From Candidatus Scalindua sp. (GTDB taxonomy: Bacteria; Planctomycetota; Brocadiia; Brocadiales; Scalinduaceae), in the NCBI GenBank assembly GCA_021777035.1, contig JAIQZR010000147.1, positions 1 through 64,000 of the forward strand: a DNA stretch of 64,000 nt, written 5' to 3'. Below are positions 1 through 64,000 of this stretch, piece by piece. The translations under genes were made by a program, and so were the position numbers. Within the stretch, counting starts at the first letter, position 1. Every line of letters starts with the position of its first letter. The notes beneath the pieces were generated by a model. That model worked only from the letters and a program-made list of their open reading frames with translations. It was not told the origin of the DNA and did no database searches.

Positions 1-1227
1 ATCGATAATACCCCTTTCTACATATTCCTGCCATAGAGGAGTTCCACGGTAAACACATAATCGACTAAAGCTAAATGTGTCGAGTTTAAGCCGGACGGCA
101 AATCGAAAACTCTCCAGAATGTCTTTAACGGTTTCATCTGGCGATCCGATCAGGAAAAACCCATGCGCAGTTTCAATTCCGTCTTTTTTGGCCTGTTTTA
201 CGGCATATTCTATCTGTTCAATAGTCTGGCCCTTTTTCAGGCGGTTGAGTACTTTCTGTGTTCCGGCTTCAACACCAAAGGCAAGAAAAGTACAGTTAGC
301 CTTTACCATCAATGGCAATTCCTCAACAGCAAGCGAATCAACTCTGCCCTCGCACCCCCAATGAAACTCCAGTTTTTTGTCAATGATACCGTTACAAATG
401 GCCTCTATGCGTTTACGTTGCATCAGGAAATGGTCGTCGGTCAGGTAGATTGACCTGTAGCCGTCATCATTCAACTGCTGCATTTCTCCCAGAACGTACT
501 CCGGTGAGCGGCTCCTCCACTTGCCCCTTGCAAGGGATGGAATATCACAATAAATACATTGGAAAGGGCAGCCGCGTGTGGTTTGCATGGTACAAAAACG
601 ATCGAGAGAAAGAACCGCTGGCGCATCCATTGGCATCGATTCGATATATTCTATCGGTAAGCTTTTACGATCAGGATAAGGAAACTGGTCAAGATCCCTG
701 ATCAGGGGGCGGTCAGGGTTATGAACCACTTCATCATTGGATCGCCAAGTAAGACCGCCGACTATTTTCAAATTATCCAGGTTGTCGAGGTAATCGGGAA
801 GCAGCTCTTCACCTTCCCCCCTGCCAACACAATCAATATATGGCGCATCGTTCAGGATCTTAACAGCATTCACTGTTGCAAAAGCTCCTCCGACAATAAT
901 TGGTGTTTTTGGCGCCGCCTTCTTCAGCCTTTGCGCCATACTCTTCATAAGGAGGTACGCAGTAGTTGAAAGAAATGAAAGGACAATTATATCAGGTTTT
1001 TCATCTTTCACGGCCAGCTCGATATGCTCTTCTTTCATCTGTGGATGGCAGGTGTCAAACATGGTTACCTCGTGTCCGTGGTTGCGGATAACCGGTGCCA
1101 ATGTCTGAATGCCAAGTGGCGGGAAAGCCATCACCTCAATACGGTCGCTGTTACCCGATCTCCTGAGTTTTTCAGGAAGAATATTGTAGTAGTCCTCGTC
1201 CCGGATGTATATGAGATAAATCTTCAT
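1..1227 (-). CDS. B12-binding radical SAM protein (3' end outside the window)
   Basis: Reading leftward from an ATG at 1227, 409 codons are open to the window edge. The N-terminal part (about residues 35-170) resembles a cobalamin-binding Rossmann domain, with a GxGEGEELLP-like stretch near residue 137. A radical SAM cluster motif C-x3-C-x2-C lies at residues 220, 224 and 227 (CPFQCIYC), followed by an EAGTQ-like SAM-binding segment. Enzymes of this architecture carry out radical methylations, cyclisations or other lipid and cofactor chemistry; the substrate cannot be read here. No strong ribosome-binding site precedes the ATG. The C-terminus is missing because the window ends. Confidence 0.85.
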   Translation of the reverse strand, partial: MKIYLIYIRDEDYYNILPEKLRRSGNSDRIEVMAFPPLGIQTLAPVIRNHGHEVTMFDTCHPQMKEEHIELAVKDEKPDIIVLSFLSTTAYLLMKSMAQRLKKAAPKTPIIVGGAFATVNAVKILNDAPYIDCVGRGEGEELLPDYLDNLDNLKIVGGLTWRSNDEVVHNPDRPLIRDLDQFPYPDRKSLPIEYIESMPMDAPAVLSLDRFCTMQTTRGCPFQCIYCDIPSLARGKWRSRSPEYVLGEMQQLNDDGYRSIYLTDDHFLMQRKRIEAICNGIIDKKLEFHWGCEGRVDSLAVEELPLMVKANCTFLAFGVEAGTQKVLNRLKKGQTIEQIEYAVKQAKKDGIETAHGFFLIGSPDETVKDILESFRFAVRLKLDTFSFSRLCVYRGTPLWQEYVERGIID

Positions 1228-1785
1228 AGACTAATTTTTTGATTTAAAGATGATAAAAGTAGGCAAAAAGCAAAAACCATGAAAAAACTTCTGATACTTC
1301 TAACTTTGGCAAGCAGAAGCCTCTCGCAAATTTCCAATGCCTAACGTAGCCCTACTCCACATGGCCTGACCCTTCCTACTTCTCCTCTATCCTTTAACTA
1401 TCAAACAAGTATGTCCTTTTAAATCAATTAGTCAAGAAGATTACAGCTTATATTTCCCCTATTTATCGAGGGGCTTAAAGAGATAACATCCCTAATTGGG
1501 TCTCCCGGTGCATCTGTAAAAATCGCTGATGAAGCATTGGGTATGATATAAACTAAATTTTTTGGTGAGTTTCATGTTGCAAAACAACCCCACTCTTTTA
1601 TAATGTCCCTAGACAGGAGGTCGCTACAGATCACTTAACCACATTTTAAATATCTTCAAAAAGAGTTGTTTTATAAAAAGTAAGGCTTTTAATATACATT
1701 TATAAGCACGGGTATTTTCCACAATAGTATTTGCTTTTCAAAAAAAAGGAACTAGGTCTATTGTCCGATAATAAAGGTAAATGTA
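1228..1785. other. Intergenic region before the restriction operon, with a possible gene remnant
   Basis: No intact gene is visible. A short plus-strand open stretch ending in TAA at 1549-1551 has gene-like residue choice (PLFIEGLKEI, then SPGASVKIADEALGMI) but no start codon and may be a decayed 3' end. The last 100 bases are AT-rich and carry the upstream signals of the operon, including AAAGG about nine bases before the ATG at 1786. Confidence 0.35.
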
Positions 1786-3642
1786 ATGGATGGAAAATCA
1801 TTTAATATAACCGAAGAAAAGCTGGATAAGCTTAAAGTAATTATTCCCGAAGCATTTACGGAAGGCAAGGTCGACTGGGAAAAACTGAAGGCTGCCCTGG
1901 GTGAGGATATAGAATTCAGGAATGAGCGCTATGTCTTGAACTGGGCCGGTAAATCTGACGCGTTCAGAGTGCTTCAATCTCCAACCACTGCCACACTCGT
2001 CCCCTGCGAGAAAGAATCCGTCAATTTTGATACCTCAGATAATATCTTTATTGAGGGTGAAAATCTCGAAGTCCTGAAGATCCTCCAGAAATCCTACTTC
2101 GGCAAGATTAAGATGATTTACATTGATCCTCCTTATAATACCGGTAATGACACCTTTATCTATCCCGATAAGTTCTCCGAGACCAAAGGGGAATATTTAA
2201 ACAGGATCGGTGACAAGGATGAAACCGGATTTATGACCCGTGAAGGGTTGTTCCGCAAAAACTCTAAAGATAGCGGCCATTATCACTCCAACTGGCTTTC
2301 GATGATGTACCCGAGGTTGTTTCTGGCAAGGAATCTATTGCGGGATGATGGCGTGATTTTTGTCTCTATTGATGATAATGAAGTGCATAACCTGAGGCTT
2401 CTGATGAATGAGGTGTTTGGTGAGGAAAACTTTGTGGCAAATATTGTTTGGCAAAAGAAATATGCTGCAACAAATGATGCAAAAGGCTTTTCAGCTATGC
2501 ATGACCATATCGTTACTTACCAAAAAACAGAAAATTTCGGAAGAAATTTGTTCCCAAGAACAGTAGAACAAAACAAACCATATAAAAATGATGATGGTGA
2601 TGGCAAAGGATTGTGGCGTTCGGATAATCTTTTGGTAAAAAGCTTTAGCCCATCTGGCGTTTTTGCAATTAAAAACCCAAAAACGAATAAAGAATTTTTT
2701 CCTCCAGAAGGTAGTTGCTGGCGAGGAAATAAAAATACAATTAAAAAATGGTTAGACGAAGGAAGAATTTTTTTTGGCAAAGATGGTAATGGTGCTCCAC
2801 AATTAAAACGATATTTAAATGAAGTCCAAAAAGGACGGGTGCCAACAACATGGTGGCCATTTTCTGAAGCAGGTCATAATGATGCAGCAAACAAAGAATT
2901 GAAATCTCTTTTCAAATCTAAAGCTCCTTTTGACACACCTAAGCCAACAACTTTAATTAAACAAATGATAAAAATAGGTTCTAACGACAACAGTATTGTT
3001 CTCGATTTTTTCTCAGGTTCCTGTACTACCTCCCATGCCGTACTTGACATAAACAAACAAGACGGTGGAAACCGCAAATTTATCTGTGTCCAACTTCCAG
3101 AAAAATGCGAAGAAAAATCAGACGCTTTTAAGGCGGGCTACAAAACTATTGCCGATATCGGTAAAGAGCGTATTCGGCGGGTAATAAAGAAGATCAAGGA
3201 AGATCAGGACGGAAAGCTTGATCTGGACGGAAACATAAGTAAACAGGATTTAGGCTTCAAAGTTTTGAAACTCAGGCAATCCAACTTCAAGATATGGCGT
3301 ACCGGGGTTGAGAACGAAGAGCAGCTTATTAAACAGCTGCAAAAACATCTTGAGCCGCTGGATGAACATGCCAAAACAGAAAATGTTTTATATGAACTGC
3401 TTCTCAAATCCGGCAAGCCCCTTACTTCAAAGATTATCAGGGGAAACGGATATTTTCTGGTAAATGACGATGAACTAATTCTGATCCTCGAAAAAATCAA
3501 TGAAAAGATTATCAAAACGGTTATAGCAGAAAAGCCGGAGAAGGTTATCACGCTTGACCGCTTATTTAAAAACAATGACCAGTTAAAGACCAATACCGCG
3601 TTACAGATGAAGGACGCAGAGATTGATTTCAGGGTGGTGTGA
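1786..3642 (+). CDS. mod: Type III restriction-modification DNA adenine methyltransferase (Mod)
   Basis: This is a 618-residue beta-class N6-adenine methyltransferase. The catalytic DPPYNTG motif starts at D114. The SAM-binding motif comes later, at 407-415, as DFFSGSCTT, with Cys in place of the usual second Gly of FxGSGTT. Between them lies the target-recognition region (about 220-400), visibly more AT-rich than the flanks. Mod binds the asymmetric target, methylates one strand and forms the complex with Res. It opens a five-gene operon, with AAAGG nine bases before its ATG and a 4-base GTGA overlap with the next gene. Res lies at the far end, an unusual distance for a mod-res pair. Confidence 0.93.
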   Translation: MDGKSFNITEEKLDKLKVIIPEAFTEGKVDWEKLKAALGEDIEFRNERYVLNWAGKSDAFRVLQSPTTATLVPCEKESVNFDTSDNIFIEGENLEVLKILQKSYFGKIKMIYIDPPYNTGNDTFIYPDKFSETKGEYLNRIGDKDETGFMTREGLFRKNSKDSGHYHSNWLSMMYPRLFLARNLLRDDGVIFVSIDDNEVHNLRLLMNEVFGEENFVANIVWQKKYAATNDAKGFSAMHDHIVTYQKTENFGRNLFPRTVEQNKPYKNDDGDGKGLWRSDNLLVKSFSPSGVFAIKNPKTNKEFFPPEGSCWRGNKNTIKKWLDEGRIFFGKDGNGAPQLKRYLNEVQKGRVPTTWWPFSEAGHNDAANKELKSLFKSKAPFDTPKPTTLIKQMIKIGSNDNSIVLDFFSGSCTTSHAVLDINKQDGGNRKFICVQLPEKCEEKSDAFKAGYKTIADIGKERIRRVIKKIKEDQDGKLDLDGNISKQDLGFKVLKLRQSNFKIWRTGVENEEQLIKQLQKHLEPLDEHAKTENVLYELLLKSGKPLTSKIIRGNGYFLVNDDELILILEKINEKIIKTVIAEKPEKVITLDRLFKNNDQLKTNTALQMKDAEIDFRVV

Positions 3643-6600
3643 ATATGAAAAAACTGAATCAGATATTTAAACGCCTGGAAATGAACAGGCAGAATGGCCT
3701 GTATATAACTGCTGAGCACAAGTGGCATGGTATCCTACCTCCACGGCTTGTTTGGTTGATAGAGGAGAAATTAAAGCCAATAGCATTTTTCTGCCTTGAA
3801 AACAAACCGCTTGTCTTGTTTTATGATTCACCTGCAAACAAAAAGGAACTCTTTAAAGCTATCTGGAATTTTAACGAATCACCGGTTGTTATTATTAATG
3901 AATCTGATTCAGTAGAAATTTTTAATGGTTTTTCATACTTTAAAGAGGAATCTACCCTAGAGAAACTAGAAAATGAGGAGAATCTCGATAATTTTTCCTA
4001 TTTTGAACTGGTAACCGGAAAATCTTTAGAGAAATATCACCGTGAACTGAAATACCAGAGCAGAGTAGATTATCATCTTCTTGAAAATATTCGTGACGCA
4101 CGAGATATTCTTAAAGAAGAACATGACATTGAGGATTTTCTTGCAAATACGCTTATAGGAAAGTGTATATTTGTGCGATATTTGATAGACCGGAAAGTAA
4201 AAATAAGGTTTGATGGCAAATTACGGAAAAGGAAAAATGCAGATTTTTGTAAACTACTGAGTGACAAAAAAAGAGCAATCAAGTTCTTCAAATATCTGCA
4301 AAATCATTTTAATGGTGAAGCATTTCTGGTTAATGACAGTGAATTGCACAGCGTTTCTCAAAAGGCATTTGATGTATTAAGACATCTTTTGGAAGGAACA
4401 GACTTAAAGAGTGGACAAAGATCACTGTTTGATATCTATGATTTTTCTATTATTCCCGTCAAATTTATAAGTAATGTATATGAGCATTTTATAGGAGCAG
4501 AAACACAGGCTCAAAAAGGCGCTTATTATACACCGGTTTTCCTGGTGGAATATATTCTGTCCGAGACGGTTGAAAATTATTTCAATGATAGCCCGGACAA
4601 ATATAATTGTAAAGTTCTTGATCCCGCATGCGGTTCCGGTATTTTTTTGGTTGAAGCATTAAGGCGTATTATAGAGCACTATTTGAGTCTGAATAATGAG
4701 AGAATTACAAAGAAAGTATTAAGAAGACTTGCCGAAGACAATATATTTGGAATAGACCATGATGAAAATGCTATAAATGTGGCAATCTTTTCGGTATACT
4801 TGGCTTTACTCGATTATTTAAAGGATCCAAAGGACATCGAAAATTTTACCTTCCCGAAACTAAGAGAAAACGGAAATTTCCATGATAAAAATTTCTTTGA
4901 TCTTGAAGCAGAATTTAATAAGGAATTTTCAAAAATTAGTTTTGATTTTATTGTTGGCAATCCTCCCTGGAAACGCGGAAGTTCCTCTGATGCACGGTTT
5001 GTGAAATATATTGATAAAAGGAAAAGAAAAGAAAAAGAATTAAACACCGAGAAAGATACACCAGAAATTGCAATCAGTAACAAAGAAATTGCACAGGCGT
5101 TCTTATTGAGAGCCAGTGATTTTTGTAGTGAACAAACCAAATGCGCATTGATAGTTACCAGTAAAACTCTCTATAATCTCAATGCAAACAAATTTAGAAT
5201 CTATTTCTTACATAATTACTATCTAGACAAAGTTCTTGAACTTGCACCTGTCAGAAGAGAAATTTTTGATAAATCAAATGATCCTTCTATTGCACCTGCA
5301 GCAATTCTGTTTTTTCGATATGCTCATGGAACCCAAACCGACACCAATGTACTGATCCACTTAGCTTTAAAACCAAACCGGATCTTTTCTTTGTTTAAGA
5401 TTTTTGTGCTTCAAAGGCCGGACATAAAGAAAGTCGTACAAAAAAGACTTATGGATCATGACTGGCTCTGGAAAGTGCTGGTTTACGGCAGCTATTTGGA
5501 TTTTAACTTTATCAACAGGTTGAAAGAAGAGTATAAGACTATCGGGGATGATATTTATGATGAAAGCCGTTTTTTAGTTAAACAAGGGTTAAAAAGAAAA
5601 GACGGTGACAAAAAAATATGTGTAAAGGAAATAATCGGTTGGAATTATTTAGATAAAGATAAAAAGGAATTAAAACAATTTTATATTTCTCCGAATCATG
5701 AAAAATGGCAACTATCTGAAGTAGGTTATATTTATAGAGAAAACGATTCGGTTGTCCTGGATGTATTTAAACCTCCATCTTTGTTAGTTTCAGACGCTGT
5801 TAATAATAAATTTCAATCCGTTACGGCACTATCTCTATCCAAGCTAATATTTACTGATAAAACAACTGCTATAAAAGCATATAAAAAGAAAGATATTAAA
5901 TATCTAAAAAGCATTTCAGGTTTATTAAATCTTGATTTTTGTGCGTATTATCTGCTTCAAACTGGTTCTAACATTGGAATTGAACGTGAACAGGTCCATG
6001 ATGTTGAAAAGTTCAGCCTTCCCTATGTTGATAATCCTAATTTTGCTGAATTAGTCGAAAAAATTGAAATAATCAATAAAAAGCGGTATGAAACAAAATT
6101 ATTAAGCCCAGACATTGATATATTAGAACGTGAAAAACAGTGCCTAGTTGATGAACTAAATGAGGAAATATTCAAAGGTTTTGATCTCGATGAACAGGAG
6201 CTTGCCCTCGTTGATTACGCCGTGAATGTTACCATCCCTATGATTACGAGGCATAGGGGATACGAAAGAGAACTTTTCTCTCCCCTTCCTTTTAGAGATA
6301 AATTGTTAGAAAAGTATATAAAAGTATTTCTTTCCCGTTTTGAAGCATCATTCAGAGAAAAGCATCTTAGAGCGGAGATATGGCATACCGGCAATATTGT
6401 TGGAATTTTTTTTAATGTTGTTCCAAACAATTCCTCTGATAAGCAGGTAATTGAGTGGCGGGAGAAGACAAATAAAAAGTTATTGAATAAAATTGTGTCA
6501 TTAGGCACTGAAAAAGTTACGAAAGATTTATTTATTCAAAAAGATATTCGTGGATTCGAGAAAAAGGGTTTTTATATAATAAAACCTAACGAAAAAAGAC

Positions 6601-6686
6601 TCTGGCATAAAGCAATGGGTTATCTTGACGTAGACAAATTTATGGACGCTATACTCAAGGCAGGTAAAGAGGAATATAATGGATAA
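3639..6686 (+). CDS. Eco57I-like class I N6-adenine DNA methyltransferase
   Basis: This is a 1015-residue protein with a gamma-type adenine methyltransferase core: a GAYYTP segment, SAM motif I DPACGSG near 328, a GIDHDE acidic motif, and the catalytic NPPW near 441. About 300 residues precede the core, and about 500 follow it, the likely target-recognition region. Length and order resemble type IIG enzymes or PglX-like proteins, but I see no clear PD-(D/E)XK nuclease motif in the N-terminal part. The start is GTG at 3639 overlapping the mod stop, or ATG at 3645. The gene sits inside a mod...res operon, giving two different DNA methyltransferases in one transcription unit. Base composition is more AT-rich than mod and res. 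Confidence 0.85.
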   Translation: MNMKKLNQIFKRLEMNRQNGLYITAEHKWHGILPPRLVWLIEEKLKPIAFFCLENKPLVLFYDSPANKKELFKAIWNFNESPVVIINESDSVEIFNGFSYFKEESTLEKLENEENLDNFSYFELVTGKSLEKYHRELKYQSRVDYHLLENIRDARDILKEEHDIEDFLANTLIGKCIFVRYLIDRKVKIRFDGKLRKRKNADFCKLLSDKKRAIKFFKYLQNHFNGEAFLVNDSELHSVSQKAFDVLRHLLEGTDLKSGQRSLFDIYDFSIIPVKFISNVYEHFIGAETQAQKGAYYTPVFLVEYILSETVENYFNDSPDKYNCKVLDPACGSGIFLVEALRRIIEHYLSLNNERITKKVLRRLAEDNIFGIDHDENAINVAIFSVYLALLDYLKDPKDIENFTFPKLRENGNFHDKNFFDLEAEFNKEFSKISFDFIVGNPPWKRGSSSDARFVKYIDKRKRKEKELNTEKDTPEIAISNKEIAQAFLLRASDFCSEQTKCALIVTSKTLYNLNANKFRIYFLHNYYLDKVLELAPVRREIFDKSNDPSIAPAAILFFRYAHGTQTDTNVLIHLALKPNRIFSLFKIFVLQRPDIKKVVQKRLMDHDWLWKVLVYGSYLDFNFINRLKEEYKTIGDDIYDESRFLVKQGLKRKDGDKKICVKEIIGWNYLDKDKKELKQFYISPNHEKWQLSEVGYIYRENDSVVLDVFKPPSLLVSDAVNNKFQSVTALSLSKLIFTDKTTAIKAYKKKDIKYLKSISGLLNLDFCAYYLLQTGSNIGIEREQVHDVEKFSLPYVDNPNFAELVEKIEIINKKRYETKLLSPDIDILEREKQCLVDELNEEIFKGFDLDEQELALVDYAVNVTIPMITRHRGYERELFSPLPFRDKLLEKYIKVFLSRFEASFREKHLRAEIWHTGNIVGIFFNVVPNNSSDKQVIEWREKTNKKLLNKIVSLGTEKVTKDLFIQKDIRGFEKKGFYIIKPNEKRLWHKAMGYLDVDKFMDAILKAGKEEYNG

Positions 6687-7344
6687 TCTGAATGCCTTTG
6701 ATTTTCAATATAGAAATGAACCCTATGAGCTTGAGTTTGAAAAAATTCTTAATGGAATTACCGCTTGTTATAGAATGATGATCAAAGATAACGTTACGGT
6801 GCCGTCAAATGATGAAAACAGAATAAGAGATATTCTGCTGTTGGATTATATTAGAAAGATAAAAAATAAAGTCAATTTAACAAATTATCGCTTTGATAGA
6901 GAAATTTCGGAAGATACCACTAAAGGGAGAGTTGATATCAGAATAATATCAATAAATGATTTTAAGATTGATGAAGCATATTATACCATTGAATGTAAAA
7001 GGTTAGACAATCGAAAGCCAACAGGAACTTCAGGTTTAAATGGAAAATATATTAACGAAGGAATAATGAGATTTATTAATGAATATTATTCATCCTACTA
7101 CGGCGTGAATGGTATGATTGGCTTTGTGGTTGGAAAAATGAATATCGATAACAATACTAAAAGTATAAACGAATTATTAACCAATAATTTCAAAACTGCA
7201 AATACCCAAAAAAAACTAACACATGTTGATTTTATTAAAAAGTTCAAACATTCATATTATTCTATTCACAAAGATATCAAAGATAAGAAGATTAAACTCT
7301 ATCACCTGATGTTCGATTTCTCGGCAAATTTAAAGAGTAAATAA
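6679..7344 (+). CDS. Small PD-(D/E)XK nuclease-like protein of the restriction operon
   Basis: This 221-residue protein starts at an ATG overlapping the end of the methyltransferase gene by 8 bases. The segment GRVDIRI followed by YYTIECKRL gives D86, E105 and K107, the spacing and beta-strand setting of a PD-(D/E)XK active site (D-x18-E-x-K). No other domain is recognised; the C-terminal 80 residues are Lys-rich and mixed. Its position between the second methyltransferase and the DUF1828 gene suggests it supplies a cleavage or DNA-binding activity for that methyltransferase. The nuclease reading is inferred from the motif only; a catalytically dead accessory fold is the alternative. Confidence 0.6.
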   Translation: MDNLNAFDFQYRNEPYELEFEKILNGITACYRMMIKDNVTVPSNDENRIRDILLLDYIRKIKNKVNLTNYRFDREISEDTTKGRVDIRIISINDFKIDEAYYTIECKRLDNRKPTGTSGLNGKYINEGIMRFINEYYSSYYGVNGMIGFVVGKMNIDNNTKSINELLTNNFKTANTQKKLTHVDFIKKFKHSYYSIHKDIKDKKIKLYHLMFDFSANLKSK

Positions 7345-7357
7345 TTGAGATACCACT

Positions 7358-8176
7358 TTGATCCAATTCAACAGTATAAGCCTTGATATGAGTATAAAGC
7401 AGTTAGAAATACAAAACAAATTAAGAAAAGTTGTTTCCTGTGAAATATCATTATTAGAAGAGGGAATTGACCGTTTCCGTGTTTTCACACCCTTTGAATT
7501 TGAAGACGGAGACCACTTTTCAATCGTACTCAAGAAAAATGGCGAGTATTGGATATTCAGTGATGAAGCACACACAATCATGCATATGAGCTATGACATG
7601 GATATTTCCGTACTTAAAAAAGGAAGTCGACAGAAAATTATTACTAATACTCTCTTAAATTTCGGAATAGATGAAAATAACGGGACGTTATCAATAAAAG
7701 CTAAAGAGGAAAATCTTGGAAACGCTTTTTATAATTTTGTTCAAGCCTTAGTCAAGATAACAGACTTGTCCTACCTGAGCAAAGAACATGTCCGTTCAAC
7801 ATTTTATGAGGATTTCAGATCACTGTTAAGTGAAAATGTAGAACCGGATCGTTTGGCATTTGACTATACACACCCTGAACATGACAAAGAAGGAAAATAT
7901 GTTGTTGATTGCCGTATAAATGGGACGTCCAAGCCTGTCTACCTCTTTGCCATTCCCAACAACAGTAAATGCAAAGATGTGATGATCTCAATGTACCAGT
8001 TTGAACGCTGGGGGGTTAGATATAACTCAGTTTCAATATTTGAAGATCAGGAAAATATAAATCGGCGTGTACTCGCAAAATTCAGTGATATCGGAGAGAA
8101 ACAATTTTCTTCTCTGCTTTCCAACAAGGAACGCATCAGGAAATATCTATCTGAACAAATTGAAGATATCTCATGA
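7358..8176 (+). CDS. DUF1828/DUF1829 domain protein
   Basis: This 272-residue protein resembles the DUF1828 (about residues 35-115; key segment GDHFSIVLKKNGEYWIFSDE) plus DUF1829 (about 150-260) architecture seen in small accessory genes of bacterial and phage islands, whose function is not established. The start is either TTG at 7358 or, in the same frame, ATG at 7388; neither has a clear Shine-Dalgarno sequence. It overlaps the Res gene by ATGA, so the two are probably translationally coupled. In this operon it may regulate or assemble the restriction complex. Confidence 0.65.
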   Translation: MIQFNSISLDMSIKQLEIQNKLRKVVSCEISLLEEGIDRFRVFTPFEFEDGDHFSIVLKKNGEYWIFSDEAHTIMHMSYDMDISVLKKGSRQKIITNTLLNFGIDENNGTLSIKAKEENLGNAFYNFVQALVKITDLSYLSKEHVRSTFYEDFRSLLSENVEPDRLAFDYTHPEHDKEGKYVVDCRINGTSKPVYLFAIPNNSKCKDVMISMYQFERWGVRYNSVSIFEDQENINRRVLAKFSDIGEKQFSSLLSNKERIRKYLSEQIEDIS

Positions 8177-10800
8177 AATTTCACTTTGATCCAAACCAGC
8201 AATACCAGCTCGATGCGGTTAATTCAATCATAACTGTTTTTGAAGGCCAGCCCCTGGAACACGGTGATTTCAGTTTTACGATTGATGATAAAAATTACCT
8301 GTTTAAGGTAGATGGCGTTGGAAACCTTCTGAAATTGAGTGAAGAGCAGATACTTGAAAACGTCAAATCCGTTCAGGCAAAGAATGAACTGCCCGTTGCC
8401 GCCTCCCTTGACGGGATGAACTTTTCCGTTGAAATGGAAACAGGCACCGGCAAAACCTATGTTTATCTGAGAACAATCTATGAATTAAATAAAAACTATG
8501 GATTTAAAAAGTTTGTTATTGTCGTACCTTCCATAGCTATCCGAGAAGGCGTGCTGAAGAATCTTGAGATCACGTTTGAGCATTTTCAAAATCTTTATGA
8601 TAAGACACCGGCCAATTTTGAAGTTTACGACCGCAAACGTATTTCCAATCTGCGGAACTTCTGCATAAGCAATGCGATTCAGATACTGGTCATCAATATT
8701 GATTCATTTGCCAAGGATGAAAATGTCATAAACAATCCTAATGATAAACTGACAGGAAAGAAACCGATAGAGTTCATTCAGGCCACATCACCTGTTGTAA
8801 TTGTAGATGAACCACAGAATATGGAGACAGAAATAAGGAAAAGGGCGATAGGAAATCTTAACCCACTCTGTACCTTGCGTTATTCTGCCACTCATATAAA
8901 CAGGTATAATATGGTTTACAATCTTGATCCCGTAAAGGCATACGACCTTGGTCTTGTCAAACAGATAGAAGTGGATTCAATCGTCACGGAAAATGATTTT
9001 AATAAGGCTCTGGTCACTCTTGAAAAAACTCATGCCACGAAAACCAGTACTTCCGCGAAAGTCAAGATTGATGTAAATACAAAAGACGGAGTAAAACGGA
9101 AGTCTGTTACCGTAAAAGTTGGAGATGACCTGTACCTGCTTTCAAACAAAAGGGAGATTTATAAGAACGGCTATATAGTAAACGGAATTGATGTTGGCGA
9201 CGGATTTATTGAACTTTCCAATGGCGAGATCCTGTTTCTTGGCGACACATTGGGAGGTCTTAATGATGAGGTGATGAAGGTACAGATAAGGAAGACCGTT
9301 GAAGAGCATTTCCTGAAAGAGAAAAAATATAAAGACAAAGGCATAAAAGTACTCTCTCTCATTTTTGTTGATCGTGTCTCGAATTACCGTTCCTATGATT
9401 CTGACGGTAAGCCTCTGAAAGGCAAGTTTGCCGAATGGTTTGAAAATACTTATCGTGACATCTCAGGGAAAACCGTTTATAAGGGATTAATTCCATTTAA
9501 AGCTGAAGACGTTCACAATGGTTATTTCTCTCAGGACAAAAAGGGACAATGGAAAGACACCAAGGGTAATACGTTGGCAGATGACGACACATTCAAACTT
9601 ATCATGAAAAATAAGGAGAGGCTTCTGGATACAGTTGAGCCTCTTCGTTTTGTTTTCAGTCATTCTGCTCTCAGAGAGGGTTGGGACAATCCGAATGTTT
9701 TTCAAATATGTACGCTGAATGAAACACAATCTGAAATGAAAAAAAGACAGGAAATTGGACGAGGGCTGAGGTTATGTGTAAATCAGGATGGCAGTCGAAT
9801 ACATGATACAAACATCAATCTTCTTACTGTCATTGCCAATGAGGCTTATGAAGATTTTGCAAAACAGTTACAAAGCGAGATTGAGGAGGATTGCGGTGTC
9901 TCATTCAAAGATCGAGTTAAGAACAAACGGAAGAGAAAGATGGTAAAATATCGTAAGGGGTTTGAACTTGATGATAAATTTAAGGAGATCTGGAACAGGA
10001 TCAATTATCGAACAATGTACAGAGTGGAATATGGCACTCCAGTATTGATTCAAAAAGCGGTAAAAGCAGTGGAACAGATGCCAATAATTAAAAAGGCAAT
10101 GATAAAAACAACCAGGACTGCTCTTGAATTTAATGATAGCGGTATTGTTGCTGAAATACAAGCGTCGTATACAACCACGCTTGCTGATGCATTCAGTATT
10201 CCTGATCTGCTTTATTACATACAAGAAAGAACAAATCTCACACGAGCTACAATTCTGGAAATTCTAAAGAAATCCGGCAGAATTGGTGATGTGTTTATAA
10301 ACCCTCAGCTTTTTCTTGATAATGCCGTATTAGCGATAAAAGAGGTCCTGTTTGAATTGATGATAGACGGCATCAAGTATGAGAAAATTGGAACGAAAGA
10401 ATATGAGATGCGTCTGTTTGAAGATTATGAAGTTCATGTAAACGATCTGACTTTCAACATATCAAAAAAAGAGAAAACTATTTACAGCAATCTCTGTCCG
10501 CTTGATTCACATGTAGAGTATGAATTTGCCAGAGAATGTGAAAGCAGGGATGACATTGAATTCTACTTTAAACTTCCTTCCAAGTTTAAGATTAAAACGC
10601 CAATAGGCAATTACAACCCGGACTGGGCATTGATTAAGAAGAACGAAAAGACTGTCTATTTTGTAGCTGAAACAAAATCAGAAGGACAGGAGTTAAGGGC
10701 CAGCGAAAAGAGAAAGATTGAATGTGGCCGTGCTCATTTTAGAGAATTTGATGATGTCAAATACAAACAGGTTGTTACTGTGAGTGAATTGGATTATTAA
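8173..10800 (+). CDS. res: Type III restriction endonuclease subunit (Res)
   Basis: This 875-residue SF2 helicase-nuclease has Walker A METGTGKT at about 88-95, the type III Walker B variant DEPQ near 212, helicase motif VI QEIGRGLRL in the middle, and a C-terminal endonuclease with PD at 816-817 and ETK at 833-835. Length and motif order match known type III Res subunits. Res translocates or diffuses along DNA using ATP and cuts when two head-to-head unmodified sites communicate. It is the last gene of the operon, coupled to the DUF1828 gene by an ATGA overlap. All motifs needed for activity are present. Confidence 0.93.
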   Translation: MKFHFDPNQQYQLDAVNSIITVFEGQPLEHGDFSFTIDDKNYLFKVDGVGNLLKLSEEQILENVKSVQAKNELPVAASLDGMNFSVEMETGTGKTYVYLRTIYELNKNYGFKKFVIVVPSIAIREGVLKNLEITFEHFQNLYDKTPANFEVYDRKRISNLRNFCISNAIQILVINIDSFAKDENVINNPNDKLTGKKPIEFIQATSPVVIVDEPQNMETEIRKRAIGNLNPLCTLRYSATHINRYNMVYNLDPVKAYDLGLVKQIEVDSIVTENDFNKALVTLEKTHATKTSTSAKVKIDVNTKDGVKRKSVTVKVGDDLYLLSNKREIYKNGYIVNGIDVGDGFIELSNGEILFLGDTLGGLNDEVMKVQIRKTVEEHFLKEKKYKDKGIKVLSLIFVDRVSNYRSYDSDGKPLKGKFAEWFENTYRDISGKTVYKGLIPFKAEDVHNGYFSQDKKGQWKDTKGNTLADDDTFKLIMKNKERLLDTVEPLRFVFSHSALREGWDNPNVFQICTLNETQSEMKKRQEIGRGLRLCVNQDGSRIHDTNINLLTVIANEAYEDFAKQLQSEIEEDCGVSFKDRVKNKRKRKMVKYRKGFELDDKFKEIWNRINYRTMYRVEYGTPVLIQKAVKAVEQMPIIKKAMIKTTRTALEFNDSGIVAEIQASYTTTLADAFSIPDLLYYIQERTNLTRATILEILKKSGRIGDVFINPQLFLDNAVLAIKEVLFELMIDGIKYEKIGTKEYEMRLFEDYEVHVNDLTFNISKKEKTIYSNLCPLDSHVEYEFARECESRDDIEFYFKLPSKFKIKTPIGNYNPDWALIKKNEKTVYFVAETKSEGQELRASEKRKIECGRAHFREFDDVKYKQVVTVSELDY

Positions 10801-11044
10801 ACAGCTTTATTATTTTATGGATACTTTTAAGGTGTAAATAGTAAATCCGTGATGAATTAGAATCCCAACTCAACAGGATATTCAAGACATAGGCGTTTTG
10901 GCAAACTCACCTTTTTCCAGCCCTTCAATTTCATCATTTAATGCCAAACCCGTGTTTGTTGTTGCTGTTTCGCCAGTTATCTGTATAATGCCTGAATACG
11001 GTATTAGTTAAGAAGATATACAATTACGAAAGTGGGAACAACTT
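10801..11044. other. Intergenic region with a possible gene fragment
   Basis: No gene with a start codon is seen. On the minus strand a 41-codon open stretch ends in TGA near 10886 (C-terminal residues EIEGLEKGEFAKTPMS). It looks protein-like but lacks a start codon and may be a decayed 3' end. Confidence 0.25.
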
Positions 11045-11350
11045 ATGGTTAAAAGAGTGACCAGCAAAGAGAGACTTCAACAGATGGCGGAAGAGGCGGC
11101 CGCCGGTGAAGAGTTGAAAGCTGAAAAGAAGGCGAAAAAAGCGGCAACAGCAACCAAGAAAGTAGCCAAATCTATTGTAAAAAGGGAAAAAGTCGTTTGG
11201 AAAATTTTCGATGCCAGCTATAAGGAGGTTGGCTGCTTTCCTTACGCTCAAAAGGATGATGCTTTTGCAAAACTGGAGGAACGTAAACAGAAAAAGAGCA
11301 CGGTTAATTATTTTATCAATGAGATAAAAGTGCCCATGGAAGATGAGTAA
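11045..11350 (+). CDS. Small Lys/Ala/Glu-rich hypothetical protein
   Basis: This protein has 101 residues. The first half is a highly charged helical stretch rich in Lys, Ala and Glu. The second half (WKIFDASYKEVGCFPY and onward) looks like a small alpha/beta fold of about 50 residues. There is no signal peptide. I do not recognise the family. An overlapping minus-strand frame of similar length is rejected because its product is Leu/Phe-rich without plausible organisation. The gene converges with the TPR gene 25 bases downstream. Confidence 0.6.
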   Translation: MVKRVTSKERLQQMAEEAAAGEELKAEKKAKKAATATKKVAKSIVKREKVVWKIFDASYKEVGCFPYAQKDDAFAKLEERKQKKSTVNYFINEIKVPMEDE

Positions 11351-11375
11351 CATGGGCAGGATCTTGGTTTCAAAT

Positions 11376-13370
11376 TTAATTTGGCCCTGATTTCAGGCGG
11401 TTGTAGACTGAAATCTCCCTTTCTGATTCTTTTATCTTCCACTTCGCCCGATAGATTATACCAAGGGCAAAATGGGCATCCGGATTGTCCGGGTCTATTT
11501 CTATTGCCTTCCTCAGTTTGTAAATAGAATTTTCTATATCACCTTTTTTCGCATAAGCAATACCAAGATTATAGTGGGCTACTCCGTAATCGGATTTCAT
11601 TTCAATCGCGTGTTTGTACTGATAAATAGCTTCATCGATCTTATTTTTAAAATCATACGCAACGCCAAGATTGTTATATGCCTTTGAGTATGTGGGATCC
11701 AACTTGACAGCCATCTTCCATTCGATAATAGCATTATCAAAATCCCCCAGATGACGATATATGAGGCCTAAATTATAATGAGCTTTCGTATGATTCTGAT
11801 TGAGTGCAATTGCTCGGGTCAGTTCCGAAACGGCTTCTTCCAACATCTCTTTTTCAATGTAGATCGAACCCAGATGATAATGGGCCTCAGCGTAATTCTC
11901 TTTTATTTCTAATGCCTTTTTAAAGGAGGCTATTGCCTTGTCCGACAAGCCCTTTGAATAATATGCAAAACCAAGATTATTGTATGCTTTATAGTTTTTA
12001 GGATCTGTTTCTAAGGCTTTATTCCATGCAGTAATTGCTTCATCTAATAAACCCTTATTACTATAAGCATTTCCAAGAAGAAAATAGAGAAGATCGTTGT
12101 CAGGGTTAAGTTCAATACCTTTGTTAAGCATATTTATGGCATCTTCAATAAGTCCCTTTTTCAGATACGCAAAACTTGAATTATAATATGCTTCAGCATA
12201 ATCCGGTTTAATCTCTATCGCCCTACTGTAAGCAGTAATCGCTTCTTCCGGTAACCCTTTCCAGTAAAAAACAACCCCAAGATTAACATAGGCTTGCGCA
12301 TAACCGGGATCTATTTTTAATGCCTCTTGAAACTCTTCTATAGATTTGCTGAGTTTGTTTTTATTCATATAGATTACGCCCAGGTTATAATGTGCTTTTG
12401 TGTGATCTGGCATTAACTTCAACACCTTTTGCAACTCGGTTATCGATTCGTTTGGCATTCCTGACTTATAATAAGCAATGCTCAAGTTAAAGCGTACGTT
12501 AGCATCCTCCGGAGTAATAGCTGCTATATTTTCATATATGAATATGGCGTCCTCAAATTTTCCTTTTTCATAAAAGGCTATCGCCAGGCTGTTTAACGTC
12601 TTAAGATCCTCCGGATCTATTTCCGACGCTTTTTTTAATACTGCTATCGCTTCATCCTGCATCCCCTTCTTTTTATAAGCAATTCCCAGATTGTAATATG
12701 CATCCACAAAGCCAGGTAAGAGAACCGTAGATTTCTTAAGATTAGAAATGGCTTTATCAAATTGACCTTGTTCAAGATAGGCAGTCCCAAGGTTGTAATA
12801 TGATTCGATGTAGTCAGCATTTGCCTCAATGGCTTTTGTATAACTTGCGATGGCATTATCCAATAACCCTTTATTAAAATATATAATTCCCAGGTTATTT
12901 AAAGATTGATGATAATCCGGTTTAATTTCAATCGCCTTTGCATAGGCTGCAATTGCGTCGTCTATTAACCCTTTGTTATTATAAAGGAACCCCAGATTAT
13001 ATTCTGCCTCTGCATTGGTTTTGTCAACCTGTAGTAGTTTTTTGAATATATCAATTGCTTTATCAAGATCTCCCTGGTTGGTATAAATAGTGCCAAGATA
13101 AAAATACGCATTAACATAGTTCTGATCAAGCTCCAGGGTTTTGTTAAACTCATCTATCGCTTCAGATACCGTTCCATTATCATGGTAAGCTAATCCAAGG
13201 TAATAATGCGCATCAACATTTGATGGTTCGTGTTCTGATGCCTTTTTCAACTCTTCAATTGATATGCTTAAATCGGTTTTTGCCTCTTCAGTAGCTGATA
13301 CAATATTAACGTGATTTACAATAAAAATGGTAATTATCGTGAAAAACAGCACATGTGCTAACTTACGCAT
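11376..13370 (-). CDS. Secreted TPR-repeat protein
   Basis: This 664-residue protein has an N-terminal signal peptide (hydrophobic residues about 7-26, cleavage near VSA) followed almost entirely by some eighteen consecutive 34-residue tetratricopeptide repeats (consensus A-x3-Y-x-LG-x2-Y-x3-G-x2-D-x-AI). Such superhelices act as protein-binding scaffolds, and export suggests a periplasmic role. Similar to O-GlcNAc transferase TPR arrays but with no catalytic domain. It lies 17 bases downstream of a membrane-protein gene on the same strand and is probably co-transcribed with it. Confidence 0.88.
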   Translation of the reverse strand: MRKLAHVLFFTIITIFIVNHVNIVSATEEAKTDLSISIEELKKASEHEPSNVDAHYYLGLAYHDNGTVSEAIDEFNKTLELDQNYVNAYFYLGTIYTNQGDLDKAIDIFKKLLQVDKTNAEAEYNLGFLYNNKGLIDDAIAAYAKAIEIKPDYHQSLNNLGIIYFNKGLLDNAIASYTKAIEANADYIESYYNLGTAYLEQGQFDKAISNLKKSTVLLPGFVDAYYNLGIAYKKKGMQDEAIAVLKKASEIDPEDLKTLNSLAIAFYEKGKFEDAIFIYENIAAITPEDANVRFNLSIAYYKSGMPNESITELQKVLKLMPDHTKAHYNLGVIYMNKNKLSKSIEEFQEALKIDPGYAQAYVNLGVVFYWKGLPEEAITAYSRAIEIKPDYAEAYYNSSFAYLKKGLIEDAINMLNKGIELNPDNDLLYFLLGNAYSNKGLLDEAITAWNKALETDPKNYKAYNNLGFAYYSKGLSDKAIASFKKALEIKENYAEAHYHLGSIYIEKEMLEEAVSELTRAIALNQNHTKAHYNLGLIYRHLGDFDNAIIEWKMAVKLDPTYSKAYNNLGVAYDFKNKIDEAIYQYKHAIEMKSDYGVAHYNLGIAYAKKGDIENSIYKLRKAIEIDPDNPDAHFALGIIYRAKWKIKESEREISVYNRLKSGPN

Positions 13371-13387
13371 AAAATTCCTCCTGTAGA

Positions 13388-14305
13388 TTATTGTGTTTGC
13401 AACTTTTCTTCAACCTGCTTGTCAGTTTTATTCTCAATACTTTCCTCTAATAGAGCCGGCTGCATTTCCGATTCCAATATAACAGCAGGTTGTTCAGGTT
13501 TGCTGTAAATAGTACTTTTGAGTAAGCGATAGTCAACTTCCTCTTCTGAAGGAATATGAAAAGGCGCGAGTGTATGCGGCCCTGAAACCTGTTCATTCGG
13601 TTCATCCGGCTGAATAGCAAAACCAGCTTTAACTATCCGGGCTCTGCTTATCCTTAAACCTTCTTTGCTTGCAACCGCTAATTTATAATTGATAGTTTCT
13701 TCCGGAATGTAAAAAGAGTGTATTCTTCCTTTCTGTATGGGTATAGAGGCGGTACTAAGCGTGTCTATCGGCAAAGTAACAGGCTCGCCCATTAAATCCT
13801 TCTCCGGTTTTTCAAATGGAGATTCAATCGTATCTTTCTCCGTTTTTGTTTGGGAAACGCTACCGGGAATTACATTTTTAAGCCTTTTCGCTAACTGTTC
13901 AGCCGGTAGTTCTTCATGCTTGCCAATGAGTTTTTTGACCAGCAAATCTCCCACAAGGAGCTCCTTGAATGTATATCCCTTCTGCATATTCCTTTGTAAA
14001 CTAAAGTTTGTGAAGATAAGCATTAAGACTAGTAATACGGACAATGTCGTAAAAATCTTACCTGAATATTGAGGAATTACTGCTCTCAGGACATGAAGAA
14101 AAACGATAAATAAAAATGCTGCACTACTGACCTCTATTAACCCGGCTTGCCATTTCCCGTAGTACGTGAAGCTTACAAACACCACTGCAATTACAAAAAA
14201 TGTGATAGTTGTGTATATAATTATCCTGTCAAACCTTCCTTGTGAAGGTATGGAATTATCTGTTTTCTTTTTAGATTGTCCGAATAGGGTTTTAAATAAA
14301 GGCAT
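13388..14305 (-). CDS. Hypothetical membrane protein
   Basis: This protein has 305 residues. Three hydrophobic segments lie in the first 125 residues (about 28-48, 56-78 and 84-103), followed by a hydrophilic, Pro/Glu-rich tail of 180 residues. No known domain is recognised. It precedes the TPR gene in the same direction with a 17-base gap, suggesting that the two products work together, for example a membrane anchor for the TPR scaffold (inference). Confidence 0.65.
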   Translation of the reverse strand: MPLFKTLFGQSKKKTDNSIPSQGRFDRIIIYTTITFFVIAVVFVSFTYYGKWQAGLIEVSSAAFLFIVFLHVLRAVIPQYSGKIFTTLSVLLVLMLIFTNFSLQRNMQKGYTFKELLVGDLLVKKLIGKHEELPAEQLAKRLKNVIPGSVSQTKTEKDTIESPFEKPEKDLMGEPVTLPIDTLSTASIPIQKGRIHSFYIPEETINYKLAVASKEGLRISRARIVKAGFAIQPDEPNEQVSGPHTLAPFHIPSEEEVDYRLLKSTIYSKPEQPAVILESEMQPALLEESIENKTDKQVEEKLQTQ

Positions 14306-14447
14306 TGGATTTTATGTTTCGTTAAATTTAAACTATAATGGCACCTGAGTTTTTAATAACTAGCGAGTTAACAATTACGTTAAACAGCAGAATGTTTTAC
14401 CGGGAGCTGATTAACTACATTGCTTATTATCCTCTGATTTCTCACTG

Positions 14448-15818
14448 TTATTTAAATACAATCTCATATCCTGATATTTGAGACGGATGAATACCTGTAA
14501 TTAATTGATCGAAAGGCTTTATTCCATTACTCTTTAAACTAATGATAGAAAATGTCGTCTCATATATCACATTACTATCCTTTCCTAAAACTTTCAAACC
14601 AAACAAAGCACTAGAAATGTTTTCTCTTGAATCATTCTTTATCTCCCCTTTAACAGTTGTAGAGGATCCAAATTCAGAAAATGTAACATTCCTTACATAA
14701 TAATCATTACCTATTGCCTTAAACTCTTTATCTACCGGCGGACTTGTTTTTGCGACTTGAACGGTTTTCTCTTCTGCAGGCAGGAGACGAGCTTCTTTGT
14801 CTTCTGCTTTTACCTCATTTGTCTTTTGCTCTTCAACTATTTCTTTTTCTTCTCTATAGGTGGTTAATTCTGAATCATTAAACAAAATAACATATCTTGC
14901 AATGCTTTCACTGTCAACACCGGATATTAACTTATCGAACTTCTTTGTGCTTCCAACACTAAAATTTAATGCGACGATATCAAGGGTGTTCAAAAGATTA
15001 TCGATCTTATCATAAAGCTGTATTTTAAAGTTTGCAACAACATAATCCACGTTTGATTTGTTTATTATTTCTCCGATTATCTTTGTGGATGAACCGGTAG
15101 AGGGCAGACTGACATTTCTCACAAAAATGTTTTTTTCTGCTCCTGACGATTTCTGAGTACCAGTTTTTTCCACCTCTGACGATACTGTTTCACCTGCTGT
15201 CTCAGGTAAAGTCGTCTTCTTTTCTTCCATATCGGTGGCCGCAAATTCCGGTACTTTATTCGATTCTCTGTGTGTATCCCGGTTCTCAGAGCCTTTATTC
15301 ATTGACAATAGTATTTTTTCCTGCTTCTCCAGCTTTTCATTAACTTTATTGATAACTGCCGCCTGTTCGTCTATTGCCTTCATTAAGGTTTCTAAAGGTT
15401 TTTGAGATACATAATATATCTTTTCAACGGTTGCAATGCTAACTTCTAAAGCCTCAAATCTCTTTTTCATATCTGATGATGTCTTATTTAATACCCCTAT
15501 TGTCTCTTTAAAAGAGTTTGCGATATTATTTGTCTCTAGGATCGAATCTGTTTTTTCTACCTTATCAATCCTTGCATTCATGATTTCAGTTAAATTGTTC
15601 AGGTTGTCATTAATTTTACTGTTGAATTCTTGCCGTTGTTTTTTCTCTTCGGCAAAGTCTCTCTCAAGCTTAAAGAGCCTTTCGTTTATGTTATCAAGCA
15701 GCTTGTCCCATACCAACTGTGTTGTTTTGGAATCTTCAGGGCTTCCCTGCTCTTCCGCAGCACAGTTTATGCCAAACAAAAAAAGACAGAACACATAAAT
15801 AAAAATAGATTTCTTCAT
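14448..15818 (-). CDS. Secreted coiled-coil protein with two C-terminal FxLYD-like domains
   Basis: The frame opens at 15869, but the ATG at 15818 begins a good signal peptide (MKKSIFIYVFCLFLFG, Cys nearby) and has GGGAG about 12 bases upstream, so I choose it: 456 residues. Residues about 30-190 are predicted coiled coil. Two related beta domains follow (about 225-330 and 370-456), each starting with a (F/Y)xVRNV(S/T) motif, then GSS-T--GEI-N-S and ending in FD-LI-G. These resemble FxLYD domains. The protein is a clear paralogue of the gene at 24300-25931. It is probably envelope-located; function unknown. Confidence 0.75.
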   Translation of the reverse strand: MKKSIFIYVFCLFLFGINCAAEEQGSPEDSKTTQLVWDKLLDNINERLFKLERDFAEEKKQRQEFNSKINDNLNNLTEIMNARIDKVEKTDSILETNNIANSFKETIGVLNKTSSDMKKRFEALEVSIATVEKIYYVSQKPLETLMKAIDEQAAVINKVNEKLEKQEKILLSMNKGSENRDTHRESNKVPEFAATDMEEKKTTLPETAGETVSSEVEKTGTQKSSGAEKNIFVRNVSLPSTGSSTKIIGEIINKSNVDYVVANFKIQLYDKIDNLLNTLDIVALNFSVGSTKKFDKLISGVDSESIARYVILFNDSELTTYREEKEIVEEQKTNEVKAEDKEARLLPAEEKTVQVAKTSPPVDKEFKAIGNDYYVRNVTFSEFGSSTTVKGEIKNDSRENISSALFGLKVLGKDSNVIYETTFSIISLKSNGIKPFDQLITGIHPSQISGYEIVFK

Positions 15819-16016
15819 TAGATAATATCGCTCCCTATACATTGCTGATTTATAAAATAAACTTATCATCGCTATTTTGGCTGGCAGGCTTCATACCTCC
15901 ATCACATTTGTTCTTTAGGCAAAACGAAGTTGAGAATGCCTCTTTCTTCCGTCCTCCCCGTCCATCTATTTTTTTAAATTTTTTCAGGAATTACCAAAAA
16001 CAGTGGCCGGAAGGTG

Positions 16017-17381
16017 TCAGCTTGTTTCAGTGGCAACCTCAAGCGATTCGTATAAGATGTCCATCATCTTATTTAATTGTGAAATATTTATACACAAGGG
16101 CGGCATAATTACCAGAACATTGTCCAGCGGCCTGGTAATCAATCCACGTTTCCTTGCTTCCAGGCAGATTTTCACCCCTATCTTTTCTTTCCACGAATAA
16201 GGCTCCCTGGTATCCTTGTTTTTAACCAGTTCTAAACCGGCAATAAGTCCGCATTGCCGAACGTCTCCTACCGTCTCCAACTCCTTGAATTGTTCGAGTC
16301 TTTCCTTCAAAGCCCCGATCTTTGGAACAAGTCCTTCTATGACCTTTTCATTTTCAAATATATCGATATTCGCAAGGGCTGCTGAACAAGCTAATGGATT
16401 TCCGGTATATGTATGACCGTGGAAAAAAGTTTTCTGTTCGCTATGGTTACCGAGGAATGTATTATAAATTTCGTCTGTAGTCAGAGTCGCTGCCAAAGGC
16501 ATATAGCCTCCATTTAAACCCTTGGAAACCGTTAATATATCGGGCGTTACATTTTCATGTTCACACGCAAACATTTTCCCTGTACGACCAAACCCGACCA
16601 GCACCTCATCTGCAATAAGAAGGACATTATATTTTTCACATAAATCTTTTACTCCGGACAGATAACCTTCAGGGTGGACAATCATTCCTCCCGCGCCCTG
16701 TACGAGTGGTTCCATAACCATGGCCGCTATAGTTTCTGAATTTTTCGATAATATCTCTTCCAGCTTGCCTAAGCATTCAAGGGAGCAAGATGCTTTATCT
16801 TTATCGTATGGACACCTGTAACAATAGGGCGATGGCGTAGTGAACGTTTTTAGCAAAAGAGGCTTAAAAACAGCATGGAAAACCTCTATCCCACTCACAC
16901 CAACAGCACCTAAAGAATCGCCATGATATCCGTATTGCAACGTAACATAATTGGTTTTCTTTTTGTAATCTTTATACTGCCAATATTGAAATGCCATTTT
17001 TATGGCCACTTCAATGGCATTGGAACCATTATCAGAATAGAATATTTTGTTTAGACCTTTCGGAGTGATCTCTACCAGGCGTTTTGCCAATTTGGCGGCA
17101 GGTATATTTGACATGCCCAGCAGGGTTGTATGAGCAACTTTATCAAGTTGGTCCTTTATCGCATTGTCAATCTCTTTCCTCCTATGTCCATGTATATTAC
17201 ACCACATAGAAGAAACACCATCGATATACTCCTTACCATTAATGTCTCTCAGCATAATCCCCCTGCCATCTACTATAATTAATGGTTCTTCTTTGACAAA
17301 ATCTTTCATCTGTGTAAAGGGATGCCACAGATACTGTTTGTCCCAGGATGCTACTTGCTCTTTGGATGTTTCTTCATGCAT
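16017..17381 (-). CDS. bioA: Adenosylmethionine-8-amino-7-oxononanoate aminotransferase
   Basis: This 454-residue class III PLP aminotransferase starts with the BioA hallmark WHPFTQM. It carries SMWCNIHGH, GYHGDSLGA, the DEV segment (LIADEVLVGFGRTG) and the PLP lysine in TVSKGLNGGYMPL. It converts 7-keto-8-aminopelargonate to 7,8-diaminopelargonate in biotin synthesis with SAM as amino donor. No other bio gene is adjacent in this window. Confidence 0.95.
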   Translation of the reverse strand: MHEETSKEQVASWDKQYLWHPFTQMKDFVKEEPLIIVDGRGIMLRDINGKEYIDGVSSMWCNIHGHRRKEIDNAIKDQLDKVAHTTLLGMSNIPAAKLAKRLVEITPKGLNKIFYSDNGSNAIEVAIKMAFQYWQYKDYKKKTNYVTLQYGYHGDSLGAVGVSGIEVFHAVFKPLLLKTFTTPSPYCYRCPYDKDKASCSLECLGKLEEILSKNSETIAAMVMEPLVQGAGGMIVHPEGYLSGVKDLCEKYNVLLIADEVLVGFGRTGKMFACEHENVTPDILTVSKGLNGGYMPLAATLTTDEIYNTFLGNHSEQKTFFHGHTYTGNPLACSAALANIDIFENEKVIEGLVPKIGALKERLEQFKELETVGDVRQCGLIAGLELVKNKDTREPYSWKEKIGVKICLEARKRGLITRPLDNVLVIMPPLCINISQLNKMMDILYESLEVATETS

Positions 17382-17664
17382 AACGGTGTGTTCCCTTATG
17401 TAAATACAAAGTTAAAAGTGGGCTAAAGTTATGGTAAAAAAACAGATCTTCTATTCTTTTAACTTCAGGCGCTTTAGTCAACTTAAGACAGTTCAACCCT
17501 GATTGGTTACCCGACTTTGTCATTCAGGCGGACGGCTTTGCCGCACGATGGTGTGTATTGTAATATAGATTACTCTTGCCAGAAAACAGCCTTACTGTGC
17601 AAAGGCCGTTTGGCCGTTTCCCTTTTGCCTTTGAGTGAAACGAAAGGAAAACGTGTGTATGGGT
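17382..17664. other. Intergenic region, no gene seen
   Basis: I see no supported gene. A short word, GGCTTTGCCGCAC, occurs here near 17530 and again near 17990 beyond the small membrane-protein gene, suggesting decayed dispersed repeat sequence. Confidence 0.4.
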
Positions 17665-17826
17665 CTAATTGTTTCTTCCCTGTAGCCATCTCCCCGCATA
17701 AAAGGATCCGATACCTAGCCCCACGCATATAATTTCAAGGTTCATAGAGTGCTTAACGATGCCAAGATAAAGACCTTCTACTAATAAGAGCATGCCTAAA
17801 AGTTGCAAAAACCGTGCAATTAACAC
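17665..17826 (-). CDS. Small membrane protein, GTG start
   Basis: This is a 53-codon frame starting at GTG (17826) with AAGGAAGG about eight bases upstream and ending in TAG. The product has two hydrophobic stretches (about residues 2-24, LIARFLQLLGMLLLVEGLY, and 31-47, EIICVGLGIGSFYAG) and ends GRWLQGRNN. Hydrophobic organisation, a good ribosome-binding site and position between two genes on the same strand support it being real. It is too short and has the wrong start codon for routine gene calls. Function unknown; a two-helix inner-membrane protein is likely. Confidence 0.65.
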   Translation of the reverse strand: MLIARFLQLLGMLLLVEGLYLGIVKHSMNLEIICVGLGIGSFYAGRWLQGRNN

Positions 17827-18009
17827 TAATCATTTCCTTCCTTGAGTTAATGATAATAAAAGCTAAAGGTGTCTACCCGCCCCAGCCCGACAAAAAAGGT
17901 CGTTCTGGCAGGTGACCAATCAGTTCGCCAACTCGACGTGCATTTTGGCGAGGGGGACAGTACGTTTGAAGTGGACTGAAGTTGATTGCGGCTTTGCCGC
18001 ACCTTTCAA

Positions 18010-18756
18010 TTACCGGCTCCTCAGTTTGGAAAGCAGATGGAGGATTTCAATGTAGAGCCAGACAAGCGTAATCATCAGGCCTAGTGCTGCCCTCCATTCC
18101 ATAAATTTGGGAACCCCCTGTTCCACTCCATGTTCAATAAAGTCAAAATCAAGGACCAGATTAAGGGCTGCAATAACAACAATAAAACCACTGATACCAA
18201 TTCCTATAATGCCGCTACCATGAATAAATGGGATGCTTGTGCCAAAAAAACCAAGAATGAAGCTCACCATATACATCAGGAAAATTCCACCTGTTGCAGC
18301 AGTTATGCCAAGCTTAAAATTTTCAGTAGCTTTAATCAACCCGGATTTATAAGCAAACAAAAGTGCAAATAAAGTCCCGAAAGTAAGACCAACCGCCTGG
18401 ATTACTATACCAGGGAAACGCGCCTCCATAATAGAGGAAATTCCGCCTAAAAACAGTCCTTCCAATAAAGCATAAATCGGCGCGACTATCGGCGCAGTCG
18501 TTGGCTTGAAGATAGCCACCATTGCAGCGATGAAACCGCCAATAGCGCCTCCCCATAAATAGAGTGATATTTGAGGCGTTTCAAAAACAAAAAATTGACG
18601 CCATACCCAAGTTGCTGATAATAAAGCCAGAAAGAGCATTATTCCTGTCTTGTTAACCGTCCCTTGAAGCGTCATCAAATTGTCTCTTTGTGCAAAGTCT
18701 CTAACTTGAGAAAAAGTATTTTTATTCAACCCCGGATTTGCTGACCGTGCAACCAT
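18010..18756 (-). CDS. Bax inhibitor-1/YccA family membrane protein
   Basis: This 248-residue protein has about seven transmembrane helices. The N-terminus (MVARSANPGLNKNTF) and segments PIYALLEGLFLGGISSIME and LVLDFDFIEHGVEQG are typical of the bacterial Bax inhibitor-1 group related to YccA. Members are pH-sensitive ion-leak channels or modulators of membrane proteolysis. GGAAGGTGGG precedes the start. The paired aspartates (DFDFIE) expected in the pore region are present. Confidence 0.9.
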   Translation of the reverse strand: MVARSANPGLNKNTFSQVRDFAQRDNLMTLQGTVNKTGIMLFLALLSATWVWRQFFVFETPQISLYLWGGAIGGFIAAMVAIFKPTTAPIVAPIYALLEGLFLGGISSIMEARFPGIVIQAVGLTFGTLFALLFAYKSGLIKATENFKLGITAATGGIFLMYMVSFILGFFGTSIPFIHGSGIIGIGISGFIVVIAALNLVLDFDFIEHGVEQGVPKFMEWRAALGLMITLVWLYIEILHLLSKLRSR

Positions 18757-18875
18757 TCCTACCCACCTTCCTTCTTTCTTATTACCAAAAGATCAAGAAT
18801 CCCTGATGTTAGCATAATTTCAACATGTAAATATATAGATTTTAATCGGCATTTTGTCAATTCTTATGTTGGATC

Positions 18876-20363
18876 TCAAATCCTCTCGGCGACCTCGATG
18901 GCCCTTAATAATCCTTTTGCCTTATTAAGAGTTTCCTGGTATTCCATCTCAGGGATCGAGTCTGCAACAATACCGGCACCGGCCTGTATATATGCATCTT
19001 TCCCGTTTTTCAAAACAATGGTTCTTATGGTAATACACGTGTTTATATCTCCGAAAAAGTTTATATGGCCTACCGCGCCACCATAGGGGCCACGCCGTGT
19101 TTGCTCTAATTCATCTATTATCTGCATGGCTCTCACTTTTGGAGCACCTGACAATGTACCTGCGGGCAGGCACGCCCTTAGGCCGTCGAAGGCATTTTTG
19201 TCGCTTCTTAATTTACCACTGACGCTGGACGTAATATGCATTACGTGTGAGTATTTTTCTATTACCATTTTTTCATCTATTGTAACGCTATCGTATTCTG
19301 AAACACTTCCAACATCATTTCTCCCTAAATCAAGGAGCATGATATGTTCGGCAAGTTCTTTGGGATCAGATAACAACTCCTCAGCTAACAGTTCATCTTC
19401 TTCCGTTGTGCTCCCGCGTCGTCTCGTGCCTGCTATTGGCCTTACGTTAATGTTGCCGTTTTCCACCTTGACCATAACCTCAGGAGAGGAGCCTATCAGC
19501 TCTAAATCTTTCATCTTTATATAGAACATATACGGAGAGGGGTTTATTACCCTTAATGTACGGTAAATATTAATAGGCTTCGCGGTTATCTCTGCTTGCA
19601 GTCGTTGTGAAATAACTGCCTGTATTATATCTCCTGCACGAATATATTCTTTACAGGTTTCGACAGCTTTGAGAAAATCCGGTTTCTTAAAATTCGATGA
19701 GAACTCTTTGCTTAGCTCTCCATTTTCAGGAATATCATCGCTCAACGTCATTACCGGAGTGCGGAGTTTATTGATAACATTATCTATTTTATTAACCGCA
19801 TCTTCATAGACATCTTGAATGTCCCTTTCGTCTAGATAAGCCGCACAAACCACTTTTATCGTCTTATTTAGGTGATCAAATATAATTGTTACATCATAGA
19901 ACATAAAGTACATATCCGGTAGATTTAGGTCGTCAACTGTTGTATCCGGTAGGTTTTCGACATAGCGCACGGAATCATATGATGTATATCCAACCGCTCC
20001 ACCAAAAAAGTCTGGTAAGCCATTTACGCGTACGGGAGAGAATTTACGAATCTGTTGTTCCAGTACTTTGATGGGATCTGTGGTTTCCAAACGCGTAATT
20101 TCTTTGTCGTTAAAGAGTTCCACGTTAGAACCCTTACACTTGAACCCTGAAAAGGGATTACTGCCTATAAGTGAATATCTCGCTATTTTTGCGCCACCGT
20201 CTGCACTCTCCAGGAGAAATGCGTAATCCGCCTCTGAAACCTTCTGAAATGCAGTCACGGGAGTCAGAGTATCCGCAAACAGTTGACGGTACACGGGTAC
20301 TACATTCCCTTTCTTTGAAAGTTCCCTGAATTCGCTGAATGTCGGGTAGTATTGTGTTTTCAT
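18876..20363 (-). CDS. trpE: Anthranilate synthase component I
   Basis: This 495-residue protein has the chorismate-binding domain (about 225-485) with hallmarks SPEVMVKVENG, RPIAGTRRRG, LLDLGRNDVG, LPAGTLSGAPKVRAM, RRGPYGGAVG and IQAGAGIVADS. The N-terminal domain carries the LLESADGG segment involved in tryptophan feedback inhibition. It makes anthranilate from chorismate with the TrpG glutaminase, which is not adjacent here. Length is normal for the family. Confidence 0.96.
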   Translation of the reverse strand: MKTQYYPTFSEFRELSKKGNVVPVYRQLFADTLTPVTAFQKVSEADYAFLLESADGGAKIARYSLIGSNPFSGFKCKGSNVELFNDKEITRLETTDPIKVLEQQIRKFSPVRVNGLPDFFGGAVGYTSYDSVRYVENLPDTTVDDLNLPDMYFMFYDVTIIFDHLNKTIKVVCAAYLDERDIQDVYEDAVNKIDNVINKLRTPVMTLSDDIPENGELSKEFSSNFKKPDFLKAVETCKEYIRAGDIIQAVISQRLQAEITAKPINIYRTLRVINPSPYMFYIKMKDLELIGSSPEVMVKVENGNINVRPIAGTRRRGSTTEEDELLAEELLSDPKELAEHIMLLDLGRNDVGSVSEYDSVTIDEKMVIEKYSHVMHITSSVSGKLRSDKNAFDGLRACLPAGTLSGAPKVRAMQIIDELEQTRRGPYGGAVGHINFFGDINTCITIRTIVLKNGKDAYIQAGAGIVADSIPEMEYQETLNKAKGLLRAIEVAERI

Positions 20364-20515
20364 ATCTTGTAAAATTCGCTTGACTTTAAGTTTTTTTTAC
20401 ATAGAATCAACTGTTAAATTTCGCCTGATTCTTTGTCGATCTAGTAGATAATATCGGTTAGTATTCTTAATGTCAAGATAAGATACTTGCTTAAATTCAT
20501 ATAAGATTATCATAA

Positions 20516-21160
20516 ATGTGGAAGTGGAAAAAGAAACGAAAGGTAACTGAAGCATCGGAAGCAACCGCTTCTTCAAAAGAAGAAACGATTGATGCCGTAA
20601 CCGAAGAGCCCCCCTCTTCTGAGGGAGAAGAAAAGGTTAGTGCTATAGCCGAAGAGGCTCCATCTACGGAAGAAGAAAAACCGGTTAGTGCAACCGAAGA
20701 GAAGGTTCTTCCTGCGAAAGAGGATAAAACTGTTGGCGCTATTATTGAAGAGGCGCCACTTGAAAAGAAGGAAGAGGAAGTTGGAGGAAAGACCGAAAAC
20801 GCGCCTGTTATAGAAGAAGTTCCGCCTTCCGGTGTTTTCATTTTTGGCAATAGAATTGAAAGCCGCTTTAAGAAGTTTTTGACAGCCATGTTTTCAATTT
20901 TTCTTCTACCTCCTGTTATTGTCTTTGGTTTGTCAGTAATAACGATAGTTGTGTTGATTGCTTTTCCGTTGATTTCAATCGTTTTGCCAATAACATTGTT
21001 ATCTTTAGGTATTCTTTTCATATTACTCCCTGTTGTGTTACCTCTCCTTACAATTGTTGCCCTTATAACGGGAAAAGGAAGAGTACAATTTGGCCTGGAG
21101 AATAAAAAATTTGCGATCAAGGTTCTTGGCATTACCATTCCTCCCTATGCAGGTCGCTAG
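20516..21160 (+). CDS. Membrane protein with acidic N-terminal region
   Basis: This protein has 214 residues. After a basic start (MWKWKKKRK), residues 10-110 are low-complexity Glu/Ala/Pro-rich with an imperfect repeat of the EEAPSxEEEKPVSA type. Two or three hydrophobic segments follow (about 122-180), then a short tail with ITIPPYAGR. It lies 63 bases before the first SPFH gene on the same strand, so it may belong to the same unit. Not recognised. A minus-strand frame covering the same span is rejected as Ser-rich shadow. Confidence 0.6.
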   Translation: MWKWKKKRKVTEASEATASSKEETIDAVTEEPPSSEGEEKVSAIAEEAPSTEEEKPVSATEEKVLPAKEDKTVGAIIEEAPLEKKEEEVGGKTENAPVIEEVPPSGVFIFGNRIESRFKKFLTAMFSIFLLPPVIVFGLSVITIVVLIAFPLISIVLPITLLSLGILFILLPVVLPLLTIVALITGKGRVQFGLENKKFAIKVLGITIPPYAGR

Positions 21161-21223
21161 CGTATACATATGTGTTAGCATAAATTATTAAGTATAAAAT
21201 TTTTTAAATCATAGAGATTCGAA

Positions 21224-22471
21224 ATGGAAAAAAGCTTTAACCCAAAGGGTGTTAAAAAGAAACCTCTTGTTTCTAAGAAAATGGTGTTTTTTGTTATTGT
21301 CCCTATCACCTTGGTAGCCTTGCTCATTATAGGCGGCAGAAGGTTGACATGGAAGGAGATACAGGCGGACGAAGTTGCCGTAATTATCAATAACATTACC
21401 GGCAACATAAAAACTATAGATCGCGCTGGTGCTGTTGTTTACTATCCCTTCATTCAGGATCTGTACATCCTTGATAAAAGAGAGCAGGAAGCGCCTATGG
21501 CATCATCGAATATATCCGCAGATTTCCCACAGGGAAACCCTATCATACTCAAGACACGTGATGGTGGTGACGTAAGTATTGATTTGATCATACAATATAA
21601 ATTAATTTCAAAAATAGCGAGCAGGGTTGTTCAAGACACCGGTGTAGGCGAAGAATTTAAAGAGAAATGGATATGGGACTATGCGAGGACGATTTGTAGA
21701 TATGAGTTTGGAGACCTCTCTATTAGTGAATTCCCCGATTCCGTTAAGAGAGAGGAAAAGATACGGGCCTCGACTGATGAGCTGAATAATTTGCTAAACC
21801 CGCATGGAATATATGTCACCTCCTTGAATTTTATTGATTATCGTTATTATAGAGAATACGCGGAGAAGATACACGAAAGAAGACTTGCAGACAAAGAGGT
21901 TGAGGAACAGGTGCAAAGGGCATCTGCTGCCAGAGAAAATCAGAATAGGGTAGTTACTGAAGAAACCAAGAAATTGGAAGTGGCGATATCCAGGTTCGGC
22001 GGTACATTGCACCGGATGGAGATAGACGCGAAAGCAGAAGCCGATAAAATCAGAGATGCAGGCAAGGCGTATCTTATTAAGGCGGTGCTGGATGCCGATG
22101 CAGAATACGATAGACTGGAAAAAGAAGCAGCATCAATTCTTGCGGTAAAGAAGGCTGAGGCGGAGGGTATCTTTGCCCTTAAAAAAGCGCTTGAGGGTGC
22201 AGGAGGCCGCAATCTTGTCAAAATGGAATATGCAAGGAGATTGCATAATGCCAGGATAAGTGGAACACCTGTTTTAAAAGCATCAGAAGAAATACCACAA
22301 TTAAGAATAAGAGAAAGAGAAGTGCTGTTTGAGGAAGTGGGATTGGCATCACAACCCGCTACTAAGGCGAAGAAAGAAGAATCCTCACATGGGGGAGAAC
22401 ATGCGGCACCTTCAGTACAACATGGCAAGCCGTCCGGGCATGCCGAATCAACAGAACATTCTGGGCACTAA
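21224..22471 (+). CDS. SPFH/band-7 domain membrane protein with His-rich tail (first of two)
   Basis: This 415-residue protein has a transmembrane helix at about 21-39, then a band-7/SPFH domain (about 45-230) and a long charged helix rich in Ala, Glu and Lys (about 225-340), as in prohibitin, HflK and flotillin-like proteins. The last 30 residues are His-rich (HGGEHAAP through HSGH). Such proteins oligomerise into membrane cages that organise proteases or lipid domains. The neighbour 77 bases downstream is a second SPFH protein, suggesting an HflK/HflC-like pair. Confidence 0.85.
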   Translation: MEKSFNPKGVKKKPLVSKKMVFFVIVPITLVALLIIGGRRLTWKEIQADEVAVIINNITGNIKTIDRAGAVVYYPFIQDLYILDKREQEAPMASSNISADFPQGNPIILKTRDGGDVSIDLIIQYKLISKIASRVVQDTGVGEEFKEKWIWDYARTICRYEFGDLSISEFPDSVKREEKIRASTDELNNLLNPHGIYVTSLNFIDYRYYREYAEKIHERRLADKEVEEQVQRASAARENQNRVVTEETKKLEVAISRFGGTLHRMEIDAKAEADKIRDAGKAYLIKAVLDADAEYDRLEKEAASILAVKKAEAEGIFALKKALEGAGGRNLVKMEYARRLHNARISGTPVLKASEEIPQLRIREREVLFEEVGLASQPATKAKKEESSHGGEHAAPSVQHGKPSGHAESTEHSGH

Positions 22472-22548
22472 AGCATGAGAGATCTGAATTAAGTAATTTT
22501 TATATCTTGCCTCTACCAGGGTTATATTAGAATCAGGAGAACGAGTTA

Positions 22549-23937
22549 ATGTTAAAGATTTTGGCCAAGTTTTTTGCTAAATATTTCATACCCATAAGTA
22601 TTGTGATCGCGATCATAATTATTCTTGTTGGAGTCAGGTTTATGATAATCAGGGTTGAGATTGATCAGATAGGGGTTAAAACTGCAATATGGGGGTTTAA
22701 AAGAGGTGTTATACAAAAAGATTATAAACCAGGCTGGCATAGATTTATAAGGCAAACTGAAACATGGGATCTGTTTGACGGCACGGTACAGACACTTAGC
22801 CTGACACGGGATGCGCGTAATGCAGAAGGCAAGATGGAATCAAAGGAAATACGCGTAAGAACGGCAGATGACTATGAAGTTTCCGTTGATATTATAGTGA
22901 AATATCAAATAATGGAAGGTAAAGCAAACAAAATTCGGCAGGAAATAGGCCCGGGCAATAGATACAAGATGTTTGTTGATAGCGAAACAAAAGACGTTGC
23001 CAGAAGCGTTTTGGGAAAAATGACTGAAAAAGACCTTTATAATCCTGATGAAAAACGTAAAAGAGCAGCAGAAGCGAAAATACTGCTTTCAAGCCAGGTT
23101 GAATCGCGTCACGTCCGAATTATTGACTGGCTTATACTCGATATGAGGTTTGACACTCAGCTAGAAAGAAAAATTAAAAATGTTAAGCTTGCAGAGTTAG
23201 ATGAGCTGTTGAATGTTGCAAAAGAGAGAGCCGTAGGCAAAAGAGGTATTACCCAGACAATCGATGCTTCTACAGAGGCACTTGCACAGAAGATACAATC
23301 AGATAAAGATGGTAAAATAGTGGCTTTGAAAGCAGAAATGGATACTGAAGTTACGACGATTATTTCCAGTGCGAACAAATTCATGGTAGAAAAGAAGTCG
23401 GAAGGGGATCACTACATGCATGTAAAACATGCGGCAGGCGAACTACTGGTTGACAGAGCAAAGGCGGAGGGCGAAAGGTTGCGAAGGTTGGCTATGACGG
23501 GTTTAGGAGGAGATTTAATCGTAGCGCTTGAAGCTGCCAGAAATATAAATCTGGGTGATGTAGTAGTGTCAACACAGGAGATGGATCTTCTGAATGTTGA
23601 CGAAATGATAAAAAAGTTAGGGGCAGGAGTGGCGAGAGACTTGCCTATCATACTAGAACTTGAAGATTCTCCGGGATTTCTTAAACTGTCGGATGACTTA
23701 CCTGAGGTGCTGAGAGATCATGGGGCACATGGAGGGGAACATGGCGCTGTACCTCGCGACAAGGATACGCCGGAACACCATGATATCGCCCCACACCAAA
23801 AAGCGGATCACAAAACGTCTTTAATGGAACAGCATAGACAAGAAATTACTTCTCACGAGACACCTACTGAACCCCATGGGGCCGCTCTTGAGGAATGGAA
23901 ATCATCTCTTACCGAAGAGTTTCCTGTTTCTCAATAG
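22549..23937 (+). CDS. SPFH/band-7 domain membrane protein with His-rich tail (second of two)
   Basis: This 462-residue protein has a transmembrane helix at about 13-34, a band-7 domain (about 35-215), a coiled helix region (about 215-370) with MTGLGGDLIVALEAARN, and a His/Glu/Pro-rich tail (from about 395: HGAHGGEHGAVP and further HH/HQ clusters). It is probably the heteromeric partner of the preceding SPFH protein. A decayed partial copy of its 3' end lies just downstream at about 24150-24305. Confidence 0.85.
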   Translation: MLKILAKFFAKYFIPISIVIAIIIILVGVRFMIIRVEIDQIGVKTAIWGFKRGVIQKDYKPGWHRFIRQTETWDLFDGTVQTLSLTRDARNAEGKMESKEIRVRTADDYEVSVDIIVKYQIMEGKANKIRQEIGPGNRYKMFVDSETKDVARSVLGKMTEKDLYNPDEKRKRAAEAKILLSSQVESRHVRIIDWLILDMRFDTQLERKIKNVKLAELDELLNVAKERAVGKRGITQTIDASTEALAQKIQSDKDGKIVALKAEMDTEVTTIISSANKFMVEKKSEGDHYMHVKHAAGELLVDRAKAEGERLRRLAMTGLGGDLIVALEAARNINLGDVVVSTQEMDLLNVDEMIKKLGAGVARDLPIILELEDSPGFLKLSDDLPEVLRDHGAHGGEHGAVPRDKDTPEHHDIAPHQKADHKTSLMEQHRQEITSHETPTEPHGAALEEWKSSLTEEFPVSQ

Positions 23938-24149
23938 AAACTTTTAATAGTCGTAATACACCCATAAGGGGGCAAGTTGTCTCAACGTTTTTCTGCAATT
24001 GCACTTTTACCCTACAAATACGCGATCAATTCTGACACGACATACTTGAGCTTGAATGGAATTAATACACACATGATCTGATAGTATGTGTCCTGAAGCT
24101 ATCTCACTACCATTCTGTCTCATTATTTCATGAAGAGGAGGTACATACA

Positions 24150-24305
24150 TGACGCTGCGCCACATAAAAGAGAGAGAAAGTCCACGAATCCTCCTTATTG
24201 GAACACATGGGCAGACAACTACTTCTCACGAGGCCGCCTGAGAAGCGGAAATCAACTTCTTACTTCTTACTTCTTACTTACTGAAGAGCTTCCTGTCTCT
24301 CAATA
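24150..24305 (+). repeat. Degenerate duplicate of the 3' end of the second SPFH gene
   Basis: This stretch aligns, with gaps, to about 23779-23940. Shared pieces are CATGAcgctgcGCCaCA at the start, TGGAACA-cAT-G-CAgAcAA, the exact string ACTTCTCACGAG, and GAAGAG-TTCCTGT-TCTCAATAG at the end. The rest of the 23938-24299 gap holds no gene. The copy has a tandem TTCTTAC expansion and an in-frame stop. It ends at the stop codon of the convergent gene at 24300, whose own last codons come from this duplicated sequence. Confidence 0.7.
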
Positions 24306-25931
24306 GGTGCTTTTAAAACCGATTTCATACCGATCTATATCTACGGCTTGTACGCCAGTAATGATTTCTTCAAAAATTTTTGTGTCTCCACCATTAATAT
24401 TTCTTACTGAAAAATCCAAGCTTGTGATCATACCATAAGTTTTGCTATATACTTTCATGACAAAAGATGCATTGTAAAAGTCCTTTTCTGAATTATTCTT
24501 TATATTCCCTGTCACAGAAGAAGAAGATCCAAAGCCACTAAACGATACATTACCAGCATAAAATCCATTGCCTACATCTTCAAAACCGTCCAATACTTTA
24601 GAAGGAGTAGGAGCGGCATGCTCATCAAATATCAAGCCTTCCAGCTTGCCTGGTTCCAGCCCCTTTGTTTCGTCGGCCTTAGTAGTAGCAGCAACAGCAC
24701 TTTCCATTGCGATTATTTTAACGGTACTCACTCCTGTATCGGAGACTAAAGGCATTCGAGCGGGATAAATCGAATACTTACTAATTGCCTTGGGTATAAC
24801 CCCTACAATTATCTCTTCAAATGATTTAGTTATCCCTTTGCGAAACCCATAAATAGCAAATTCCTGGATTCCCAAAGGAATATTTTCTTTGTCGTAAACC
24901 TGAACTTTAAAATCGATCATACCGTGATCACTGTCAGATTTATTCACTATTTCTCCTCTTATCTGGGAAGATGAACCAAATGATTCAAATTTAATATTTT
25001 TAATAAAAAAACCTTTGCCTATGTCTATGAAGTCTGTCTTTTCGGCATGTGCTTTTGGCTCTTCATGGTGTACGTTTGATGCTGAAGCATGTTTCTCCGT
25101 TTCTGGTTTTTCATGGTAGGCATCTGAAGCTGTGGCATGAGTGTCTCCGGGTTTTTCATGTTGAGCATCTGGAGTTGTCGCATGTGCTACCTTGGTTTCT
25201 CCATGACGGACGCTTGTTACGACCCCATGTTCTGTTTCATCTGTTTTATTGTGAGTGTCTGGCTCCGCAAAATGTTTCACTTCTTCAGTTTTTAATTCTC
25301 TTTTTTGTACTATATATCCTGATTCAAGCTTATTTAGTCTTGCATCCAACTGCTCAATGCCCTTGATATAGGATTCGTCAGGAGATGCCTGTTTTTGCAA
25401 GCTCTCTTTCATAGATAGGATTATCTGTTCCTGGCTTCCCAGTTTATCTTCCAGTTTGTCTACGACACTCTTCTGCTTGTCTATTGCCTGCATCAAGGTG
25501 TCCAATGGTTTATTTGCCGTTTTATACATTCTTTCAAGTACAGAGGTTTTAACCTCCTGATCTTCTATTCTGTTAGCCAACTCAGAAAATCTTTTTTTGA
25601 AGACATTCAGTGTCCCTTCAAATGATTTTACGATCTCTTTTATCCCCTCCAACGAACTCATATTTGCAACCCTGTTAAGCTTGGCATCCATATCACTTAA
25701 TAGATTTTCTATATTAGCCAGGCCTTGGTTAAGCTCTTCGGTTTTCTTTTCACTAGACACTTTATCACTTTCCATATTCGAGATTCTGCTATTTAATTCG
25801 TCAATTTGTGCCACCCAGTCTCCTAAAGAACTTTGAAATTTCTCCAAATCTTTCAGAATATCCGAGAAACCAACGGCACCAGAAAAAAAGAATGTTAGGG
25901 TGAAAGTGCATGTAATAAGCAATTTCTTCAT
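24300..25931 (-). CDS. Secreted coiled-coil protein with His-rich linker and two FxLYD-like domains
   Basis: The ATG at 25931 (second in the frame) is chosen because TTGGAG lies about eight bases upstream; the product is 543 residues. It has a signal peptide (about 1-20), a long coiled coil (about 22-205), a linker (about 225-300) with three imperfect His/Glu/Pro repeats of the form HEKP or HHEEP, and two C-terminal beta domains (about 305-390 and 455-543) with FxxxNI/V, GSSS--GxI-N-S and F-EII-GV motifs. It shares the architecture of the gene at 14448-15818 and is its paralogue. Envelope role likely; function unknown. Confidence 0.75.
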   Translation of the reverse strand: MKKLLITCTFTLTFFFSGAVGFSDILKDLEKFQSSLGDWVAQIDELNSRISNMESDKVSSEKKTEELNQGLANIENLLSDMDAKLNRVANMSSLEGIKEIVKSFEGTLNVFKKRFSELANRIEDQEVKTSVLERMYKTANKPLDTLMQAIDKQKSVVDKLEDKLGSQEQIILSMKESLQKQASPDESYIKGIEQLDARLNKLESGYIVQKRELKTEEVKHFAEPDTHNKTDETEHGVVTSVRHGETKVAHATTPDAQHEKPGDTHATASDAYHEKPETEKHASASNVHHEEPKAHAEKTDFIDIGKGFFIKNIKFESFGSSSQIRGEIVNKSDSDHGMIDFKVQVYDKENIPLGIQEFAIYGFRKGITKSFEEIIVGVIPKAISKYSIYPARMPLVSDTGVSTVKIIAMESAVAATTKADETKGLEPGKLEGLIFDEHAAPTPSKVLDGFEDVGNGFYAGNVSFSGFGSSSSVTGNIKNNSEKDFYNASFVMKVYSKTYGMITSLDFSVRNINGGDTKIFEEIITGVQAVDIDRYEIGFKSTY

Positions 25932-26107
25932 ATACATTTCTCCAAAAGAAAGAATCCTTTATTGATTATAGGATGTCAGGTTTATAATGTTTATTAAACG
26001 CAAATATACATCAATGTATATTACGACGCAAACAAAAACGGGTATTTTACAACCATGTGGTTTTTTTCTGGAATTTCAGTAAGTAGCGTAGTTTGTTAGA
26101 GTAAGTT

Positions 26108-27163
26108 TTAGGGGGGATACTTCATGTTATTCGCAGCAAGCCACTTGCGAGTATCACTCTTCAGGTTTTTAATTATTGTTGCCATGTACTGTTCCAATCG
26201 AAATCTGGGTTGCCACTTCAATGTTCTTTTGGCTTTATCAATGCTAAATCGATATTTCTTGTCTGCTAATTTTACCATCCACGGCTTAAAAAAATAATGC
26301 CTTCCTGTTAACGAGTGAAAATTACTTGCAATATATATACAAAGCTGCACAACGCATTTTGGCAGATGGATTAAGCTCAAATGTTCACCATAAATCTCAC
26401 GTGATATAAGGTCGCAAAGCTGGTTATTTGATAGGAGACTCTCTTCTGACAAAATCATTATTGAGCCAGAAGGGATTTCTTTCGCCATTAACATCGACTT
26501 CTCAAAGGCATCAAGCACGTCTTCAATATGCACATAAGAGATACCGCCCTCTCCGTTCCCGGGCAATATTCTATACCCAAAACACCTTTTCCAAATAAAG
26601 GCAATTTGATTTGCAAGCGGCATAGATCTGCAATCTTGAGAATATACTGCCGAAAGTCTGAAGATTGTTGAATTTATCTTTTCTTTGTACTCTGATACTA
26701 TTTTTTCTCCCATAATTTTTGATTGTCCATAATACATAAACAGACTCAACTCTGAGTCTTCATCAAGTCTGCCATCATCTATTGATGGTTTAAATACTAC
26801 GGTACTACTTGTAAAAACGAAACGACTCACATCACAATTAACCAGATTGTTCAATAAGTTTCTTGTCCCGTTCTCATTAGTTTCATGATACATTTCATTT
26901 TTTTTATTTAACATGTCATAATATGCTGCAAGGTGGAACACATAATCTATTTTTTCCGAAATCTTTTCTTTTATTTCACAAAAAATTTCACCAAGAAGCC
27001 TCTTATCCGAAATATCCGCTTCATACCATATAACGTTGCTATCTCTATCTTTATGTAGTTCCTTATCAATGCCGATGATGTAATACTTCCTGTCCAGTCT
27101 GGCAATCAATGCAGTACCAATAAAGCCACTAGCACCTGTAATTAAAACTGTTTGTCTGGTCAT
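26108..27163 (-). CDS. NAD-dependent epimerase/dehydratase (extended SDR)
   Basis: The product is an extended short-chain dehydrogenase with the NAD-binding TGASGFIG near the N-terminus, a downstream FTSST and the YGQSKIMGE active-site YxxxK. I choose the ATG at 27163 because the Rossmann glycine motif then lies at the usual distance; an in-frame ATG at 27196 is possible. Best match is to the nucleotide-sugar epimerase and 3-beta-hydroxysteroid dehydrogenase-like branch, acting on a sugar or polyketide/sterol-like substrate. It ends in a basic Lys/Arg-rich tail. No pathway partner is adjacent. Confidence 0.82.
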   Translation of the reverse strand: MTRQTVLITGASGFIGTALIARLDRKYYIIGIDKELHKDRDSNVIWYEADISDKRLLGEIFCEIKEKISEKIDYVFHLAAYYDMLNKKNEMYHETNENGTRNLLNNLVNCDVSRFVFTSSTVVFKPSIDDGRLDEDSELSLFMYYGQSKIMGEKIVSEYKEKINSTIFRLSAVYSQDCRSMPLANQIAFIWKRCFGYRILPGNGEGGISYVHIEDVLDAFEKSMLMAKEIPSGSIMILSEESLLSNNQLCDLISREIYGEHLSLIHLPKCVVQLCIYIASNFHSLTGRHYFFKPWMVKLADKKYRFSIDKAKRTLKWQPRFRLEQYMATIIKNLKSDTRKWLAANNMKYPP

Positions 27164-27320
27164 TTTGATAATAGGATTGACATATTGATAAAACATGTTA
27201 TACCATCCAAGCGGCTAAAAGGAGTAATTTGGACGGAAAAAGGGATTGGTTCAGGAAAAATAGCAACATAAATTAAGGTGGCTCGCTTATGCCTTCGGCT
27301 TAGAAGTTTCCTCTTAAAAC

Positions 27321-27473
27321 TTATACATCTTGTATTAATTCTATTTTTGTATTCGGTTTTTCACTTTTTATCTCTTTTGTATTCTTCTTCTTGGAGGCTG
27401 GCTTCACTTTTTCCTTAACAGATTTTTTTGTGGATGGGATTGCCTTTGGTTTTTTGATCGCCTTTTTTGCCAA
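27321..27473 (-). CDS. Lys-rich small basic protein, TTG start
   Basis: This 50-codon frame starts at TTG (27473) with a strong GGAGGTGA eight bases upstream, ending in TAA at 27321. About a third of residues are Lys, arranged as AKKAIKKPK, TKKSVKEKVK and SKKKNTK, like histone-H1-type C-terminal tails of bacterial DNA-binding proteins. Start quality and composition argue for a real gene, which conventional calling would miss. A nucleic-acid-binding role is inferred from composition only. Confidence 0.6.
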   Translation of the reverse strand: MAKKAIKKPKAIPSTKKSVKEKVKPASKKKNTKEIKSEKPNTKIELIQDV

Positions 27474-27583
27474 TTTGTTTGTCACCTCCAAAGTTTGTAT
27501 TTTTAGATAAATTATCTGCTCACTTAGCTAAATTGCATTTAACTTTAGCTTGGGTATAAATCAACTAATTTCTAAACGGTTAA

Positions 27584-27771
27584 GACGGCAAAAAGGGCTA
27601 TTCCCTTGCGAGAGAGATAGCCCTTCTGCCGTCAGACGACGAGGGGGAAAGGAGTAAGACCCTCGTCAGGTGAGTACGGCAAGGCCCGATTCTGCTGTGA
27701 CGGCACACGGGAGGGCGAGGCTTGAAGTAACGGAGATGAAGGCTCCGGCCACATTTACCCCCATACTCATC
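27584..27771 (+). ncRNA. Candidate structured RNA, unclassified
   Basis: Three consecutive helices can be drawn. The first is GACGGC 27584-27589 with GCCGTC 27628-27633, enclosing AGGGCTAT 27594-27601 with ATAGCCCT 27617-27624. The second is GACGAGGG 27638-27645 with CCCTCGTC 27660-27667. The third is GGTGAGTA 27669-27676 with TACTCATC 27764-27771, enclosing about 87 GC-richer bases with further small hairpins. The third helix needs a G-U pair if read on the plus strand (A-C on the minus), favouring plus. A TATAAA box at 27555-27560 precedes it, with no good -35. GC is well above the surroundings. It matches no RNA family I recognise. Confidence 0.5.
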
Positions 27772-27826
27772 AAGTTTCTGAAAAAAAACAAACAGTAAAT
27801 AGAATTTTTTTATTTATCATGATCTC

Positions 27827-28009
27827 TCAGTTTCCTTTAAATTTTTTAATTTCGTTTTTAAGCGCTCTACCCAATACCATCAGGGCGACTTCACTATCTG
27901 ATCTTCTCCTGTAATATGGAGAATCCTTTGCTTTTCTTAATTCCTGAATCATCTCTTTGATATTCTCATCTCTTTTCTCGTTATAATATATCTGTAAACA
28001 TTTACTCAT
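27827..28009 (-). CDS. Small hypothetical protein
   Basis: This is a 60-residue soluble, charged and probably helical protein (IKEMIQELRKAKDSPYYRRRSDSE in the centre). GAAAGG lies about eight bases before the ATG and a good promoter lies at 28070-28098, supporting a real gene. Not recognised; size and charge would fit a ribbon-helix-helix-like or other small regulator, but no motif decides it. Confidence 0.55.
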   Translation of the reverse strand: MSKCLQIYYNEKRDENIKEMIQELRKAKDSPYYRRRSDSEVALMVLGRALKNEIKKFKGN

Positions 28010-28069
28010 GTCTTGCCTTTCACCAAACCCATTTAAGTTAAATCAAGTTACCTTAAGTCTATTTTGCAC

Positions 28070-28098
28070 TGTTTAACAGAAACAGCACTGATTGTCAA
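28070..28098 (-). promoter_or_regulatory. Predicted sigma-70-type promoter of the small gene at 27827-28009
   Basis: On the minus strand TTGACA (28098-28093), a 17-base spacer and TAAACA (28075-28070) lie about 60 bases before the start codon. The rest of the 28010-28385 gap is AT-rich and shows no gene. Confidence 0.55.
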
Positions 28099-28385
28099 GA
28101 AAATAATACAATATTTTGTATGTTTTTTTATTGTCTTTACAATATGTAGTAAATAAGCGGCTATAATATCGTAAGAATAATGTAAGTATATTGTCATAAA
28201 ACTGTTTATAGTTTTGTATTAAAAGCTACTCTCTGTTAATTTTTTCTTTTGAGGTTTATTGAAACGGCAGAGAGGAAATCTATCAGAAGATGGCTTGATT
28301 CAACCTTATTATTTATTTGCGCGATTTGATTTTGCTATGGGGGATCGCTTCTTTCTTCCTGGTAGATTGGCAGATGCATACCCTG

Positions 28386-28985
28386 TTAATTTATTTTTAT
28401 CTTAAGGGTTTCAAAAGCTTCTGCAATAAGCCTGGAGGACAAAGCCCTTTCATTGTCCTCTGCCGAACTTGCCTTAATCTTAACAGTCCAAATTATTTCA
28501 TTTGTCGTTACATCCACACATTTTGCGGTAAATGAGATTTTTGTTACTAATGACGACAAGAACATCCCAGTAGATTTTGGCCTGTAGACAATGCCAAACC
28601 CTTCGATTGTACCAACGACTACGGCATCAACACCTAATTGCTTTCCCAGATCCAAATAGTTTTGCGCGTATAAAAAATCTTCTTCTTTAAGGTTTTTCAT
28701 TTTTAGCTCCTCTTCCAGCTCTTTTCTGCTAACAACAACATATTTACCCCATTTTGCCAGTTCTCTGGCAGTCATGCTAGCAAGTATTGCTCCCGCATCT
28801 GGGGTTATCGCCGTTTTTGAAGAGAACATAGTTCCTTTCTTTTCGTCTACAGGCGTTTCGAACATAATTACCGCAATTTTTTGAATTTCGTCATGGGGAA
28901 AGCCCTCGTTAACATCAACCTCAGCGATTTTATCTATTGCCGCACAGCTAGCCAGAAGCAAAAACAATACTACGTATCTCTTCAT
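28386..28985 (-). CDS. Lipoprotein, CsgG/GNA1162-like fold
   Basis: The ATG at 28985 gives a lipoprotein signal (MKRYVVLFLLLASC) with the lipid Cys at about residue 14; the frame can also start nine bases earlier. The mature part (about 185 residues) has the features of CsgG/TolB-N-like proteins: IAVIMFETP, later VVVSRKELEEEL, LGVDAVVVGTIEGFG, and a strand pattern ending in TAKCVDVTTNEIIWTVKIK. These are outer-membrane or periplasmic lipoproteins; the exact role is unknown. Confidence 0.7.
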   Translation of the reverse strand: MKRYVVLFLLLASCAAIDKIAEVDVNEGFPHDEIQKIAVIMFETPVDEKKGTMFSSKTAITPDAGAILASMTARELAKWGKYVVVSRKELEEELKMKNLKEEDFLYAQNYLDLGKQLGVDAVVVGTIEGFGIVYRPKSTGMFLSSLVTKISFTAKCVDVTTNEIIWTVKIKASSAEDNERALSSRLIAEAFETLKIKIN

Positions 28986-30400
<1,415 letters not shown>

Positions 30401-30411
30401 AAAGGATTTTA

Positions 30412-31614
30412 ATGAAAATGAACAAACTTTTTATTAACGAACTTGACCTGAAAGATAAAAAGGTTTTTGTACGGGTGGATTATAATGTCCCTTTTGACGA
30501 ACAGGGAAATATTACAGACGATGCCAGGATCAGAGCCACTTTGCCAACTATTAATTATTTACTTGATGAAGGCGCAATAATAATCCTGGCCTCCCATCTA
30601 GGCAGGCCAGATGGAAAGGCCTTGCCGGAATTCAGTTTAAAGCCAGTTGCCAGGAGACTTAATAGACTATTGAACAAAGAGGTGAAACTGGCAAGTGATT
30701 GTATAGGTTCCAAAGTGAAAGAACAAGTAGATGCGATGCAACCTGGAGATGTATTGCTTCTTGAAAACCTGCGTTTTCATAAGGGGGAACAGGAAAATGA
30801 TCCCGAGTTCGCCAAAGGGCTGGCAAGCTTGTGTGACGTGATGGTACAGGACGCGTTCGGAAATTGCCACAGAACACATGCTTCAATGGTAGGCATGAAT
30901 AAGGAGGTATCTCAGTCTGCAGCAGGGTTTCTTGTGAAGAGAGAGTTGGATTATTTTGAGAAGGCGGTCACTACCCCGTCGAGGCCTGTAGTTGCTATAG
31001 TTGGGGGCGCAAAGGTTTCAGACAAGATAAAGATAATAGAAAATCTGGTAAAGAAGGTTGATAAAATAATAATTGGTGGCGCAATGGCATTTCCTTTCCT
31101 TGCGGTTCATGGATATGGTGTTGGCAGGGCAAAGGTTGATGAAAATATTGCGATGAAGGTTCTCATGATAAATCAACTTGCCAAGGAAAGAGGTGTCAAA
31201 ATATATACGCCCGTAGACTTCGTGATAGCAGATAAATTTAACGGCAATGCGGAGACTAAGCTGGTGACCTTCCAGGAAATTCCGGATGACTGGTTTGCTT
31301 TAGATATTGGGCCGGCAAGCACAAAACTTTTTACTGAAGCCATGCAAAACGCAAAGACCATACTCTGGAATGGCCCCATGGGGGCATTTGAAATCGATGC
31401 CTTCAGTAGAGGTACTTACTCAATGGTAGAATCTGTTGTAACTGCTTATGCGTTAACTATTGTAGGAGGTGGAGATACAGACCTCGCGTTTCACAGGATG
31501 GGGGAATCGTACAAAGTATCATTTATATCTACAGGCGGAGGCGCATTTCTAGAGTTATTAGAGGGTAAAGAATTGCCTGGCATAGCGGCGCTGACAGATA
31601 AACCAGAATCATAA
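30412..31614 (+). CDS. pgk: Phosphoglycerate kinase
   Basis: This 400-residue two-domain kinase has VRVDYNVPFD at the N-terminus, ASHLGRPDG, LLENLRFHKGEQ, the QDAFGNCHRTHAS segment, GGAKVSDKI and the C-terminal GGGDTD nucleotide-binding motif. It makes ATP from 1,3-bisphosphoglycerate. It follows gap closely with AAGGA before its ATG and is followed after 27 bases by rpe. Confidence 0.98.
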   Translation: MKMNKLFINELDLKDKKVFVRVDYNVPFDEQGNITDDARIRATLPTINYLLDEGAIIILASHLGRPDGKALPEFSLKPVARRLNRLLNKEVKLASDCIGSKVKEQVDAMQPGDVLLLENLRFHKGEQENDPEFAKGLASLCDVMVQDAFGNCHRTHASMVGMNKEVSQSAAGFLVKRELDYFEKAVTTPSRPVVAIVGGAKVSDKIKIIENLVKKVDKIIIGGAMAFPFLAVHGYGVGRAKVDENIAMKVLMINQLAKERGVKIYTPVDFVIADKFNGNAETKLVTFQEIPDDWFALDIGPASTKLFTEAMQNAKTILWNGPMGAFEIDAFSRGTYSMVESVVTAYALTIVGGGDTDLAFHRMGESYKVSFISTGGGAFLELLEGKELPGIAALTDKPES

Positions 31615-31641
31615 ATTAGCGAATGAAAGGAGCTAATTTAT

Positions 31642-32322
31642 ATGCAAATAAAAATATCAGCTTCAATCCTTTCTGCTGATTCAACGCAGTTGGGAAATGA
31701 AATTAAGAAGGTTGAGCAGGCAGGCGTTGACTTAATTCATATAGATGTTATGGATGGTCATTTTGTTCCGAACATTACGATGGGCCCATTTATCGTTGAA
31801 GGAATAAAAAAGATCACTAAAGTTCCTCTGGATATCCATCTCATGATTGAAAATCCGGATAAATATGTGGAGTCATTTACGCAGAAAACAGAAGAGAATG
31901 ACATTTTAACTTTTCATATTGAAGCAACAAATGATCCATTAGGCGTTATCAATTTAATCAAAGGGCAAGGATTAAAAGCAGGGGTCGCCATTAACCCTGA
32001 TACACACGAACGGACAGTCGAAAAGCTGCTTGAATCTATAGACATGCTTCTTGTAATGACGGTTTATCCGGGATTTTCCGGCCAGGCGTTCAAGCAATAT
32101 GTATGTAAAAAAATTAAAAAACTGAGGGAAATAGCTCCCAAAAATCTGGATATTGAAGTGGATGGCGGCATAAAGCCGGAAACTATTTCTGATGCAGCAT
32201 CAGCCGGTGCAAATGTTTTCGCTGCGGCAACATCTATATTTGCAAAAGAGAACTATAAAGAGGCAATAGAAGCACTTCGTAAAAAGGCGCAGGAAAATTC
32301 CTATCTGTTTGTTAAACACTAA
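31642..32322 (+). CDS. rpe: Ribulose-phosphate 3-epimerase
   Basis: This 226-residue TIM barrel has the metal and catalytic segments HIDVMDGHFVPNITMGP, DIHLMIENP and EVDGGIKPET. It interconverts ribulose-5-phosphate and xylulose-5-phosphate. AAAGGAG precedes the ATG at good spacing. Position after gap and pgk suggests a shared central-carbon operon. Confidence 0.96.
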   Translation: MQIKISASILSADSTQLGNEIKKVEQAGVDLIHIDVMDGHFVPNITMGPFIVEGIKKITKVPLDIHLMIENPDKYVESFTQKTEENDILTFHIEATNDPLGVINLIKGQGLKAGVAINPDTHERTVEKLLESIDMLLVMTVYPGFSGQAFKQYVCKKIKKLREIAPKNLDIEVDGGIKPETISDAASAGANVFAAATSIFAKENYKEAIEALRKKAQENSYLFVKH

Positions 32323-32437
32323 GGCTATTTTTTATTAAAAAATGCCAGAAACTGAAGGATTAAGCCGATGCCTTGAGTTTTTTCGTGTAGCAAGCGTACA
32401 CCAATGTCTTAATAGAAATGTTGTGGGAGAAAAATAA

Positions 32438-33262
32438 TTGTTCTTTAGAAAGAAAAAAAATATACCTGACGGATTATGGCAGAGATGCGATGGGTGTAAA
32501 AGCGTAGTTTATAAAAAAAAGGTGGAGGAAAAACATAATGTTTGTCCTGAGTGTAATCATCACTTTAGGGTATCTACCGATGAGCGGATAGCCATTACGC
32601 TCGACAAAAACAGCTTCGAAGAATACTGGAATGATATGACACCTGCCGATCCATTGAATTTTGTCGATCGTATAAAATATAAAGACCGGATTGTAAGTGA
32701 ACAGAAAAAAACAAAGTTAAATGAAGCCGCTACGATTGGAAAGGGCCTTATTGATGGGAAGAAAGTTATTTTTGGTGTTACGGATTCAAGTTTTATAATG
32801 GGGAGTATGGGATCCGTAGTAGGAGAAAAGATTACGAGAGGGGCCGAAATGGCACTGGAGCAGAAACTACCACTTATCATCGTCTCCGGCTCTGGAGGCG
32901 GTGCTAGAATGCATGAAGGCGCCTTTTCTCTTATGCAAATGGCAAAAACATGTGCTGCCATCGCCAGGCTCCAGGATGCAGGCTTGTTATTTATATCTGT
33001 GCTTACGGATCCGACATTAGGTGGTGTCATGGCAAGCTTTGCTTCGCAAGGAGACATTATAATAGCAGAACCTGGTGCACTTGTCGGGTTTGCGGGCCCA
33101 AGAGTAATTAAAGAAACCATCAGAAAAACTCTACCCAAGGGATTTCAATCAGCAGAATCCATGCTTAAGCATGGATTTATTGACATAATTGTTGAACGTG
33201 ACCGGCTAAAGTCGGAGATTTCAAAAATCCTGAATTATTGTAACGGTAACTGTAGTAGTTAA
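32438..33262 (+). CDS. accD: Acetyl-CoA carboxylase carboxyltransferase subunit beta
   Basis: This protein has 274 residues, with a TTG start supported by GGGAG eight bases upstream. An N-terminal zinc ribbon (two CxxC pairs: CDGC and CPEC) is followed by the carboxyltransferase domain with VSGSGGGARMHEG, LTDPTLGGVMASFA and EPGALVGFAGPRVI. With AccA it transfers the carboxyl group from biotin to acetyl-CoA for fatty-acid synthesis. Slightly short but complete. Confidence 0.96.
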   Translation: MFFRKKKNIPDGLWQRCDGCKSVVYKKKVEEKHNVCPECNHHFRVSTDERIAITLDKNSFEEYWNDMTPADPLNFVDRIKYKDRIVSEQKKTKLNEAATIGKGLIDGKKVIFGVTDSSFIMGSMGSVVGEKITRGAEMALEQKLPLIIVSGSGGGARMHEGAFSLMQMAKTCAAIARLQDAGLLFISVLTDPTLGGVMASFASQGDIIIAEPGALVGFAGPRVIKETIRKTLPKGFQSAESMLKHGFIDIIVERDRLKSEISKILNYCNGNCSS

Positions 33263-33416
33263 ATTGTAATTATTGAATTTAATGTTATAATGTTGTAATA
33301 TCTTGCTTGAACAAATTTGACGGAAAACAGATTTCGCATAACATTTTGCAAAATTCTTGATAAGAAAAATACTATAAAGGCCGTATTATAAAAGAGCAAA
33401 TTAAACAAATACAAAT

Positions 33417-33488
33417 TCCTCGGTAGCTCAATGGTAGAGTGGGTGGCTGTTAACCACTAGGTTGTAGGTTCGAATCCTACCCGAGGAG
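33417..33488 (+). tRNA. tRNA-Asn (GTT)
   Basis: A cloverleaf folds with acceptor stem TCCTCGG/CCGAGGA, D-arm GTAGCTCAATGGTAGAG, anticodon loop with GTT and T-arm GTAGGTTCGAATCCTAC, discriminator G. The 3' CCA is not encoded. A terminator follows at once. Confidence 0.95.
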
Positions 33489-33497
33489 CATCACAAA

Positions 33498-33523
33498 AAA
33501 CCCACCTTTATGGTGGGTTTTTT
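33498..33523 (+). terminator. Rho-independent terminator after tRNA-Asn
   Basis: The stem AAACCCACC (33498-33506) pairs with GGTGGGTTT (33512-33520) and is followed by more T residues. Confidence 0.85.
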
Positions 33524-33699
33524 AATATCTATTTACCTCAAGAAATTGAATAGTCATGTGGTACGTATATATTATCAAGGTTCTATACCGGCACGACTAC
33601 AGACCTTGACAACTGCATGAGACAACACCGTAACGCTAAGCTATTGTATATTGAAGAGTTTAAAATGCAGTAACACGGTTACTGCACTCCATATCACTG

Positions 33700-34383
33700 C
33701 TAATGCCTGTGACTGAAGTGCTTTCTTCCCAATACATAAGAGACAAGTAAGGATTGATTTCTGAGAGATGTTTGCAAAATGCCATGTTTTTCCCATCTTC
33801 TTATGGAACAAGAGACCCTTTCGTTAAGTATAATAATTTTTCCGTTTTTTTTAAGACGACAGATAAAATCCAGGTCTTCACAATTTAACATTTTCCTGAA
33901 ACCGCCCAATTCTTCAAACACGGATCTCTTCACAAACAGTCCCTGATCTCCATAAGGTAGTTTAAAAGCCGTTGAGCGAAAGTTTATGCCCGTTTCTATT
34001 AATCGGTAAAGGAATTTATCTGATAATAGTTTGATCTTAAATGCACCTCCCACAAATGTACTGTCTTCAAAAATATTTCGAATATTCAAAACAACCTCTC
34101 TCGGCAAAATACAATCCGCATGAAGAAAAAGAAGAATCTCTCCACTGGCACATACTGCTCCCTTATTCATTTGAATACTCCGCCCCATTAAAGAAGTAAC
34201 TACCTTGACATCCCTGTATTGTTTGACAATTTCTACTGTCCCGTCCGTACTGCCACCATCAGCAACGATAACTTCAATGCCGGGAATATCTACCACGGTT
34301 TCAAGGCAGTGACTTATCGTCTCTTTCTCATTAAGAGTAGGTATTATTATGGAGGTTTCTTTTGTCGGCATAATTAATGGCAT
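33700..34383 (-). CDS. Family 2 glycosyltransferase (TIGR04283-like)
   Basis: This 227-residue GT-A glycosyltransferase begins SIIIPTLNEKETI and carries VIVADGGSTDGT and the DxD-equivalent FLHADCILP. Its compactness and ADGGS/HAD motifs match the rSAM/selenodomain-associated transferase-2 group. It is adjacent to a second family 2 enzyme 1 base upstream on the same strand, so the two are co-transcribed. Acceptor unknown. Confidence 0.85.
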   Translation of the reverse strand: MPLIMPTKETSIIIPTLNEKETISHCLETVVDIPGIEVIVADGGSTDGTVEIVKQYRDVKVVTSLMGRSIQMNKGAVCASGEILLFLHADCILPREVVLNIRNIFEDSTFVGGAFKIKLLSDKFLYRLIETGINFRSTAFKLPYGDQGLFVKRSVFEELGGFRKMLNCEDLDFICRLKKNGKIIILNERVSCSIRRWEKHGILQTSLRNQSLLVSYVLGRKHFSHRH

Positions 34384-34384
34384 A

Positions 34385-35080
34385 TTACTTAAGAAGGCCG
34401 TACTTGAAGATGGTATAAATAATTTTAATGCCTGCCCGCACTGTCCCTGAAAACGTACCGGTAATTTTTGATTGACCGATTCGCTTTCGATATCTTACAG
34501 GTACTTCCACTGTCCTCAGCCCTCTCTTCAACGCCTTAATCTGCATCTCAACAGTCCATCCAAAATTTGTGTCTATCATGTTTAAGGTAAGCAGGTCTTT
34601 GTATTTAATTGCCCTGAATGGACCAAGATCCGTATACTTGAAACCCCAGAATAACCGGATTAAGAAGGTTGCTAGCTTGTTTCCAAAAACAGCCTGTGGC
34701 AATAATGCACCCCTTTCTCTTGTACCTGACATTCGGGAACCTATAACCATTTCAGCCTTGCCGGTTACTATTGGTTTTACAATGGCAGGTAAGTCCTGAG
34801 GATAGTCACTGTAATCAGCATCAAGAAATACAACAATATCAGTATCTTGCTTAAGCATTGATATTCCTTTGAGACAGGCAGAACCGTAGCCTTTTAATGG
34901 TTCCTGTATAACTCTTGCGCCAAGACTGTTTGCCACAGTAACGGTATTGTCATTGCTGCCATTGTCTACAACAATAATTTCTTCAACTATTTCACCGGGA
35001 ATGTCATTAAGTACCAGTCCTATAGATTCTTCTTCGTTGAGGGCCGGAATGATAACAGAAATTTTTAGATTGTGATGCAT
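34385..35080 (-). CDS. Family 2 glycosyltransferase, DPM1-like
   Basis: This 231-residue protein starts SVIIPALNEEESIG, with IIVVDNGSNDNT and the catalytic VFLDADYSDYP. The GSRMSG and RYRKRIGQSKI segments are typical of polyprenyl-phosphate (dolichol-phosphate-mannose-synthase-like) transferases. No C-terminal transmembrane domain is visible. It forms an operon with the neighbouring transferase. Confidence 0.88.
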   Translation of the reverse strand: MHHNLKISVIIPALNEEESIGLVLNDIPGEIVEEIIVVDNGSNDNTVTVANSLGARVIQEPLKGYGSACLKGISMLKQDTDIVVFLDADYSDYPQDLPAIVKPIVTGKAEMVIGSRMSGTRERGALLPQAVFGNKLATFLIRLFWGFKYTDLGPFRAIKYKDLLTLNMIDTNFGWTVEMQIKALKRGLRTVEVPVRYRKRIGQSKITGTFSGTVRAGIKIIYTIFKYGLLK

Positions 35081-35101
35081 GGGTGCTAAACATTGATAAT
35101 A

Positions 35102-35905
35102 TCAATTAACTATTATGCCGGCATATCCCACTACTTGTTTATAATCTCCGGTCGTATCTCCACTGGTTTCGTACTTGATTAACTCTGCCTTTGTGGCATC
35201 CCTCTCTTTTGAACAAACCATCATTGAAATTACAGGACTAACGCCACACATACTAACGTCCAGTTCGCGAACAACTCTGTAAAGCCCTTCTTCTCTTAAA
35301 GCAACAATTTCTGCTATTGCAGACTTATCTTTCTTATCAGCAGACTGTTGAGATTCGTAGTGAGTCATATCTGATGAGGCGACAACAAGGGTATCAGGCT
35401 TCGTCCTTTTAAGAATATAGCCAATAGATTTGCCAACGAAACTCAAATCCTCAAAATTGCCGGATCTGATTACAATAACAACAATCTTAACCTGTGGGTT
35501 ACTATATTGAAGAAAAGGTAGTATTACTTCTGCGGAGTGTTCATTTTGATGAGCCGCTTTATCTCGCTCAAGCAGTCCACACGTATTCATCATCTCATTA
35601 ACAAGTTCATCGTCTATCGATGTATCACCGAGAGGTGTCTGCCAGACCCCTTCCGGCCAGACGGAGAAGGGTTTCCCACGTCCCGTGTGGTTTGGTGCAA
35701 GTATAACAACGGTATCTGGTACTTCAATTCTCGAAAAAACGCTTCCCATTACTCGGCCTGAATACGCATACCCCGCATGTGGAGAGATTACGCCCAGGGC
35801 TTTTTGTCTTTGCGGACAATCTCCCGTAAGTGTCTTAAGCGCGTTCTCTAACTCTTCTTTATTTCCGGGGTAGAAACGTCCCGAAGCGATTGGTGATCTA
35901 TACAT
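35102..35905 (-). CDS. amrB: MEMO1-family protein (AmmeMemoRadiSam system protein B)
   Basis: This 267-residue protein begins with the family signature SPIASGRFYPG, followed by GVISPHAGYAYSG, APNHTG and ASSDMTHYE, whose His, Asp and Cys residues form the putative metal site. In many bacteria AmrB occurs with AmrA and a radical SAM protein; neither is adjacent here. It lies just upstream of the two glycosyltransferases on the same strand. Biochemical role unsettled. Confidence 0.9.
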   Translation of the reverse strand: MYRSPIASGRFYPGNKEELENALKTLTGDCPQRQKALGVISPHAGYAYSGRVMGSVFSRIEVPDTVVILAPNHTGRGKPFSVWPEGVWQTPLGDTSIDDELVNEMMNTCGLLERDKAAHQNEHSAEVILPFLQYSNPQVKIVVIVIRSGNFEDLSFVGKSIGYILKRTKPDTLVVASSDMTHYESQQSADKKDKSAIAEIVALREEGLYRVVRELDVSMCGVSPVISMMVCSKERDATKAELIKYETSGDTTGDYKQVVGYAGIIVN

Positions 35906-35952
35906 TTTTTTCCTTTTATCGTAGATTTAAGAGAAAGAAAAAATATATTGTC

Positions 35953-36127
35953 AGTCTGGAACAGCAGTGTTCGGTTAGGTTTTTGCGAGTACGGTTTTTT
36001 ATACCAGATCTGTCAGAAAATACGTAGGGCGAGGCTTTAGCCTTGCGTTTAATGTACGAAAGCAAACCTAAAGGATTGCCCTACGTGTTACATGTAAAAA
36101 CCTAACCGGACACTGCTGAGTCTGGAA
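35953..36127. mobile_element. 157-bp MITE-like element with 9-bp target-site duplication
   Basis: The element spans 35962-36118. Its 23-bp terminal inverted repeats (35962-35984 and 36096-36118, starting CAGCAGTGT at each end, one mismatch) are flanked by AGTCTGGAA as direct repeats at 35953-35961 and 36119-36127. Inside lies a second palindromic unit bounded by ACGTAGGGC and GCCCTACGT. It encodes nothing, so it was mobilised by a transposase elsewhere. The remaining gap on either side (35906-36346) holds no gene. Confidence 0.85.
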
Positions 36128-36346
36128 CCTCTCTTTTAATTTTTTGTAGCGGAAAATGAAATGTAATTGAGTCTATCAGTGATTTATATTTGTGTCAAAA
36201 CCTTTTATCTGATAGAATAGACTCTTAAATATTTTGTGTAAGATAACTTAAGCTGCAATATAACCGCATTAAACTCATGATTTGATGTTTTTTACCCTGC
36301 CGGAACAGTTGCTTACGTTGACCCTTTTACCATTAAATAATCAGAT

Positions 36347-37354
36347 ATGACAACTGCACTTGCTTTATTGTCCGGAGGATTGGACAGTACTCTGGCCATA
36401 CACGTAATTAAGAAGCAGGGTATCGATGTAATTGCCCTGACCTTTACCACGGTCTTTTGCCTTTGTACATCCAAAGGTAGTTGTAAATTGGAAGCGGTAA
36501 AAGTTTCTGAAAAACTAGGAATACCGGTTAAGGTTATAAACACGACCCACAGTTTTCTGGAGATAGTAAAGAAACCAAAACATGGTTATGGTAAGAACAT
36601 GAATCCCTGTATAGACTGCCGCATAAATATCTTCAGGGCTGCCGGTGAATATATGAAGGAGATTGGGGCAGATTTTATCATAACAGGTGAGGTGCTTGGC
36701 CAGCGTCCAATGTCGCAGAGAAAAGAGGCAATGAAGATAATTGACAAGGAGGCCGGATTAACTGGGCTTGTCTTGAGGCCACTTTGCGCGAAACACCTTG
36801 AACCTACAATTCCTGAAATAAACGGACTGGTCAACAGAGATGAATTACTAGAAATTAAGGGCCGTTCACGAAAAGACCAGATACAGCTCGCAGACATTTT
36901 CGAGGTAACGGATTATCCGTGTGCATCAGGAGGGTGCCTATTAACTGATCCGGAATTTGCCAACAGGATGAAAGACTCGGTCAATCACGGAGATCCCGGA
37001 ATAAATGAAGTTAGCCTACTTAAGGTTGGAAGGCATTTTAGACTTGATGACAAAACTAAGGTGGTCGTCAGCCGTAATGAAGAAGAAAATCCTGTGGTAG
37101 AAAAACTGGCAACAGTCCGTGACTTTTTGCTGGAAATGAAAGATATAACCGGGCCGTTGGCTATTATCAGAGGTGAAATTAACGATGAAAAGTTGAAGAT
37201 CGCCGCACAGCTAACGGCAAGAAGCAGCAAAGCGAAATCTGATCCAACCGCCGAAGTGATAATTTCAAAAGCCCAAGAGGGATCGATGCAAAGGGTACTG
37301 AATGTTCCTCAAATTGATCCGGAACTGGCGAAAGAATTAATGATTAAGAAATAA
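36347..37354 (+). CDS. PP-loop ATPase, tRNA-thiolation-like
   Basis: This 335-residue protein begins with the PP-loop SGGLDST and contains paired cysteines (NPCIDCRI and YPCASGGC), as in MnmA/ThiI-related enzymes. The central part includes GEVLGQRPMSQ. The C-terminal third resembles the RNA-binding-like NFACT-R region of this group. It probably adenylates and modifies tRNA or a sulphur carrier; the database label is often tRNA (5-methylaminomethyl-2-thiouridylate)-methyltransferase-like. Not orthologous to MnmA itself. Confidence 0.75.
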   Translation: MTTALALLSGGLDSTLAIHVIKKQGIDVIALTFTTVFCLCTSKGSCKLEAVKVSEKLGIPVKVINTTHSFLEIVKKPKHGYGKNMNPCIDCRINIFRAAGEYMKEIGADFIITGEVLGQRPMSQRKEAMKIIDKEAGLTGLVLRPLCAKHLEPTIPEINGLVNRDELLEIKGRSRKDQIQLADIFEVTDYPCASGGCLLTDPEFANRMKDSVNHGDPGINEVSLLKVGRHFRLDDKTKVVVSRNEEENPVVEKLATVRDFLLEMKDITGPLAIIRGEINDEKLKIAAQLTARSSKAKSDPTAEVIISKAQEGSMQRVLNVPQIDPELAKELMIKK

Positions 37355-37844
37355 TGTAATTTTTTACCGCATCGATTACTGAATTATCATTTCATCGCCA
37401 TCACTCAATCTTTGTTGAGTAGAAACTGACGGTTTTCGCCAAAAATCTTAGAACGGCTGTCACCTAATCAACAAAAACACTAGTGTCGTGTTAACTTTTT
37501 TCGCTTAGTTTTCAAAATTCGATCACTACCGGAAGAAATATAATTTATAATGACAACGGCCTAACATAGTTAACTCCTGTCAAATTAACCATTTATAGTT
37601 TTATTTCATAATATTCTAAGGGTGTTTTTCTCGAAAACCACAAGTTTTTGACCATATTAAGGTTCGTATCTTTTATGCGATAATGATTTATGGCATTTTC
37701 AGAGACAAAAAAACAAGTATCTAGCCCCTCATTGGCAATTTAATATCTTGACATATCTTTATTTTAATTTACAATTAAAAGTTGTGCTTAAAAATATGAG
37801 CAGTATCTTGCTCGTCTGGTTTCTTTCTTTTGTGTTACAAAATT
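37355..37844. other. Intergenic region, no gene seen
   Basis: This AT-rich stretch of about 490 bases has no supported gene, RNA or repeat. Short frames near 37750-37930 are shadows of the downstream gene. Confidence 0.4.
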
Positions 37845-38774
37845 ATGAACAATACTCACCCACCATATTTTGGAATACCGCTAAGCAAGCTCGAGGACTT
37901 TCTACAGGATTCAATATATTTCAGAGACACTAGGGCTCGTACGCGTTTTCCAAGCTTAAGACACGGAGAAGACAGTACCGGCAATGAAAGGCTCTATGTT
38001 TTTGACAGATTTTTAATGCATCATGATTACGTGATACAAAAATCATCAGGAAGAAGGTTTGTTGAAATAACAAATGATAAGAATGAAATCCATAGAAGTG
38101 GCAACGTCGTCCCAGGCGCGATGACGGTTTCCAAAATAATTCTTCCTCTAGAGATACTGATGCCAGAATTGGAAATACACAATGTCAGCATCAAATTTAC
38201 CAATTCATCCGTTTACGACGAAAAAACAAAAGATGTTTTTTCATTTCAATTCGTAAATCGTGAGCAGATACAAATTAATGTAAACACATTCCAGTCTCAG
38301 GACACCGTTGCTAAAACCGTTATAACAGGCAGGATCAACCCTTTCAGAGAAAAAACGACAAAAGTCAAAGAAGAAGATGTCAACGAAGCAAAACTGAATA
38401 CCGTTCGAGAATATTTAGGTACGTTGGCGGTTGAAGGTGAAGCATATATACAAAAAGATGTTTATAGAGACTATACATACCCACTTTCTTACATTTCCAC
38501 GTTACCGTCTGCTGCAATTGTCAAGCAAATGGAAGGAGATGGAGGAATGATAAATATGCTAAAAATGGATTTTGGCAATGTCGATATGATACCCATAACT
38601 GATGAAAAAGGACCGGTAGTAAAACTGGAAAGAGCAAGGCAAAGAAGCTCTTTTAATAAAATAATAACAGAAATTGTAAATGGGGTTGTCACATATTATC
38701 GAGGACTTGCCATAGTCAACCCGGTTGCTAGTTTTAGAAACCCTGCAAAGTCTGTCATTTTGCCTGCGAAATAG
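37845..38774 (+). CDS. Hotdog-fold-like hypothetical protein
   Basis: The ATG at 37845 is preferred over one 15 bases upstream; neither has a good ribosome-binding site. The 309-residue product contains a MaoC-like stretch with the signature ITNDKNEIHRSG followed by VVPGAMTVSKI (about residues 75-100), typical of hotdog hydratases. Its second half may be a second, degenerate copy (double hotdog). A role in acyl chemistry is inferred, not proven. Confidence 0.5.
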   Translation: MNNTHPPYFGIPLSKLEDFLQDSIYFRDTRARTRFPSLRHGEDSTGNERLYVFDRFLMHHDYVIQKSSGRRFVEITNDKNEIHRSGNVVPGAMTVSKIILPLEILMPELEIHNVSIKFTNSSVYDEKTKDVFSFQFVNREQIQINVNTFQSQDTVAKTVITGRINPFREKTTKVKEEDVNEAKLNTVREYLGTLAVEGEAYIQKDVYRDYTYPLSYISTLPSAAIVKQMEGDGGMINMLKMDFGNVDMIPITDEKGPVVKLERARQRSSFNKIITEIVNGVVTYYRGLAIVNPVASFRNPAKSVILPAK

Positions 38775-38781
38775 CTACCTT

Positions 38782-39270
38782 ATGGATTCTCCACTCCGCA
38801 TCATGAGAAGCACTTACTTTCAAATCATCCTTTTTTCAGTCCTGTTCCCAGCACTCCTTGGCTGTTCCAATCACTCCCCTATATCAAACCGCGACATATA
38901 CGAAATTAAAATAAACAATAAAACGTCTCATGCGGAAGTTGCTTTTACACAAAAATCCCGTACAATGGGCTTAATGTTTCGGGATACATTAGACAAAGAT
39001 CACGGAATGTTATTTGTGTATCCGCAAGAGCAGAATTTATCATTCTGGATGAAAAACACAAAAATCCCGCTTTCAATCGCCTTTATAAATTCCAAAGGAG
39101 TAATTATACAGATAGATTCTATGGCTCCCTATAGTCTAATGAGCCATACATCAAAAGAGAAGGTGAAATACGCCCTTGAAATGGAACTAGGCTGGTTTAG
39201 AAAAAACGGAATTAATGTAGGAAACAAGATTGAGTTTTCTCCAGAAATTATTAACATAAAAACAGAGTAA
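38782..39270 (+). CDS. DUF192 lipoprotein
   Basis: The frame has ATGs at 38782 and 38803; both give a lipoprotein signal ending PALLGC. The mature part (about 130 residues) is a DUF192 domain with MGLMFRDTLDKDHGMLFVYP and FWMKNTKIPLSIAFI. Function of the family is unknown. It starts eight bases after the hotdog-like gene on the same strand. Confidence 0.85.
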   Translation: MDSPLRIMRSTYFQIILFSVLFPALLGCSNHSPISNRDIYEIKINNKTSHAEVAFTQKSRTMGLMFRDTLDKDHGMLFVYPQEQNLSFWMKNTKIPLSIAFINSKGVIIQIDSMAPYSLMSHTSKEKVKYALEMELGWFRKNGINVGNKIEFSPEIINIKTE

Positions 39271-39339
39271 ATTAAGTAAGCGAAACAACTCCACATCTAC
39301 TTTTAATTTTAACAGATGTTTTTCTTATAACTGAAAACT

Positions 39340-41028
39340 ATGAAAGCAATTATTTTTGACCTTGACGATACATTATACGATTGTACCGGCTCGTTACTTG
39401 AAGCATCCCGAAAACGTGCCGCAAAAGCGATGGTTAATGAGGGACTGCCGGGCACAGAGGAAGAAGCGTACTTCTTGCAAAAAAAAATGTCAGAGGAGCA
39501 TGGCCCTTATTATCCGGTCTTCAACGAAATAGCAAGCAAATTCAACAAAGATCATGAATTCGTCCGGGCGGCCCTGAAAGCTTATAACAGTGATGAAGTG
39601 ACCAATATACAACTTTTCCCGGATGTTATACCAACGTTAAAAAAATTAGCGCAAGATAATTATAAGCTGTTCTTGCTGACAACGGGAATCCACGAAAGAC
39701 AGCATAAAAAAATAGAGTTGCTGGATCTGAAACAACACTTTGATGAAATAGTAATTAATGACCAGGAAGTTGGACTATTAATGGAAGACTGCTTTGAGGC
39801 AATTGCCAGAAAGTATTCGTTAAGCCCACAGAATATTACTGTCGTTGGAGATCGGGTAAGGGAAGAGTTGAGAATCGCAAAATCCAAGGGGATGGTAACC
39901 GTCCAGATGTTACATGGAAGGTTTAAGAACGAAACAGCCTATGATCGTTCAAATAAACCCGATTATAAGATTAAACGATTTTTTCAGCTACCGACTTTGC
40001 TCAAATTGAAAGATATTGGGAAAACGCATGATAATCTGAAGTTGTTGGCCTTTGGTGGTGGCACGGGCCTTCCGATAGCGCTTGAAGGCTTGAAAACATA
40101 TAGTGAAAATCTAACTGCAATTGTGACTGTTACCGATTCCGGCAGAAGCTCAGGCATCATAAGAGAGCAATACGGTATCTTGCCTCCAGGAGACGTGAGA
40201 AACTGCCTGGTCGCGCTTTCAGAAACAGAGGAGCAGGAAAAAGATTTGTACCAGCTTTTTCAATACCGTTTTAACAAAGGATCTCTTAAAGGAATGAGTT
40301 TGGGCAACTTATTGATGGCCGCATTGACCGATATGACAGGTAGTTTTGAACAAGCAATAAAAAAAGCAAGTAAGATACTCGCAATCAAAGGAAAAGTTTT
40401 ACCCTCCACGCTTACAAGTACTCATATTTGCGCGGAATTAAAAGATGGTTCGATCGTAGAAGAGGAGTTTAATGTTCGCGGCCTTCAAAAATCTCCGATA
40501 GAAAGGCTCTTCCTGAAATCAAATGACGTTGAATGTCCGCCAGATGCAATCAGTGAAATTGAAAAAGCAGACATAATTGTAATCGGACCTGGAAGTCTTT
40601 ACACAAGTATCATATGCAACCTTCTTGTTGGTGGCATTAAAGAAGCATTGCAGAACACAAAAGCAGTAAAAATATATCTATGCAATATCGTCACACAGCC
40701 TGGACAAACTGATAATTATACCGCATCAGACCACATCAAGGCCGTTACAAGGTATCTTGGAGAAGGTGTTTTAGATTATGTACTTGTTAATGACAATTTT
40801 CCTCGTAAGGAAATAATAGAAAAATATAAAAAAGAGGGCGCTGATATTGTCGCCCTTGATGACGATTTAGAAAATAATAATGTGGCAGTAGAGATCACCG
40901 ACTTGATTGAAAATCTTGACCACAAAAGAATCTTGTGGGAAAAACAGGATCTGATAAGACACGATCCAGAGAAACTGGCAGATGCTATCTGCAGAATCTT
41001 TACCAAATTATCACTTTTGCGCCGTTAG
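39340..41028 (+). CDS. HAD hydrolase fused to YvcK/CofD-like protein
   Basis: This 562-residue fusion has an N-terminal HAD domain (about 1-225) with motif I DLDDTLYD, motif II TTG and motif IV VGDRVREE, related to pyrimidine 5'-nucleotidase-like phosphatases. Residues about 232-545 form a YvcK/CofD-type domain (LLAFGGGTGLP, TVTDSGRSSG, PPGDVRNCLVAL, IGPGSLYTSI). YvcK binds UDP-sugars and controls cell-wall carbon flow in other bacteria. A stand-alone HAD paralogue follows at 41126. The fusion may couple a phosphatase to the UDP-sugar sensor. Confidence 0.9.
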   Translation: MKAIIFDLDDTLYDCTGSLLEASRKRAAKAMVNEGLPGTEEEAYFLQKKMSEEHGPYYPVFNEIASKFNKDHEFVRAALKAYNSDEVTNIQLFPDVIPTLKKLAQDNYKLFLLTTGIHERQHKKIELLDLKQHFDEIVINDQEVGLLMEDCFEAIARKYSLSPQNITVVGDRVREELRIAKSKGMVTVQMLHGRFKNETAYDRSNKPDYKIKRFFQLPTLLKLKDIGKTHDNLKLLAFGGGTGLPIALEGLKTYSENLTAIVTVTDSGRSSGIIREQYGILPPGDVRNCLVALSETEEQEKDLYQLFQYRFNKGSLKGMSLGNLLMAALTDMTGSFEQAIKKASKILAIKGKVLPSTLTSTHICAELKDGSIVEEEFNVRGLQKSPIERLFLKSNDVECPPDAISEIEKADIIVIGPGSLYTSIICNLLVGGIKEALQNTKAVKIYLCNIVTQPGQTDNYTASDHIKAVTRYLGEGVLDYVLVNDNFPRKEIIEKYKKEGADIVALDDDLENNNVAVEITDLIENLDHKRILWEKQDLIRHDPEKLADAICRIFTKLSLLRR

Positions 41029-41125
41029 TCTTTAAGACTGAAATTCAGGAAATATATTTTGCAAAACATCAGTACGCTTTTAACTTTTTCTGAGATTCAA
41101 AAAATTTTACAGTGCTGTATTACAT

Positions 41126-41824
41126 ATGCCCAAACTCATTTCACCGATATCAGCACGGGTTCAAGCAATCATATTCGACTTGGATGATACCCTATATGAT
41201 TGCAGCGGAACGCTTGTTCTAAAAAGCAAAAAAATTGCTGCAAAAATCATATCACAGGAGATCAAATGCTCCGAGGCAGACGCACTGAAATTACAACTGG
41301 AACTTGAAAATCGTTTTGGCCCTAAAGGCGATATTGCACGGGAAATTGCAAATCTATACGATCTTTCGGAAGAGTTCTGCAAAGAAATCGCTAATGCCAT
41401 TAATACCCTGGATGTAGAAAGCGCCATTTTGTTTCCTGACACAATGGCGGCCATTAATCAATTAAAAAAGATTGGATATAAGCTTTTTCTTGTTACCTTT
41501 GGCAATAAAGAAATGCAGAAAAAGAAGATAAAAGCCCTTGGTCTTGAAAGTGCATTTGATGAAATAATAGTAACAGAAAATCCACAGGGAAAAGAAAAAT
41601 GTTTTAAGGATATTTTAATGAAGTATGGTTTAGAATCGGATCAGGTTCTTTGTGTTGGCGACAAGATTAAAGACGAAATAGCAGTGGGGAACAGGCTTGG
41701 AATGCCTACCGCATTAATGAAACATGGCAGGCATTACCATTTCCATAAATCTGAAATTAGTGACGACTCAGCCTATATACACATAACTAAAATTTCAGAT
41801 CTCTTGGAGGATGACAAGGATTAA
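41126..41824 (+). CDS. HAD-superfamily hydrolase
   Basis: This 232-residue protein has motif I DLDDTLYDCSG, a motif II region LVTFGN, and motif IV VGDKIKDEIAVG. Sequence pattern is closest to the N-terminal HAD domain of the preceding fusion gene, indicating a duplication. Probable phosphatase on a nucleotide or sugar phosphate. Confidence 0.88.
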   Translation: MPKLISPISARVQAIIFDLDDTLYDCSGTLVLKSKKIAAKIISQEIKCSEADALKLQLELENRFGPKGDIAREIANLYDLSEEFCKEIANAINTLDVESAILFPDTMAAINQLKKIGYKLFLVTFGNKEMQKKKIKALGLESAFDEIIVTENPQGKEKCFKDILMKYGLESDQVLCVGDKIKDEIAVGNRLGMPTALMKHGRHYHFHKSEISDDSAYIHITKISDLLEDDKD

Positions 41825-41962
41825 TTTAATGCATAGGAATTTCAATGTTTTGGCAGGAGCCATCTCCTGACGGCGATCGTAAGCGTTCAAATGCAATAAT
41901 TCGATCGCGCCAACCCGCATTTTTGCAGAGCATATTTTTATACACCAGGATTTTTGCTTACA

Positions 41963-43162
41963 TCAGGCCATTTTGTCTTTAGCCACTGCCTCGCCAGGCA
42001 ATGTTCCCAACCCCGGCCAAATCTTTCTTCCAGGATAGATTGTTGTATTTATGCCGGTATGAACATCGTCCGCAATTATAGTTCCAAATTTTCTTCTACC
42101 TGTATCAATCTGTTTTCCCTTCACGACCGATCTTACATTCTTGTTATCATGTTTTAAATTAGCAGTTATTGTCCCAGCGCCTAAATTACTATTTTTGCCA
42201 ATAACACTATCTCCTATATAAGAGAGGTGAGGCACTTTAGCATTATCCATAATTATACTGTTTTTTATCTCTACTGCCTGCCCGATATGACATCCGTCAC
42301 CAACAGAGGTGTTTCCTCTTAAAAAACAATTAGGACCGATGAGGCAGTTTTCACCAATAACTACATTTCCTTTTATATAAGTTCCGGACAGGATTTCTGT
42401 TCCTTTCCCCACTTTTAACTTTCCGTTTATGGTAACATTCTTTTCTACTTTTCCCCTTATGTCTCTCATCGTGTCACTCTTTATTTTTGAAACCAGTACG
42501 TTGTTTGCTTCAATTAAATCCCATGGATATCCCACGGACAACCAATGTTCTTTTACTTTTTCACAGACGACTTTTTCTTTTTTTACAAGCGCATTTATAT
42601 AATCAACTATTTCATATTCTCCTCTTTGGCTTTTTTTAAGCTTGAAACTAAACACAGATTTGTCAAAAACATATAACCCTGTATTTGCAATATCTGAAAC
42701 AAAGTTTTTTGGTTTTTCTGTGATCTTCTTTACCTCTTTGCCATTTATAGTAAAGACACCAAATCTGCTAGGGTCTTCAACCTTACACCCCAAAACCGCA
42801 TACTTATGTTTCAGACATGCCTTGATATCTCTCTTAGAAAAAATGTCATCTCCACCCATAACGATGAATTTATTCTCAATAATCTGTTCAACCGATTTCA
42901 GCGCATGTCCAGTACCCAACTGCCTCTTTTGTTCAGCATATCGTATTTTCAATTTTCCATATTTGTTGCCTATTTCATCTATTATCAACTCTTTCTTGTA
43001 TCCCACGATCACGATAACTTCGTCAACTAATCCCTGCAAGGCATCGAGATTGTGCTTTATTATCTCTTTGTTCATTACCTTAAGTAATGGCTTTGGTATG
43101 GTCAATGTTAAAGGCCACGTCCTTGTACTCTTTCCTGCAGCCATTATTATTGCTTGTATCAT
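41963..43162 (-). CDS. Archaeal-type bifunctional sugar-1-phosphate nucleotidyltransferase/acetyltransferase (GlmU-like)
   Basis: This 399-residue protein has an N-terminal nucleotidyltransferase (about 1-230; MAAGKSTRTWPLT, PKPLLKV, GGDDIF) followed by left-handed beta-helix repeats (about 240-380; LIGPNCFLRG, HIGQAVEIKNS, LGAGTITAN). The layout matches archaeal-type GlmU and makes UDP-N-acetylglucosamine from glucosamine-1-phosphate. It follows glmM with a 1-base gap on the same strand. Confidence 0.88.
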   Translation of the reverse strand: MIQAIIMAAGKSTRTWPLTLTIPKPLLKVMNKEIIKHNLDALQGLVDEVIVIVGYKKELIIDEIGNKYGKLKIRYAEQKRQLGTGHALKSVEQIIENKFIVMGGDDIFSKRDIKACLKHKYAVLGCKVEDPSRFGVFTINGKEVKKITEKPKNFVSDIANTGLYVFDKSVFSFKLKKSQRGEYEIVDYINALVKKEKVVCEKVKEHWLSVGYPWDLIEANNVLVSKIKSDTMRDIRGKVEKNVTINGKLKVGKGTEILSGTYIKGNVVIGENCLIGPNCFLRGNTSVGDGCHIGQAVEIKNSIIMDNAKVPHLSYIGDSVIGKNSNLGAGTITANLKHDNKNVRSVVKGKQIDTGRRKFGTIIADDVHTGINTTIYPGRKIWPGLGTLPGEAVAKDKMA

Positions 43163-43163
43163 A

Positions 43164-44516
43164 TCAGGCCCCTATCTCTCTCTTCATCGCTTTTGCAATA
43201 TCGTCTGCCGTCCTTCGGATTGCTTTTTTATTCTCACCTTCAATCATAATTCTACATAGGTTCTGTGTCCCTGAGTACCGCACAAGAACCCTTCCTTTTT
43301 CCCCCAGCTTTAATTCTGCGCTCTTGATATCCTTATACGCTTTCAACATGCGTATATCTTTTTTCTCCTTTACTTCAAAATTAACGAGCACCTGTGGTAA
43401 GGACTTCATACACTCCGCCAGTATGCTTAACTTTTCTCTTCTCTCTTTGATAACTTTTAATAGTTGTAAGGCAGAGATTATTCCGTCTCCTGTCGTTGAA
43501 TAGTTTGAGAATATTATATGTCCCGACTGCTCTCCTCCTAAAACATATCCTTTTTTCCGCATCTCATCAACCACATGCCGATCACCAACTTTTGTCTTAA
43601 CAACTTTTATTTTCTTCTTCTCCATCGCAATATCAAAACCTTTATTTGCCATGATCGTTACAACTACATGGTTCTTTTTCAACGTCCCGTTCGATTTCAT
43701 TTCAATTGCACATATTGCAATAATGTGGTCACCATCAACAATTTTCCCTTTTTCGTCACAAACAATGACTCTGTCCGCATCGCCATCCAGAGCTATTCCA
43801 ATATCAGCCCTCTTTTTTTTCACAACCTCCATCATCTTTTCCGGATGCACTGCACCACAATTTAAATTTATGTTCAATCCGGTCGGCTTGTTGTTCAGCA
43901 CAATCACCTCTGCTCCCAGCTCACTTAATATATGTGGAGCAGTGTTGTAAGCCGCACCATTAGCACAGTCCAGTACTATTTTTAACCCTCTCAAGCTCAT
44001 GCTTTTTACAGAAGCTTTTACAAATTCTATATATCTTCCTTTCGCATCATCAACCCTGTACGTTTTTCCAATCAAACTTCCTTTTACATGTTCAGTCTTT
44101 ACCTTTTCTGACAAAACATATTTTTCAATCTCATCCTCAAGGTTATCCGGCAGTTTATGTCCATCTTCACTGAAAATCTTTATCCCATTATCTTCAGCAG
44201 GGTTATGTGAAGCGCTAAGTACAATTCCGGCATCCGCATTCAACGATTTAGTTAGATGTGCGATAGCGGGTGTTGGCATAGGGCCAATAAGTAAAACATC
44301 AGCGCCCACCGACACAATACCTGAAGCTATTGCACTCTCTAACATATAGCCACTCAATCTGGTATCTTTTCCTATGACAAATTTCGGCTTTTTCTTTCCA
44401 CATCTCTCTTTGAAAATATGAGCAACCGCTTTTCCAATATTCAATACCACTTCAGGAGTCATTGGATAAACATTAGCAACTCCTCTTATTCCGTCCGTTC
44501 CAAATAATTTTCCCAT
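43164..44516 (-). CDS. glmM: Phosphoglucosamine mutase
   Basis: This 450-residue alpha-D-phosphohexomutase has LFGTDGIRG, the phosphoserine loop ASHNPAEDNGIK, metal motif DGDADR and sugar-binding GGEQSGH. It converts glucosamine-6-phosphate to glucosamine-1-phosphate, feeding the GlmU-like enzyme encoded immediately downstream. Confidence 0.96.
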   Translation of the reverse strand: MGKLFGTDGIRGVANVYPMTPEVVLNIGKAVAHIFKERCGKKKPKFVIGKDTRLSGYMLESAIASGIVSVGADVLLIGPMPTPAIAHLTKSLNADAGIVLSASHNPAEDNGIKIFSEDGHKLPDNLEDEIEKYVLSEKVKTEHVKGSLIGKTYRVDDAKGRYIEFVKASVKSMSLRGLKIVLDCANGAAYNTAPHILSELGAEVIVLNNKPTGLNINLNCGAVHPEKMMEVVKKKRADIGIALDGDADRVIVCDEKGKIVDGDHIIAICAIEMKSNGTLKKNHVVVTIMANKGFDIAMEKKKIKVVKTKVGDRHVVDEMRKKGYVLGGEQSGHIIFSNYSTTGDGIISALQLLKVIKERREKLSILAECMKSLPQVLVNFEVKEKKDIRMLKAYKDIKSAELKLGEKGRVLVRYSGTQNLCRIMIEGENKKAIRRTADDIAKAMKREIGA

Positions 44517-44841
44517 TTACATCCACCTATACAAAAATGATTACTGCCGGGTCTTAGACTAATAAACTCATATTTCTGTTCCCTGTGATATGATATGACA
44601 TGAAAGCTATTTAACAATGGGTAGTATACCCGTTTGATAATTAATTATAGAGGCGAGGCTCAAGAATGAACAACTACGCAGAAAAGGCAAGAATTGAGAG
44701 GTACTCACTTCAGAAAGCAAGTGCCTCTCAATTTAGCTCGTTAAGATTGAAAACTGATCACAACTTAAAACGTTAACTGTACATGAGGAGCTACATAATA
44801 TATGTTTAACTTACCTACAAAACTCACGACAAAATAGATGC
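44517..44841. other. Intergenic region with hairpins
   Basis: No gene. A hairpin with 10-bp stem, AATTGAGAGG (44692-44701) pairing with CCTCTCAATT (44724-44733) and an inner CACTT/AAGTG, lies between glmM and HU. It has no T-run and is not an obvious terminator. A smaller GGGTA/TACCC palindrome is near 44625. Confidence 0.5.
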
Positions 44842-45111
44842 TTAAACCATATCTTTGAATTTTTTACCTACCTTAAAACCTACCGTTCTACTGGCTTTAA
44901 CCTTAATTGTGTCTCCAGTTTGAGGATTTCTTGCTGTCCTGGCTTTTCTTTTCTTTACCAAGAAAGTACCAAACCCTATCAACTGAACATTTTTATCTTT
45001 CTTTACTCCTTTGGTAATACCACATAACACGGCATTTACCGCCCTCTCCCCCCCCGCCTTTGATGTCTCTAGCTCTTTTGCTACCGCTGCAACTAATTCT
45101 TGCTTATTCAT
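44842..45111 (-). CDS. hup: HU-family DNA-binding protein
   Basis: This 89-residue protein has the HU/IHF fold: MNKQELVAAVA, GFGTFLVKKRKARTARNPQTG (the DNA-binding arm with NPxTG) and a C-terminal helix. It bends and compacts DNA. AAGGGGG precedes the ATG. Confidence 0.95.
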   Translation of the reverse strand: MNKQELVAAVAKELETSKAGGERAVNAVLCGITKGVKKDKNVQLIGFGTFLVKKRKARTARNPQTGDTIKVKASRTVGFKVGKKFKDMV

Positions 45112-45171
45112 AACACCCCCTTCTTAAAAATAGAAAAATAACCAAAAAATATATAACGCCAACAATCCGTA

Positions 45172-45645
45172 TTACATCGCCATACCAATTATTTTACCTT
45201 CAAATACAAGTTTGCTATTTGCTATTCCCTGTACGTCAAAAATAGCTCTTCTGGTTCTTAATTCTATATTTTTTGCAATAATGATCAATTTATCACCCGG
45301 AAGCACTTTACCTCTAAATTTAACCTTATCTATACCTCCAAAACCAAAAAATTTTTCAGTTTCAATGGCACTCTTAAAATAATAGGTACACAACTGTGCG
45401 GCAGCTTCTACCATTAGTACACCGGGCATAAGAGGGTTGCCCGGAATATGTCCGCGTACCCAAAATTCATCTTCCTTTATATCCTTATATCCAATAATTA
45501 TTTTGTTCTCAGGATCAAATTTAATTATCCCGCTTAACTGCTCCATCTCGTAACGATGCGGGACTAAAGTCCTGATACGGTCAATATCCGCAGTTATTTC
45601 ATTTAAGTCAATCGTATCTATATCTACTAAGAATTTCTGCGACAT
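45172..45645 (-). CDS. 3-hydroxyacyl-ACP dehydratase, FabZ-like
   Basis: This 157-residue hotdog protein has the FabZ/FabA motif PHRYEM, the catalytic His in GHIPGNPLMPGVL and the catalytic Glu in EAAAQL. It dehydrates 3-hydroxyacyl-ACP in fatty-acid synthesis. The N-terminal 30 residues are longer than in typical FabZ. Confidence 0.88.
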   Translation of the reverse strand: MSQKFLVDIDTIDLNEITADIDRIRTLVPHRYEMEQLSGIIKFDPENKIIIGYKDIKEDEFWVRGHIPGNPLMPGVLMVEAAAQLCTYYFKSAIETEKFFGFGGIDKVKFRGKVLPGDKLIIIAKNIELRTRRAIFDVQGIANSKLVFEGKIIGMAM

Positions 45646-45938
45646 TGCAAAATACTATTATTAAGATTTATTTTTGTCAATAAAAAATTATTTTTTTGTC
45701 AGCAAGACAGTTGATAAGATTTTCCACTCTCTCATTTCGATGCAAATCAAAACAGCTACAAATTTTGTAAAATGCGTAAAATAGAGCTGACCCCGACATA
45801 AACGAACTTTCGTCTTTTCACTGAGACCGCCCCCCCTCCGGTAAGAATAGGAAATTCAAAGTATTGAGCAAAAAATCTCATGACAACAAATAATTTGTAA
45901 TCTCGCATGTATGATTACGACTTAAATACCAAATGATA

Positions 45939-46016
<78 letters not shown>

Positions 46017-46177
46017 CAAAGAAATGCGTTCCGTTAAAGGCCAGTGGATAGCCCTGTACCTGCCTTTAACGACACACATTATATAGCCCACAGGTCAACA
46101 CGTCAATTTATAATTGTAATAAAGAGAAGAGAAGCGGCCATACCTTGAAATTGATGCCGTTCAAAATGCATTATGTT

Positions 46178-46531
46178 CTATCTTTTCTCCCTTTCTACCT
46201 CTTTTTTAATCTTGTCAATTTCTGGGCCAAAGTTCCTTCCGTGTTCTTTCAATAATTTGTCATCCTTATAGCTCCTCGCGGCAACCAGCCCCAAGCCATC
46301 TCCCTGTACCCCGTATTCATAAACCATAATCACCTCCTGCCTGGTATCAACCAGATAAAAAGGCTCTCTGTTGTTTGACCGGCTACCTACTACCGCAAAT
46401 ACGTGTTTTGCACCCGCACCGCCATCGCCCTGAGCAATGACATAATTTGGTGAGATTTTAGTAAGCGCAAACACAAGCAGTACTATAACTATTCCCAGCA
46501 GGGCTGTGTTTAACCCGTATTTCTTAAGCAT
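46178..46531 (-). CDS. Small membrane-anchored or secreted protein near the pilus locus
   Basis: The frame can open at TTG 46546, but GGAGGTGG nine bases upstream selects the ATG at 46531 (117 residues). A hydrophobic segment at about 6-26 ends near VIAQG, so it is a signal peptide or anchor. The mature part includes REPFYLVDTRQEVIMVYEY, which looks like a small beta domain. Not recognised. It lies 120 bases downstream of the secretin gene on the same strand. Confidence 0.6.
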   Translation of the reverse strand: MLKKYGLNTALLGIVIVLLVFALTKISPNYVIAQGDGGAGAKHVFAVVGSRSNNREPFYLVDTRQEVIMVYEYGVQGDGLGLVAARSYKDDKLLKEHGRNFGPEIDKIKKEVEREKR

Positions 46532-46650
46532 TTTTACCACCTCCAAAGTTTATGTTCATATTTTAGTGTTCTGACGGAACCCCCCATAAAACCGTATATA
46601 AATTTCTTTTAGAATCCGCGCTTCCCTGTGTACAAATAAGAGAATGGATG

Positions 46651-48942
46651 TTACTGTCCATACGTTGGGTATCTAATTTTTGTTTTATTATTTTCCTTTG
46701 TAAAAGCACGAGCCTCTTCTTCTTCCCTAATCAAGATGGTAGGCTTTATTAGTATAATCAGATTGTCAGCAAGATTAATATCCTTTCGAACCGTATCACT
46801 GGAAAATAATCTTTTTAAAATAGGAATCTTGGAAAGAATTGGCACTCCGGTTGACGTTTTTGTCTCAGCGCTCTTGCCCAATCCGCCAATCATAAGTATT
46901 CCTTTATCAGGAACTGAAACCGTTACTGACAATTCCTGCTTAACGGTTTGTGGACGTTGTATTGTATTAGTCGCTGTTGCTGTCGTTCCCCCTCCTGATG
47001 TACTGGCACCACCAGTTACAAAAGGTGTATCTGTAAACGATACAGAAGTGATAACAGGGTGTACTTCCAGAGAGACATATTTCCTGTCTGCACTGACAAT
47101 CGGTCTCACATTAAACGTGGTACCATCGTCTATTTCTGACATCACCGGTTGAGGTGTTTGGCTTACAATTGTATAGCTCTCTATATAGTTTATCGTTGTA
47201 ACTACTTTAATGGTCCCCCTTTGGGTATTTGACAGGGTTATCTTCGGGGCGGTTACTGTCTCCGCCTCATTACTCTCCTGCACTGCTTTCAGAAACCCCT
47301 TTAAGAATAAGCCGTCGAAAATCTGATATGTAAGATTTAGGCCCGTTGTTGTACCCAAAGCAGTCGTTGTTCCTGTATCTATAAAACTAGTACCAGTTTC
47401 ATTAAAGATTCCCTTCCGTTTGGGGTCATCTGCCCCTTGAGAAAGGTCAAATTCATTTATATTATTTCCAAAAGCCTCCAGAAAATTATCGGAAACCGCA
47501 ATAAACCTGGCTTCTATCGCTATCTGGAGGTCTGCGGAAGACCTCAACGCCGCGAGAAGGCCTTCTACTCGCTTATGGACATCAATCGTTTGTGTTACAA
47601 CGATATCACCCAGCATGCCCTCCCTTGCCGCTATTAAGCCTCTGCCGCCACCTGCACCGGACTTCCATGATTGAGGTTCTATCGTACCGGTAATCAAATC
47701 AATAATTTCTTTCACCCTGTCAAAGGTGTCTTTACCCTCTCCTGCAGGAGCAGTCTCCTCTTCATCACTCAAAGCGGAAGCCTGAGTAGATAAACTTTGT
47801 CTGTCATCCAGATTTATTAGCAAATCACGAACATCATAAACCCTCAATTCCAGGGATTCTTTAGAAATATAGACGACATTGTCCTTTACCAAATACCCCG
47901 TACCTTTTGGTAAGAGATACTTCAGTATTACAGAAAGAGGAACATCACTAAGCTTTATATTTATATTTATATCCTGAGCATTATCATCTAAGAAGAAATT
48001 CATCTGTGTTTTTTCCTGAAGAAATGCGATTACATCACGAAGCGAAGTATTGATAAACTCAATTGACAACTTTTTGCCCATCTTAGTCTGCATGTTCTGA
48101 GGGAGGGGTTTATGTACCGGAGAAGGTGATATCTCCAACCTTTCAGTATGCTTGCGGTTTTCTTCCAGCCTTTTTGTAGGATCTTCTTTCTGTACCCTCT
48201 CCTTGATCTCTTTCCACTCATCCTCTGTAGTAAACTGCATCAAATCGTTGTAAGGTATTGACTTCTCTTTCAGGTTTTCAAAATATCGATCACGTTCATA
48301 GACATCAACTTTTTTTATTTGAGTTAGTATCTTTCTGTGCCTTATGCCTTCCTGAAGCACCCGGGCATTCTCTATAAACGCGATGGCCCCTCCATCATCA
48401 GGGTGATCCTCTAGTATTTCCTCTGCTATCTTGACGGCATCTTCATATCTATTCTCTTGCGTAGCACGTTCTGCCGTTTGTAGTAGCTGTACTTTCCTCT
48501 TTAAGGCGAGAGCAGTCCCATCATCAGGCTGCTTTTTCAATATTGCATCTATTTTCTTAATAGCATATTCATACAACTGCGCATTTATGGCTTGATCGGC
48601 AGCCTGAAGGAGTTTCCTTCGCTTCTTCTCGGAAATCGCCGCTTTCTTCGAAATAGTCGTTTTGGTCGTATCCTTTATCTGCTTTTCGACAACTATTCTG
48701 TTACCACTTCTCCTGATATCTCTTTTTTTCAGAACCTCGGAAGAGTGCGTTATATCTCTTTTTTTCGGTTGCCTGGTTACATCTTCCTGGTAGGGGTCTG
48801 ATTGAGGCCTACTGTATGGCGGTTGTACAATTTCGTCACTTTTTTTGTCCAGTGCCTGGTTTGATGTCGTCTGACACGCACTTGTCATGAGGAGTAAGCA
48901 AATTGCCACAGTTGCGAGAATCTTCCCTTGATTAGTTTTCAT
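46651..48942 (-). CDS. Secretin lipoprotein of a type IV pilus-like system
   Basis: This 763-residue protein has a lipoprotein signal (Cys at 23, MTSAC). Residues about 100-200 contain TPR-like helices, about 290-380 an STN/N0-type domain (LRDVIAFLQEKTQMNFF and PLSVILKYLL), and about 540-745 the secretin domain with VTAPKITLSNTQ and VPDKGILMIGGL. It matches the Amuc_1098-like outer-membrane secretin of planctomycete-verrucomicrobial pilus loci. It is the last of four co-oriented assembly genes. Confidence 0.88.
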   Translation of the reverse strand: MKTNQGKILATVAICLLLMTSACQTTSNQALDKKSDEIVQPPYSRPQSDPYQEDVTRQPKKRDITHSSEVLKKRDIRRSGNRIVVEKQIKDTTKTTISKKAAISEKKRRKLLQAADQAINAQLYEYAIKKIDAILKKQPDDGTALALKRKVQLLQTAERATQENRYEDAVKIAEEILEDHPDDGGAIAFIENARVLQEGIRHRKILTQIKKVDVYERDRYFENLKEKSIPYNDLMQFTTEDEWKEIKERVQKEDPTKRLEENRKHTERLEISPSPVHKPLPQNMQTKMGKKLSIEFINTSLRDVIAFLQEKTQMNFFLDDNAQDININIKLSDVPLSVILKYLLPKGTGYLVKDNVVYISKESLELRVYDVRDLLINLDDRQSLSTQASALSDEEETAPAGEGKDTFDRVKEIIDLITGTIEPQSWKSGAGGGRGLIAAREGMLGDIVVTQTIDVHKRVEGLLAALRSSADLQIAIEARFIAVSDNFLEAFGNNINEFDLSQGADDPKRKGIFNETGTSFIDTGTTTALGTTTGLNLTYQIFDGLFLKGFLKAVQESNEAETVTAPKITLSNTQRGTIKVVTTINYIESYTIVSQTPQPVMSEIDDGTTFNVRPIVSADRKYVSLEVHPVITSVSFTDTPFVTGGASTSGGGTTATATNTIQRPQTVKQELSVTVSVPDKGILMIGGLGKSAETKTSTGVPILSKIPILKRLFSSDTVRKDINLADNLIILIKPTILIREEEEARAFTKENNKTKIRYPTYGQ

Positions 48943-48970
48943 GTTTTTACGTAAACTAAATTAGTTCGGC

Positions 48971-49948
48971 TCAGTCTCCGCTTTCCGTTTCTTCCAAAAT
49001 TGATCTTAATAACTCTACATTTTTTTCAAACGGTTTTTTTGCTTTGTTTACAATTTCCTGCTGATCTTTCGTTATATTTTCTATGGTTGTATTTACTTTT
49101 AATACTGTGGGAGTAATATTGTTAGTCGCTTTTTTTTGTGTTGTTTTTGTTTTATCAAGTATTTTTTTATACCATACTTTTTCTCGTTCTTCCCCTGCTT
49201 TTTCCCGCCCTTCCCCTAACCATAACTCCATGATAATGCCATTCTCATCTTTATACTTAATCTGAGGAGAAGATTTCATATATGTCTCACCCGGTACTAT
49301 CCTGGAGCCAACAAACTCTCCTTTTTCATTCAAGATAAGAACCTTCCTCATTAATGTCATTTGTCTCTGTGCATTATGGACAATATCTTGCAACACATAA
49401 CCTGTTGCAAAATCGAGTACTTTCCCGCCAATAATCTTTTTCCCGCCAATTCTTTCTCCTGCCTTTATTGGAAATCCGTGTTCACGCCATTGTCCATCTA
49501 TCTCTTTCTTTACCTCTATATAAGCGAGGTTATCAACCATCCCTTTGAAAATAATTTCTATCTTATCTACGACTTCAATTTCTTCAGATTGGACGATCTC
49601 CTCCTCTTCTGCTTTTTTCACAATTACCTTTGTCGGCCCAGCGAAGACTGTTCGTCTTTTAATTTGATTTGCCCAGGAAGAACCATTAATTTTATTTAAC
49701 AGATCTAACTCGTATTCTACACTATCTTCTTTTTTGGGATCTGCATGTCTTATATTTGATTCTACGGCGTTAACGGCACGGGATACCTTCGATCTCAATT
49801 TCCCCGCGCTATATGGAGAAAGGAAGAGGCTCCAGCCGACATTATATAAACAATAAAGTAAAATCAAAGATAAAATTGCTTTGAATACATAGCCATATAT
49901 TTTTTCTTTTTGTACCGTCCGCATTATTTGGTTGCCCACCTTAAACAC
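48971..49948 (-). CDS. Pilus-locus inner-membrane protein (Amuc_1099-like position)
   Basis: This 325-residue protein has a single transmembrane helix (about 22-45) and a periplasmic, highly charged region rich in Lys and Glu. It lies between the PilO-like gene and the secretin, where a PilP/Amuc_1099-type connector is expected. Sequence identity to PilP is not evident to me. An in-frame ATG at residue 9 is an alternative start. Confidence 0.6.
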   Translation of the reverse strand: MFKVGNQIMRTVQKEKIYGYVFKAILSLILLYCLYNVGWSLFLSPYSAGKLRSKVSRAVNAVESNIRHADPKKEDSVEYELDLLNKINGSSWANQIKRRTVFAGPTKVIVKKAEEEEIVQSEEIEVVDKIEIIFKGMVDNLAYIEVKKEIDGQWREHGFPIKAGERIGGKKIIGGKVLDFATGYVLQDIVHNAQRQMTLMRKVLILNEKGEFVGSRIVPGETYMKSSPQIKYKDENGIIMELWLGEGREKAGEEREKVWYKKILDKTKTTQKKATNNITPTVLKVNTTIENITKDQQEIVNKAKKPFEKNVELLRSILEETESGD

Positions 49949-49995
49949 TGTTACAACTCTTTAACCATGCTCTTTTTTGTTGCGGTGTCGCAAGA

Positions 49996-50859
49996 TTATA
50001 TCTTAAAATCCAAGACATATGCAGAGATTACAACATTCACTATGGAAGGAGACTGGAAACTTCTTTTCTGCACAGAATCACCAGATCGGGGTGATTTCTC
50101 CACCGTTTCCGGCATTCGGAGTCTATTCAACTCTCCATTAAGACCAATAGTCTCAATTTCAAAAGACAACTCTGATTTTAAAAATTCGTTAATTAGGGGA
50201 AAAAGCCTTTCAACATTTATACCTACCTCTACCGTGAACGGAATAGTATCATACAATTCCGTGTGAGTCGTATCGCCAGAAACCGCATTCTCGATTTCAA
50301 AATTGATACCCTCAAAATAATCAACCTCTAATTCTTCCTTAAGTATTATGTTTACTAACGCTTCTGTAATCCAAAATCTTTTCTGTTCCGGAATAATCTC
50401 CTCCCAAGAGGGAATTTTCTCTCTCCATTGTTTAAAATGAAGTGCATTTTTACCATAGGGAATCGCCCGCGCTTTTATCCTATCCAGAAGAATATCTGTT
50501 TCCTGAATATATCTATTTGCCCATAACGCCTCATCCTCAATCTCCTCGCCATCAAAAGATCCGAAAATCTTTTCGAGCTGAGTGTCTCGTTCCTTATAAA
50601 ACTGCTCGTATCCATGCTGGATCTTCCTGGCCGCCTCTAGTTTCATTTTTTCCGCCTTTATCCATTTTTTATTGCGAATTTTATGACCCTTGCTTGCATA
50701 CCTTTCTAGTTTCGTCAGTAATCTTTCAATATTCTCTATCTTCTCACTATTTCTAGATCGGAATGGGCCTACAACACAAAAATAAAAAGCGATTACTATA
50801 ACTATTACTCCCCCTATAGAGATCCAGAATTTATTTTTCTTAATGCCTGAGATATCCAT
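49996..50859 (-). CDS. PilO/Amuc_1100-like pilus assembly protein
   Basis: This 287-residue protein has an N-terminal transmembrane helix (about 11-30) followed by a coiled coil (about 40-95) and a ferredoxin-like C-terminal region (about 155-287), the layout of PilO and Amuc_1100. It lies 17 bases after the PilM/N gene. Assignment is by architecture and position rather than a diagnostic motif. Confidence 0.65.
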   Translation of the reverse strand: MDISGIKKNKFWISIGGVIVIVIAFYFCVVGPFRSRNSEKIENIERLLTKLERYASKGHKIRNKKWIKAEKMKLEAARKIQHGYEQFYKERDTQLEKIFGSFDGEEIEDEALWANRYIQETDILLDRIKARAIPYGKNALHFKQWREKIPSWEEIIPEQKRFWITEALVNIILKEELEVDYFEGINFEIENAVSGDTTHTELYDTIPFTVEVGINVERLFPLINEFLKSELSFEIETIGLNGELNRLRMPETVEKSPRSGDSVQKRSFQSPSIVNVVISAYVLDFKI

Positions 50860-50876
50860 GTCGCTATTCCATTCTC

Positions 50877-52589
50877 TTAATATTGATCCGTTTGTCTAAG
50901 GGTTCGCGAAAAAACCACTTTACAATCTACTATACACTGTAATTCAAAACATATCGGCGCGCTTATGTCGCCTGCTCTCTCTTTTTCGTCCAGGACGGCA
51001 ACACGGCGCACTGAGCCTTGCATTAATCTTACATCACGAAAAGCAGGTGTTTTTTGATCGGTCAATACTAAACTCGCTATGGGTTTTTTAACTTTTTCCT
51101 CTATATATGATACTTCCGGAGCATAACTTTCGCCCTTAATCCTTATAATCAACACCTCCTTCGACGTATCAATGGTTTTGGATGTGGTTGCTCCTTTTTT
51201 CCCAAAAAAATCCTTACTGTCAGCCTTTTCCTTTTTACCAGATTCAGGAATACCCCATCGCGATTCTATACTTAACAAATACACATTTTCCGGAATTGTG
51301 TTAATAATTTTATTTATTGTTTCTATCCAGAACTCTCCCTGGTCACCTATCGACTCCCACAAATATATATTCTCTTCCACTTTTTTAACTTTTTTCTCCA
51401 CACCCTTAAAGACTTTTTCCAATCTCTTTGCTTCGTTTACTGTTCTGGTTAAGGTATCTACACTATTCGAAAGAGGTTTCCATAGTAAATAATCCTTAAT
51501 GCTCTGTGTAAAGACGCCCAAAAAAATTGCAATTGCAATAACACATGCTAGAATTTTTCTCTTTGAAACCAACCTCTCTTTAACATAATCATGTGGCAGA
51601 AGATTTATCTTAATTTGACCCCGATCTAAACCCTGCAGTGCAAGTCCTAATGCCGTTTCAAAACCATAAATGTTTTTATTCTTTGCCTCAGAAAGATCAA
51701 AACCCCTTACCATACTAATATTATCTGACAAGTTCAGAACCTGGATCTCACTTTCCAGGTTTTCATCAACAAATTTAGTATTATCATCATCTTCAAACAC
51801 ATCGCCCATTAAATATAAAATTTTCGGCTTAGTACCTTTTGATACAGAGACATAATATCCCATTGATCTCTGTATTTCCTGTATAAGAGTCATGTTCACT
51901 TCCGAAATGGGAATGCTTCTATTCCAATATCTTGATTTCCCAACCACGATAAAATCCGTATTTCCCTGCTCAACATTGATAACAATAGAATCTTCGTTTG
52001 AATTCGAACATAAGTGAACAAGGTTATAAATCGCAATAGGGGTAATTTGAATAGCATCCAGGTTCTCATTTATTAGCGCCAGTTTCGGCAAAAGGCTGTA
52101 TATATTTTCCTTTTTTGTGGCAAATAACCCGATCTTAATGCCTTTGTTTGCCGTCCCATCATTATCAAACCGTTGATAGTCCCATACAATTTCATCAGGA
52201 GAAAAAGGGACTTGCTTACGTAATTCAAAGTTTAATGCGTCACCGACGCGGCTTTTTTTAATTGGCGGGAGTGTAAAAAACCTTGAGAGTATCATTTTCC
52301 CGGAAAGAGAAACTGTTATTTTGTCAGATTTTTTGATTAAATTACGCTCTTTAAAAATGCCTATCGCATCTTCAACACGTCCTGGCTTATCAAGTGTAAT
52401 TTCATGGTTCTGTGATGAGTAGTCAATCCGGTCAATTGCCTCTACAATTAATTTCCCGTCATGGAAGCTCGCCTTCGCGGCTTTAATACCACCGTCACCG
52501 ATCTCAAGCCCCCAAACGCTTTTATCCCCTGATAGCCCAACGGAATTAGACCATTTTTCGTAAATTGCTCTAATATTCATTTGTAACAA
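50877..52589 (-). CDS. pilM: PilM-PilN fusion, type IV pilus assembly ATPase-like protein
   Basis: This protein has 570 residues. Residues about 22-320 form an actin-like PilM domain (GLEIGDGGIKAAKA, SRFFTLPPIKKSRVGDALNFELRKQVPFS, and SIVINVEQGNTD). A transmembrane helix at about 342-362 and a periplasmic PilN-like region complete it. It is the first of four pilus genes, so the PilM/PilN, PilO-like, connector and secretin subunits are encoded together. No PilB/PilT ATPase or pilin lies in the window. Confidence 0.85.
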   Translation of the reverse strand: MLQMNIRAIYEKWSNSVGLSGDKSVWGLEIGDGGIKAAKASFHDGKLIVEAIDRIDYSSQNHEITLDKPGRVEDAIGIFKERNLIKKSDKITVSLSGKMILSRFFTLPPIKKSRVGDALNFELRKQVPFSPDEIVWDYQRFDNDGTANKGIKIGLFATKKENIYSLLPKLALINENLDAIQITPIAIYNLVHLCSNSNEDSIVINVEQGNTDFIVVGKSRYWNRSIPISEVNMTLIQEIQRSMGYYVSVSKGTKPKILYLMGDVFEDDDNTKFVDENLESEIQVLNLSDNISMVRGFDLSEAKNKNIYGFETALGLALQGLDRGQIKINLLPHDYVKERLVSKRKILACVIAIAIFLGVFTQSIKDYLLWKPLSNSVDTLTRTVNEAKRLEKVFKGVEKKVKKVEENIYLWESIGDQGEFWIETINKIINTIPENVYLLSIESRWGIPESGKKEKADSKDFFGKKGATTSKTIDTSKEVLIIRIKGESYAPEVSYIEEKVKKPIASLVLTDQKTPAFRDVRLMQGSVRRVAVLDEKERAGDISAPICFELQCIVDCKVVFSRTLRQTDQY

Positions 52590-52595
52590 AGAATA

Positions 52596-53540
52596 CTAAA
52601 AGTTTTCAGATTTTAATGATGAAATAATTTTCTCAGCAGTTGATTCCGGCCCTTCATACTCCTCTGCCTCCAGCCATTGAACATCAGGAAAGCTTCTAAA
52701 CCATGTCATCTGCCTTTTGGCAAATCTACGTGTACTCAATTTCACCATATCCCTCGCCTCATCTAAGGTAAGCTCCCCATCAAGATATTGAATAACTTCC
52801 TTATAACCCAGTGCCTGCCTTGCCTGCTTACTTAACCCTTCCGGGTTTTTCAACAGCGATTGAACCTCGTCAATAAGCCCTCTATCAAACATTGTTTCAA
52901 CACGTTCATTAATCCTCCGGTAAATATCTTCCCTCTCTCTCGCTATACACATGATCTTAAACTGATAACTCTTTCTTGCCAGTTTATACTGTTCCTGTAA
53001 TACCGAAACAGGCTTGCCCGTTATTCTATAAACCTCTATCGCTCGTATGATGCGTCGAAGGTTATTCGGGTGCAGTTCGCCCGCTTTAACAGGATCTATC
53101 CGTTCTAATATTCCGTGAACGTGCTGATTGCCCTTTTCGTCTGCAAGCCCTTCCAGCTCTCTACGGATATCCCAATCTGCTCCGGGACCATTGAAAATAC
53201 CATCAACAAGCCCCTTTATATAAAGAGGACTGCCGCCGACAATCAGAAACTTTCGTTCTTTGCTATCGACATCGTTAATTAGTGCCTCAACATCATCAAC
53301 ATACCTACCGACACTATAACTCTCCCATGGATCAACAATATCAATGAAATGGTGTGGAACGCGCTCCCTCATGCCGGGCGATGGTTTTGCCGTCCCGATA
53401 TCCATCCCCCGGTAAAAAAGCATTGAATCAGCGGAAATTATCTCGCCTCTGATTTTCTGCGCGACAGTAAACCCAACCTCCGTTTTATCACAGGCCGTCG
53501 GCCCGGTAAGTATTGCAATCGTCATTTCACGAACAGACAA
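52596..53540 (-). CDS. miaA: tRNA dimethylallyltransferase
   Basis: This 314-residue protein has GEIISADSMLFYRGMDIGTAKP, VPHHFIDIVDPWESYSVGRY, the GGSPLYIKGLVDG segment and the C-terminal RRFAKRQMTWFR. It adds dimethylallyl to A37 of tRNAs reading UNN codons. The P-loop reads GPTACDKT at 13-20, with Asp where nearly all MiaA proteins have Gly. It follows the pilM gene direction with a six-base gap. Whether the D18 change still permits phosphate binding is open. Confidence 0.92.
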   Translation of the reverse strand: MSVREMTIAILTGPTACDKTEVGFTVAQKIRGEIISADSMLFYRGMDIGTAKPSPGMRERVPHHFIDIVDPWESYSVGRYVDDVEALINDVDSKERKFLIVGGSPLYIKGLVDGIFNGPGADWDIRRELEGLADEKGNQHVHGILERIDPVKAGELHPNNLRRIIRAIEVYRITGKPVSVLQEQYKLARKSYQFKIMCIAREREDIYRRINERVETMFDRGLIDEVQSLLKNPEGLSKQARQALGYKEVIQYLDGELTLDEARDMVKLSTRRFAKRQMTWFRSFPDVQWLEAEEYEGPESTAEKIISSLKSENF

Positions 53541-53570
53541 AGAAATAATACTCCCTAAGAAGAATCAAAA

Positions 53571-53692
53571 TACGTAGGGGCTGTTTCCCAAACAGCCTTT
53601 GTTATACAATATAGCTCGCTTGGACCGTCCGTCCAGCGGCTTTAGCCTTCCATTATACACGACAAGGGAAACCTGAAGGTTTCCGCTACGTC
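53571..53692. repeat. REP/MITE-like palindromic repeat unit
   Basis: The unit begins TACGTAGGGG and ends GCTACGTCC, with two internal perfect hairpins: GGCTGTTT/AAACAGCC at 53579-53597 and GGAAACC/GGTTTCC at 53667-53684. It shares the start AAAATACGTAGGG and the TTTAGCCTT word with the core of the MITE at 35962-36118, so both belong to one family. No gene lies in 53541-53803. Confidence 0.65.
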
Positions 53693-53803
53693 CTAATTTA
53701 ATGACCTTGCTTGTCCCGCAGGCAAGGAATTCGGGAAGCAGAATCCCATTAAAAATCCCTGACATCTCATATCTCAAAATAGTAGCTTGCGCAAGCTATA
53801 AGG

Positions 53804-54811
53804 TTATTTACCAATATCGTGCAGCCTGTCCAGTGGGCTTTGAAGTCCGTCAATTTCGCGTTGCATTACATGGGTATAAATCTCGGTTGTTTTGACGTCG
53901 GCATGGCCCAACAACGTTTGTAAGACCCGGATATTGACGCCGTTTTCCAGCATATGGGTGGCGAAACTGTGGCGTAAAGTATGGCAGCCCGCGCGCTTCA
54001 AAATCCCTGCTCGATCAACGGCGCTCTTGACTGCCTTTTGAAGGCCGGATTCCATAACATGATGCCGCATTTTACGGCCTGATCTTGGATCAACGGATCT
54101 TTTTTTCGCGGGAAAGAGATATTGCCAGCGGGTCTCACCTTCTGCGTTTGGATACTTACGGGCTAAAGCTTCCGGCAAGTAAACTTTTCCGAAACCCTCA
54201 TCACAGTCTCGGTGATGAAGGTTGATTACGTATTTTATATGTGTTTGAAGCTCTTCGCGGATGTTCCCGGGCAGTATAGTTGTTCTGTCTTTGCCGCCTT
54301 TGCCCCCGCGAACAAAAATTTTATTTTGACCAAAATCAACGTCCTGGATGCGCAGTCTTATACATTCCATAAGACGCAGGCCTGAACCGTACAGTAATTT
54401 TGACATCAATGCGTGCGTCCCGCCCATCATCAGGAGTAGGCGTTGAACCTCTTCTTGAGTGAGTACCGTTGGTGGCCTTTGTTTCTTTTTAGAGCGAATA
54501 GGTGAGATTTTGCCGTCAAGAGGTAGATCAAGTACTTCACGGTAGAGAAAGACGATGGCATTCAATGCCTGACTCTGAGTAGAAGCGGAAACCTTTCCTT
54601 GTGTTGCCAGGTCAGATAAAAACCTCTCAACGTGTTTAGAGCATAGATTTTTTGGATGGATCCTGCTTCCGAAAAAACGTACATAACGCAATATCCACTG
54701 GCAATATGAAGTTTCAGTGCGGTAAGCGTAATGATGATAACGTAAAACCTCCCGTACCTGATCCATCAACTTTAAAGAAGGATTGGGGCGAAACCTGGGC
54801 TTATTTTCCAT
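53804..54811 (-). CDS. intI: Integron integrase (tyrosine recombinase)
   Basis: The ATG at 54811 is chosen over TTG 54832, which overlaps the -10 box of the promoter; the product is 335 residues. It has an N-terminal SAM-like domain (HHYAYRTETSYCQWI) and catalytic domain with RHRY residues: R in SGLRLMECIRLRI, HTLRHSFATHMLE, H in LLGHADVKTT and Y in IYTHV. The additional segment between (LFPAKKRSVDPRSGRKMRHHVMES) is the IntI-specific patch that separates integron integrases from XerC/D. It excises and inserts cassettes at the adjacent attI. Confidence 0.95.
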   Translation of the reverse strand: MENKPRFRPNPSLKLMDQVREVLRYHHYAYRTETSYCQWILRYVRFFGSRIHPKNLCSKHVERFLSDLATQGKVSASTQSQALNAIVFLYREVLDLPLDGKISPIRSKKKQRPPTVLTQEEVQRLLLMMGGTHALMSKLLYGSGLRLMECIRLRIQDVDFGQNKIFVRGGKGGKDRTTILPGNIREELQTHIKYVINLHHRDCDEGFGKVYLPEALARKYPNAEGETRWQYLFPAKKRSVDPRSGRKMRHHVMESGLQKAVKSAVDRAGILKRAGCHTLRHSFATHMLENGVNIRVLQTLLGHADVKTTEIYTHVMQREIDGLQSPLDRLHDIGK

Positions 54812-54820
54812 GTTTTGGGC

Positions 54821-54849
54821 AAGATATCGCAATAAGTGGAAAATGTCAA
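54821..54849 (-). promoter_or_regulatory. Predicted intI promoter
   Basis: On the minus strand TTGACA (54849-54844), a 17-base spacer and TATCTT (54826-54821) lie nine bases before the chosen ATG, so the transcript would begin only a few bases upstream of it or be leaderless. The 14-bp box at 54831-54844 fills most of the spacer. Confidence 0.6.
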
Positions 54850-54872
54850 GTGTGTTTTAATAAGTGGAAAAT
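54831..54872. repeat. Pair of identical 14-bp boxes in the intI promoter region
   Basis: AATAAGTGGAAAAT occurs at 54831-54844 and at 54859-54872, 28 bp apart. A 12-bp version, inverted, lies at 55073-55084 inside attI. Such placement suits binding sites for an intI regulator or IntI itself. Confidence 0.6.
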
Positions 54873-54976
54873 TTGTTTTGCTTTTATAATAGTAATGTCC
54901 CGGTTAATTTAACTCGGTTTTTACCAATTATTGAAAAAGTTATTATCGTAAGCCATTGCTATTATTGAATCAAGGC

Positions 54977-55005
54977 TTGACTGCTTAATGGAATTTGATT
55001 AATAT
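54977..55005 (+). promoter_or_regulatory. Predicted cassette promoter Pc
   Basis: TTGACT (54977-54982), a 17-base spacer and TAATAT (55000-55005) lie between intI and the first cassette and point toward it. It matches the sigma-70 consensus well. A transcript would begin near 55012, about 50 bases before the leader ORF. Confidence 0.7.
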
Positions 55006-55064
55006 TACAAAATAATTACTATTGGCATAAGTGATTACATTTTCCATCTATAGGAGGTAATAGC

Positions 55065-55094
55065 ATGGAAACTTTCCACTTATTGCTCTGTTAG
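55065..55094 (+). CDS. attI leader ORF of nine codons
   Basis: ATG at 55065, preceded by AGGAGGT at 55052-55058 (six-base spacing), reads METFHLLLC and stops at TAG 55092-55094. The stop lies inside the recombination core GTTAGAT, and the codons TTC-CAC-TTA-TT overlap the inverted 12-bp box. Class 1 integrons have a comparable short attI ORF (ORF-11) that improves translation of the first cassette gene. Not shown to be translated here. Confidence 0.55.
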   Translation: METFHLLLC

Positions 55095-55096
55095 AT
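55073..55096 (+). other. attI recombination region
   Basis: The core GTTAGAT (55090-55096) fits GTTRRRY, with the crossover after its first base. The inverted 12-bp box TTTCCACTTATT is at 55073-55084. It lies 260-280 bases from intI, in the orientation expected for an integron attI. Exact attI limits need experiment. Confidence 0.7.
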
Positions 55097-55198
55097 TTAT
55101 AAATGATGACTCTTGGCTAAAAATTACAATCTACCAATTTGAAATCCAAAATAGAAGAATGCGGCAAAGCAAATTATCGTAAAAAAGAAGGTAGAAAA

Positions 55199-55531
55199 AT
55201 GAAGATACCCAGTATGAATATTATAATCACGATTGCCACTATTTTCGTTTCCACAGGAATTGTCGCATTTTTCCCTTCTACAAAAGCAAAGTTTTATGTA
55301 TTTGGAGTCGGAGTGACTATTATTTTTTGGATTTGGCTTATAAATTATACAAATCATTGCGGTGCCCCTAATAACAAACAATTCAATGGAATCACTTTAG
55401 ATAATTGTGAAATATCTAATTGCGATACCGGAATAAGTACTCCTGAAAGTGCGAATATAAAAATGAAAAACACTAAAATGAAAAACAATGAGACTGCCAT
55501 AGAAGTGAGGAATAATAAATCTAACAAATAG
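55199..55531 (+). CDS. Cassette 1: small two-helix membrane protein
   Basis: The frame opens earlier at a TTG (55139), but AGAAGGTAG before ATG 55199 selects a 110-residue product. It has two adjacent hydrophobic segments (about 5-26 and 30-48) and a hydrophilic C-terminal half rich in Asn, Lys and Thr with NNKQFNGITLDNCEISNCD, which resembles a short beta-helix-like turn repeat. The stop codon lies within the attC (TAG after CTAACAAA). Not recognised. Confidence 0.6.
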   Translation: MKIPSMNIIITIATIFVSTGIVAFFPSTKAKFYVFGVGVTIIFWIWLINYTNHCGAPNNKQFNGITLDNCEISNCDTGISTPESANIKMKNTKMKNNETAIEVRNNKSNK

Positions 55532-55623
55532 ATAGACATTGACTCGAAATTGCACTTGTAGTTAGCCTTATTGCTTTCTTTACTCATGTGTTATTCTCTC
55601 GCATGTCATCTCAATCGTTAGGT
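55519..55623 (+). other. attC site 1
   Basis: R'' ATCTAAC (55519-55525) and R' GTTAGGT (55617-55623) flank about 105 bases whose ends are complementary with mismatches (AGAT-GACAT type pairing), the hallmark of a folding attC. Confidence 0.75.
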
Positions 55624-55642
55624 TTCCCTGAATGGAGGAAAT

Positions 55643-56227
55643 ATGAGTTCACTATATGTAAGCAATCCTTTCTTACAACAACCTCGACACCAGATATTCG
55701 TGAGCTATCACCACTCAGCTTATGATCAACCTTATCGAAACCACTTTGAGAATCTCTTTGCGAATATCCATGATATAATAGTATCAAAATCGGTTCAAAT
55801 TGGCGAGATAGCCCCAAACATTCAAACAGAAACCATACGACAGAAAATAAGGGATGAATACTTGAGAGACTCAACGGTTACGGTAGTGCTCATCGGTGCT
55901 GAAACATGGAAGCGGAAGCATGTTGACTGGGAAATAGGGTCAAGCATTCGGCAAACCCAAAATAACCCAAGGTCTGGTTTGCTCGGAATTATTCTTCCCT
56001 CTTATCCCCGTAATGACCAGTCGAAGTACAACCCATACACGATACCGCCACGTTTGTATGACAATATCCAATGTGGGTTTGCAAAAATATATAACTGGAG
56101 CAATAATAACCCAGCATCCGTGCAAAAGTGGATTCACGAAGCATTTGAACGACGCAACAAAGTTACCCCAGACAACTCTTTTCCAAACTTTGTGAATAAC
56201 CGGACTGGCGAAAGGTGGCAGAAATGA
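55643..56227 (+). CDS. Cassette 2a: TIR-like domain protein (ThsB/DUF1863-like)
   Basis: This 194-residue protein starts with ATG preceded by GGAGG. It contains QIFVSYHHSAYD, then IRQKIRDEYLRDSTVTVVLIGAETWKRKHVDWEI; residues 18-130 match the MTH538 TIR-like domain found in Thoeris ThsB and related NAD-derived-signal producers, with the candidate catalytic Glu E97 in DWEI. The gene overlaps the next one by ATGA, so both are translated together. TIR proteins in bacteria act in anti-phage signalling or NAD depletion; function here is inferred. Confidence 0.8.
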   Translation: MSSLYVSNPFLQQPRHQIFVSYHHSAYDQPYRNHFENLFANIHDIIVSKSVQIGEIAPNIQTETIRQKIRDEYLRDSTVTVVLIGAETWKRKHVDWEIGSSIRQTQNNPRSGLLGIILPSYPRNDQSKYNPYTIPPRLYDNIQCGFAKIYNWSNNNPASVQKWIHEAFERRNKVTPDNSFPNFVNNRTGERWQK

Positions 56228-56697
56228 AATGGCGGAAATGGTTAGAAAATTGGGATATGACTTCGTTGAAAATCAACGCTTCTTTCCTGGAGATGGAATG
56301 GAAACCACAAGATGAAGACAAGGCTGCTGCGTGGGAGTTGTATATAGAACTGCTTACACGTATTACAACTCAACCACTTGACCCCGAGCATGGTGACGAA
56401 AAAACAGCACTTGATAGTGTTTATTCTTTGTTTTTAATCACTCGACAAGTACTAAAGAACAATACACGGAACTGCACGGAGTTCACAAAGATTGCAATTG
56501 TGGTATTGAATCAAGTCATCCGCCCGTTTACAGCGAAGTGGCATCGTCTCTGCTTACAGGATATTTTTAAGAAACCGGAGAAATGTGTCGAGTTTAGGAA
56601 GGAATTAGAAACACTACAGACGACTCTACGGAAATATACGAAGATGCTGGCTGATATGGCAGGGGTTGAAGATTTGACAATTTTAGAAGAAACCTAA
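56224..56697 (+). CDS. Cassette 2b: helical partner of the TIR-like protein
   Basis: The ATG at 56224 gives an ATGA overlap with the TIR gene stop (157 residues); GTG at 56215 is a weaker alternative. The sequence is alpha-helical with Trp-rich N-terminus (KWRKWLENW) and ends VEDLTILEET; no known domain is recognised. It lies in the same cassette and has no ThsA hallmark (no SIR2 or SLOG domain), so if this pair is a defence system it differs from canonical Thoeris. Could be a binding or inhibitory partner or an effector. Confidence 0.7.
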   Translation: MKWRKWLENWDMTSLKINASFLEMEWKPQDEDKAAAWELYIELLTRITTQPLDPEHGDEKTALDSVYSLFLITRQVLKNNTRNCTEFTKIAIVVLNQVIRPFTAKWHRLCLQDIFKKPEKCVEFRKELETLQTTLRKYTKMLADMAGVEDLTILEET

Positions 56698-56820
56698 CAA
56701 ATCAGTGGAGCCAACCCCTCCGCCATTTGCGATTCGATTATTTTCAGGCTCTTTGTTTATCTTATTTTTTTATCTATTATTTTATTTGCCAAACGGGGTT
56801 GCTCACCTCAGACGTTAGAA
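56692..56820 (+). other. attC site 2 (type A)
   Basis: R'' ACCTAAC at 56692-56698 and R' GTTAGAA at 56814-56820. The 129-bp body is nearly identical to attC 5 and 6 (AGCCAACCCCTC at the start, GGGGTTGCTCACCTC near the end, complementary). Confidence 0.85.
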
Positions 56821-56860
56821 AATTGCTTTTTCACCATTTTTTTTAAAAGAGGAGAATAAA

Positions 56861-57670
56861 ATGACGGATGAGTATATTGTAGGAGAAGATGAAATTGTAA
56901 GGGCATTATGGGCTGTATCAGCTTCTAATGAAGATATTGATAACTATGCCGGAACACTGCAAATTGGTTCTGCAAGTGCTATGGGCCCAGCACCAGGTGT
57001 TGAAGACACTGAGGCTAGGTTTCGTACATTTTATTCTCTTGGGAGAAATATTCGTTTAAGAAATTACCCTGAAAAGTTACACTTTGCTTATCCTGATTTC
57101 AACAAGGCGGACTATGGCAATGGGATTGTTTATGGAAGTATTATTATTGGAGAAGATCATTGGCAGTGGCGTAATATTTTGGCTAGTGAATTAGGAAACC
57201 CAAGTGGTCTAGAAGCAAGGTTTCGAGCAGTTTATGATTGGGCCAAACACCATAGTTATGGAGGTGGTATGCCAAATATGCATCAAGCGGATTATGGAAA
57301 CGGTAAAGTATATGGGACAATTTTGTTTTCTCAAGAATCATTAGAATGGAAAAATGTATCCAAAAACCAGTTAGGAAACCCTTCTGATGTCGGGGAACGT
57401 TTTAAAGCGGTACATAGCTTTGCATCAAATAATGGTTATCCAGCAGGCTTTCCAAATTTTCATCAAGCAGATTATGGAGATGGTACGGTCTATGGAATAT
57501 TACTTTTTAAGCCAGGATATGCAAAAAAAATTGATATAAACTTTTCAGTTTGTAATGTTTTAGGGAGTAGCTATAATTTTGAAGATCAAATTGCAGCAAC
57601 TCCTTATGGATCTCTTTTTATTCCAGGTCTTGATGCAGGAAGTCCTCAACTTACGATTCCTGTTCCTTAG
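56861..57670 (+). CDS. Cassette 3: repeat protein with three HQADYGNG-type repeats
   Basis: This 269-residue soluble protein has AGAGGAG before its ATG. Three repeats of about 60 residues span 48-225, each with ARFRxxY at the start and a (F/M)PNxHQADYGNG(K/T)VYGxxLF core. A short unrelated tail follows. The repeats recall LGFP-like modules, but I cannot assign a family. No signal peptide. Possibly a binding module or part of a toxin; not inferred further. Confidence 0.65.
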   Translation: MTDEYIVGEDEIVRALWAVSASNEDIDNYAGTLQIGSASAMGPAPGVEDTEARFRTFYSLGRNIRLRNYPEKLHFAYPDFNKADYGNGIVYGSIIIGEDHWQWRNILASELGNPSGLEARFRAVYDWAKHHSYGGGMPNMHQADYGNGKVYGTILFSQESLEWKNVSKNQLGNPSDVGERFKAVHSFASNNGYPAGFPNFHQADYGDGTVYGILLFKPGYAKKIDINFSVCNVLGSSYNFEDQIAATPYGSLFIPGLDAGSPQLTIPVP

Positions 57671-57713
57671 AAAAACTTTAGAAGCAGACATTGAAAATAT
57701 ATTGGCACTGGGG

Positions 57714-57801
57714 TCAAACCTTGATTTGTGATTAGTGTTGTAAATCTGTATTTATTGTTGACAAATATTGACAAAGCTAATAGAAATAGTGACTATTAAA
57801 A
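57714..57801 (+). repeat. Pre-attC block, cassette 3
   Basis: Contains GGGGTCAAACCTTGATTTG and TTGACA at 57758-57763, ending directly at the attC. Nearly the same block is found at the end of cassettes 6 and 9, and a shorter version at cassettes 4/5, 5 and 8. Confidence 0.75.
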
Positions 57802-57927
57802 ACCTAACAAATCACTGGAGGTGACGCCTTTATCTCTTGCGATTTCTACATCTTTGGATTTGTTATTTATTTTATTTTTATTCATAGTTTTTTGTGCCAT
57901 ACGGCACGCCTCACCTCAACGTTAGGC
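57802..57927 (+). other. attC site 3 (type B)
   Basis: R'' ACCTAAC (57802-57808), R' GTTAGGC (57921-57927); the arms GGAGGTGACGCC and GGCACGCCTCACCT pair imperfectly. Closely similar to attC 9. Confidence 0.85.
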
Positions 57928-57954
57928 GTCAAAACCTATTATAGGGAGATGATT

Positions 57955-58143
57955 ATGGGTAGAAGTAAAAGTAGTTCCGATCTAAAATCTGGTTATCGGT
58001 GGTGTCCACATTGTGATGGATGGACTGTATGTAAATGTGGAACATGTGGTACTGTTCTTCGTAATCCTGCTGGCAATGAAACTTTGACTGAAGGCATTTG
58101 TAAGGTTTGTCATGGCGCAGGTCAGATTGCAGATACGCAATGA
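57955..58143 (+). CDS. Cassette 4: zinc-ribbon small protein
   Basis: The ATG at 57955 is preceded by AGGGAG and gives 62 residues; an upstream in-frame ATG lies within the attC. Four cysteine pairs are present (CPHC, CKC/CGTC, CKVCHG), indicating one or two zinc ribbons. The second half ends ICKVCHGAGQ, like DnaJ-type CxxCxGxG. A nucleic-acid or protein-binding role is plausible. Confidence 0.6.
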   Translation: MGRSKSSSDLKSGYRWCPHCDGWTVCKCGTCGTVLRNPAGNETLTEGICKVCHGAGQIADTQ

Positions 58144-58150
58144 TAAGCGT

Positions 58151-58225
58151 ATGAGGGGAATGAAGGCAAAAAAGAAGAAAGTTCAGGTTGACCATTATAG
58201 AATCAAAAGTAATATAATATTCTAA
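58151..58225 (+). CDS. Possible 24-codon basic micro-ORF
   Basis: The frame ATG AGG GGA ATG AAG... reads MRGMKAKKKKVQVDHYRIKSN and ends in TAA inside the inverse core TTCTAAC. Many cassette genes end like this, but the frame is short and unproven. Confidence 0.25.
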   Translation: MRGMKAKKKKVQVDHYRIKSNIIF

Positions 58226-58320
58226 CAAGTCGCTAAAGCTGAAGAATGGGGTCAATTCATTATTGTTGACAAGTACATTTAATTTCTAAAAAGAATAGAA
58301 ACGATTAAAAGCCTATAAAA
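58220..58320 (+). other. Broken attC remnant between cassettes 4 and 5
   Basis: TTCTAAC at 58220-58226 followed by AAGTCGCTAAAGCTG looks like the start of an attC, but it runs into a copy of the pre-attC block (TTGACA near 58265) and a decayed GCCTAT at 58311-58316, with no R' core before the next gene. Two attC ends seem joined by deletion, so cassettes 4 and 5 now move as one. Confidence 0.6.
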
Positions 58321-58335
58321 TATTATAGAAAAATC

Positions 58336-58659
58336 ATGAGCTGGGAAGCAAACATAGGAGAATATCATAGAAAAACCAAGGGCTGGAAAGCGAGTCCATA
58401 TGTCCAAACATACATGTATACATTTCGTTGCTCCAGTTGTGATCATGAATGGATTGCTATAGTTGATGAACTTTCATTGCAGAGACTACCATGTTGCAGA
58501 TGGAATGCTTTAGCGGGTCAACATTGTCCTATGGGATGTACTCATCTACCATGGTACATTCGTCTTTTTACAAAGCGAGAAGAAGGTTATGGCAGGGGAA
58601 TTTCAAAGGAACATGTTGAAACAGGTAAAAAATATGGCAAAAAAGATTGTTTCGTTTAG
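58336..58659 (+). CDS. Cassette 5: Cys-rich hypothetical protein
   Basis: This is a 107-residue protein with cysteine clusters CSSC, CC and C...C plus CTHL, consistent with a zinc-ribbon core (FRCSSCDHEWIA, later QHCPMGCTHL). No signal peptide. No good ribosome-binding site before the ATG. Similar in kind to, but not the same as, the cassette 4 product. Confidence 0.55.
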   Translation: MSWEANIGEYHRKTKGWKASPYVQTYMYTFRCSSCDHEWIAIVDELSLQRLPCCRWNALAGQHCPMGCTHLPWYIRLFTKREEGYGRGISKEHVETGKKYGKKDCFV

Positions 58660-58754
58660 TTAGAGGAAAATACCACATTAATCAGGGAGCACTATACCTA
58701 TTTAATTGCTTTATAAGAATACGAAAGCTAAGATTATGTCCGGAAGAAAAAGAA

Positions 58755-58813
58755 TATGGCCTTTATTGTTGACATGTGCTTTCAACTTCTAAAAGAAATA
58801 GTAATGATTAAAT
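58755..58813 (+). repeat. Pre-attC block, cassette 5
   Basis: TTTATTGTTGACA followed by about 40 bases to the attC start, matching the spacing in the other cassettes. Confidence 0.7.
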
Positions 58814-58938
58814 GCCTAACAAAACAGTGGAGCCAACCCCTCTGTCATTTGCGATTCGATTATTTTTAGTCTCTTTGTTTATCTTATTTTTGTCTATTAT
58901 TTTATTGCCATACGGGGTTGCTCACCTCGACGTTAGGC
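58814..58938 (+). other. attC site 5 (type A)
   Basis: R'' GCCTAAC (58814-58820) and R' GTTAGGC (58932-58938) bound a 125-bp body that is nearly identical to attC 2 and 6. Confidence 0.88.
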
Positions 58939-58954
58939 CATCAAGGAAGATCAA

Positions 58955-59269
58955 ATGAATCGCAAAATCGGAGTTCATATTCTTTGTTTATTGTTCGTCC
59001 TTTTCTTAACCTCATGCGGAGGTTCTAAACGCGACCAACTCGTCGGAAAATGGGAGCTGCAAGGAAAGGAGTGGCAGGAAATTTTAGAACTGTACGAGGA
59101 CGGCAGTTATCGAATTAACACCAGTAGCGGCTGGAACACCGGTGAGTGGCGGCTAGTTGACGATGAACATATGGCGCTCGGCAAGCATATCAATGACTTC
59201 TCGTTCGATCAGGGGGATTTGATCCTTGTAGATGTCAAGGGCGTGAAGTATCGCTACGTAAGAAAATGA
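58955..59269 (+). CDS. Cassette 6: small lipoprotein
   Basis: This is a 104-residue lipoprotein, with AAGGAAG before the ATG and a lipobox LTSC at about residues 18-21. The mature domain (KRDQLVGKWEL ... GDLILVDVKGVKYRYVRK) resembles a small beta-barrel of the lipocalin-like or DUF-type stress lipoprotein kind. GC is higher than neighbours. Confidence 0.7.
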   Translation: MNRKIGVHILCLLFVLFLTSCGGSKRDQLVGKWELQGKEWQEILELYEDGSYRINTSSGWNTGEWRLVDDEHMALGKHINDFSFDQGDLILVDVKGVKYRYVRK

Positions 59270-59545
59270 GAAATAGCGAATTCACCTTTAACTTGCTGGA
59301 AATGTGAAAAAAGCAGAAGTACGTTTCACGAGTTGACAAGCCAGACATGGTTTTTTAGGATGGAGACTTCTAAGGCTGGTGTCTTGAATAGTGAATAAGC
59401 AAAAGAATAAGCAAAAGTGGCTTCGCTCAAAAATAGTAGCGAAAGATGGTCACTCCTTGATTTTTGATTAGCACTGCAAATCTGTATTAAAGTATTTATT
59501 GTTGACAAATATTGATAAAGCCAATAGGAATAGTAATGATTAAAT
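59270..59545 (+). repeat. Cassette 6 tail with pre-attC block
   Basis: The block starts near 59455 (CCTTGATTTTTGATTAG) with TTGACA about 39 bases before the attC. The preceding stretch (59270-59454) shows no gene. Confidence 0.6.
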
Positions 59546-59672
59546 ACCTAACAAATCAGTAGAGCCAACCCCTCTGCCATTTGCGATTCAATTATTTCCA
59601 GGCTCCTTGTTTATTTTATTTTTATCTATTATTTTATTTGCCAAACGGGGTTGCTCACCTCAGGCGTTATGT
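59546..59672 (+). other. attC site 6 (type A)
   Basis: R'' ACCTAAC (59546-59552), R' GTTATGT (59666-59672), the latter off consensus at one position. Same body as attC 2 and 5. Confidence 0.82.
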
Positions 59673-59696
59673 TTCTGAAATTAATGAATACATCAA

Positions 59697-60725
59697 ATGA
59701 AATGCATTTACTGTCTTGAAGACAAACCAAATAATTTCTTTGTGAAAACAGAACATGTCTTGCCACAATCATTTGGTAAATTTAAAAATAATCTCACACT
59801 TAATAAAGTAGTTTGTGACGAATGCAATGAATATTTTGGAAATAATCTGGAAATTTCATTAGGTCGTGATACTCTTGAAGGAATGTCAAGATTTGAGCAT
59901 AAAGTAAAAAATAAACATGAATTTAAATCATCAGGTAAAAAAAACAGAATAAATATCAAAGTAGACGAAGGTCCTTTTAAAGGTGCTTATGCCTATCGAG
60001 AATATTCGGACTTGGAAGACAAGATAATAATCAAGCCAATTCCCCAAGTGGGTTTCAAAAAAGTTGACGCTCATAACTATGAGTATTTTCCTTTAGATAA
60101 GATTCCTGACAAACAATATTTAGAAAAGCATTTCTCACTTAATACACCAAAGCCGATTACGGTACTTGGTTGTACTGCTGCTGATGCACAAAAACATTTA
60201 TCTGAAAAGAACATTTCGTTATCATCAAACCCAGATGGTGAATTCTCACTTTCCGAGAAACCTTCTGATTGGGGCTGTGTAGTAACAGCAAGAATTGACC
60301 AAATTATATTCCGGTCAATTGCCAAGATTGCTTTCAATTATCTCACGTATTGGGCCGAACGAGATATTGGACAGGGATTTGTTTTTGATAGTTCATTTAA
60401 TCCTATAAGGAGATATATCCGTTTTGGTGAAAAAATATCTTTTCCATTTGTTGTGATTATTGAAAAAGCAATAATGTATGATGAACCCATAGTAGGAAAA
60501 AGAAAACTGGGGCACCTTATTACTCTTGATCAATCCAAAAACAAGTTGTCAATTGTTTCGGATGTGTCTTTGTTTAATTTTAATACATATTCAGTTCTAC
60601 TTGCCAAAGATAATAAATGGAAAAGTTTTAGTCTCCGAAAAGGGAATTTTTTTAATATTGCTAACAAAGAAGTTTTAGAATTAATACCTAGAGATATGAT
60701 TAGCGGTCAGGAAATAATCAATTAA
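59697..60725 (+). CDS. Cassette 7: HNH endonuclease
   Basis: This 342-residue protein has an N-terminal HNH motif: C3-x2-C6, EH(20)VLPQS, then VVCDECN with the second CxxC at 40 and 43 and catalytic or structural N44. About 280 further residues have no recognisable domain. HNH proteins in accessory cassettes often serve in restriction or phage defence. The start ATG lies 25 bases after the previous attC, without a good ribosome-binding site. Confidence 0.8.
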   Translation: MKCIYCLEDKPNNFFVKTEHVLPQSFGKFKNNLTLNKVVCDECNEYFGNNLEISLGRDTLEGMSRFEHKVKNKHEFKSSGKKNRINIKVDEGPFKGAYAYREYSDLEDKIIIKPIPQVGFKKVDAHNYEYFPLDKIPDKQYLEKHFSLNTPKPITVLGCTAADAQKHLSEKNISLSSNPDGEFSLSEKPSDWGCVVTARIDQIIFRSIAKIAFNYLTYWAERDIGQGFVFDSSFNPIRRYIRFGEKISFPFVVIIEKAIMYDEPIVGKRKLGHLITLDQSKNKLSIVSDVSLFNFNTYSVLLAKDNKWKSFSLRKGNFFNIANKEVLELIPRDMISGQEIIN

Positions 60726-60740
60726 TAATTAGAATGCAAA

Positions 60741-60800
60741 AGATAACAACGCTTCACATAATCGCAAAAAGACATGAGATATGTGAGTGAAACGTTAGGT
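60741..60800 (+). other. attC site 7 (short type)
   Basis: AGATAAC (60741-60747) and GTTAGGT (60794-60800) bound a 60-bp site whose arms AACGCTTCACAT and ATGTGAGTGAAACGTT pair. It lacks the long variable terminal loop of the other sites. Confidence 0.7.
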
Positions 60801-60821
60801 AATAAAAGAATATTAAATACC

Positions 60822-61220
60822 ATGAAGCTCAAGACAATTATTATTTCATTAGCGTTAGTAACAGCTGCTTTATCCATCTGGAAAACTGATGCTTTCCAGC
60901 GCCAATTTTACCCGAAAGATTATTGGCAGGAAAAAGTACAATCCTCTCAATCAGCTAAAGAATTTACCAGTGTAATGATACGAGACACGACGATTGAACT
61001 AAAAAAGCTTCTAATGACAGCAAAACTTGAAGTTGCTCAAGAAGTCAATCTTGCAAAATCTATGGATATGGATACCAATGAAGCAAAGAAAATAGCAGTT
61101 GAAGAAATAAAGGAAAAGATCAAAGTAATGCGTGAAGAAATTAAGATGATGCGTGAGCTACGTGAGGAGGAAGTACAAAAACTAGATCAAGCAAAAGAGA
61201 AATTGGCACAATATCAGTAA
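60822..61220 (+). CDS. Cassette 8: coiled-coil membrane-anchored or secreted protein
   Basis: The ATG at 60822 begins MKLKTIIISLALVTAALS, a signal or anchor; the longer frame from 60774 overlaps attC 7. The 132-residue product is then a Glu/Lys/Met-rich helix (EEIKEKIKVMREEIKMMREL). Not recognised. It could be an extracytoplasmic coiled coil. Confidence 0.6.
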   Translation: MKLKTIIISLALVTAALSIWKTDAFQRQFYPKDYWQEKVQSSQSAKEFTSVMIRDTTIELKKLLMTAKLEVAQEVNLAKSMDMDTNEAKKIAVEEIKEKIKVMREEIKMMRELREEEVQKLDQAKEKLAQYQ

Positions 61221-61232
61221 GATGCAAGAACA

Positions 61233-61294
61233 TGGTCAATTCTTTATTGTTGACATGTATTTTCAACTTCTAAAAGGAACAATAATTATTAAAA
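61233..61294 (+). repeat. Pre-attC block, cassette 8
   Basis: TTTATTGTTGACA followed by 40 bases to the attC, as in cassette 5. Confidence 0.7.
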
Positions 61295-61419
61295 ACATAA
61301 CAAGCGCATGAAGCCAACCACCAACAACTATGCGATTAAATATTTATTGAGGCTGCCGCTCTAAGCCTTTCTTGTTAGCATTACGTATAGGTGGTGGTTG
61401 CTTATGCGAGACGTTATAA
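61295..61419 (+). other. attC site 8 (type C)
   Basis: R'' ACATAAC (61295-61301), R' GTTATAA (61413-61419, off consensus). Arms AAGCGCATGAAGCCAACCACC and GTGGTTGCTTATGCG are complementary with mismatches; body distinct from types A and B. Confidence 0.75.
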
Positions 61420-61446
61420 ATATTTAAAAAGGATCTTGGAGTTAGA

Positions 61447-61668
61447 ATGATTAGAATATTGTCCTATGGGGAAAATTATCATCTACTAAGATCAAATGAT
61501 AATCTTTTTCATTATACAAACACTAAAACTGCATTCGAACATATATTACCGACCAAATCATTACGATTTAACTATTTGAACCAAACAAACGACCCCTTGG
61601 AATATAAATCATGTTGGTTGACACCGCTTATGCCAAAAAATCCAAATGCTGCTGGGGTCAAACCTTGA
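61447..61668 (+). pseudogene. Cassette 9: truncated DUF2971 gene
   Basis: The 73-residue product has the N-terminal DUF2971 signature (LFHYTNTKTAFEHIL, then LRFNYLNQTNDPLEY). Full DUF2971 proteins are several times longer. The frame runs into the pre-attC block and stops within GGGGTCAAACCTTGA, so the C-terminal part was lost in a rearrangement at that block. Members of DUF2971 are common in defence islands but their role is unclear. Confidence 0.75.
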
Positions 61669-61745
61669 TTTGTGATTAGTGTCATAAGTCTGTATTTATT
61701 GTTTACAAACATCGACAAAACTAATAGAAATAGGGACTACTAAAG
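61657..61745 (+). repeat. Pre-attC block, cassette 9
   Basis: Nearly identical to the block of cassette 3, including GGGGTCAAACCTTGATTTG. The TTGACA is mutated to TTTACA here. Confidence 0.75.
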
Positions 61746-61871
61746 ACCTAACCAGTCACTGGAGGTGACGCCTTTATCTCTTGCGTTTTTTGAGTTTTTA
61801 GATTCTTTGCTTATTTTATTTTTTCCCATTATTCTATACGCCATACGGCGCACCTCACCTCAGCGTTCGAC
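61746..61871 (+). other. attC site 9 (type B)
   Basis: R'' ACCTAAC (61746-61752), R' GTTCGAC (61865-61871, off consensus). Body nearly the same as attC 3. Confidence 0.8.
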
Positions 61872-61880
61872 AGATAAGAA

Positions 61881-64000
61881 ATGAATACGACGCCGGACAA
61901 ACCTGAGAATGTCGATCCTCGGCTCTGCCCGCAATGTGGCCAGACGTTGGTCAATGTGGGCACGTTCTGGGTATGTCCGTCTCATGGCCAGGTCCCGGAA
62001 CCAAAGCTATTCACGGCCCTACGCATCTTCCTGAGCTACGGCCACGACGCCAACGAGGAATTGGTCCGCCGTATCAAGGCCGACTTGGAGGAGCGTGGCC
62101 ATGATGTCTGGTTCGACAAGACGGACATCAAGGCAGGCGACGATTGGCGGCGTGCGATCACGGATGGAATTCTACGCAGCCAGCGTGTCGTCTCTTTCCT
62201 CTCGAAGCACTCCACTCGAGATCCCGGTGTCTGCCGAGACGAGATAGCCATAGCCATCGGCGTGAAGGGCGGGAACATCCAGACCATCCTGGTAGAGAGC
62301 GAAACGGAAGTGCAGCCACCCGTGAACATCGGGCATATCCAGTGGCTCGACATGCACGATTGGAAAGAACTGCGTGCGGCAGGCGAAGCTATTTGGGAAC
62401 ACTGGTATCAAACCAAGCTCGCCGAGATTGTACGAGTCGTTGAGAGCGACGAGAGTCGCCGTTTCGCCGGTGAGATCGAAACCCTCCACGGTCATCTCAA
62501 GCCCATCAAATCCGACGCCCGCATCTACGACCTGCTCCGGAAGGGTTTCTTTGGTCGCACTTGGTTGTTCAAGGCTGTGGAGAAATGGCGGCATGATTCG
62601 AAGCGAGATTCCCGCCTGTTTTGGATCACTGGCGATCCCGGCGTAGGGAAGAGTGCCTTTGCCGCCCAACTCGCCCACACCCGCGCCGACGCCGTCATCG
62701 CCGCCCAGTTCGTCGAATGGGACAAGCCGGACCACCGCGACGCTCGGCGCGTCGTCCGCAGCCTAGCCTTCCAACTTGCCACGCGCCTGCCCGACTACCG
62801 CAAGCTCGTGCTCGCCCTGCCGGAGATTGCCGAACTCGACCGCAAAGACCCGGCCGAACTCTTCGACTACCTACTGGCCAACCCGCTCCGCTCCGTCATC
62901 GGCGGCGGACGTGAGCGCCAACTCATAGTCATTGACGCGCTCGACGAAGCAGGCGAGGCCGGGCACAACCCACTCGTGGAAATGCTCGCCCGCCACGCCA
63001 CGCGCCTCCCTGAGTGGCTTGGCCTGCTGATTACCAGCCGTCCAGATGAAGAGGTCCAAACGCCACTCCAGGGACTTTCCGGGTTGAAACCGCTGATTCT
63101 AAATACAGGTCACGTAGAAAACCTTGCCGATATCCGTGACTATCTTCGCCATCAGTTGCCCGATGCTGCTGATGCCGCCGTTAATGTAATAGTAACAAAA
63201 AGCGACGGAGTCTTTCTCTACGCCGAATATGTCTGTGAGGAACTGAGGCACAACCGGCTATCACTGGCACGGTTGGATGAGTTTCCGCATGGTCTGGGTG
63301 GCATTTATGCCCAGTACTTTGCCCGCCAATTCCCAAATTTGGATTCTTATAAGAATACCACCCGCTATGCGCTCGGCTTGCTCGTCGCCGCCAGGGAATC
63401 GCTTGAGCCAGGTTTTCTGGCCAAATTCATGGAATGGAACGATTACCAACTAAATGACTTTCTTAATTCGCTTGGCAGTTTGATCAAACAAACCGATGGG
63501 AAACTGCATCCATTCCACAAATCCCTTTTTGATTGGGTTACTGAGAAAAGGATGGCCGGATCGTTTTATGTGAGTAAACTTGAAGGGCATCGAATGCTTG
63601 CAAAAAAAGAATGGGAGGAATACCAACAAGATCCTGAAAATATGACTGCATACACATCCAATAATATCGCATATCATTTAGCTGGCAGTGAGTGGTGGGA
63701 TAAACTTCAAGAAATATTGCTGGATGAAAGATTGCCATTCCTACCAGCATGGCGAGAAATAAACTGTCTCCCGAATGGATGGGATTTTTCTCCATTTTTA
63801 AACAGAGCTTTAAGTATTGTGAAGGCAGTTCAAGATCGTCGTCGTTCTGGAACCCCTGACGATTATGAAGACCTCTATAGCCTTTTTCATGCTTTGAGTC
63901 AAAGTGCCTCTTCGCGAACGGCCTCACTATTTTTCGAAACAATAGCGGCTGATCGATATATCCCAGGTGTATTTAGATCAAGTTTTTCTGATGTGTATGC
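61881..64000 (+). CDS. Cassette 10: TIR-NACHT/STAND protein (3' end outside the window)
   Basis: The frame is open from ATG 61881 to the window end (706 codons and more). In order: a zinc ribbon (CPQC at 16-19, CPSH near 32), a TIR domain (about 47-170; FLSYGHDANEE, candidate catalytic E121 in CRDEIA), a NACHT/AAA ATPase with Walker A GDPGVGKS at 251-258 and Walker B LIVIDALDEA near 347-357, then helical repeats to the edge. Such proteins are bacterial NLR-like sensors in which ligand recognition by the C-terminal part triggers TIR NADase activity. GC is about 60-68% over the first 1.2 kb and falls to under 45% after about 63100. Confidence 0.85.
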   Translation, partial: MNTTPDKPENVDPRLCPQCGQTLVNVGTFWVCPSHGQVPEPKLFTALRIFLSYGHDANEELVRRIKADLEERGHDVWFDKTDIKAGDDWRRAITDGILRSQRVVSFLSKHSTRDPGVCRDEIAIAIGVKGGNIQTILVESETEVQPPVNIGHIQWLDMHDWKELRAAGEAIWEHWYQTKLAEIVRVVESDESRRFAGEIETLHGHLKPIKSDARIYDLLRKGFFGRTWLFKAVEKWRHDSKRDSRLFWITGDPGVGKSAFAAQLAHTRADAVIAAQFVEWDKPDHRDARRVVRSLAFQLATRLPDYRKLVLALPEIAELDRKDPAELFDYLLANPLRSVIGGGRERQLIVIDALDEAGEAGHNPLVEMLARHATRLPEWLGLLITSRPDEEVQTPLQGLSGLKPLILNTGHVENLADIRDYLRHQLPDAADAAVNVIVTKSDGVFLYAEYVCEELRHNRLSLARLDEFPHGLGGIYAQYFARQFPNLDSYKNTTRYALGLLVAARESLEPGFLAKFMEWNDYQLNDFLNSLGSLIKQTDGKLHPFHKSLFDWVTEKRMAGSFYVSKLEGHRMLAKKEWEEYQQDPENMTAYTSNNIAYHLAGSEWWDKLQEILLDERLPFLPAWREINCLPNGWDFSPFLNRALSIVKAVQDRRRSGTPDDYEDLYSLFHALSQSASSRTASLFFETIAADRYIPGVFRSSFSDVY

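Follow-up and report, generated by a model that had tools for sequence, protein, structure and literature searches.

In type III restriction-modification (R-M) systems, mod and res usually lie directly adjacent to each other. Accessory genes in the operons of type I and type III systems are already known: PrrC sits within a type I operon (PMC12707154), type I or III loci are also known to harbour RloC genes (PMC2610378), and two papers report toxin-like domains in type I and III operons, as well as paraMORC-Ymh and RhuM genes in R-M neighbourhoods (Makarova 2012, PMC3506569; Anantharaman 2013, PMC3710099).

The locus described here belongs to a stretch of 64,000 nucleotides of a Candidatus Scalindua sp. 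contig (JAIQZR010000147.1), which is called the window below. It resembles EcoP15I-like type III systems in its beta-class Mod, in its Res composed of a helicase and a C-terminal PD-(D/E)XK endonuclease, and in the order with mod first and res last. However, its mod and res are separated by 4.5 kb that hold three genes, and its Res is short and divergent. One of the three intervening genes encodes a methyltransferase that matches the type IIG (Eco57I/MmeI-like) family PDLC03603 over its full length. Unlike type IIG enzymes, it has an N-terminus without a conserved D/E-x-K, and a nuclease-like motif is found on a separate 221-aa protein. With EcoprrI/PrrC, the rlo genes in type I hsd loci and RloC, the locus shares the embedding of accessory defence genes in an R-M operon. 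The cargo of those loci consists mostly of toxins or anticodon nucleases, whereas here it is a putative second R-M system in a type III operon, and the junctions at which cargo was swapped are resolved at base level. The reports on toxin and HEPN genes (PMC3506569, PMC3710099) are similar in the general association and in the idea of cargo replacement, but their accessible parts describe no mod-res slot, no near-exact cassette swap and no nested complete R-M system. In the open-access literature searched, we found no description of a complete further R-M system placed in a mod-res slot whose content is exchanged, and nothing specific on genes between mod and res, on PDC-M24, or on RhuM or DUF1828 with type III systems.

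We consider it probable that the locus is a short-Res type III operon whose mod-res interval serves as a cargo slot, occupied by a self-contained second R-M system (the methyltransferase and a separate putative nuclease) and by a DUF1828 accessory gene. This reading is built on gene content, pairing, standalone occurrence, a conserved motif, an empty site and swap junctions, all of them taken from sequence.

Organisation of the operon and its island

Positions 1786-10800 are filled by five co-directional, intact open reading frames (ORFs): mod, the methyltransferase, the small protein, the DUF1828 gene and res. The sequence-only reading had placed a five-gene operon exactly here, and the family scans agree with it, save that its "DUF1828/1829" protein yielded DUF1828 and not DUF1829. 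The features are as follows:

1543..10928, no strand: island of 9.4 kb with the whole operon, missing at the matching site in two congeneric genomes
1786..3642, + strand: mod, type III (beta-class) DNA methyltransferase, 618 aa (PADLOC MTase_III, E 4e-207; Pfam N6_N4_Mtase, E 2e-37)
3643..8172, + strand: cargo slot from the mod stop to the res start (unrelated genes at the equivalent interval in sister loci, near-exact swap junctions)
3645..6686, + strand: Eco57I-like N6-adenine methyltransferase of the nested cassette; ORF open from GTG 3639, 1015 aa (PADLOC, Pfam, homologue starts)
6679..7344, + strand: small protein of PD-(D/E)XK-like type, the suggested nuclease of the nested pair, 221 aa (conserved residues, gene pairing)
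7388..8176, + strand: DUF1828 protein, separate accessory gene; ORF open from TTG 7358, 272 aa (Pfam DUF1828, E 6e-23)
8173..10800, + strand: res, type III restriction subunit of the short subfamily, 875 aa (PADLOC REase_III, E 1e-302; Pfam ResIII and RE_endonuc, E 5e-34)

In Mod, DPPY (at 114) precedes DFFSGS (at 407), i.e. motif IV comes before motif I, which is the beta-class order. Res contains GTGKT (Walker A, at 91), DEPQ (at 212), GRGLR (at 529) and PD...ETK (at 816-835), and thus unites the SF2 helicase and the C-terminal PD-(D/E)XK endonuclease expected of a type III enzyme; it is of the short type (about 875 aa) and divergent past residue about 579. The two genes are separated by 4530 bp and three genes instead of being neighbours, and we treat the locus as a type III variant because such a gapped arrangement is common in the short-Res subfamily.

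The genes had been described as overlapping or nearly touching throughout. Two of the junctions were borne out, the 8-bp overlap of the methyltransferase and small genes (6679-6686) and the ATGA overlap of the DUF1828 gene with res (8173-8176), while the other two probably have to be revised. Homologues of the methyltransferase start at the codon that matches ATG 3645, 2 bp past the mod stop, so the supposed GTGA overlap is probably a 2-bp gap; and homologue L047 points to ATG 7388 rather than TTG 7358 as the probable start of the DUF1828 gene, which makes the gap to the small gene about 43 bp and not 13. The GC content is 33.5% in the methyltransferase gene and 28.2% in the small gene, against 39.7% in mod and 38.3% in res. 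Scans for promoters and terminators gave signals no higher than in shuffled sequence.

Window positions 1542 and 10929 abut in two congeneric loci, L092 (genome G743) and L088 (G322), and the flanks are 80-96% identical. With these positions adjacent and both flanks conserved, the 9386 bp between them are therefore absent from the two genomes. The earlier view of the genes as a single operon-like unit agrees with their arrival in the genome as one island. No direct repeat, att site or target-site duplication at the island ends reaches 8 bp.

Occurrence of the methyltransferase and small genes

Eight relatives of the nested methyltransferase were found, and in all seven loci with sufficient contig (six relatives and the window) the small gene directly follows it. 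The pair lies between mod and res in the window, L002 (Auribacterota), L004 (Planctomycetota) and L006 (Elusimicrobia), while its surroundings in L003 (Brocadiaceae) and L005 (Desulfobacter) are unrelated genes, without mod or res; the pairs of L007 and L009 have no mod upstream. In the methyltransferase tree, the nested copy of L006 groups with that of L007 (support 99/99), apart from the relatives of the window. More remotely, a Methylobacterium plasmid encodes a methylase 25% identical to that of the window, followed by a 229-aa gene whose product has no BLAST-detectable similarity to the small protein, and an Agrobacterium plasmid has a methylase gene overlapped by one whose product is 30% identical to the small protein. 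In L008 (Brocadia carolinensis; 8004-11030) the methyltransferase has decayed, with 11 stops, and of mod just the final 33 codons are left in front of it; the reading frame of the small nuclease-like gene has stayed open.

Because the pair also stands without mod and res elsewhere, we regard the two-gene cassette, as judged from sequence, as most likely an independent R-M system. The proposal of a second modification module in the middle of the operon thus holds, but its extension to the three middle genes as one block does not, since no relative has a DUF1828 gene travelling with the pair, and proteins of the DUF1828 family are encoded elsewhere with neither partner present. The same gene order in other genomes was likewise found only in part: the nested pair recurs in L002, L004 and L006, but with the DUF1828 gene in no relative. 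By its distribution, the DUF1828 gene is a separate passenger of the slot, and its membership in the nested unit was ruled out on these grounds. Its relatives in Planctomycetota lie elsewhere in the genomes, often beside a DUF6978-like gene and with no type III link. In L048 (3927-5169), L049 (4862-6183) and L052 (4129-5324) the DUF1828 gene forms a two-gene unit with an upstream gene of 137-188 aa, which is DUF6978-like in two of the three. A comparison of the DUF1828 protein with PDB sequences returned no match.

The interval between mod and res

Relatives of Res were sought in three phyla (samples of Planctomycetota and two others) and in one plasmid collection. Seventeen short-Res loci with an upstream mod were obtained (L004, L006, L014, L057-L067 and L073-L075), of which L057 and L058 are near-duplicates and several are cut by contig ends. 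All but two (L063 and L075) have genes between mod and res, with the following contents:

Window-type methyltransferase/small-gene cassette: L004, L006
paraMORC/Ymh protein (ATPase), C5 methyltransferase and Vsr endonuclease: L064 (4568-7654)
PHP/SMC-like ATPase and AlbA/Schlafen: L014, L065, L066
AlbA/Schlafen: L057, L058, L060
OLD-like ATPase-TOPRIM: L061
AAA_13, the Pfam family of RloC/PrrC: L062
DUF4062: L059
GmrSD: L074
YhcG: L073, also L006
Bro-N: L067, also L006

The genes in L064 make up another R-M-like set, of a different kind, within a type III operon. About half of 18 loci with a longer Res also contain cargo, including RhuM, YhcG, Bro-N and DUF262-HNH. Save for short unassigned ORFs, the cargo is co-directional with mod and res, and in 11 loci with unrelated cargo its last gene overlaps res by 4 bp; given this conserved overlap, cargo and res might be coupled in function instead of the cargo being simply parked there. 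A different, recurrent extended arrangement is seen in three long-Res type III loci, L021 (6740-9988), L022 (7022-10974) and L076 (2838-5687), where a gene for a SNF2-type helicase lies upstream of mod; the helicase of L021 matches PADLOC DrmD at 8e-199, and in L022 a DUF4391 gene comes next.

How sharply cargo is exchanged can be seen from L004 and L014, which occupy one site in one genus, with the upstream chromosomal region 83-88% identical. The 3' ends of their mod genes are 96.7% identical to 2 bp past the stop, the match resumes (92.4%) 6 bp before res, and the genes between these conserved ends are unrelated; L014 has an extra 86-bp copy of the mod tail directly before the ATPase gene. 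An equivalent swap pattern between mod and res distinguishes L064 from L065 and L066 (Desulfobacterota). In the Res tree, L004, with the window-type cassette, and L014, with other cargo, are sisters (support 99), L064 groups with L065 and L066 (support 99), and L006, again with the window-type cassette, falls into an AlbA-bearing group away from the clade of the window (support 100). These placements, together with the swap junctions, mean that the cargo has changed repeatedly and that the window-type cassette occurs in at least two separate Res clades. Some of the swaps may be degenerative, because the operons of L014, L057 and L064 are decayed; the res of L064 contains a stop. In L014 (4639-12769), where a large in-frame deletion has removed an internal part of mod and res is broken, the reading frames of the cargo have stayed open; cargo may thus be able to outlast its host operon.

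The sequence-only reading had named as its own refutation an unrelated type IIG cluster inserted by chance. A IIG-like cluster is largely what we see, but not chance, since the mod-res interval is a recurrent cargo slot. That reading had proposed a composite enzyme, in which the extra methyltransferase and the small protein work with Mod and Res to give two methylation specificities on one restriction helicase. The tight co-directional packing, the 4-bp overlap into res and the nesting of the cassette in type III operons of four genomes (three phyla as labelled) are what one would expect of such an enzyme. However, the shared helicase is left unsupported by a pair that exists without mod and res in L003 and L005, and remotely on the two plasmids, and that brings its own PD-(D/E)XK-like protein, while mod and res persist in sister type III operons whose cargo is unrelated or missing; we therefore regard the composite enzyme as unlikely.

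It is tempting to view the slot in another way, as the seat of a guard such as PrrC in the EcoprrI type I operon, where the cargo, including the DUF1828 gene, would be a second line triggered when a phage inhibits the type III enzyme, and the pair would mainly be a back-up. OLD-like, AAA_13, RhuM, GmrSD and paraMORC-Ymh genes in the slots of other loci are compatible with this idea, and a coupling of toxins in type I and III operons has been proposed (PMC3506569, PMC3710099). On the other hand, the main cargo of the window is a methyltransferase and a DNA-nuclease-like protein, with no recognised toxin, and DUF1828 relatives occur without any R-M link, which makes a guard improbable for this locus.

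The nested pair and a proposed explanation

The cargo slot with a second R-M system remains our preferred reading, and it depends on what the two nested proteins are. The methyltransferase matches PADLOC REase_MTase_IIG (PDLC03603, E 2e-282) and Pfam Eco57I (E 2.5e-19), and contains DPACGSG at 328 and NPPW at 441. The family match and the motifs agree with the N6-adenine methyltransferase domain and fused C-terminal specificity region of type IIG enzymes, the latter region being putatively assigned here from length and variability. The endonuclease that type IIG enzymes carry in the same polypeptide is not apparent in the N-terminal region, whose first 200 residues have no invariant D/E-x-K in an alignment of eight homologues, although a nuclease elsewhere in the chain is possible. 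A search against PDB sequences gave no match, nor did Foldseek find a usable one in the PDB for a structure model built from a shallow alignment (pLDDT 45). A degenerate PD-(D/E)XK domain at the N-terminus was considered for its predicted strand order, but a model of this quality does not justify the assignment. Assignments to MADS MAD2 (53 bits, cut-off 720), BREX PglX (45 bits, cut-off 400) and DISARM DrmMI (far below the cut-off) were rejected, and the operon has no BREX or DISARM partner genes. The methyltransferase was not found in phage records, nor the small protein in viral contigs, and thus there is no sign of phage carriage.

As proposed earlier, the small protein carries the residues of a PD-(D/E)XK-like active site: D86, E105 and K107 are invariant, together with their spacing, in seven homologues of 47-67% identity, and the residues are kept in the 30%-identical Agrobacterium relative. 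Its Pfam and PADLOC scans and a profile search against PDB sequences returned no match, and an AlphaFold model (shallow alignment, pLDDT 43) had none in the PDB by Foldseek at E<=0.001; one of six family members matches PDDEXK_9 weakly (E 0.023). From the three conserved residues and the gene pairing, we propose that the small protein is the putative nuclease of the nested pair. The simplest reading, which we infer, would be a split IIG-like R-M system with cutting placed in the small protein. Alternatively, the small protein could be a partner or regulator with no catalytic role, and the methyltransferase a solitary enzyme of epigenetic function that is simply parked in the operon. This would suit the missing fold and family matches of the former and the lack of a detectable nuclease motif in the latter, but it is very improbable given the invariant D86...E105-x-K107 spacing, its residues kept at 30% identity, and a deep pairing that fits a restriction subunit.

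For the cargo-slot reading, enzyme activities, target sites, nuclease recruitment, expression order and recombination route are inferred as follows. Mod and Res would work in the ATP-driven manner usual for type III systems, protecting and cutting at one asymmetric site; the nested methyltransferase would mark another site and the small protein, guided by the methyltransferase, would cut unmarked DNA. With both methyltransferases early and res last, the order of the genes would favour protection ahead of cutting in a cell that the island has newly entered. Cargo could be exchanged by recombination in the conserved 3' end of mod and 5' end of res, and the position between these genes may guard the cargo against loss, since a cell that lost mod but kept res would be harmed. 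More tentatively, and with somewhat less than even confidence, we suggest that the type III mod-res gap is a general docking slot served by recombination, where an addictive, self-protecting operon anchors and co-expresses defence modules that can be exchanged and range up to complete R-M systems, one of these modules belonging to a split IIG-like two-gene R-M family whose nuclease has moved to a small PD-(D/E)XK protein.

If true, the two-gene cassette would represent a small R-M family that divides its functions between two proteins, one for methylation and specificity and the other for cutting; current model libraries recognise it as type IIG and nothing more, and overlook the nuclease gene. 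If the mod-res gap is a swap slot, any gene between mod and res becomes a candidate undescribed defence gene. Such a slot would also make it testable why R-M operons gather defences, be it by addictive anchoring, res-last expression or guard coupling.

What the first reader, a model, noticed from the sequence alone, without database searches (positions are those of the whole stretch)
61881..64000. TIR-NACHT/STAND sensor carried as an integron cassette, with a GC break inside the gene
A large NLR-like protein (zinc ribbon, TIR, NACHT, repeats) starts ten bases after an attC. Large genes are rare in cassettes. The first 1.2 kb is about 60-68% GC in sampled lines and the remainder about 38-45%, inside one uninterrupted frame. 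That suggests that a foreign TIR-NACHT core was joined to a local sensor domain.
Basis: partly seen in the sequence, partly recalled or inferred. Interest (0 to 1): 0.7.

Follow-up and report, generated by a model that had tools for sequence, protein, structure and literature searches.

The report
Mosaic TIR-NACHT receptor in integron cassette
A bacterial NLR-like immune receptor gene sits in an integron cassette and was spliced together from two different relatives inside its ATPase domain, which shows a probable anti-phage receptor being both mobile and re-assembled; phage defence itself was not tested.

Summary
Confirmed and sharpened. The gene runs from 61881 to 64376, past the window end, and encodes 831 aa: zinc ribbon, TIR, NACHT with probable winged helix, and an unclassified C-terminus. 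It lies in a genuine 2,738-bp cassette (61866-64603). Its own 72-nt GC-rich attC folds classically; the cassette start, GTTCGAC, is the exact complement of that attC's GTCGAAC; the neighbouring cassette is joined to two different attC sites at the GTT crossover. The GC break is real: third-position GC falls from 0.73 to 0.50 at codon 386, then to 0.31 near 561. An independent relatedness break falls at aa 378 (373-383). Before it the protein is about 90% identical to a Hydrogenedentota homologue and 83-84% to Verrucomicrobiota and Acidobacteriota homologues; after it under 60%, falling to about 37%. Separate trees conflict (AU p 0.004-0.012); six close relatives lack a break there. A local origin of the C-terminal half is not shown. 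Most likely function: abortive-infection TIR NADase receptor (inferred). TIR-NACHT receptors and integron-borne defence are each known; this mosaic in a cassette is a new variant.

The parts
53804..54832 (-). intI, integron integrase, apparently intact (342 aa)
   Evidence: TIGR02249 443.8 bits, full length 1-315/315; over cut-off in 26 of 62 genomes of the order, two full copies in this genome
61746..61871 (+). attC of the preceding cassette; its last 6 bases (TTCGAC, 61866-61871) are the start of the TIR-NACHT cassette
   Evidence: sequence and attC scan
61866..64000 (+). TIR-NACHT cassette; continues beyond the window to contig position 64603, 2,738 bp in all. Its own attC (72 nt, GC-rich) is at contig 64538-64609, outside the window
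   Evidence: bounded by G/TT crossover points; GTTCGAC (61865-61871) is the exact complement of its attC R'' GTCGAAC (contig 64538-64544); attC fold z=-3.15, attC unique in the genome; same following cassette found joined to another attC at the same point
61881..64000 (+). TIR-NACHT gene, 831 aa; continues beyond the window to the stop at contig position 64376
61926..61982 (+). N-terminal zinc ribbon (aa 16-34, CxxC ... CxxH)
   Evidence: sequence; C16 and C19 conserved in the three family members of A1, C16 nearly invariant in 18
62025..62366 (+). TIR domain (aa 49-162); putative catalytic Glu121 at 62241-62243
   Evidence: PF13676 E=8.3e-24; E121 invariant in 18 relatives; nearest solved relatives AbTIR-type TIR proteins
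62562..63056 (+). NACHT/NPHP3_N NTPase (aa 228-392); Walker A GDPGVGKS 62631-62654, Walker B LIVIDALDEA 62922-62951
   Evidence: PF24883 E=1.5e-23, PF05729 1.4e-7
63012..63044 (+). mosaic junction: relatedness break aa 378, GC3 break codon 386, conserved ITSRP codons 63030-63044
   Evidence: LLR 42 and 52; DNA identity to L041 82-93% per 20 codons before, 40-65% after; controls
63402..63692 (+). probable winged-helix region (aa 508-604)
   Evidence: HTH_TANC1 E=1.2e-4, below curated cut-off; helices in model
63729..64000 (+). C-terminal presumed sensor (aa 617-831; continues beyond the window to contig 64373), mostly helical in a low-confidence model, no recognised family
   Evidence: no Pfam hit over cut-off; models unreliable here
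61414..61660 (+). cassette X (truncated ORF), first copy; second copy at contig 64604-64839 follows the TIR-NACHT attC
   Evidence: exactly two copies in the genome, 99% identical

Best explanation
A gene cassette of a resident integron carries an NLR-like receptor that is a recombinant between two members of one TIR-NACHT family. Its first ~380 codons (zinc ribbon, TIR effector, P-loop and Walker B) come from a GC-rich lineage now found in Hydrogenedentota, Verrucomicrobiota and Acidobacteriota. The rest (end of NTPase, winged helix, sensor) comes from a distant, lower-GC member. The join lies in the conserved sensor-1 strand (ITSRP), probably by recombination at a conserved motif, and keeps the frame and all NTPase motifs. 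The cassette with its own GC-rich attC was then captured by the integron. Inferred mechanism: the C-terminal part senses an invader product, the NACHT exchanges nucleotide and oligomerises, and clustered TIR domains cleave NAD+, stopping the infected cell. Cassette and mosaic status are shown by sequence; the order of events, sensing, oligomerisation, NAD+ cleavage and phage defence are inferred.
For: Cassette: attC on both sides, exact R''/R' complement, same cassette X joined at the GTT point to two attC sites; full-length IntI at the array head. Mosaic: aa 47-400 are 90% identical to L041 and 83-84% to five others; aa 491-616 only 33-38%, while those six keep 55-66% among themselves there, and stay about 90% identical to aa ~530. 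Change-points at aa 378 (373-383) and codon 386 (379-406) agree. The same relatedness test on the six clade members gives LLR 1.6-6.8 against 44 here. N tree: sister of L041, SH-aLRT 99; C segment rejects that grouping, AU p=0.012, and grouping with the seven-member clade, p=0.004. N minus M GC difference 0.18; largest among 41 relatives 0.09. Function: TIR and NACHT motifs intact, E121 invariant; best fold matches are a plant TIR-NLR, then Avs3; C-termini of near relatives are swapped wholesale: WD40, TPR, DUF4062+STAND, NB-ARC.
Against: No close relative of the C-terminal half (aa 387-831) was found, so its donor is unknown and a very fast-evolving original C-half cannot be wholly excluded, although the abruptness and the GC step argue against it. 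Metagenome-style assembly of limited quality (204 contigs, 5.5% contamination); reads were not available. The gene lies about 7 kb from intI, so it may be silent. Defence-like neighbours in the array are only a ThsB-like TIR and an HNH cassette.
Confidence: 0.8

Rival explanations
1. Metagenome misassembly: two unrelated genes were joined by the assembler.
For: The genome is a 204-contig draft with 5.5% contamination; the gene is near a contig end in a region with a 235-bp duplicated cassette.
Against: The join is in frame, at the homologous residue, and keeps every NTPase motif; the two parental types share only a few identical bases there, less than usual assembly k-mers (assembler not known). 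The duplicated segment lies outside the gene. The attC/cassette-start complementarity links the high-GC start with the attC placed after the low-GC end.
Confidence: 0.07
2. One inherited gene with domain-specific base composition and a fast-evolving C-terminal half; no recombination.
For: Several relatives show milder third-position-GC drops in the same direction, and all diverge beyond aa ~560.
Against: Their drops are mostly at codons ~530-612, not 386; among six close relatives aa 481-530 are 91-92% identical on average whereas this protein is 36-44% there; AU tests reject the shared history.
Confidence: 0.08
3. Not a defence receptor but a STAND regulator or housekeeping signalling protein that rides in a cassette.
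For: STAND ATPases include regulators; MalT is among the best fold matches. No activity was tested.
Against: N-terminal TIR with conserved Glu, best Foldseek matches a TIR-NLR and Avs3, swapped sensors, spread over many phyla, integron cassette context known for defence genes (PMC12409362).
Confidence: 0.15
4. The cassette is a decayed, non-functional capture.
For: C-terminus is shorter than in most relatives and has no recognised repeats; no promoter stood out and it is far from intI.
Against: Uninterrupted 831-codon frame with all catalytic motifs and an intact attC; close relative L041 is also short (769-aa frame).
Confidence: 0.15

Closest known systems
Bacterial TIR-NACHT / TIR-NLR receptors (bNACHT proteins of Kibby et al.; TIR-NLR of Rousset et al. 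2022; both as cited in PMC10952713)
   Same: N-terminal TIR effector, central NACHT NTPase, C-terminal sensor; predicted abortive infection by NAD+ loss
   Different: Zinc ribbon before the TIR; recombined inside the NACHT; sits in an integron cassette; assignment to a specific bNACHT clade or TIR-NLR system not tested
Integron-borne antiphage cassettes (Darracq 2025, Getz 2025, Kieffer 2025, as cited in PMC12409362)
   Same: Probable defence gene between attC sites in an array with intI
   Different: A 2.7-kb cassette with a multi-domain NLR-like receptor and a foreign-looking GC-rich attC; I found no held paper that reports a TIR-NACHT cassette, but the key papers are not in the library
Avs (AVAST) STAND receptors, e.g. 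Avs3 (8dgc) and Avs5 (PMC12931631)
   Same: Tripartite STAND plan with variable C-terminal sensors; Avs3 among top fold matches
   Different: Effector is TIR (Avs5 has Sir2, PMC12931631); PADLOC gave only weak TIR-region hits for this protein
Paralogue in the same genome (C194, P0002) TIR-NACHT-TPR
   Same: Zinc ribbon, TIR, NACHT, 39% identity over aa 15-615
   Different: TPR sensor, uniform ~44% GC, no junction; not the donor of the C-half (43% there)

Membership tests
Integron gene cassette | attC at the 3' end with R''/R' and L''/L' pairing and extrahelical bases | tested here: met
   contig 64538-64609; DNA fold z=-3.15 with 7 R pairs, L stem and bulged bases
Integron gene cassette | Cassette start matches its own attC R' across the crossover | tested here: met
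   GTTCGAC (61865) versus GTCGAAC (64538), 7/7 complementary
Integron gene cassette | Integron integrase at array head, further attC sites | tested here: met
   TIGR02249 443.8 bits; seven attC in 56692-64609
Integron gene cassette | Mobilised by IntI | not testable with these tools
   Indirect only: cassette X joined to two attC sites at the GTT point
TIR-NACHT (bNACHT-type) NLR-like receptor | TIR domain with conserved glutamate | tested here: met
   PF13676 8.3e-24; E121 invariant in 18; that it is the catalytic residue is inferred
TIR-NACHT (bNACHT-type) NLR-like receptor | NACHT NTPase over curated cut-off with Walker A and B | tested here: met
   PF05729 31.9 bits against cut-off 26.7; PF24883 84.3 against 24.8
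TIR-NACHT (bNACHT-type) NLR-like receptor | C-terminal repeat sensor | tested here: inconclusive
   No repeat family over cut-off; low-confidence model, mostly helical
TIR-NACHT (bNACHT-type) NLR-like receptor | Protects against phage through NAD+ depletion | not testable with these tools
   none
Avs (AVAST) systems | Match to Avs profiles | tested here: inconclusive
   No Avs profile at E<=1e-3 for P0001; paralogue P0002 matches Avs1b at 2.5e-6 in the NTPase only
Thoeris | ThsB TIR with a ThsA partner | not tested
   A ThsB-like protein is in another cassette (55643-56227); no search for ThsA was made

The most novel reading that the evidence does not exclude
Intragenic recombination at the sensor-1/TSRP motif is a recurrent way in which this TIR-NACHT family exchanges effector halves for sensing halves, and integrons move the recombinants between phyla, a combinatorial receptor repertoire. 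Hints: two other relatives (L055, break near aa 360, LLR 29.6; L050, near aa 317, LLR 19.6) also lose relatedness inside the NACHT.
Probability: 0.15. Interest if true: 0.75.

Novelty: new variant of a known kind. Interest (0 to 1): 0.55.

Why it matters
It is a recent-looking example (90% identity on one side, about 37% on the other) of an NLR-like receptor remade by recombination inside its ATPase, and it shows that a large multi-domain receptor can travel as an integron cassette. If functional, it extends integron defence libraries beyond the Vibrio, Xanthomonas and mobile-integron cases cited here, and offers a natural domain-swap to test which part of an NLR sets specificity.

Tried and rejected
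attC sites beside the close relatives: none credible (10 hits in 92 kb against 8.2 in shuffles), so the family is not generally cassette-borne; only the unrelated TIR protein of L097 is. Viral contigs: no relative. Plasmids: four distant hits only. Structure of the C-terminus alone: pLDDT 40, unusable. 'Large genes are rare in cassettes' is weakened by a TAL effector reported among Xanthomonas cassette genes (PMC12444791). VIA-align rows for the whole model are dominated by AAA+/STAND NTPases and say little beyond that. Host name was not established.

Full report
Setting. The window is bases 1-64000 of contig C54 (65,078 nt) of a 4.16-Mb, 204-contig genome. The frame starting at 61881 ends at 64376 and encodes 831 aa. 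Coordinates above 64000 in this report are contig coordinates that continue the window's.

The cassette. An integron integrase, full length against TIGR02249 (443.8 bits), lies at 53804-54832 on the minus strand, and an array of cassettes follows on the plus strand. A search for RYYYAAC...GTTRRRY pairs with complementary inner boxes gives sites at 56692-56820, 58814-58938, 59546-59672, 60741-60800, 61295-61419, 61746-61871 and 64538-64609. The last of these follows the TIR-NACHT gene by 162 nt. It is 72 nt long and GC-rich, unlike the 125-129-nt AT-rich sites that dominate the array, and occurs nowhere else in the genome. Three facts show that it belongs to this cassette. First, with the cassette's own first bases put back, it folds into the standard attC hairpin (z=-3.15). 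Second, the cassette's first bases (GTTCGAC at 61865) are the exact complement of the attC's R'' (GTCGAAC at 64538), including a position where both depart from consensus. Third, the next cassette (X) exists in two copies, 99% identical, one behind the attC at 61295-61419 and one behind this attC, both joined at the GTT crossover. The cassette is 61866-64603, 2,738 bp. Integrases over the curated cut-off occur in 26 of 62 genomes of the order, so the platform is ordinary for the host group.

The protein. Pfam finds TIR_2 (8e-24), NPHP3_N (1.5e-23) and NACHT (1.4e-7), with a weak winged-helix match. The zinc ribbon is seen in the sequence and shared with relatives. The C-terminal ~215 residues match no family over its cut-off, and their structure could not be predicted with confidence. 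The model's best Foldseek matches are the plant TIR-NLR RPP1 and the phage sensor Avs3. E121 of the TIR is invariant in 18 relatives, and the nearest solved sequences are AbTIR-type proteins.

Composition. Third-position GC is 0.73 up to codon 386, 0.50 for codons 387-561 and 0.31 after; genes of the host chromosome in the window average 0.38. The single break at 386 (379-406) has an LLR of 51.9, never reached in 500 shuffles.

Relatives. One scan of 84,980 species genomes gave 58 loci. The closest are in Hydrogenedentota, Verrucomicrobiota and Acidobacteriota. Over aa 47-400 this protein is 90% identical to the Hydrogenedentota gene L041 and 83-84% to five others. Over aa 491-616 it is 33-38% identical to all of them, no better than to its own paralogue (39%). 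Those six stay 91-92% identical to each other on average over aa 481-530, where this protein is 36-44% identical to them. Against columns invariant in the six, agreement drops from 98% to 63% at aa 378 (373-383; LLR 42). The same test on the six members themselves gives LLR 1.6-6.8. DNA identity to L041 is 82-93% per 20 codons through codon 386 and 40-65% after it. The N-terminal tree pairs this protein with L041 (SH-aLRT 99); the segment aa 390-560 rejects that pairing (AU p=0.012) and rejects grouping with the seven-member clade (p=0.004). The breaks in composition and in history thus agree within a few codons, at ATT ACC AGC CGT CCA (ITSRP), the sensor-1 strand of the NTPase (strand 380-386 in the model).

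Reading. The gene is a mosaic of two members of one family, joined inside the NACHT. Near relatives with 73-92% identical cores carry wholly different C-termini: WD40, TPR, DUF4062 plus a second STAND module, or NB-ARC. Their boundary lies near aa 530-616, where several also show a milder third-position-GC drop and where this gene has a weaker second step (561, gain 8 log units).

Known context. Bacterial NACHT proteins with TIR effectors and C-terminal sensors are described as tri-modular anti-phage proteins (PMC10952713), and integrons as stores of defence genes (PMC12409362). I found no held paper on a TIR-NACHT cassette, but the main integron-defence papers are not in the library, so absence is weak evidence. 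Function in phage defence, NAD+ cleavage and mobility by IntI are inferences.

Noticed in passing
L097:1-1700 (Bacteroidia MAG JAUIFC010000244.1): A DUF4062+TIR protein (177-1439) sits between two attC sites (26-161, 1503-1638): a second NADase-type probable defence gene as a cassette in another phylum; DUF4062 was recently described as a TIR-like NADase (PMC13174449).
   Followed up: partly
window 55643-56227: A ThsB-like TIR protein (PF08937, E=1.3e-18) lies in the first part of the same array, about 0.8 kb from intI, with an unknown ORF overlapping its end (56215-56697).
   Followed up: partly
window 59697-60725: HNH_5 endonuclease-like gene in its own cassette, GC 32%; a possible further defence or nuclease cassette.
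   Followed up: no
window 61414-61660 and contig 64604-64839: Truncated cassette X in two copies flanking the receptor cassette; the second is followed by a Y1/IS200-like transposase that runs to the contig end.
   Followed up: partly
L043:7777-9777: A TIR-NACHT protein from a Verrucomicrobia MAG (68% identical over the core) carries DUF4062 and a second STAND NTPase at its C-terminus: two NADase-type domains and two STAND-type modules in one 1,280-aa frame.
   Followed up: no
L055 and L050: Two other relatives also lose relatedness to the clade inside the NACHT (aa ~360 and ~317; LLR 29.6 and 19.6): possible further mosaics.
   Followed up: partly
G000:C194:17086-19770 (L002): TIR-NACHT-TPR paralogue in the same genome, uniform GC, 39% identical; not the donor of the C-half.
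   Followed up: yes
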